A DNA stretch of 23,831 bases from a virus. Below are positions 1 through 23,831 of this stretch, piece after piece. The translations under genes and the position numbers were made by a program. The stretch is taken from the IMG/VR virus record IMGVR_UViG_3300031565_005441, positions 1-23,831 of that record, one strand, 5' to 3'. The stretch's first letter is position 1. Each line of letters begins with the position of its first letter. The notes under the pieces are model-generated. The model was not told the DNA's origin. It was given only the letters and a program-made list of their open reading frames with translations, and searched no databases.

Positions 1-1484
1 CTGGCGAAACCAAGGTGTGACATTCCATACGTCAAACCGAAGTTAATGATTTTCGACTTTCTACGATAAGGTTTTTCTGTAGAACCGAATACCTCTATAC
101 TTGTACGATCATGAATATCCTCTCTATCCATAAACGCTTTTACCATAATCGGATCTTGTGAATAGAACGCGACAACCCGTAATTCGATTTGCGAATAATC
201 AAAAAACAATCTCACCCAACCAGTAACACCCACTATGTACGCACGCCTAATCGACCACGGATCAATTCCCCCCTCTTCTAAACCCAGACCGCAAAACTCT
301 TTCGCCCTGGCATCACTATCCACGGGTTGGTTCTGGAAATTTGGGCTCTTGCAAGACAACCTGCCTGAGTTGGTTCCGACCTGTTGATAATCAGGATGCA
401 AAATATTGTTAGCGTCCAACCGGTCAAGTATAGACGTCGTGTACGTGTTTAAGAGTTTCTCGACTTCCCGCCATTTTTGCATGAACGTTAGCACAGGGTA
501 AACGCCGCTAAACGATTCTAACACTTCTTTATCAACAGCAAGCTTTCCTTTTTTAGTTGTCTTGGTTAGCGTCAATCGACACTGGTTGATCAAATACTCG
601 CGCATATGATCATCCGAAGCCAAATTAAAATCACCTAACTTGCGGCCCAAACGATGCTCAATTTCAAACGTCAAATCTTTTTTGGCTACTTCTAAATCAC
701 CGCGTAACTTCACCAAGTAGTCTACGTCAATCGCTATACCGTTTCGCTCCATATCACATAGAACATGAGTCAACTTCATCTCAGTATTCCAAACACGCGA
801 ATACTTTTTCGATATGCCCTCGCGCTCGTAAAACAAGTAAAGCAAAAACGTGAACTCGGCGTCAAAACATGCGTACGTTCCGCACAACTGAATATCTATT
901 TCGGAATACCCGTATTGATACCGGTAATCACTAATATTCATACCGTTCAATTTAGCTAAACGATCAACTTCTAAATCGATCAACGCTTCAAATTCGACCG
1001 CGTCTTCGCGTCCTAAATCAGAAACTGCCCGAATCTTGAGCGCGATACGCCTATTCTCATCGAATAGATGCGCCGCTATCATGGTATCGTATCGCGGGCC
1101 TAAAACTTCCCAACCGTCACGCCTTGCCATGTGTTCATCAAACTTGATATTATGCGCGATTTTTAATTTGCTCTTATCACCTAATAGTTTCCCGATTGCA
1201 GGGGAAACTAATTCAAAAGGCAATTGTTGCTCACCGGTATGATGCCTGAAAGGGACATAAAAATACCTCACATCCGCGTTGTAAGGGTTGTATCCCCCAA
1301 ACGCTACCCCGCACGCGCACGCGTGCTTGAACCACGCAAAACCGCTTGTCTCAAAGTCAAACACCACTACCGGCGACAACTGCATGAAAGCAAGCATTGC
1401 CTCGAACGCTTTCGGCGTCGTAACAATCGTCTTATCAGGATACCCTGTATCCGTGGACGTAAACGCTTTTACTTGAGAAACCAA
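1..1484 (-). CDS. Family A DNA polymerase with 3'-5' exonuclease domain, C-terminus cut off by window
   Basis: Replicative phage DNA polymerase of the PolA type; about 494 residues are in the window and the frame runs off the left end. An N-terminal DnaQ-like exonuclease domain shows FDFETSG (about residues 42-48), HNIKFD (about 130) and YACFDAEF (about 206), matching Exo I, II and III. The polymerase domain shows MERNGIAID, TNSGRLSCKSPNFQNQP (about 371), motif A DYSQIEL (about 428), DIHDRTSIEVFG and motif B KSKIINFGLTYGMS (about 476). Motif C (HDE) would lie outside. Start: this frame is closed by a TGA about 60 bases upstream, and the only usual start codon before the exonuclease domain is TTG at 1484. 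It lies 7 bases after the stop of the preceding open frame, with a weak TTAGG upstream, so translational coupling is likely. The function is very secure; the start is less so. Confidence 0.96.
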   Translation of the reverse strand, partial: MVSQVKAFTSTDTGYPDKTIVTTPKAFEAMLAFMQLSPVVVFDFETSGFAWFKHACACGVAFGGYNPYNADVRYFYVPFRHHTGEQQLPFELVSPAIGKLLGDKSKLKIAHNIKFDEHMARRDGWEVLGPRYDTMIAAHLFDENRRIALKIRAVSDLGREDAVEFEALIDLEVDRLAKLNGMNISDYRYQYGYSEIDIQLCGTYACFDAEFTFLLYLFYEREGISKKYSRVWNTEMKLTHVLCDMERNGIAIDVDYLVKLRGDLEVAKKDLTFEIEHRLGRKLGDFNLASDDHMREYLINQCRLTLTKTTKKGKLAVDKEVLESFSGVYPVLTFMQKWREVEKLLNTYTTSILDRLDANNILHPDYQQVGTNSGRLSCKSPNFQNQPVDSDARAKEFCGLGLEEGGIDPWSIRRAYIVGVTGWVRLFFDYSQIELRVVAFYSQDPIMVKAFMDREDIHDRTSIEVFGSTEKPYRRKSKIINFGLTYGMSHLGFA

Positions 1485-1491
1485 ATCAAAC

Positions 1492-2628
1492 CTAACACAA
1501 CGATTTGAATAAACGCTCGTTAGGATCCCCCGACAATTGCGATACGTATTTCACGAAACCATTACGATCAACATCCCACGCAATTATTTGCACGATTTTT
1601 ACTTCGGGAGTTTCCATAAGCGATGGGCAATCCGGCCAATCCACACCCACAATCCGCTTGTTATAGGTGTCCAGAACTACTTGTGGCTTTTTAATAGATC
1701 CTTTCCCCCCGGAATTAGCCAGTGAAGTTTGAAAAACCTCGGAGCACTCCACGACGTCAGTTTTCGCGTGCCTTCCGGCCTTTTGCCCTCGGGATACCTG
1801 CCCCGACGATCTAACTGTTTCGGGCAATCCCGCGCCCCCGCTATTTCCACCACCACTGAATACAGCGTGGGGTACTGCTCCCCCTTGTACTTGTAATACC
1901 CTTGACCCACTATCACCTCGTGAATTTCCCCCTGCCATAGGCGTTTCAATTTCATGCCTGGGCGCAGCATGGCTACTAGCGGGCTTCGTCTCCGCTCTCG
2001 CATCCACCTCAGTCTTCGCCGTTGTGATTTTGTCGGCGAGCGGTTGTGTCTCTCCTTGCGCTTGTCCTGTGCCGCTACAAGACTTACATACGCCGCGTCC
2101 TCTCTTGCCTGTACCCTTGCACTTTTCGCAAAACTGGGTACCTATCGCGGCGTTTCCCCCTTTCTCCTGGGCCTCCTTACGTCGGCTAGCCTTTTTCTGC
2201 TTGGGAACTTCCACTGTTTGCGCGGCCCTTAATTCGGCCTCGTTAAGTTCCCCCTCGCTCACCTCTTCAAACATTTCGGGATCAAAGTCTTCGGCTAAAT
2301 CTTCCCCGTCGTCTAACTCGGTTTCCTCGCCCGCGTACTCTATTACTGTTCTAGTCGCCTTAACCTGTTCTTTTTCCACGACGTACGGGTTAAACCCCGT
2401 GTTCTTTTGCCAATTCATCGCGAGCAAAACAGATTTTGGATCCGTTGACGTTAGCTCTCCCAACACCTCTGGAGTAGCTTTTTTAGGGCCAATGCTTCTT
2501 TGGTGCTTTGCCAGCACGCCAGTACAAAACGCGGCGCAACATTCATTCATTGCCGTGCATCCCTTACCTTCCCTACACTCGCTGTCTGCTCGCCCATCCC
2601 AATACAACCCAAAACATGATGAACCCAT
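1492..2628 (-). CDS. Zinc-finger protein with DnaJ-type CxxCxGxG motifs; long open frame
   Basis: Function unknown. ATG 2628 is preferred over GTG 2634 because a perfect GGAGG at 2636-2640 sits 7 bases before it; this gives 378 residues. The N-terminus is cysteine-rich (C5, C18, C24, C30, C31, C35; CFGLYWDG, ECREGKGC, MNECCAAF), a possible metal site. An acidic stretch follows at about residues 98-132, then a lysine-rich linker, then CEKCKGTG and CKSCSGTG (C167, C170, C181, C184), one pair of the zinc motifs found in the DnaJ cysteine-rich domain. From about base 2003 the frame overlaps a DUF2924 coding frame and reads as glycine/serine-rich sequence. After about base 1710 it again looks like ordinary protein (VVLDTYNKRIVGVDWPDC, IIAWDVDRNGFVKYVSQL). 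The true gene may be this whole frame, only its first part, or a product joined by frameshifting. Confidence 0.7.
   Translation of the reverse strand: MGSSCFGLYWDGRADSECREGKGCTAMNECCAAFCTGVLAKHQRSIGPKKATPEVLGELTSTDPKSVLLAMNWQKNTGFNPYVVEKEQVKATRTVIEYAGEETELDDGEDLAEDFDPEMFEEVSEGELNEAELRAAQTVEVPKQKKASRRKEAQEKGGNAAIGTQFCEKCKGTGKRGRGVCKSCSGTGQAQGETQPLADKITTAKTEVDARAETKPASSHAAPRHEIETPMAGGNSRGDSGSRVLQVQGGAVPHAVFSGGGNSGGAGLPETVRSSGQVSRGQKAGRHAKTDVVECSEVFQTSLANSGGKGSIKKPQVVLDTYNKRIVGVDWPDCPSLMETPEVKIVQIIAWDVDRNGFVKYVSQLSGDPNERLFKSLC
1677..2003 (-). CDS. DUF2924 family protein, nested out of frame inside the preceding gene
   Basis: 108 residues in the +1 frame relative to the 1492-2628 frame. It matches what I know of the DUF2924 family: a basic start (LRPGMKLKRLWQG), then a beta-rich core EIHEVIVGQGYYKYKGEQYP, then TLYSVVVEIAGARDC and the family-like end SWSAPRFFKLHW. 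DUF2924 proteins occur in phages and prophages; their function is unknown. ATG 2003 is preceded by GAGGTGG, a fair ribosome binding site with short spacing. A second ATG 33 bases downstream (about 1970) would also keep the whole domain. The gene lies wholly within another open frame, so it is either a truly nested gene, a +1 frameshift product of the upstream zinc-finger frame, or a sign of an indel in the sequence. The protein family call is good; the gene structure is open. Confidence 0.72.
   Translation of the reverse strand: MRERRRSPLVAMLRPGMKLKRLWQGEIHEVIVGQGYYKYKGEQYPTLYSVVVEIAGARDCPKQLDRRGRYPEGKRPEGTRKLTSWSAPRFFKLHWLIPGGKDLLKSHK
1701..1710 (-). promoter_or_regulatory. Candidate -1 ribosomal frameshift site (GGGGGGAAAG)
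   Basis: Near the 3' end of the DUF2924 frame the codons read CCG GGG GGA AAG. This holds two overlapping X_XXY_YYZ heptamers in the right register: G_GGG_GGA and G_GGA_AAG, the latter being the slippery sequence of the phage lambda G/GT tail genes. A -1 slip moves ribosomes into the longer frame that ends at 1492, replacing the last seven residues of the DUF2924 product with about 70 others. I did not find a convincing downstream stem-loop by eye. A homopolymer error in the six-G run is an alternative. Confidence 0.4.
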
Positions 2629-2642
2629 GATCACACCTCCAA

Positions 2643-3140
2643 TTAGTTGATTACCCGTTCACCCGAACGGTAGTTACAAAGACTTTGAATGACTTCCCTA
2701 CAATATAAAAGCAATTCACGTAATTTATGGTGGAAAAATTCACGACTTGTTGTACACGGCTTACGAGTAAGCCAAGTTTGACGCGAATTACAATCATTTT
2801 CGATATACGACACGAGCAAATCCCAATCATCACTTGGTAACGCAACCCGCAATAAACGGATCAATTCCCTATTCATGGCATGTTGTTCTAAATCGTCTGA
2901 AACATTGTCTGGAGGGACTCCAAGAGGTAACTGCTTATCCTTATTTTTCCGTTGGTAATCACGAACCTTGTTGCGTAATATTGTTGCTACTAGTTCATGA
3001 TCCACGAAATCCCCCCGGCTGTATTCCCACAAATGCGTTACCAACGCTATTTCATAATCTTCCCGGCTCAACCCTCTACTATTTACCGTCTCCCCGAAAA
3101 CAAATACCGCCCGACTAATTGCCGGTAAATGCAATTCCAT
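2643..3140 (-). CDS. Sigma-70-like (ECF-type) regulator, probable
   Basis: 165 residues. The layout resembles a small sigma factor. A helical N-terminal half carries a region 2-like segment (DYEIALVTHLWEYS, VATILRNKVRDYQRKNKDK; compare the R-N-x-x-x-D-Y-x-R-K pattern common in phage sigma factors). An acidic linker follows. The C-terminal part resembles region 4: LPSDDWDLLVSYIEND, then a helix-turn-helix-like RQTWLTRKPCTTSREFF and HHKLRELLLYCREVI. If correct it would direct host RNA polymerase to phage promoters. ATG 3140 is preceded by GAGGGAT, and a good promoter lies 50-80 bases upstream. The next gene starts 14 bases after its stop. Similarity is by pattern only; it could instead be another helix-turn-helix DNA-binding protein. 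Confidence 0.5.
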   Translation of the reverse strand: MELHLPAISRAVFVFGETVNSRGLSREDYEIALVTHLWEYSRGDFVDHELVATILRNKVRDYQRKNKDKQLPLGVPPDNVSDDLEQHAMNRELIRLLRVALPSDDWDLLVSYIENDCNSRQTWLTRKPCTTSREFFHHKLRELLLYCREVIQSLCNYRSGERVIN

Positions 3141-3184
3141 TGACTATCCCTCGCACATAGCTAGCCGTTCATCTCTATCAGATA

Positions 3185-3200
3185 CGCCGACAATACGGCG
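3185..3200. repeat. Perfect dyad around the -10 box, possible operator
   Basis: CGCCG and CGGCG form perfect inverted arms directly flanking the six bases of the -10 box. A protein bound here would block the promoter. The ribbon-helix-helix protein encoded just upstream (3272-3523) is a natural candidate binder, but that is inference. Confidence 0.45.
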
Positions 3201-3218
3201 CGCTGCCTTAGCCGTCAA
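3190..3218 (-). promoter_or_regulatory. Sigma-70-type promoter for the sigma-like gene
   Basis: On the minus strand TTGACG (3213-3218) and TATTGT (3190-3195) are separated by exactly 17 bases, close to the -35 and -10 consensus. It lies in the 131-base gap between the ribbon-helix-helix gene and the sigma-like gene, 50 bases upstream of ATG 3140. It is the best promoter I see in the window. Confidence 0.6.
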
Positions 3219-3271
3219 CGAAAAAAAGTGTAAAAAGCGCAATAAAGCTACTATTAATTTTTAGACAATAA

Positions 3272-3523
3272 TTACGATTGCTTTCGAACTGCGGTCAAAA
3301 CTTTCTGTACTATTTTGAAAGCTACTTTAGACGTATTGTCTCTTTTTTCACCAATTTGTAGCGGTGATAATTCAAGCAATAAAAGGCCCGCTGCCATAGC
3401 GAAAAAAGCGTTTTTCGGAATCCCCAACAAATCGCACATCTCATGGACTTGACCGTGCAGATCACGCGGTAAACGCAAATCAACTTTTGCACGATCTTTC
3501 TGCGGTTCCCATATTTGCTGCAT
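3272..3523 (-). CDS. Ribbon-helix-helix (CopG/Arc-like) DNA-binding protein
   Basis: 83 residues. The segment KVDLRLPRDLHGQVHEMCDL (about 13-32), then LGIPKNAFFAMAAGLLLLEL, fits the ribbon-helix-helix pattern: a short alternating beta strand (VDLRLP), helix A, a turn with GIPKN, and helix B. Such proteins bind DNA as dimers through the strand pair. The rest is a basic tail (about 57-83). ATG 3523 has GGAT upstream (TAGGATATT-ATG). The gene begins 9 bases after the primase stop and ends 131 bases before the next gene, in a gap that holds a promoter with a dyad. Likely a local repressor, possibly of that promoter. Confidence 0.65.
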   Translation of the reverse strand: MQQIWEPQKDRAKVDLRLPRDLHGQVHEMCDLLGIPKNAFFAMAAGLLLLELSPLQIGEKRDNTSKVAFKIVQKVLTAVRKQS

Positions 3524-3532
3524 AATATCCTA

Positions 3533-4534
3533 CTATCCTAGATATGCCAAACCTGAAACAGCGGAAGAAGGCCGCGCTTTTGCGCGGAACTGTTCAAGCT
3601 CGGCCCGCGTGTAATCCCCTGGATCCCCATGAGGCAGGAAGACCAGCCTTGTGTCGAAAATCCCGGATAGCTGCGCGGCCGCTTGCCTCATTTCCGGCCA
3701 CGCCCCTTCGGGCTCCGCCTCCGTAGGACCATCCCAAATCAAATCTATGGCCCGTACACCCGCTTTCTGCATCTTCAGCATTTGCTGTACTGATATTCGT
3801 TTTCCGAGCGTACAAACGGCGCTCGGCCCCGCGTGAATGCAATCAATCGGACCTTCTACCACAGCAACCCGATCAAAATGTCGCGCCGTATCGAGATTCA
3901 TTAAGACGTCTCTAGGGCTAGCCGCGCCAACGTCGCTGGGCGGATTGAGTGCTTTCACGTAGTTTTCTCCGGGCCTTGCTTTCCACATTGCCCGCGCTTG
4001 GTAGTACACTAATTTTCCTTGCTCCCAAATCGGGAAAATCAAGCGGTTACGATACCTGCCCACGTCGCAAAAGACAAGTCCAAATTGCCGTATATCGTCC
4101 AAAGTTATTCCGCGCTCGGTACAATACGGCAACACTGTATTTATTGGTTTCCAACCCATGGGCGGTGGAATCTCGACTGGGCCACCATTGTATACGCGCT
4201 CACCTTCTGGGCGGAAATAGGAACCCCTAAACGAGCCGCTACCGCTCACCCGCTGCCTTGCCTGATCAATTGAACAATTCTCGAGCAACCCTACCAGTGA
4301 TAACAATCCACCCGCACCACGCACCGCACGCTTTTTACCGCCAGGCACCATTTTATACTCTTCGCAAACCCAACAGTGCCACTGTTTTTTCTGGGCATTT
4401 ACAACCAACTTTTCCCTATTACAAATAGGGCAAATCATAGACCACTCATCTTTTGGTAATGGAACCGCACCGAATTTTTTCAGGTAAGAATTAAGATCAA
4501 AATTCTTTACCGCGTGTTCTGTAGTGTTGTTCAT
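3533..4534 (-). CDS. DnaG-like DNA primase (zinc-binding and TOPRIM domains)
   Basis: 333 residues, short for a DnaG-type primase. The N-terminal zinc-binding domain has CPIC (35-38) and HCWVC (53-57), the pattern C-x2-C-x15-C-x2-C. RLIFPIWEQGKLVYYQARAM (164-183) matches the conserved core strand of DnaG-like primases. The TOPRIM fold shows VAVVEGPIDCIHAG (223-236) with the catalytic Glu228, LGKRIS (243-248) and DLIWDGP (264-270). PHGDPGDYTR (301-310) resembles the DPDE motif. The usual D-x-D reads D-G-P here, so one metal ligand seems missing or displaced. No separate C-terminal helicase domain is present; the helicase is encoded next to it. ATG 4534 overlaps the helicase stop by 4 bases (ATGA) and has AAGGCGG upstream, so the two are coupled. 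Confidence 0.9.
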   Translation of the reverse strand: MNNTTEHAVKNFDLNSYLKKFGAVPLPKDEWSMICPICNREKLVVNAQKKQWHCWVCEEYKMVPGGKKRAVRGAGGLLSLVGLLENCSIDQARQRVSGSGSFRGSYFRPEGERVYNGGPVEIPPPMGWKPINTVLPYCTERGITLDDIRQFGLVFCDVGRYRNRLIFPIWEQGKLVYYQARAMWKARPGENYVKALNPPSDVGAASPRDVLMNLDTARHFDRVAVVEGPIDCIHAGPSAVCTLGKRISVQQMLKMQKAGVRAIDLIWDGPTEAEPEGAWPEMRQAAAQLSGIFDTRLVFLPHGDPGDYTRAELEQFRAKARPSSAVSGLAYLG

Positions 4535-5985
4535 ATCGCCGCCTTTCTTTGTTGTACTAAATTCGATACTGGTTTCGTTTGTCGCGAATACCCCAATGGG
4601 GTAGCCACTAATTCAGTACTACTAGGGTGAACCACTTCCCCGGCATCCCGTATCCCTTCAATCGTCATTCGTGAAAAATCAGATTTAACTAGAAAAACTT
4701 TTCCGGCCTCATTATCCCGATAAAGCTCGGCATATAACCGCATTTGATTGGCTTGCCTCTCTTCCGCTGTTTGATTTATCGAGCCGATGAAATCCGCAAC
4801 CCTTACCTTGTCAAAGCATTCTGCAATTTTTCTACTGTTCAAAATTTCCGGCGTAGAATCGATGTCCTTGTCGGGCCTTCGCGCTTGCGAGGCCGTCCAA
4901 AGTGCGTAGCCTCTATTCGCTAAACTTTTTAAATCACGAAACGCTGCACGCTGCATATCTGTTTCGTTTTTATAACCCTTGCCTCTACCTCGCAACAAAT
5001 CGCCATAGTCCACGATAATCAACTCGGGATCCCAATCGTATAACCGTTTTAACTCCTTCATTTCTTCATGGATGTCCATAGCCGAATAATCCCAGCGTTC
5101 AGTAAAGCCCCGCAACACTAATCTATTAGAGTACATTTGGTAGTCAAAAGCCATACGCTTGTAAGTCTCTTCTGAAAACGATCCATACTTCACCGTGTTA
5201 TACTCCTCCTGCGCGAACACGGTGTCATAACGATTCGCAACCATTTTGCGCGAACCCTCAAGCACTACGTGCAATACGTTTCTATTCGCTCGCCTCACCG
5301 CTTGCACGCCGTGGTTTACCAGTATGGTTGACTTCCCCCGCTTTGGGTATGCAACCCAAATCCCCATTTCGCCTAAACTCAATCCACCGCCTAAAACATT
5401 ATCTAGTTCGTGTATCCCCGTGGGCATCGTATCGCTGTACGCGTCGTGCGCCAAACGTAAACTAGTTCGTTGGTTAAAATCTTCAAAAAAGAATTCTCGA
5501 TCTGGGGGCGACCACGCGGTGTTGTAAATGCTATCCATCATAACCGCCATGAAATCGTATGCCTCATCCACCTTCCCTTGGTTGTAAAGTTCCTTTGTTT
5601 CTCGGAAGCCATCGACGAATATATTTCGTTTAATGAAATCTAGAACTTTGTCTTTTAGCCATTGTTCCTCGACTAAACTAGATTCCACCACAGTTTCCAA
5701 AGTTAACTGAAAATATTCGCGCATGGTCGGATCAAGGTTTCTTGTCTCATCCAACAACAAAGGCAATGAGGGGATCGCGTTATATTTCTCGTTGTACCGT
5801 TCGATAAATCGAAACGCCCAACTGAGTACGTCGTTTTCAAAAAAACTATCCTTCAAATATTTAATCGCCGCGCTAGAAAACCCCACGTCACGCGTTAACA
5901 ACTTGATTAACGATTTTTGAAACTCCACGCCAAACGGAAACGTTTGTGGGATCTCTTCTTGAACCTGTGAGCGTTTGGGGGGCAT
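4531..5985 (-). CDS. DnaB-like replicative DNA helicase
   Basis: 484 residues. A helical N-terminal part (about 1-160) precedes a RecA-type ATPase. MPTGIHELDNVLGGGLSLGE (187-206) is the classic lead-in. Walker A is AYPKRGKST (212-220), Walker B is LIIVDYGDLL (322-331), and TASQARRP (364-371) carries the polar residue of motif H3. SDFSRM (435-440) lies near the expected arginine-containing C-terminal motif. The family forms hexamers that unwind the fork on the lagging strand. The start codon follows the upstream stop directly (TAAATG) and lacks a clear ribosome binding site, so it probably depends on re-initiation. It overlaps the primase gene by 4 bases, consistent with an interacting helicase-primase pair. 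Confidence 0.92.
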   Translation of the reverse strand: MPPKRSQVQEEIPQTFPFGVEFQKSLIKLLTRDVGFSSAAIKYLKDSFFENDVLSWAFRFIERYNEKYNAIPSLPLLLDETRNLDPTMREYFQLTLETVVESSLVEEQWLKDKVLDFIKRNIFVDGFRETKELYNQGKVDEAYDFMAVMMDSIYNTAWSPPDREFFFEDFNQRTSLRLAHDAYSDTMPTGIHELDNVLGGGLSLGEMGIWVAYPKRGKSTILVNHGVQAVRRANRNVLHVVLEGSRKMVANRYDTVFAQEEYNTVKYGSFSEETYKRMAFDYQMYSNRLVLRGFTERWDYSAMDIHEEMKELKRLYDWDPELIIVDYGDLLRGRGKGYKNETDMQRAAFRDLKSLANRGYALWTASQARRPDKDIDSTPEILNSRKIAECFDKVRVADFIGSINQTAEERQANQMRLYAELYRDNEAGKVFLVKSDFSRMTIEGIRDAGEVVHPSSTELVATPLGYSRQTKPVSNLVQQRKAAI

Positions 5986-6609
5986 TTATAAACGTGCGAA
6001 CGCTTGCCGTTTCGCTTCCCCCGCTGACATCTTTCCCGAACGCAACGCCAACACATCAAACGCGGTATACCTTTGCAGTTCTGCCAAACACGCATCACTA
6101 TCCGCGCATTTTTGGCATACCTCACTCAATGGGTGATACCCGAACGTTTCCGTAAGCATGAATTTTCGACACGTATACGTTCCCCCCACTTTCAAATAAT
6201 ACAGTTTCGCGCCCTCGGCCGTTTGGCTCACGTCCTTATTCGGATCAAAACTCTTTTCTGGATCTCGTAACTTTTTCAGATTATCCAATTTACGAATATA
6301 CTGGGCATAGAATTCATAATCGGTATTTGAGTGAAAACGTTTTACGTGTTTTTCAGAAAGCAAATGTTGGGTGGTTAAACTGGGAGCAAAATTCCAAAAG
6401 CGCGCAGCAAACAACGAATAAAGCCATTGGCGCGATGGTACTGATCGTTCTCGACACCAAATAACCATTTCCTCGAGAACACGTAACCTCTCGGGAGTAG
6501 GTTTTAGCTCTCTAAGATATGGATTTCTTTTTTTAGCGTTTTTATAGTAGGTCGTTTGCTCGCGATAAAAAATGTAATCATCTAATAATTGAAGTACTTC
6601 TTTTTGCAT
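5986..6609 (-). CDS. Unknown protein upstream of DnaB-like helicase, C-terminal cysteine cluster
   Basis: 207 residues from ATG 6609, chosen because AGGGG sits 4 bases before it; GTG 6621 is an in-frame alternative. I do not recognise a family. The N-terminal half is helical, basic and aromatic-rich (YIFYREQTTYYKNAKKRNPY, RQWLYSLFAARFWNF). The C-terminal third holds CRKF, then CQKCADSDACLAEL (C-x2-C-x5-C), a likely metal site that resembles the cysteine cluster at the start of the 1492-2628 protein. It abuts the DnaB-like helicase gene, where phages often place a helicase loader or other replisome accessory factor, but nothing in the sequence proves that role. Confidence 0.7.
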   Translation of the reverse strand: MQKEVLQLLDDYIFYREQTTYYKNAKKRNPYLRELKPTPERLRVLEEMVIWCRERSVPSRQWLYSLFAARFWNFAPSLTTQHLLSEKHVKRFHSNTDYEFYAQYIRKLDNLKKLRDPEKSFDPNKDVSQTAEGAKLYYLKVGGTYTCRKFMLTETFGYHPLSEVCQKCADSDACLAELQRYTAFDVLALRSGKMSAGEAKRQAFARL

Positions 6610-6644
6610 GTATCCCCTCACGCATTTGAAAGTTGAATTGTTAT

Positions 6645-7046
6645 TTATAGTGGGGCGTCATTTAGTGACCACGTCGATTGTTTATCGGTTATTTGCCGAA
6701 CCAAATAGCGAATAACACGGTCTAATTCTTCCACCTCTAACATCTCCCCCTTAAAGATCGGCGCTTCTATCACCTTACCAAACGTTGGATCTTTTATCCG
6801 TTCCGTTCGTCCGCTTGGTTGTACGCTGCGATAGTCTCGATAACATGCAATAAGTTGTATCAGCGTGTCAACCCCATCGGGAAAAGGTAACGCGTCCACC
6901 AAAGCTATCGCGTCAAATATCAACCATTTGCGGCCTGATTTTTCTAACCACTCCTTCAGTTGATCGGCGTCCTTGAGCGACACGCGCAGCAATCTTTCAC
7001 TCTGTTCTTTGACTGAAAGCCCCGGCTCCAATTCTACCATGTCCAT
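6645..7046 (-). CDS. Hypothetical protein in replication operon
   Basis: 133 residues, no family recognised. It is acidic and probably mostly helical (VKEQSERLLRVSLKDADQLK, then EVEELDRVIRYLVRQITDK near the end), with a hydrophobic core segment KWLIFDAIALVDALPF. No membrane segment or signal peptide. ATG 7046 has a good GAGGGGA ribosome binding site. It starts 18 bases after the stop of the preceding small gene and ends 35 bases before the next start, so it belongs to the same transcript as helicase and primase. Confidence 0.65.
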   Translation of the reverse strand: MDMVELEPGLSVKEQSERLLRVSLKDADQLKEWLEKSGRKWLIFDAIALVDALPFPDGVDTLIQLIACYRDYRSVQPSGRTERIKDPTFGKVIEAPIFKGEMLEVEELDRVIRYLVRQITDKQSTWSLNDAPL

Positions 7047-7064
7047 GTTCTCCCCTCGCTGTTT

Positions 7065-7376
7065 TTACCCCTTCGGGTTCACCCGTTCCATTTTTGTCAC
7101 TTCGAAATCGTCTCTACTATCCTTCATGTGAATGACGTACTCTGGGATTTCGTCGCCATCGGCCAGCAGATCAAACCCCAACGCGTAGCCAGTGTACACG
7201 CCCTCGTAACTGTATTCCCACCAATTAATGTCAACTGGAATAAATGAAATCGCGAAAAACATTTCTGGCAAACGCTCTAGTAAAAACGCTGTTTTGGCTA
7301 CTCGAATCTTACCAATTCTATTTTGAAACTCTTTTGGAATTATCGCCGATCTACCGGGCCTTGCATCCTTGTCCAT
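7065..7376 (-). CDS. Hypothetical protein, first gene after the terminator
   Basis: 103 residues, no family recognised. It begins with a basic segment (ARPGRSAIIPKEFQNRIGKI), then turns aromatic and beta-rich (FFAISFIPVDINWWEYSYEG, YTGYALGFDLL) and ends DFEVTKMERVNPKG. It looks like a compact soluble domain. ATG 7376 follows a strong GTGAGG ribosome binding site that itself lies immediately after the T-run of an intrinsic terminator, so its expression probably depends on read-through or anti-termination. Confidence 0.65.
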   Translation of the reverse strand: MDKDARPGRSAIIPKEFQNRIGKIRVAKTAFLLERLPEMFFAISFIPVDINWWEYSYEGVYTGYALGFDLLADGDEIPEYVIHMKDSRDDFEVTKMERVNPKG

Positions 7377-7388
7377 ATTTACCTCACC

Positions 7389-7435
7389 AAAAAAATTGGC
7401 CCTTGACCTGGGGGATAGAATTCAAGTCAAGGGCC
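7389..7435 (-). terminator. Rho-independent terminator downstream of the SF2 helicase gene
   Basis: On the minus strand a perfect 10-base-pair stem (GGCCCTTGAC / GTCAAGGGCC, arms 7426-7435 and 7398-7407) encloses an 18-base loop and is followed by AATTTTTTT (7389-7397). No T-run lies on the other side, so it works in the minus direction only. It sits 65 bases after the helicase stop. Confidence 0.85.
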
Positions 7436-7442
7436 GTGGTTC

Positions 7443-7482
7443 GGTTCGGGCTAATATGTACCAAACGGACATATCACGAACC
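7443..7482 (-). repeat. Two-tier inverted repeat before the terminator
   Basis: Nested arms GGTTCG/CGAACC (7443-7448, 7477-7482) and ATATGT/ACATAT (7454-7459, 7469-7474) form a bulged dyad between the helicase stop codon and the terminator. It may be an RNA hairpin that shields the mRNA 3' end, part of a read-through control, or a protein binding site. Confidence 0.45.
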
Positions 7483-7499
7483 CTTTCCAAGCGCAATAT

Positions 7500-9989
7500 C
7501 TATTTTGGCTCTCCCGCGCAACGTGTCTGGGAAAAGGACACTTGGGCAAGCCAGTGATTAAATTGACCCACATCTTCTAAGATGTCAACTTCGAAGATCG
7601 GCTCTTTGTAGTAAACCTCTAGACGCTCCTGTGAGTGCTTTAAGAGCTTACGGTTATGACGATCCGCAAAGTCCACAACAACCGCGTGTGTCTTGCCCTC
7701 CACGGCCGTGCACGTGCGATAAATCGACTGGGTGAGGGACACTTCCGCCTTTTCACCGCGTGCATAGACTAGCGCGTCCACTGTAGGCAGATCAATCCCT
7801 TCACCAAGAATTGTCGTACCCAACAGGACGCGAATTTCCTGAGAATCGATGAACGCCTTGATTATCCGCGCTTGCACTTGACGGCGCATGTCAGTGCTAA
7901 TGAATTCCGCGACCTTGAATTCAGTGCCCTTGTTAGGCTGTAAATATTTAGTGATACTTGATTGCAACAAACGGCCTTGCTTTTTCGTGCCGACTAAAAC
8001 GAGTACCTTGTAACCATATTGGGTTAGCCAATAAGTACTTTGTGCAACTATGTCATTTCGGTATTGGAATTCGTGTATCCCGTATTTCCCATGCCCAACG
8101 AAAAAACTAGTAGGCATAGGCCCGCGTTCGGATCTGGGCATCCTTTGCGTAATCGGCAGAAACACGACTTTAGTTGGTACTAGATAACCATACTGCAATA
8201 AATCCGCGCTCGTTATTCGGTAAATTGTTTCTCGTAAATGTGCGTGCATTGCCATCTCATCGCCCGCACTGCGCATAAACGTTCCTGTTGCCCCGTATCT
8301 AAAATAGATATGAGCACATTTTTCAAAAATCGTACTATATGCTTTTGCCGCTGCGTGATGGAATTCGTCTACCATGATACACTGTCGTGATTGGTAAAAA
8401 TCGTCCGGCAACGTTACCGCCGTCGCCATCGTAGAAATCACAACCGGGATCTTCTTTGCTATCTCCAACTTGTCTTGTGCTGCCCCTACCAAATGGTACG
8501 AATACAAATCGTAAAAAAACGAATCAAACACAGTTTTTGTCTGGCGTGCTATTCCGTCCGTAGGCACTACCCAAATGGTAGGCAACGCGATACTGCGTTG
8601 TATCTCACACATTATGCGGGTTTTCCCGCTGTTCTTCAATTCTATGAAACCGGCACTTACATACCGATTATCACCGTCTACCGTGAACCCGTAAAACTTC
8701 CCTCGTCCTTTAGGTCGAACCTTAAAAGAAGTTAACTGCGCATTACCACTACTTGATCCTTTTTTTACAGCTTCTTTACTAATCTTCGTGGGTATCCTAG
8801 CAACATCCCCGCATAAATGTATTCGATAGCATCGAATATCATTGAACACCTCAAGGTTAGCCTTTACCCTAAACCCCAAACTTCCCACCAAAAATAAAAA
8901 ATCTTTAACTAACTTTTCATTTTTAATTATAAGGCCGTAAATATCATTTTTAAATAAATACCCCCCATTATCAATTACCCCAGCAAGTAATTGTAACCTA
9001 CAATCACTAGTTGAAAGCAAATAACACTTAGGTATAGAATTCCCCTTACTTAGAGTTAGCCCAAAACTATACGGATCTATAGACAATACACTACCTTTAG
9101 CTTCCGGGAATTCCACGCCTTTCAATTTTAAATGGGACATACGAGCTAAATATGGTGGGGTTATTAAATACTCGCATACAGAGATTACCTGTTCTGAAAA
9201 CACTAACCGCTTTATCCCCCCACGCATTTTCCACTTACCGCAAATCAAAACTAATTCATGATGTTGGTTAACCGTGAAGGGCTCACCGCCAAACCTGGGG
9301 ATGATTTCATATAAAAGATCCTCCCCGCTATGCAATTCCAAAACACGCCTTACCGTACTGTCTGGACCAATAAGCCTGTCTCCTACCTGGACGTCTTCCA
9401 CGGGTTTCGTGGTACCGTCTGCCATGAGAATCGGTTCACCCTGGGCATGACAACGAGGGACCATGTCTAACACACCACGTCCAGCCTTAAGAGCACAATC
9501 CACCGCTTTACGCTGATAATCGCGCAACGGTATTTCGACTAGCTCTGGGAATCCCTCTTTCGGCCTTACTCGTCTATCGTCTATCGTGTATTCGTATTGG
9601 TACTTTTTAATTAACCTTTCAACTAGAGACAAAAGGCCGGTGGGAAACCACGGTAATTTGATTTTTGGTCTGCGCAATAATCGAACCCAACCATCCCATG
9701 CACTGGCCTCTATCAGGGGATCACGCTCTCCTGCTAAATGTTCTGGATCCACTACCGTGTAACGCAATTCCTTATCCAGCCAATTAAGGATAAATAAATC
9801 CGATCCTTGAATATACGTCTTTTCATTTTCTACTATCAATATCATTAGCCCGGTACTCCTTCCCAGTCTGGGATCTATCCCCGTCTTCCTAAAAACGGAT
9901 CTGTCCGCGTAACTCGATTTATGATCATCGTCATATCCAACCAACACGTTTACCAGGGGAACGATTTTCGAAAAATCGTGTCCAGTCAT
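7500..9989 (-). CDS. UvsW-like SF2 DNA helicase, precursor with intein
   Basis: 829-residue precursor: a 555-residue helicase after removal of the 274-residue intein (residues 180-453). N-terminal residues 1-150 form an accessory domain. IPLRDYQRKAVDCALKAGRG (153-172) is the Q-motif-like entry to the ATPase. After splicing the P-loop reads MVPR-SGKT, with the break inside motif I. Precursor numbering for the rest: motif Ia WVVPTDG (473-479), motif II DEFH (541-544), motif III GATGT (566-570), motif V GTTILGEGIDLP (724-735) and motif VI QSIYR (754-758). DEXH helicases of this group act on replication forks and recombination intermediates in T4 and related phages. ATG 9989 has AAAGG 5 bases upstream. 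The upstream 316-base gap probably holds its promoter. A terminator follows its 3' end. Confidence 0.92.
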   Translation of the reverse strand: MTGHDFSKIVPLVNVLVGYDDDHKSSYADRSVFRKTGIDPRLGRSTGLMILIVENEKTYIQGSDLFILNWLDKELRYTVVDPEHLAGERDPLIEASAWDGWVRLLRRPKIKLPWFPTGLLSLVERLIKKYQYEYTIDDRRVRPKEGFPELVEIPLRDYQRKAVDCALKAGRGVLDMVPRCHAQGEPILMADGTTKPVEDVQVGDRLIGPDSTVRRVLELHSGEDLLYEIIPRFGGEPFTVNQHHELVLICGKWKMRGGIKRLVFSEQVISVCEYLITPPYLARMSHLKLKGVEFPEAKGSVLSIDPYSFGLTLSKGNSIPKCYLLSTSDCRLQLLAGVIDNGGYLFKNDIYGLIIKNEKLVKDFLFLVGSLGFRVKANLEVFNDIRCYRIHLCGDVARIPTKISKEAVKKGSSSGNAQLTSFKVRPKGRGKFYGFTVDGDNRYVSAGFIELKNSGKTRIMCEIQRSIALPTIWVVPTDGIARQTKTVFDSFFYDLYSYHLVGAAQDKLEIAKKIPVVISTMATAVTLPDDFYQSRQCIMVDEFHHAAAKAYSTIFEKCAHIYFRYGATGTFMRSAGDEMAMHAHLRETIYRITSADLLQYGYLVPTKVVFLPITQRMPRSERGPMPTSFFVGHGKYGIHEFQYRNDIVAQSTYWLTQYGYKVLVLVGTKKQGRLLQSSITKYLQPNKGTEFKVAEFISTDMRRQVQARIIKAFIDSQEIRVLLGTTILGEGIDLPTVDALVYARGEKAEVSLTQSIYRTCTAVEGKTHAVVVDFADRHNRKLLKHSQERLEVYYKEPIFEVDILEDVGQFNHWLAQVSFSQTRCAGEPK
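8631..9452 (-). mobile_element. Intein with degenerate LAGLIDADG endonuclease domain
   Basis: In-frame insertion of 274 codons at the helicase P-loop. The first residue is Cys180 in CHAQGEPILMADGTTKPVED, followed by VGDRLIG, a standard Hint block A. Block B is FTVNQHHELVL (238-248). The end is FYGFTVDGDNRYVSAGFIEL, then KN, with Ser454 as the +1 nucleophile. Asn453 is present; the usual penultimate His is Lys452, which occurs in some phage inteins. The middle holds LLAGVIDNGG (334-343, about 8961-8990), a LAGLIDADG motif whose catalytic second Asp is Gly; no second copy is seen. Bases 8700-9200 look more AT-rich than the flanking helicase sequence. It probably still splices but its nuclease looks dead. 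Confidence 0.93.
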
Positions 9990-10305
9990 ATGACCTTTAA
10001 TGACGAACGGTCATACGCTGGATTTTGAGGTGTTCAAAGGAGGACACACAAGAAGACATAGGGTGTAGCGTCAATTTCATAACCCTATGTCCATGACGAT
10101 GTCTCTATATATAATAACGTACGCCGAGCAAAAATGTGATGTGATTATTTGCACTTTTTTTTAAAATAATTTTTTTAGTCAATGATTTTAATAAGTTGCG
10201 GGCCAACTTTTTTTCAATCCCCACATAACACATGATCCAATTTTATGGAACAATTGTAACTTTTTTAAAGATTTTCTGGAAGCACTGGGAGCGCGCTAAA
10301 AAGGG
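9990..10305. other. AT-rich non-coding region between lysis and replication modules
   Basis: 316 bases with no supported gene. Bases 10141-10280 are strongly AT-rich, with T- and A-runs. A weak minus-strand promoter candidate is TTGAAA (10212-10217) with an 18-base spacer and TATTAA (10188-10193). A TATATA stretch near 10106-10112 could be another -10 box, but its -35 is poor. The region also holds the inverted repeat 10055-10091 and the ribosome binding site of the helicase gene. It is the only large gap in the window and the natural place for an early promoter or an origin. I see no convincing terminator after the spanin-like gene. Confidence 0.5.
10055..10091. repeat. Perfect 10-base inverted repeat
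   Basis: GACATAGGGT (10055-10064) and ACCCTATGTC (10082-10091) are exact inverted copies separated by 17 bases. There is no T-run after either side, so it is not an intrinsic terminator. It lies downstream of the possible promoters and 66 bases before the helicase start, fitting an operator or a structured 5' leader. Confidence 0.6.
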
Positions 10306-10785
10306 TTAATCGATGGCTTTTACGATATATGTTGCCCCGATAACTACTAAAACCGTACCCGCAATTGACGTGATGGAAACAAACGCGGGCGTACGATACC
10401 ACGGTATTTTTGTAACCTCTTTTAACCTCTTCTCGAGTAGGTCTATTTGCTTTTTAGATGACTCCTTATCCAAATTGTTTATATCCCTTTGATAGTTCAT
10501 TTCGATATCGTGTAATTTCCCCACGCGCTCTAATTCAATTTCTAACTGGGAATCAAAAGCCATTGCCCGTTGACTTAGCGATATTGCCAGTTCCGGCGTC
10601 AATAATTGCCCGTCGAAAGGTGCTTTCTCCCCCTTAAGAAGAGGTTGCGCGCACAATTCGAAATTATCACCGTCGCATTCCAACGCGTATTTGAGCATGT
10701 CTGGATTAGATTGCGCGAACGACAGGCTACTACTTAGTAGTATTCCCAGCGCGCACAAGAAACTTAGCCAACTTTGCCGGATCAT
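10306..10785 (-). CDS. Exported, C-terminally membrane-anchored protein, spanin-like
   Basis: 159 residues. An N-terminal signal peptide (MIRQSWLSFLCALGILLSSS, then LSFAQS) has a signal peptidase I-type end; there is no lipobox cysteine at the cleavage site. The periplasmic part carries two cysteines (ECDGDNFELC) that could form a disulfide, the segment KGEKAPFDGQLLTPELAISL, which I recall as recurring in phage proteins of this genome position, and a coiled coil (about 85-125). A transmembrane helix (FVSITSIAGTVLVVIGATYI) ends the protein. Signal, coiled coil and C-terminal anchor give the topology of a one-protein spanin, but without the lipid anchor. ATG 10785 has a strong AAGGAG 7 bases upstream. 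It overlaps the previous gene by 56 bases. Role in lysis is inferred from position. Confidence 0.65.
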   Translation of the reverse strand: MIRQSWLSFLCALGILLSSSLSFAQSNPDMLKYALECDGDNFELCAQPLLKGEKAPFDGQLLTPELAISLSQRAMAFDSQLEIELERVGKLHDIEMNYQRDINNLDKESSKKQIDLLEKRLKEVTKIPWYRTPAFVSITSIAGTVLVVIGATYIVKAID

Positions 10786-11068
10786 CCCTTAACTCCTTTG
10801 CCTTTTTCTTTTGTTGCTCGTTCAAAGTGCCTAGTGTTTCGCGGTATTCGCGTTCCACGACTTCGCGGGCGTTTTCCGCACCCAAAAGCGCTTCGATTTT
10901 AGCGACGTTCGAGGCCATGCGTATCGCCTCTAATTCAGCCTTCGTTTGCGCCATAGGCGTCGCCCGGCGTCGCATCAAAAAAACGTAGCTGAGAGCCGCC
11001 CCAAGCGTCACGAATGGAATGTACCAATACCGGCGTAGCCAGGTTATGAATTTTACCACCATGGTCAT
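10730..11068 (-). CDS. Membrane protein with coiled coil, inner-membrane spanin-like
   Basis: 112 residues. A short basic N-terminus (FITWLRRYW) leads into one transmembrane helix (YIPFVTLGAALSYVFLM, about 16-32), followed by RRR and a long charged helical region (about 38-100, ending ELRDDPAKLAKFLVRAG). This resembles Rz-type inner membrane spanins, although the positive RRR after the helix argues for a cytoplasmic C-terminus by the positive-inside rule, so orientation is uncertain. Its start shares a base with the stop of the holin-like gene (TAATG), implying coupled translation. Confidence 0.55.
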   Translation of the reverse strand: MTMVVKFITWLRRYWYIPFVTLGAALSYVFLMRRRATPMAQTKAELEAIRMASNVAKIEALLGAENAREVVEREYRETLGTLNEQQKKKAKELRDDPAKLAKFLVRAGNTTK

Positions 11069-11409
11069 TATCGCCGCCGTACTACGTCCACGACTTTACC
11101 GCCGAACACGTAGCCCGCCGCGACGTAAAACACTTCCATTAAACCCGCTGGCGCGTCCAATTCGGCACCTTGAATTGTTTTCGTCCAGATGTAAACCAGG
11201 TAGGCTAGAGTGAGAAGGAGCACGAGACGCCCAAGACTGACTGCGTACGTTTTTCCAGATCCCTTTTCCTCGAGAAACAAAGCGCCAAAAAAGCGCCAAA
11301 GAAAAATTTTGATCTTATTCCAAATCGCCCCCATCTGTTGCCGAAACAGTAGCCCCTTCGGGGGGCTCACTGCTTGCGTCGTCGCCAGTGTTTCCGTTTT
11401 CTCGCCCAT
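11068..11409 (-). CDS. Holin-like membrane protein
   Basis: 113 residues with at least two hydrophobic segments: IWNKIKIFLWRFFGALFL (about 29-46, amphipathic), LGRLVLLLTLAYLVYIWT (about 59-76) and GLMEVFYVAAGYVFGG (about 88-103), ending in basic VVDVVRRR. Small size, two or three membrane segments, a charged C-terminus and a position directly before spanin-like genes fit a holin, which would open the inner membrane at lysis. It could also be another small membrane protein. ATG 11409 has GAGGTGAT 4 bases upstream. The start lies within the previous gene (95-base overlap). Confidence 0.55.
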   Translation of the reverse strand: MGEKTETLATTQAVSPPKGLLFRQQMGAIWNKIKIFLWRFFGALFLEEKGSGKTYAVSLGRLVLLLTLAYLVYIWTKTIQGAELDAPAGLMEVFYVAAGYVFGGKVVDVVRRR

Positions 11410-11653
11410 TTAGATCACCTCGTTCTTGCCAGTGCGCGATGTCCATTGCGTAAGCATCTAAGGTTGATCTTAATCGAATTTGTTGCTGACGGTTTTCAAC
11501 TAATACGTTCATGACTTGTTTTTCGTGCTCGGAAGCTCGATCCAATTCGACGAGCGCAAGTTGGGCTTTTTCTACAAGATACCCGACAAATTCATTTTTC
11601 GGCGGTATCTCTTCTCGTACCAATCGACTTAATAATTCTTTTTGGTTTTCCAT
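11315..11653 (-). CDS. Small coiled-coil protein before the holin-like gene
   Basis: 112 residues, no family recognised. The first two thirds are helical with a heptad-like charge pattern (LVEKAQLALVELDRASEHEK, VMNVLVENRQQQIRLRSTLD). The last third is disordered and acidic (GNTGDDASSEPPEG). That tail is encoded where the gene overlaps the next one by 95 bases, so its composition may be set by the overlapping frame. ATG 11653 lies 31 bases after the fibre gene stop, with a GAGAGAG stretch upstream. Function unknown; position suggests a tail-end or lysis-associated protein. Confidence 0.6.
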   Translation of the reverse strand: MENQKELLSRLVREEIPPKNEFVGYLVEKAQLALVELDRASEHEKQVMNVLVENRQQQIRLRSTLDAYAMDIAHWQERGDLNGRENGNTGDDASSEPPEGATVSATDGGDLE

Positions 11654-11683
11654 TTTTCGCTCTCTCTTTTTGCTTATTAGATA

Positions 11684-13795
11684 TTACGCACCTAGCGCTA
11701 AGGTCGTAATGTTCCCATTTAAATTGACTTTAAGTGCCATCGATCCTCCCGTACCCTCGATCCACATATCCCCCGATGCGGAACTAGCGAAAGCAGTACT
11801 CACATTTTGAGTTAAATGGATATTGGCCGCATTAGTTTTTCGATCAAATTGACCTCCAACCCCGTCGTAAGTTGTGCCAGTGCCGCCTTGACCATAAACA
11901 CCTGGGCCACCTACCGCCGACCCCGTACCATTCCCGCCTACACCCTTAATCCCGAAACCGCCCCATTTTCCCGCCCCGGCACCGTTTCCTCCGGTGCCAA
12001 ATACCCCGTCACCGCCATAATCAGCCCCGCTATTCCCGCCTTTGGAATAAATCCCCTCCCCACCAAAGCCACCCCCCGTGCTAACTCCACCGCCGTACAC
12101 CTCTAGACCGCGTGCCCCATCTCCCGGATTAGATGCGTTTGAAATTGCACCCGCGACTATTTTTGCCCCCAATCCAGCGGAACCGGTTGCCCAAGTAATT
12201 GTTTGAGATCCTACCTCGAGGCCTTGCCCGCTGTTTCGTGCGCTTCCCCCTGGACCGCCTTGGATAACCGCCCCCCAACCGCCGTAAGCACTTCCAACAA
12301 AATGACCGCCCATCCCACCATTTTCTGATGCCCCACCTTCGCCGCCTTCGCCGCGCACGCCTACGCCGCCTAAGCCCCCGCCTTCACCCGGACCACCTTT
12401 TCCGAGCACACCATACACACCGTTGTCACCGCTAGCTGCGAAAGGAGCACCCCCCTCGAAATATCCGCCGTAACCGGCTGTTCCCGCCGCTACACTCGTA
12501 CCGCCCTTACCATACACACCGTAACCACCCATGCCTGTACTGTACGTCGTGCCCCCGCGAAAATAACCACCGCTGCCCGCATCGCCGGTATTTGACGCCA
12601 ACCCGCCCATACCGTATACGCCCACACCACCGCCACCCGTGCCGTCGGCTCCCCCACCATAAAACGATCCACCGTTTGCGGCACTACTCACGTTCGCGGC
12701 GTTCGTGACGCTGCCGCCAGTACTTAATAACGGCGCGTCCGGTGCCCCCGTTCCCCCGGTAACGTCATTGCTCTGTATTACCGTGACTTTACCGTTTAAT
12801 CCGTCGAAATAGCCAGTGTTCCAACGATTGGACGATCCACCGATATTCTGCGTTCCCAGCGGCAATAGCGCCGTTTCTGAAAAACTAAAAATGTCTACTG
12901 TATCTAGCACTATCTTTAACGTATTCGTTGATCGCACGTACTCTAAATAATCGTCTGAATCTAATCCGAATTGCGGATTAGCCGAGCCGTTCAGCCAAAG
13001 AGAAAAGTTGGCGTCCCCAATAGCCAGCTTGTCTTCGACCGGATCCGCATCGAACCCAATATTCATACCGCCAATATCTCGGGAGTACCATTCCCTTAGA
13101 CCACGGCCTTTGATGTCTGTGAGGCATTGCCGCGTTGCCGCTGTGAAACCCTGAAGATCGGTAATCCCGTAAGTCGCCCGGTCTGCGTTACGGTCATTCG
13201 CTATACCGCCGCCGTCCGCGCTCCAACCGCTTTCGTATGAATCGGGAAGACTCCCTTCGAAATAAAATTCGCGCTCGTCCGTAATTGCCATTGTTGCCTG
13301 GGCCACCGTACCAATCCGCAACCATTCCGCGCCCGGACTCGCGGCATCCACGCGTAAAGACCAATTGGCCTGGTAGCGCGTTTGGATTGAGCTTGCGTAC
13401 TCGCTTCCATCCCCGGCTGGGTTCCAAAAAATCCGCGAAGCGTTTTCCCCGGCCACGGCCTCGAACCGAATATAAATACCGTAATCCCCCGCCGAGTAGG
13501 TATTCAGATCGATTGTTTTCGTGGCGTCACCTTCGGTAACAAGCATCCCATAACGCACCGCGCCGTCTCGACGTTCCGCGAGGATCGCTTTACCCTTAGT
13601 TACCTGTAGTTGTTTCGCCGATGGATTCGACATCGTGAAACCGCTCAAAATCCATTTTTTGGTACGCGTTGTCGAGCACATTAAACTCTCTAACAATTGC
13701 TCGGTGTTATCGTGGATGCCCGCGTTAATCAGATATTGAAAATCTTGGATATCGATTCGTTCGTTGGGCTCTACGCGCAATTTATTTTTAGGCAT
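11684..13795 (-). CDS. Tail fibre or adhesin with glycine-rich repeats
   Basis: 703 residues. The N-terminal part (1-200) resembles virion-attachment regions: QDFQYLINAGIHDNTEQLL, then a beta-rich domain ending in ITDEREFYFEGSLP. The middle (about 240-340) is beta-rich (FSLWLNGSANPQFGLDS; LPLGTQNIGGSSNRWNTGYF, a motif common in fibres with repeated 'ground truth' layouts). Residues 375-650 are over 35% glycine by eye and consist of repeating G-[VI]-[YF]-x-x-G-G units. The end (GDMWIEGTGGSMALKVNLNG) is a common closing strand of phage fibre proteins. AGGAG lies 8 bases before ATG 13795. Likely a trimeric or beta-stack host-recognition protein at the tail tip. Confidence 0.8.
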   Translation of the reverse strand: MPKNKLRVEPNERIDIQDFQYLINAGIHDNTEQLLESLMCSTTRTKKWILSGFTMSNPSAKQLQVTKGKAILAERRDGAVRYGMLVTEGDATKTIDLNTYSAGDYGIYIRFEAVAGENASRIFWNPAGDGSEYASSIQTRYQANWSLRVDAASPGAEWLRIGTVAQATMAITDEREFYFEGSLPDSYESGWSADGGGIANDRNADRATYGITDLQGFTAATRQCLTDIKGRGLREWYSRDIGGMNIGFDADPVEDKLAIGDANFSLWLNGSANPQFGLDSDDYLEYVRSTNTLKIVLDTVDIFSFSETALLPLGTQNIGGSSNRWNTGYFDGLNGKVTVIQSNDVTGGTGAPDAPLLSTGGSVTNAANVSSAANGGSFYGGGADGTGGGGVGVYGMGGLASNTGDAGSGGYFRGGTTYSTGMGGYGVYGKGGTSVAAGTAGYGGYFEGGAPFAASGDNGVYGVLGKGGPGEGGGLGGVGVRGEGGEGGASENGGMGGHFVGSAYGGWGAVIQGGPGGSARNSGQGLEVGSQTITWATGSAGLGAKIVAGAISNASNPGDGARGLEVYGGGVSTGGGFGGEGIYSKGGNSGADYGGDGVFGTGGNGAGAGKWGGFGIKGVGGNGTGSAVGGPGVYGQGGTGTTYDGVGGQFDRKTNAANIHLTQNVSTAFASSASGDMWIEGTGGSMALKVNLNGNITTLALGA
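11846..12673 (-). repeat. Glycine-rich repeat region in the fibre gene
   Basis: Codes for residues 375-650 of the fibre. Units of the form GVGVYGMGG, GYGVYGKGG, GVGVRGEGG, DGVFGTGG, GFGIKGVGG and PGVYGQGG alternate with GSGGYFRGG, GYGGYFEGG and GMGGHFVGS, about every 17 residues. Spacing is irregular by a few residues, so it is diverged at DNA level. Confidence 0.85.
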
Positions 13796-13805
13796 GATCT
13801 CGCTC

Positions 13806-16046
13806 CTATTCGATCAAATATTGCGGGAGTACACCCGCCGCTGTGATTGCATCCACGTAACTTTTTACCAGCGCAAAAGGATCCGAAATGTAAAACGGGT
13901 AATACTCATAAATATTAGGATCACTGTCTATTAATTCATTTTCAGAATCCGCATCGAGCACTTGCGCGGTCAATACACGACTGACAAAAACGTCCAGGTA
14001 AAGACCATTCCCCCAAAGCGCTTGACGCAATGTAATCGCCGTACCCGTAAATGATCCGGCGTCGGATTGCTCCCAGTCTAAATTTGATTCGTTCACGAAA
14101 TTAGGCATTAATTGCCAAGTTAAATTCAATTCAGAAGTAAACGTGGCTGATACTACTTCGCAAATGTTGGTCCGTTCTTCTATGACTGAATCAAATGTGG
14201 ACAAGTCCGTTTCTGTCCCCAGTTGTAACAATTTACTGATTACGTACGTTCCATCATTTGATCCGGCCGAGCCAGAAATAACAATTTCTTTTCCTAGATC
14301 GTCTGGGTACAAAAACGCTTCGTTGTCACCGACTACCGTTATCCTGGTTGGATTTACCGTACTGACGAGCGCGCCGTCTTTTTCCACCCCGGCCAATTCC
14401 ACGACGGTTCCGCTCGAGTACGAATCGATTACCCAATTTCCATTATTGTTTCCGCCTTGCGCGTTGGTTGCAACCGATCCCGTGATCCGTAACTTTTTCG
14501 TAACGTCCCCAGCGATGAAAGCGTAAGACGTTCCGCCGTTCAAAGTGAATTGGTTTGGATTCGCCGCCAGGACATCCCCGGTTCCGCCTTCGCGAGAAGT
14601 CCAATAATCTGTGGAGGTTTCAATTTGCGCGCCGAAGGCCTTAAAATCGGCTTGCATCCCAGACACCGCGCCAAATATGACACCGAATCTGATTTGGTGT
14701 GTCGTCACGACGTAAGTAAATAGAGCGTAATCCACGCTAGAAATAAGCTCACCGTCTACCAAGAAATCCACGCGCTCGTCACCGTATTTTCGCATGGTCA
14801 CTTCGTAAAAAGTGTCCGCGATTAATTGCTTTGTCGCGCCGATGAATCCACCGCCGATTGTGGCAAATAGCCCGATGGTTAGATCACTTTCAAGGCCCCA
14901 ACTCACGCGATAATCTCCGTCGTCAATCCCCCCGCCGCACTGTAAAAGCGCCCCGGCCGACAGCGTGGCCGTGGAGGGAATCCGCACCAACGCGCTCACC
15001 TCCACATAAGATTTTTCCGTTACACGCGCCCCCTTGGTGTCTGGCATCGAATAATAGGCCGTGCCCCCCGCGCTCGAGAATCGGCAATGCGAACCTGTGG
15101 TGAGAATTACCCCGGTAGCCTCGCTTTCCGTCCCATCGTAATCAAATGCGCTTGAGGGCGTTCCCCCTGGATAATACGCATACGTCGCCGCGCTCGGTTT
15201 TTCTTCCGTAAAATCAAATAGTTCTCCCAAATTGAGTAATTTTACCCCACCTATCCCCAAGGGCTCAGAATCAAGCGCCAGGGTATCGGCCGACCCCGTC
15301 AAGGCGTCGTATTCGTGCGCGGTCGCGTACGTGCTCCCGGCCGCCAAAGTTTTCAACAAACTGGCGCTATCCATTTTGATAAAAACGACGTTTGGGTATG
15401 CGATCAAATCTTCGTAAACTTCCGCGTTCCCCACACCCAAAAGCGCTTCTAGCGCCAAAGTGATTCCAAGCACGGTACCCTTCGGATTGTACGCGAGCGC
15501 TTTTATCACTTCGCGGAATTGATCATCCCCCGATAGTACAGGCAATCGATTGACTTTAAGATTGCGGCCTACGACGCTTAGATCCTCGCCTTCTGCATAC
15601 TCAACGAGCATTGCCCGCCGTAGGCGCTCGAGCGCGCTACGCGTGCGACTTATATCCACAACCGTACTGGCTATCCTGTGATTGATTACCGCGCCGCTCG
15701 TGGCCACCCCGCCGCGTAAATACGTGATCCCGGTGAACGTCGTATCGGTTTTCCCGGTGTAGTAGTACACAACACCGTCCATCGATATTTTCCCAGTATC
15801 CCCCCATCCATCCGTCGTTTCGACTGGGAACGACGTCGCACCCGCCGCCACCGTCGCAGTCAATCTCGTAAGATACAACCCCCCGATTGCGTTATCCTCT
15901 TCGCCTATCGCGCTAGACGTCGCTTCGAGAATACCTAGGTATTCCCCAGCCGCTACTACGTCTTCCGGCGAAGCTTCCCCCACTTCCATTGATCCCCAAG
16001 GTTCCGCGATTCCAAATCCGCCTAATCCATACCCTAGAGCAGTCAT
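13806..16046 (-). CDS. Large tail protein with LamG/concanavalin-like domain
   Basis: 746 residues. The N-terminus is glycine-rich (MTALGYGLGGFGIAEPWG). Residues 60-130 form a beta domain (TGKISMDGVVYYYTG). Residues 140-205 (LRRAMLVEYAEGEDLSVVGR, NRLPVLSGDDQFREVIKALA, KGTVLGITLALEALLG) match the pattern of phage baseplate/tail proteins of the P2 I-like type: G-x-x-L-x-x-[IV]-G then R, then D-x-x-[FY]-R. Residues 310-475 resemble a jelly-roll carbohydrate-binding domain (VSWGLESDLTIGLFATIGGG, YEVTMRKYGDERVDFLVDGE). The C-terminus ends PFYISDPFALVKSYVDAI. AGGAG lies 6 bases before ATG 16046. Likely links the baseplate to receptor-binding proteins and may bind glycans. Confidence 0.7.
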   Translation of the reverse strand: MTALGYGLGGFGIAEPWGSMEVGEASPEDVVAAGEYLGILEATSSAIGEEDNAIGGLYLTRLTATVAAGATSFPVETTDGWGDTGKISMDGVVYYYTGKTDTTFTGITYLRGGVATSGAVINHRIASTVVDISRTRSALERLRRAMLVEYAEGEDLSVVGRNLKVNRLPVLSGDDQFREVIKALAYNPKGTVLGITLALEALLGVGNAEVYEDLIAYPNVVFIKMDSASLLKTLAAGSTYATAHEYDALTGSADTLALDSEPLGIGGVKLLNLGELFDFTEEKPSAATYAYYPGGTPSSAFDYDGTESEATGVILTTGSHCRFSSAGGTAYYSMPDTKGARVTEKSYVEVSALVRIPSTATLSAGALLQCGGGIDDGDYRVSWGLESDLTIGLFATIGGGFIGATKQLIADTFYEVTMRKYGDERVDFLVDGELISSVDYALFTYVVTTHQIRFGVIFGAVSGMQADFKAFGAQIETSTDYWTSREGGTGDVLAANPNQFTLNGGTSYAFIAGDVTKKLRITGSVATNAQGGNNNGNWVIDSYSSGTVVELAGVEKDGALVSTVNPTRITVVGDNEAFLYPDDLGKEIVISGSAGSNDGTYVISKLLQLGTETDLSTFDSVIEERTNICEVVSATFTSELNLTWQLMPNFVNESNLDWEQSDAGSFTGTAITLRQALWGNGLYLDVFVSRVLTAQVLDADSENELIDSDPNIYEYYPFYISDPFALVKSYVDAITAAGVLPQYLIE

Positions 16047-16055
16047 ACCAAACTC

Positions 16056-16553
16056 CTAAACCGCATCGTCGGTTCTCGGATCATTAAACATATCCATCAA
16101 AATTGCTTGTTCGGAAGCTGACATTTCGTCTGGTATCAGTTCACAATCTATTTTGTGATAATTAATTTCCGATTTGGCACGTAGTATTTCGCGATAAGCC
16201 AAAAGAGTTTTTTCGTGTTTTGCGATAACGCCTGCGTATTTCGCCTTTAGTTCGGCCAGAGTTTGTAGAAAAATAGAACGTTGTTCCACAGGAAATACTC
16301 GATTACCATTTTCGTCCAAAAACGAATTGTCTTGTACAGCTTTATCCCTCTGTTGGACAAACTCCCAATACTCTCTTTCGTATTCAGGCTTAGGCTCTTG
16401 CTCTTTCGCAATATCTTTAGCTGCTGTCTCTAATATACGTAAATTTTTTGCTACACCCCATTTAAACACGTTGTGGCCTGGCCCAAATTCTTTGTTACCC
16501 ACAACCGACAATACCTCTAATTGCTTTAGGACATTTTGATTTTGAACTAACAT
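16056..16553 (-). CDS. Small helical phage protein between fibre genes
   Basis: 165 residues from ATG 16553, chosen because AAAGGA lies 8 bases upstream and because the alternative start ten codons earlier falls inside the previous gene. It is largely helical: an N-terminal NQNVLKQLEVLSVVG, KNLRILETAAKDIAKEQEPK, and a long charged region (LQTLAELKAKYAGVIAKHEK). The size, helical pattern and start resemble DUF1617-type small phage proteins, but the match is weak. It could be a fibre assembly factor or chaperone because it sits directly behind the 1061-residue fibre gene. Confidence 0.6.
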   Translation of the reverse strand: MLVQNQNVLKQLEVLSVVGNKEFGPGHNVFKWGVAKNLRILETAAKDIAKEQEPKPEYEREYWEFVQQRDKAVQDNSFLDENGNRVFPVEQRSIFLQTLAELKAKYAGVIAKHEKTLLAYREILRAKSEINYHKIDCELIPDEMSASEQAILMDMFNDPRTDDAV

Positions 16554-16575
16554 AACGTTTTCCTTTCTTACTATT

Positions 16576-19500
16576 TTAATCAAAGGCTATTGTAGCCGTC
16601 TTACTTGTTCCACCGCTGTATTTAGCGGTAACAATCAAATTATGTCCTGACTCATCTAGCGAAATAGTTATTGTTGCATTTTTCGACGGTGTGTGAGCAC
16701 TTGACGGTGCTGGAATTTCTAATGCGCCAGCACTTGCATCCAGTCGCATTAATTCGGGAGGTGAAGATCCTCCACCATACCAAACATGATCTCCACTTCC
16801 TTCTATTTCATACCTCTTGTACAGAGTTGTTCCCGTATTTGTTACCGTATGGAATTGCAAAGCTGCGCCGTTCACACTGCCAGACCATGTTTCGGTTGCT
16901 TCAGCGGCAATCAATACACCGCCCTTGATCCCAGACCACGCAGAACTTGTTGTTCCCGAAAACGAAAGAGCCCCCAGTCGATACGTAGACGTAACCAATG
17001 CCGGACTTGCGTGCGAAGCTCCCCTACTTCGCAAGAAATAAATTGTAGGAGCTTGATCGGTAGTTTCGCTTGCTATTGACGCACAATACCCACCATACGC
17101 GCTATCCTTAGCCGCTATTGCGAGATAACCACTTGATGTAAATGGGCTCGCAGTCAAAGATCCAAGTATCAGAGCGCCTTTGTCTGCGTCAGTACGCATT
17201 GTTTGTGTTGGGGAAGCTCCTGCGCCATTCCAAACATGATCCCCATTACCTTCTATTTTATACCGAGTAGCTGCTGCAATAGTCCCATTTGTAGCTGTCT
17301 TAAGATCGAAAAGTGTTCCAGTCGCGCCAGTATTCCAAGTCTCTGACGCAGTTGCCAAAAGCATCACACCTATTGATTGGCCATTCCACGCAGCAGTTCT
17401 TGTGCCATCAAAATTTATGCGCCCAAGATCATCACCGGACTGAATGATACCAGGGGAAGCATGTGATGCTCCATGCGTCTTTGTAAGCTTTAATATTGGT
17501 ACGTCTGTTGCCGTAATGCTAGCTGCGGAAATGTTAATTCCAGCATACCCATCTCTCATTACATGAAGACCATACGTGCTTGCTGACCATGGCGATGCAT
17601 CATACGCACCAGCTATCAACACACCATCGGAGCTATCATACCTAACGTTTGTTGTCGCAGCGAAACCACCAGAACCATTATTATACTGAAGCTGAGGTGT
17701 TGTGCCACCAGGAGATCCCCCACTTGCTGCTAACTGTGCGAGGGTTTTCGTTCCCGTTACCGCGTCAGTAAATGAAAGATTATTCGATCCATCCCTAGTA
17801 ATATATGTTGTGGCATCCAAGAGACCCAATGTACCCCCTGGCGAGTCGGTTCCTATTCCTAGCCTTTTTGTTGACTTAAATCTAGCAACTTCGTTAAATG
17901 TGTTTGTCGAATCCACCAATCTAATTTTGAAATCGCCAGAAAGATAAGTCCCGTGTACGCCGGCAACTTCAAATATTATTTCCCCAGGAACGGACCACGT
18001 AGAATTATAGTATCCGCCCGCCATAAATTTTCCGAGATTATCCCCGGCCGCGACAGGCGTCTTGCTCAGTACGGTGCCGCGCCCTCTCCGACTGAAAATG
18101 GTTCCACAATCACTGACTGACGAGGAAATCCGCGTAGAGCAAATTGCCGTAGTTGCTGTTGTGGTTCCTGTGGTCTCAATTACATAGTCTGGATTTGTTA
18201 AACCAAACCCAAGCCTACCAGTACTGCCAACCAATCGCATTGCTTCTGTGGGAGATGTGCCCGCCCCATACCAAATTTGATCGGAACTACCATCTATCAC
18301 GTATCTATCAGCGAGCGTGGCTTGCGCAGAATTTACGGTTTTTATAGCAAGCCTTGTTCCGACTACCGGCCCGGCTCCCCAAGCTTGCGCGGCCGTCGCT
18401 TCGATTGCCACTCCCGAAGACGATTGCGCCCAAGTAGTGCCCCATACGCCGCCGATCCTATACCCACCCAGCACATCGTTCGTTTGCACCGCTGTGGGTA
18501 GAGCGAAAGTGCCTCTAGCTCTACCGACGAATGCAAATGGGAAGTTCTCAGGTTGAGCGGTATTACATAATAAAACATTTATGCCGACCGTAGAAGTACT
18601 AGCGACTTGCAGACCGTAATACGGAGCCGATAATAATGACGTCGCGTAATCACCTAGCACCAAGCAGCCTGCTGTAGAATCCCAATATGCTTTTGCTGCG
18701 CCGCCAAAAGTAGAACCGTCAGAACGATATTGAATTTCTACGCCCGAACCACCGGGAGAACCTCCGCCCAAAGACAACCCGTCAATCGTGTCGAGCGCGG
18801 CCTGTACGTCCTCTTCTGAACCAAGATTCCCACCCCAACCAGAATTATCAACAGCGATATTATCCGCCGCAAATGCGTTGATTCGCAACCGCAGACTATA
18901 AACAGAATCCGAACCGGTATTATTTGTAACTGACACCCAAAGATCGCCTACTGCCTGTAGTCCAACATACCAAATAGAGTTATCGTCCAACGCCGCCGAA
19001 ACTAAATCCAAGCCAAGAAATTCTTTCAGCAGCACACCGCTAACATCGGGGTCACCGTCGTAAAATTGTAAATCGGTGTCTGTAGACGCTCCCGACGTGA
19101 GAGAGAATTGTACAGCAACGACTGTGCCTTTATCAATTTCACCAATGTCAATTTGCGCGGTTTCGGGCATTCCAGGAGAAGTAGCGGAATCCAGTAGTTG
19201 AACCGTGCCGTCATACGTTGTACGAGCGATCTCGTCGATGATAGCGTCCAATGCTTCTTGCACATCCGTTTCAGCTTCAAATGGCCCCCCTACCCAACCC
19301 GAATTATCAACAGCTATATCCACCGCGTCTTCCGGAACAGTTAACCCGTCCAAAGTGTCAACCATATTGCTCATCGCAATATCCCAACCCCGCGTATCAC
19401 TAAATTGCGTGGTCTCCCCCGGAGCAGGTTTTCGTATCGCTCGATTTTCGGTAGAAAACGCGAGGGCGTTCGTATTGAAATCTTCACCGCCGTTCACGGT

Positions 19501-19761
19501 GCAGCGGATCAAATAAGTACCAGGAACTGAAACCGTAGGCGTGAACGTCGGCGCTGGCACGCTACTACTCGAGAACACGGCCGAGGCTCCTACGGGTTGA
19601 CTAATGAATTCCCAAAAATAAGAGGTAATCCCGGTATCGTCATCCAAGGAACACGTCACCGTGGGCGGTGTAGGATCGATTTTACCGTACACAAATTCCC
19701 TAGCTACTCCCGGCGATCCTGCCGCTTCCCCTGATACGTCGATTACTATTTCTATGGTCAT
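16576..19761 (-). CDS. Modular tail fibre protein
   Basis: 1061 residues. The N-terminus (about 28-100) is an Ig/PKD-like domain (TSYFWEFISQPVGASAVFSS; PGTYLIRCTVNGG). Two copies of AVDNSGW followed by DVQEALD/DVQAALD (150-171, 303-323) flank a beta domain ending SLRLRINAF. From about 334 the protein is built of repeats: a GGSPGG linker with a [LI]QY-x-[ND]-G-S strand (334-370, 681-717), then modules ending in Y-x-I-x-G-x-x-D-x-[VI]-W-x-G-x-G-x-SP (488-503, 834-851, 984-1001). The last 45 residues (ATITISLDESGHNLIVTAKY) may be the trimer-end domain. No S74 chaperone end is seen. AAAGGG lies 8 bases before ATG 19761. Probably a trimeric side fibre. Confidence 0.8.
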   Translation of the reverse strand: MTIEIVIDVSGEAAGSPGVAREFVYGKIDPTPPTVTCSLDDDTGITSYFWEFISQPVGASAVFSSSSVPAPTFTPTVSVPGTYLIRCTVNGGEDFNTNALAFSTENRAIRKPAPGETTQFSDTRGWDIAMSNMVDTLDGLTVPEDAVDIAVDNSGWVGGPFEAETDVQEALDAIIDEIARTTYDGTVQLLDSATSPGMPETAQIDIGEIDKGTVVAVQFSLTSGASTDTDLQFYDGDPDVSGVLLKEFLGLDLVSAALDDNSIWYVGLQAVGDLWVSVTNNTGSDSVYSLRLRINAFAADNIAVDNSGWGGNLGSEEDVQAALDTIDGLSLGGGSPGGSGVEIQYRSDGSTFGGAAKAYWDSTAGCLVLGDYATSLLSAPYYGLQVASTSTVGINVLLCNTAQPENFPFAFVGRARGTFALPTAVQTNDVLGGYRIGGVWGTTWAQSSSGVAIEATAAQAWGAGPVVGTRLAIKTVNSAQATLADRYVIDGSSDQIWYGAGTSPTEAMRLVGSTGRLGFGLTNPDYVIETTGTTTATTAICSTRISSSVSDCGTIFSRRGRGTVLSKTPVAAGDNLGKFMAGGYYNSTWSVPGEIIFEVAGVHGTYLSGDFKIRLVDSTNTFNEVARFKSTKRLGIGTDSPGGTLGLLDATTYITRDGSNNLSFTDAVTGTKTLAQLAASGGSPGGTTPQLQYNNGSGGFAATTNVRYDSSDGVLIAGAYDASPWSASTYGLHVMRDGYAGINISAASITATDVPILKLTKTHGASHASPGIIQSGDDLGRINFDGTRTAAWNGQSIGVMLLATASETWNTGATGTLFDLKTATNGTIAAATRYKIEGNGDHVWNGAGASPTQTMRTDADKGALILGSLTASPFTSSGYLAIAAKDSAYGGYCASIASETTDQAPTIYFLRSRGASHASPALVTSTYRLGALSFSGTTSSAWSGIKGGVLIAAEATETWSGSVNGAALQFHTVTNTGTTLYKRYEIEGSGDHVWYGGGSSPPELMRLDASAGALEIPAPSSAHTPSKNATITISLDESGHNLIVTAKYSGGTSKTATIAFD
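16714..18666 (-). repeat. Diverged tandem modules within the fibre gene
   Basis: Codes for residues 366-1016. Modules of about 150 residues recur (about 366-520, 713-864 and 864-1016, with a degenerate one at 515-640). Each runs from a G-x-L-x-x-G start to the SP-x-x-x-M-R closing motif. Nucleotide similarity is still visible: CCAAACATGATC occurs at 16780-16791 and at 17230-17241, exactly 450 bases apart, with matching flanks. Confidence 0.8.
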
Positions 19762-19773
19762 TGTTTTTACCCT

Positions 19774-20181
19774 TTACACTTGCGCTTCTAATTCGATATT
19801 TCTTGGGCCTACTTTGTAATCACCGTGCATATTTTTTCTGTACAGATACACCAAAGAATAAAATTGTTTTTTCAACGCCGTTAATACATTTAGTAACGAA
19901 TGCACAACCGACGTTTCCAGATCCACGACTAATAATGAATACGGTGTAGTACTGGGCACGAGCAAAGGTGTGTACACTATCAACGTCGTCACGCTCGTTG
20001 GATACACAACGTTTCCTTGTCCAGGTATTCCCGAATAACAAATAGGATCGGAAGTTGTTTCCGAATTGCCTACGTGCACGCGGTATCGATGTGTCAATTC
20101 GAACGAACCCGTTACCGTGAGCGCGTGCCCGCCTTCGCAAGACACTTTTTGAGGCGATATTGACGCTATTGAAAAAGCCAT
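19774..20181 (-). CDS. Small virion protein with IPT/TIG-like domain
   Basis: 135 residues. The first 90 residues resemble an immunoglobulin-like IPT/TIG fold: SISPQKVSCEGGHALTVTGS, then YRVHVGNS, then TSVTTLIVYTPLLVPSTTPY and SLLVVDLET, the usual order of 'P..G...l.v.G' then strands and a closing 'v.n'. The remaining part is basic and aromatic. GAGGT lies 7 bases before ATG 20181, and the gene sits between baseplate J and the fibre. Such domains occur as decorating or linking modules on phage tails. The family call is by pattern only. Confidence 0.6.
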   Translation of the reverse strand: MAFSIASISPQKVSCEGGHALTVTGSFELTHRYRVHVGNSETTSDPICYSGIPGQGNVVYPTSVTTLIVYTPLLVPSTTPYSLLVVDLETSVVHSLLNVLTALKKQFYSLVYLYRKNMHGDYKVGPRNIELEAQV

Positions 20182-20189
20182 GGTTTACC

Positions 20190-21602
20190 TCACGCTACCA
20201 AAACATTAGCATCCGTTGTACGCGCTAATTGATCATCTAAAAGAATTACGTCACTTGTGGGTAACAATAATTTGACGTTATAAACTCCCGAAACTGCTTT
20301 AGCTGTCGCGATTATAGCGCTTAACAATACGTCACCGGACACATTTAATGTATTTATCATATCCCTTACGTCCGATTTTACAGCCGCTTTTACGTCATCA
20401 TGATCGTAGCCTTCTTTGATGGAAATACTTAACGAAATGTTTTGAATTAAAACTTGCGGGACTAATACACTTACGCGAACACCACCCGCACGTATGCCAG
20501 GATAATTTACGCGATCATTTAAATCACCATCTACCACTTTTTGGGCTCCCGCTATTAACCCCGTAAACCGCGTATAATCCACCGTAATCACTTCCGCCGC
20601 CGCCAACGCTGGATTAAAATTGATTTGGCCGGAAGCCTCGTTCAAATAAAAATCCGTATCCTGGACAAGAACCCCACGCGTGGAACTTGTCAAAGTGAAT
20701 GCTGACGCGGCGCGCACAGGTTTGTAGTCGAGAAACAAATAGGTTTCCCCTCCCACCGCCGAATCGGCTGGGGGACCGGCGAGCCCCGCCGTAACATTCT
20801 CGCCCGTAACCGTTTCGTAACTTTCCGCCGATCCGGTTCCGTCGTCGATGTACAGCGTCACATTACCCAAGTTCACTAAGTCCTCTACGGCCTTCGAAAA
20901 CAAGACTCTTGCGCCCGTTTCAGTATCCTCCACACCCAACACGCCGGATTCCAAAGCCTCAACCGTGCTGCGTGCTAGCGTCGATACATACGTTTTGATT
21001 TTGTTCAGAAATGAATCGTCGCTTTCCTCATCCAATCCGTTCGCGAATCGTGACGGATTCGTCGCTTCATCCACTCCAACAGGCTTGGAAATGAATTTAA
21101 TGATGGTACCCGCTTCCACGTTCCCCGCTACACCCGCGACGTCCGCCGTAGCGGGTATCAAACCCGAATCCCTACCCACGCCGTGCCCGGCTATTTGCTC
21201 GGGACTGGACGCGGTAATGCTCCCCGCCGCCGTCGTGGTGAAAAAGACATTTCCGGCTGTTTTGATTTTGGTGCCCACCGGGATTGCTAAGGTGCCGACC
21301 GTCCCCGCCCTGGAAAAGACTACGTTTCCGGTGGACTTTACCGGGGCATCCTTGGTCACTAACCCCGGTTGGATTTCCTTAGCGCGTTCCACCAAATCGT
21401 CACCCTTAGCGGTATCAATCGAAAACAGTTTTAAGAGTAACGACATTTGATAATACAATTCGTCATCTTGTCTTGCGGCCGCCGCGAGTACGTGTTTCCA
21501 TGTCGAGGCATCCGAAATATCGCTTAACCGTGTGCGCGTAACGACCTTGGCGATCATTTGAGTTAGGATTTGCTCATACCGTTTTATCGTAAATCGTGGC
21601 AT
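20190..21602 (-). CDS. Baseplate J-like protein
   Basis: 470 residues. Typical features of the baseplate J family: an N-terminal helical part (KRYEQILTQMIAKVV, DDELYYQMSLLLKLFSIDTA, GDDLVERAKEIQPGLVTKDA), then beta-rich segments VGTLAIPVGTKIKTAGNVFF and AGVAGNVEAGTIIKF, then ESDDSFLNKIKTYVSTLARS (residues about 191-210) and TGLIAGAQKVVDGD. The C-terminal part has VLVPQVLIQNISLSISI and VKSDVRDMINTLNVSGDVLL. This protein forms the wedge ring of contractile tail baseplates. ATG 21602 has AGGGG 7 bases upstream and follows the stop of the upstream gene by 9 bases. Confidence 0.9.
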   Translation of the reverse strand: MPRFTIKRYEQILTQMIAKVVTRTRLSDISDASTWKHVLAAAARQDDELYYQMSLLLKLFSIDTAKGDDLVERAKEIQPGLVTKDAPVKSTGNVVFSRAGTVGTLAIPVGTKIKTAGNVFFTTTAAGSITASSPEQIAGHGVGRDSGLIPATADVAGVAGNVEAGTIIKFISKPVGVDEATNPSRFANGLDEESDDSFLNKIKTYVSTLARSTVEALESGVLGVEDTETGARVLFSKAVEDLVNLGNVTLYIDDGTGSAESYETVTGENVTAGLAGPPADSAVGGETYLFLDYKPVRAASAFTLTSSTRGVLVQDTDFYLNEASGQINFNPALAAAEVITVDYTRFTGLIAGAQKVVDGDLNDRVNYPGIRAGGVRVSVLVPQVLIQNISLSISIKEGYDHDDVKAAVKSDVRDMINTLNVSGDVLLSAIIATAKAVSGVYNVKLLLPTSDVILLDDQLARTTDANVLVA

Positions 21603-21611
21603 CGTTAACCC

Positions 21612-23594
21612 CTATAGCATCACGCGCAATGGGCGCACGTCGGAAAACCCTCTAACTTCTACAGTCATATCCACGAGCAATGTATCGCCTTCATAATCGA
21701 AATCCACGTTGCTAATACCTGACACCCTTGGATCGCTCGATAATGCTTCCAAAACTCGGAAACGTGCGTTTTCCAAATTGACGGCCGTCATCCCCAGACC
21801 AACAATTCGTTGGATTCCCAATCGTTGGTAGAGCACATCCGAACCCTGTTCAACGCGTAGGCGCGTCAAAATAACTTGACCTAGATTCCGCATACCTGAA
21901 ACCAACTTTACATCCACGCTTCCCAATTCTGAATCAATTGGGATATCGTACTGGACACGATCTGAGCCAGTTAACGCTTGCTCCCCCACTAGCTCGGTAT
22001 CCGTACCCAAAAATTGCTCTTCTGTCGTTTCTTCCAACCGCGCACCCAATACAGGAAGCAATGGAAAATCAAGAGAAGATACCGTATTTGATGGTATGAC
22101 GATTTTACTGCCTACACCTAGCGTACGGTCAAACGGTAATTCATCCGCACCCGTGGCCCTACCAGACGTTTGACTGCCATCACTGACACCGCCAACAAGA
22201 GGGACGTTTGCCTGGGAATCAATGAATGGTGGTTTTAAACCGTTGGCGATGGCGATATATTGCCACAAACGCGCATCACCCAAATAACGCGCTGACAATG
22301 AAACTAGAGTATCCCCCTCGTTTAGCGTAACCTGTCGGCCGCTTTTATACCGTCGTATACGGTTACCCGCTAGCACCGTTCCATCGGCGGACATTATGTC
22401 ACCGGGAGTTAAATTCGTTCCGAGCGCTCGTGCCTTTTCTAAAGTGTCTATCGATCTAGCCAACGATGTCGAACGCCGCGTAGAGCTAATCATACGACGA
22501 ATGTCTTGTTGATCTCGAATCTTTCTCAGTGTCGATTCTGTGGAAGTTTCCCAACTCGATGGATTAGTACCTAGTTGCTCTAGCCCGTCCGCCATTTGTC
22601 GCAATTTTTGAAGGTAGTCTTCGGGAAAATTGGCGTAGGTATCACCTAGTTCTTTGTGCGTGCTAATCAATTCCGCCGCCTCATCAATTAACGCGGCCGT
22701 GGCCGTTAAATGTGAAAGGGGCGTTTGTATCAAATCAGTAACCCCGTCAATAAAATCAGAAGCCGCGCTTAATACCGTGGTCACCGCGTCAATTATTTGA
22801 GTAACATTGTTGATATACGCTTTTGCTTCCGCTTGTATCGCGGTCAAGTCGTGGAGCGCGCCCGTGGCCAAATCAACACCACGTTTCATTGACCTCAAGG
22901 TATCTTTCATGTTGTCAAAAATATTTTTGTCTTCTGAAAAATCCGCATCCCGTGCTTCCGCCGTGTCCACCGCCGTCAATTCGATATTGTATCGATAGAG
23001 AAACGGTTGCCCGCTTTCGCGCTCGAGCGTGAATTTTTGCGGGATTACCACCCAATGCTCATCGTCCTTCGGATTATGAAAAATCAATACCGTTTCTTCC
23101 GAAGTTGCGGGATCCCGTTTCAGATCCGCGTACGTACGGAAAACCGAATCCTGCAAATATTGGAAATGGCGATGTCCTGAAATCGCTTGAATAACCGGCG
23201 ACGTGGGTAATGATCTTGAAAACGATTTTTGCTTTGGGTTCAAAATTGCCGGTACCGGGATATTTCCGGCTGGGAGCGAATCATACGTTTTGAGCAATCG
23301 TGGTTTAAAGCCCGTAGTTCCGCGCAAATGTATCGACCGTTGTACAATCCCGTTTTCCTCGACGAATACCCCGCCGCCTTGCGTAGGGGTTATTTCGGCC
23401 GAAAACGGTTCATCCATCGAATACGATTCGGGAGGGATTACCAAAGGAAATAAAAAACTCGACGTTTTCACTTGTAGCAATGATGCGGGCAAACGTAGCT
23501 CAAAAAAGTAGAGCATACGTTTCAGAAATTTATCGTCTTTCTGGGCGCGTTGCCTCGCCTTCTCCTTGATATATGCAATCGTGCTACTAGGCAT
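21612..23594 (-). CDS. Baseplate protein: LysM domain with gp25-like C-terminus
   Basis: 660 residues. The N-terminus (28-100) is beta-rich (LYFFELRLPASLLQV, FLFPLVIPPESYSM, EITPTQGGGVFVEENGIV). Residues 222-400 are helical, with coiled-coil-like stretches (NNVTQIIDAVTTVLSAASDF). Residues 421-505 form a LysM domain (VTLNEGDTLVSLSARYLGDA then RLWQYIAIANGL, ending KIVIP). Residues 565-650 resemble T4 gp25/P2 W: GQVILTRLRVEQGSDVLYQR, then LGIQRIVGLG, then ALSSDPRVSGISNVDFDYEG and LLVDMTVEVRG. In phages such as P2 these are separate genes, so this looks like a fusion. It lies upstream of baseplate J, where W-like genes usually lie. GAGGT precedes ATG 23594 by 4 bases. Likely a wedge/hub connector. 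Confidence 0.8.
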   Translation of the reverse strand: MPSSTIAYIKEKARQRAQKDDKFLKRMLYFFELRLPASLLQVKTSSFLFPLVIPPESYSMDEPFSAEITPTQGGGVFVEENGIVQRSIHLRGTTGFKPRLLKTYDSLPAGNIPVPAILNPKQKSFSRSLPTSPVIQAISGHRHFQYLQDSVFRTYADLKRDPATSEETVLIFHNPKDDEHWVVIPQKFTLERESGQPFLYRYNIELTAVDTAEARDADFSEDKNIFDNMKDTLRSMKRGVDLATGALHDLTAIQAEAKAYINNVTQIIDAVTTVLSAASDFIDGVTDLIQTPLSHLTATAALIDEAAELISTHKELGDTYANFPEDYLQKLRQMADGLEQLGTNPSSWETSTESTLRKIRDQQDIRRMISSTRRSTSLARSIDTLEKARALGTNLTPGDIMSADGTVLAGNRIRRYKSGRQVTLNEGDTLVSLSARYLGDARLWQYIAIANGLKPPFIDSQANVPLVGGVSDGSQTSGRATGADELPFDRTLGVGSKIVIPSNTVSSLDFPLLPVLGARLEETTEEQFLGTDTELVGEQALTGSDRVQYDIPIDSELGSVDVKLVSGMRNLGQVILTRLRVEQGSDVLYQRLGIQRIVGLGMTAVNLENARFRVLEALSSDPRVSGISNVDFDYEGDTLLVDMTVEVRGFSDVRPLRVML

Positions 23595-23600
23595 TTTACC

Positions 23601-23831
23601 TCACGTAATCGCTACCGCGCCAACTGGGCTCGGCCACGTTGCCAATCCCCCTATATTATCGGTATGTATCTTTGCCGCAATTGCCGTCATTGATACGTCT
23701 TTATCTAATTTACCAGTCTTGTTATTTGAAAATGTAAGAAGTAGATCCGTTTCCAAATTGGCTAGCAATGGTGGCGGTGTTATTGCCGTCACCGTGGCCC
23801 ACGCCGTGACCGGCACCAACGCGCCCCAAAA
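23601..23831 (-). CDS. C-terminal end of a phage tail-region protein, cut by window
   Basis: The frame is open to the right end of the window, so only the last 76 residues are seen. The sequence is rich in small and hydrophobic residues (WATVTAITPPPLLANLETDL) and ends DNIGGLATWPSPVGAVAIT. An in-frame TTG at 23819 could be the start of a 72-residue protein, but a larger protein beginning outside is as likely. Its stop lies 6 bases before the LysM baseplate gene start. No family recognised. Confidence 0.55.
   Translation of the reverse strand, partial: FWGALVPVTAWATVTAITPPPLLANLETDLLLTFSNNKTGKLDKDVSMTAIAAKIHTDNIGGLATWPSPVGAVAIT

Follow-up and report, generated by a model that had tools for sequence, protein, structure and literature searches.

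A conserved two-frame gene in uncultured tailed phages: a DUF2924 domain overprinted by a zinc-finger frame, with a putative -1 frameshift signal

Introduction

How does a conserved protein domain come to lie out of frame inside a longer open reading frame of a phage, and how might both proteins be made? The question is raised by an IMG/VR virus contig of 23,831 bases (the window, by which we mean this whole stretch), in which a DUF2924-like ORF of 108 codons is enclosed by another of 378 codons on the same strand. An earlier note had set three explanations side by side: a nested gene with its own start at ATG 2003, a zinc-finger/DUF2924 fusion produced by a +1 shift near base 1990, or a single gene broken by indels. 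Genes decoded in two frames are known in phages, where a review draws its examples from the capsid and tail and describes +1, -1 and in-frame decoding as interchangeable (PMC5009743). Likewise, 2397 of the 2476 annotated phage frameshift genes in the PRFect training set are tail assembly chaperones, the other 79 being hypothetical (PMC10885494). Here we compare the locus with its relatives, all of them, like the window, metagenomic contigs.

Results

The locus and its relatives

The two-frame gene is located between the genes for primase and DNA polymerase A (Table 1) and belongs to a clade of uncultured tailed phages. Its enclosing frame runs from ATG 2628, which has GGAGG upstream, to TAG 1494-1492 without interruption, and an in-frame GTG at 2634 would lengthen the protein to 380 aa. 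The nested ORF (ATG 2003 to TAG 1679-1677) matches PF11149 (DUF2924) with E=1.3e-9 and 38.9 bits, above the gathering cut-off of 31.2, and so carries the family signature that the earlier note had recognized at 1677-2003. The match is partial, covering positions of about 74-125 out of 135; it corresponds to the C-terminal part of the profile, and the first half of the domain is missing. No Pfam family matches the enclosing protein. Below 1677 the tail segment is the single coding frame. Measured in 6 phages, the distance from the ORF end to a start codon in the polymerase frame lies between -14 and +18 nt in 5 of them.

Table 1. Features of the two-frame locus and its neighbours in the window
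Feature	Positions	Strand	Basis or remark
Enclosing ORF, 378 aa	1492..2628	-	N-terminal domain, acidic linker, zinc finger, overlapped linker, tail
N-terminal Cys-rich helical domain (CFGLYWDG...C...C)	2389..2628	-	sequence; AlphaFold; motif in all relatives
TAG in DUF2924 frame	2142..2144	-	14 nt 5' of zinc finger
Partial hairpin (GUACCC/GGGUAC + inner 5 bp)	2111..2141	-	site of the relatives' putative frameshift hairpin; no slip heptamer before it
Zinc finger CEKCKGTGKRGRGVCKSCSGTG, enclosing frame	2065..2130	-	four Cys and GxG pattern kept in 12/12
GAGGTGG, candidate Shine-Dalgarno	2004..2010	-	directly 5' of ATG 2003
Nested DUF2924 ORF, 108 aa	1677..2003	-	+1 relative to enclosing frame
Overlapped low-complexity linker of enclosing protein	1693..2052	-	pLDDT under 50
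Tail segment (VDWPDCPSL...), predicted small beta domain	1495..1692	-	pLDDT about 70; coding pattern in L005/L007
DNA polymerase family A, incomplete at contig end	3..1484	-	PF00476, E=3.7e-47
Primase	3533-4534	-	neighbour; query for finding relatives
DnaB-like helicase	4531-5985	-	neighbour; query for finding relatives

The window's two proteins gave no matches as queries against phage records and IMG/VR, and neither did the polymerase alone against IMG/VR. Relatives were obtained through the neighbouring genes: L002 from a primase search, L004 from an alignment of two primases, and L005, L007, L009 and L010, then L040, L041, L044, L045 and L046, from helicase alignments. With duplicates merged (L003, L008 and L020 are the L002 contig, L006 the L004 contig), the comparison set comprises 12 distinct contigs including the window, that is 11 relatives, which span 39% to 65% GC and whose helicases are 42-57% identical to that of the window. 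A DUF2924 match at a loose threshold was recorded in 10 of the 12 phages. The motifs of the gene were not found in the distant helicase relatives L047-L053, and a Clostridiales MAG contig (L117) holds its N-terminus only, at the contig end.

Two frames kept open in 12 contigs

Throughout the set the zinc finger, which is of the CxxCxGxG type (C..C.G.G ... C..C.G.G), and the tail share one frame with DUF2924 at +1 to it, and this zinc-finger frame is free of stops across the entire DUF2924 sequence before it continues into the tail segment. Openness was assessed by synonymous resampling given each DUF2924 protein and its own contig's codon usage. The open enclosing frame reported earlier for the window was confirmed and would arise there with a probability of 0.0001; the values range from below 1/20,000 (L002, L040) to 0.15 (L010), and their product over the 12 contigs is about 1e-29 if the phages are independent, which holds only approximately. 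The third frame has 12 stops in the window and 2-15 per contig across the set, and openness is kept in L040 despite its 39% GC. Both frames are open beyond chance in related genomes, as in an overlapping gene pair.

The pattern of substitution tells which frame is read where. Variation in the zinc-finger codons falls mostly at the third position of the zinc-finger frame, and the mean BLOSUM score of the finger is 3.9-4.1 in its own frame versus 0.9-1.4 in the DUF frame. Between L005 and L007, substitutions at codon positions 1/2/3 amount to 33/28/69 in the N-terminus and 27/20/50 in the overlap (both counted in the DUF frame), and to 37/20/51 in the tail beyond the DUF2924 stop (counted in the zinc-finger frame). 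Inside the overlap the substitutions follow the DUF2924 frame, with the zinc finger and tail following the other frame, and these codon-position patterns argue that the N-terminus and DUF2924 make up one frame and the tail the other, the overlap being mainly a linker that must stay open. Among relatives the linker sequence is hardly conserved, and distant members (L009, L010, L040, L041) have little of the tail sequence in common. Zinc finger and tail are nonetheless homologous in the 11 relatives, which upholds the view that the enclosing frame codes for protein on both sides of the nested ORF.

Two arrangements of the N-terminal domain

The relatives differ in which frame carries the N-terminal domain. 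In nine phages (state A: L002, L004, L005, L007, L009, L041, L044, L045 and L046) one unbroken ORF leads from the N-terminal domain (Cys-rich, C[FYH]G..[WY]) over a linker that is acidic or carries AT hooks to DUF2924; the N-terminal domain of the window's enclosing ORF is common to these N-DUF2924 proteins. In state A the zinc-finger-tail frame is open for 11 to 60 codons ahead of the zinc finger, and in 7 of the 9 phages this stretch, which begins after the upstream stop, contains no ATG, GTG, TTG, CTG, ATT, ATC or ATA. In L002 and L004 the sole start candidate is an ATC just before the first Cys. State A thus presents a -1 frame that is open and coding and has no start of its own, as in a frameshift cassette.

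In the other three phages (state B: the window, L010 and L040) the N-terminal domain stands in the zinc-finger-tail frame, and a stop closes the DUF2924 frame 5 to 26 nt 5' of the zinc finger. Because this stop is TAG 2144-2142 in the window, a direct fusion of N-terminus and DUF2924 is impossible there. The state-B sample is small, three phages; these occupy three places in the helicase tree (3 changes), and the well supported branches alone are compatible with a single state change.

A putative frameshift signal in state A

All nine state-A phages carry the motif X_XNC_CCY in the zero frame, as C_CAC_CCT, C_CGC_CCT (2), C_CGC_CCC (2), G_GAC_CCT (2), G_GCC_CCT or A_AAC_CCT, with 14 nt from the CCY end to the first Cys codon in eight phages and 17 nt in L045. 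The motif occurs 29 times in 24,228 codons of long genes on the same contigs (NNC_CCY 122 times), a background rate that serves as a guide only, the motif having been found after inspection. It is absent from the corresponding site of the three state-B phages. In state A the zero frame reads H, R, D, A or N followed by Pro at the motif, and the -1 frame P, G or K followed by Pro; judging from these residues, the amino acids of neither frame account for X_XNC_CCY. A strict X_XXY_YYZ heptamer is found only in L046 (A_AAC_CCT), and in the other eight phages the A-site codon re-pairs fully and the P-site codon at its first base only. Slippage would accordingly involve re-pairing of the A-site Pro-tRNA from CCY to CCC, with good P-site re-pairing in L046 alone, and X_XNC_CCY may represent a variant class that acts like the canonical heptamer yet is distinct from it.

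In 9 of 9 state-A phages a hairpin, of about 12-14 bp in most, stands downstream of the motif, as is typical of a stimulatory RNA structure (5-9 nt downstream); the spacer measures about 5-7 nt, except for 3 in the L007 MFE fold and 7-10 in L045. In eight of these phages the hairpin exceeds that obtained by synonymous resampling of the zinc-finger frame (p below 0.0005 to 0.029), the remaining one being L045 (p=0.10), where the hairpin is weaker and the spacing deviates. By the same comparison it is absent in L010 (p=0.91) and L040 (p=0.69), and in the window it is partly kept (MFE -12.0 kcal/mol, p=0.0075). Among the eight gapless state-A sequences 7 of 12 hairpin pairs have changed on both sides, and the covariation score is 0.417 versus 0.159 for shuffled and at most 0.086 for slid alignments. 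The site, with its slip motif, short spacer and GC-rich hairpin that covaries, is built like that of a -1 programmed ribosomal frameshift (PRF).

Other shift sites were considered and set aside. Slippage at A-rich stretches of the AT-hook repeats (A AAA AAT, KNPE) was dropped because the phages do not share these sites and L007 leaves a mere 11 codons; a -1 shift near the DUF2924 end to reach the tail was dropped as well, the zinc finger being itself in the tail frame. Shine-Dalgarno-like stimulators occur upstream in the frameshift phages, and because their distance varies (1 to 25 nt) we make no claim for them. We also observed a second strong hairpin right after the first in L005 (15188-15215) and L007 (15323-15345), clearest in that pair.

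Proposed decoding of the gene

The frame relations, openness, conservation, slip motif, covarying hairpin and absence of starts are features of the aligned sequences; from them we infer slipping and its efficiency, both products and their roles. We consider it likely that this is one conserved two-frame gene, from which state-A phages obtain both proteins by -1 PRF, and which in the window encodes the N-zinc finger-tail protein directly and DUF2924 as a nested protein. From one start, state-A phages would make two proteins that share the N-terminal domain: N-basic linker-DUF2924 when the ribosome stays in frame, and N-zinc finger-linker-tail when it shifts by -1 at X_XNC_CCY, with the hairpin just downstream as stimulator. 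In the window, where the N-terminus is now in the zinc-finger frame, ordinary decoding from ATG 2628 would produce N-zinc finger-tail, and DUF2924 would be made separately, most likely from ATG 2003. A broader proposal, which we put forward tentatively, is that within the replication module X_XNC_CCY and its hairpin set the ratio of N-DUF2924 to N-zinc finger-tail, and that the signal has repeatedly been swapped for a fusion (window, L010, L040) with the phase of the two frames held constant.

Weighing the alternatives

How DUF2924 is made in the window is the least certain step, and on sequence grounds we would favour internal initiation at ATG 2003 over a +1 shift. ATG 2003 is the only ATG, GTG or TTG in the DUF2924 frame ahead of the conserved core, and GAGGTGG before it forms a good duplex (-10.1 kcal/mol), but with a spacing of 0-3 nt, which is too short to be optimal. 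The nested gene of the earlier note is hence real and conserved as an arrangement, and its start likeliest for the window, although initiation there would omit the conserved RW residues. Conserved DUF2924-frame residues (RW.RER) indeed extend upstream to about 2009, and these, together with a DUF2924 frame that meets no further stop after TAG 2144 as it passes the zinc finger (similarly in L010 and L040), speak for a +1 (or -2) shift past the beginning of the zinc finger to give an N-zinc finger-DUF2924 fusion. Because RW.RER reach so far, any such shift would have to occur upstream, between TAG 2144-2142 and about 2006; the site near 1990 suggested earlier lies inside the conserved domain, so that the fusion survives as an alternative and its proposed place does not. 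L040 has a potentially slippery A8 run after the zinc finger, but no slip motif or hairpin is common to the three state-B phages beyond that point. The window lacks the slip site and has only part of the hairpin, and the latter (2141-2111) is placed too far upstream to serve: a +1 shift ahead of it would run into TAG 2144. On balance we regard this fusion as rather unlikely. The run in L040 (5845-5860, eight A in GAAAAAAAATTGG) lies just past the zinc finger and is a possible slippage link to the DUF2924 frame of that phage.

For the locus as a whole, an indel-broken gene could point to the nine relatives in which N-terminus and DUF2924 share an uninterrupted frame, a finding that the earlier note had expected of a sequence error. 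Error does not follow, because in those very relatives the zinc-finger-tail frame stays open at -1 to DUF2924: the two are out of frame in 12 of 12 contigs, which refutes error as the source of the frame relation. Several errors would moreover be needed, given the TAG 14 nt before the zinc finger and the missing slip motif, and L010 and L040 share the window's arrangement, so that we give this reading next to no credence. A further reading, only slightly less implausible, takes the zinc-finger-tail frame for one that is open by chance or as a relic and is untranslated over DUF2924. Substitutions in the overlap do track DUF2924 and the linker has hardly been conserved, but against this stand the openness in every contig, even at the low GC of L040, the conservation of the zinc finger before and the tail after, and the coding pattern of the tail in the zinc-finger frame. 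Finally, the relatives' zinc-finger-tail might be a separate gene, begun with no frameshift at an unusual codon within the N-DUF2924 gene, as the ATC of L002 and L004 would allow. We hold this to be highly improbable: the other seven phages offer no table-11 start codon, slip motif and hairpin stand at a fixed place, and in state B the N-terminal domain shares the frame of the zinc finger, an indication that this domain belongs to the zinc-finger-tail protein.

Domains and possible role

AlphaFold models the helical N-domain of the window's long protein with confidence (pLDDT about 90 for residues 30-80), the zinc finger with moderate confidence and the tail as a small beta structure (pLDDT about 70); residues 193-312, which are the DUF2924 overlap, are disordered (pLDDT under 50). 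In the N-DUF2924 protein of L005 the N- and DUF2924 domains are both confident and are separated by a disordered basic linker. A PDB fold search returned no significant match (best E 0.5), with several weak resemblances to Lrp-type winged-helix DNA-binding folds (prob about 0.9, E near 1), and a PDB sequence search with the DUF2924 alignment found nothing convincing. A link of DUF2924 to RAMA-type domains, which we also considered, was supported by no result. The zinc finger has two CxxCxGxG repeats versus the four required of the DnaJ central zinc domain (PF00684), which had no match in the window and a best score of 19.9 bits (L040) against a cut-off of 32.7. From their place, the zinc finger and the AT hooks, the products are presumably two nucleic-acid-binding proteins of the replication module that share an N-domain. 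Tandem AT-hook repeats (KRGRGRPPKA, KRGPGRPRKNPE) lie between the N-domain and the zinc finger/DUF2924 in L010 (12100-12420, with an AT_hook Pfam match) and L002 (8030-8280), and their number varies between phages.

Several other genes of these contigs deserve mention. At 7500-9989 (-) the window encodes a ResIII/Helicase_C helicase with an intein-like insert (PF05203 Hom_end_hint, residues 180-248), its helicase domains following from residue 454 on, past the insert, and the DNA polymerase A of L004 (10182-13034, 950 aa) apparently has two intein-like inserts by eye (e.g. CLHPSTLVETVAGK...HNYILGCGVVTCNS). At 11684-13795 (-), downstream of the tail genes, the window encodes a protein of 703 aa that has long Gly-rich repeats of the YGVYGKGG type, and a tail tube initiator-like protein (PF23980) at 21612-23594 (-) is indicative of a contractile-type tail or baseplate module.

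Discussion

The proposed decoding resembles that of the lambda G/GT tail assembly chaperones, in which one start and a -1 slip past a shared region give two products in a set ratio. G and GT are virion assembly genes, whereas the gene described here lies between primase and polymerase; and, unlike in G/GT, a complete conserved domain follows in the zero-frame product and is overprinted by the -1 frame. Alternative C-termini are likewise a feature of the phage capsid and tail frameshifts (T7 gp10, T3, A2 and Listeria PSA/A118/A500), whose products are, to our knowledge, extensions beyond the zero-frame stop with no long overlap of a conserved domain. The slip site of PSA differs, being +1 at CCC_UGA or CCC_UCC. 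A similar layout is that of arterivirus nsp2TF and cardiovirus 2B*, where the trans-frame segment overprints a conserved zero-frame domain, as it would here; those are unrelated proteins of RNA viruses, and the present phages have dsDNA. Cardiovirus 2B* is cited in the review of recoding (PMC5009743), which also describes how decoding modes of capsid and tail genes replace each other, as they appear to do between our frameshift and in-frame phages.

With the DUF2924 family as catalogued (PF11149, phrog_11806) the present proteins have the C-terminal part in common. In our set the first half is replaced by the shared N-domain and a basic linker, and the domain is always overprinted. Mentions of DUF2924 that we found in the literature concern Wolbachia only, and we found no description of this two-frame gene in the openly searchable literature. 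Frameshift-accessed overprinted genes being already known, we rate as new the putative replication-module frameshift with its X_XNC_CCY slip class.

In tailed phages, nearly all known programmed frameshifts lie in genes for tail and capsid proteins. If our reading is true, a frameshift also sets the output of a replication-module gene, with the shifted frame overprinting a conserved domain, and X_XNC_CCY provides a non-canonical slip class that can be checked. Gene callers report one protein of the two, so that similar pairs have probably been missed in other phage genomes. The nine frameshift and three in-frame phages would constitute a natural experiment on the gain and loss of a decoding signal under an overlap that is kept.
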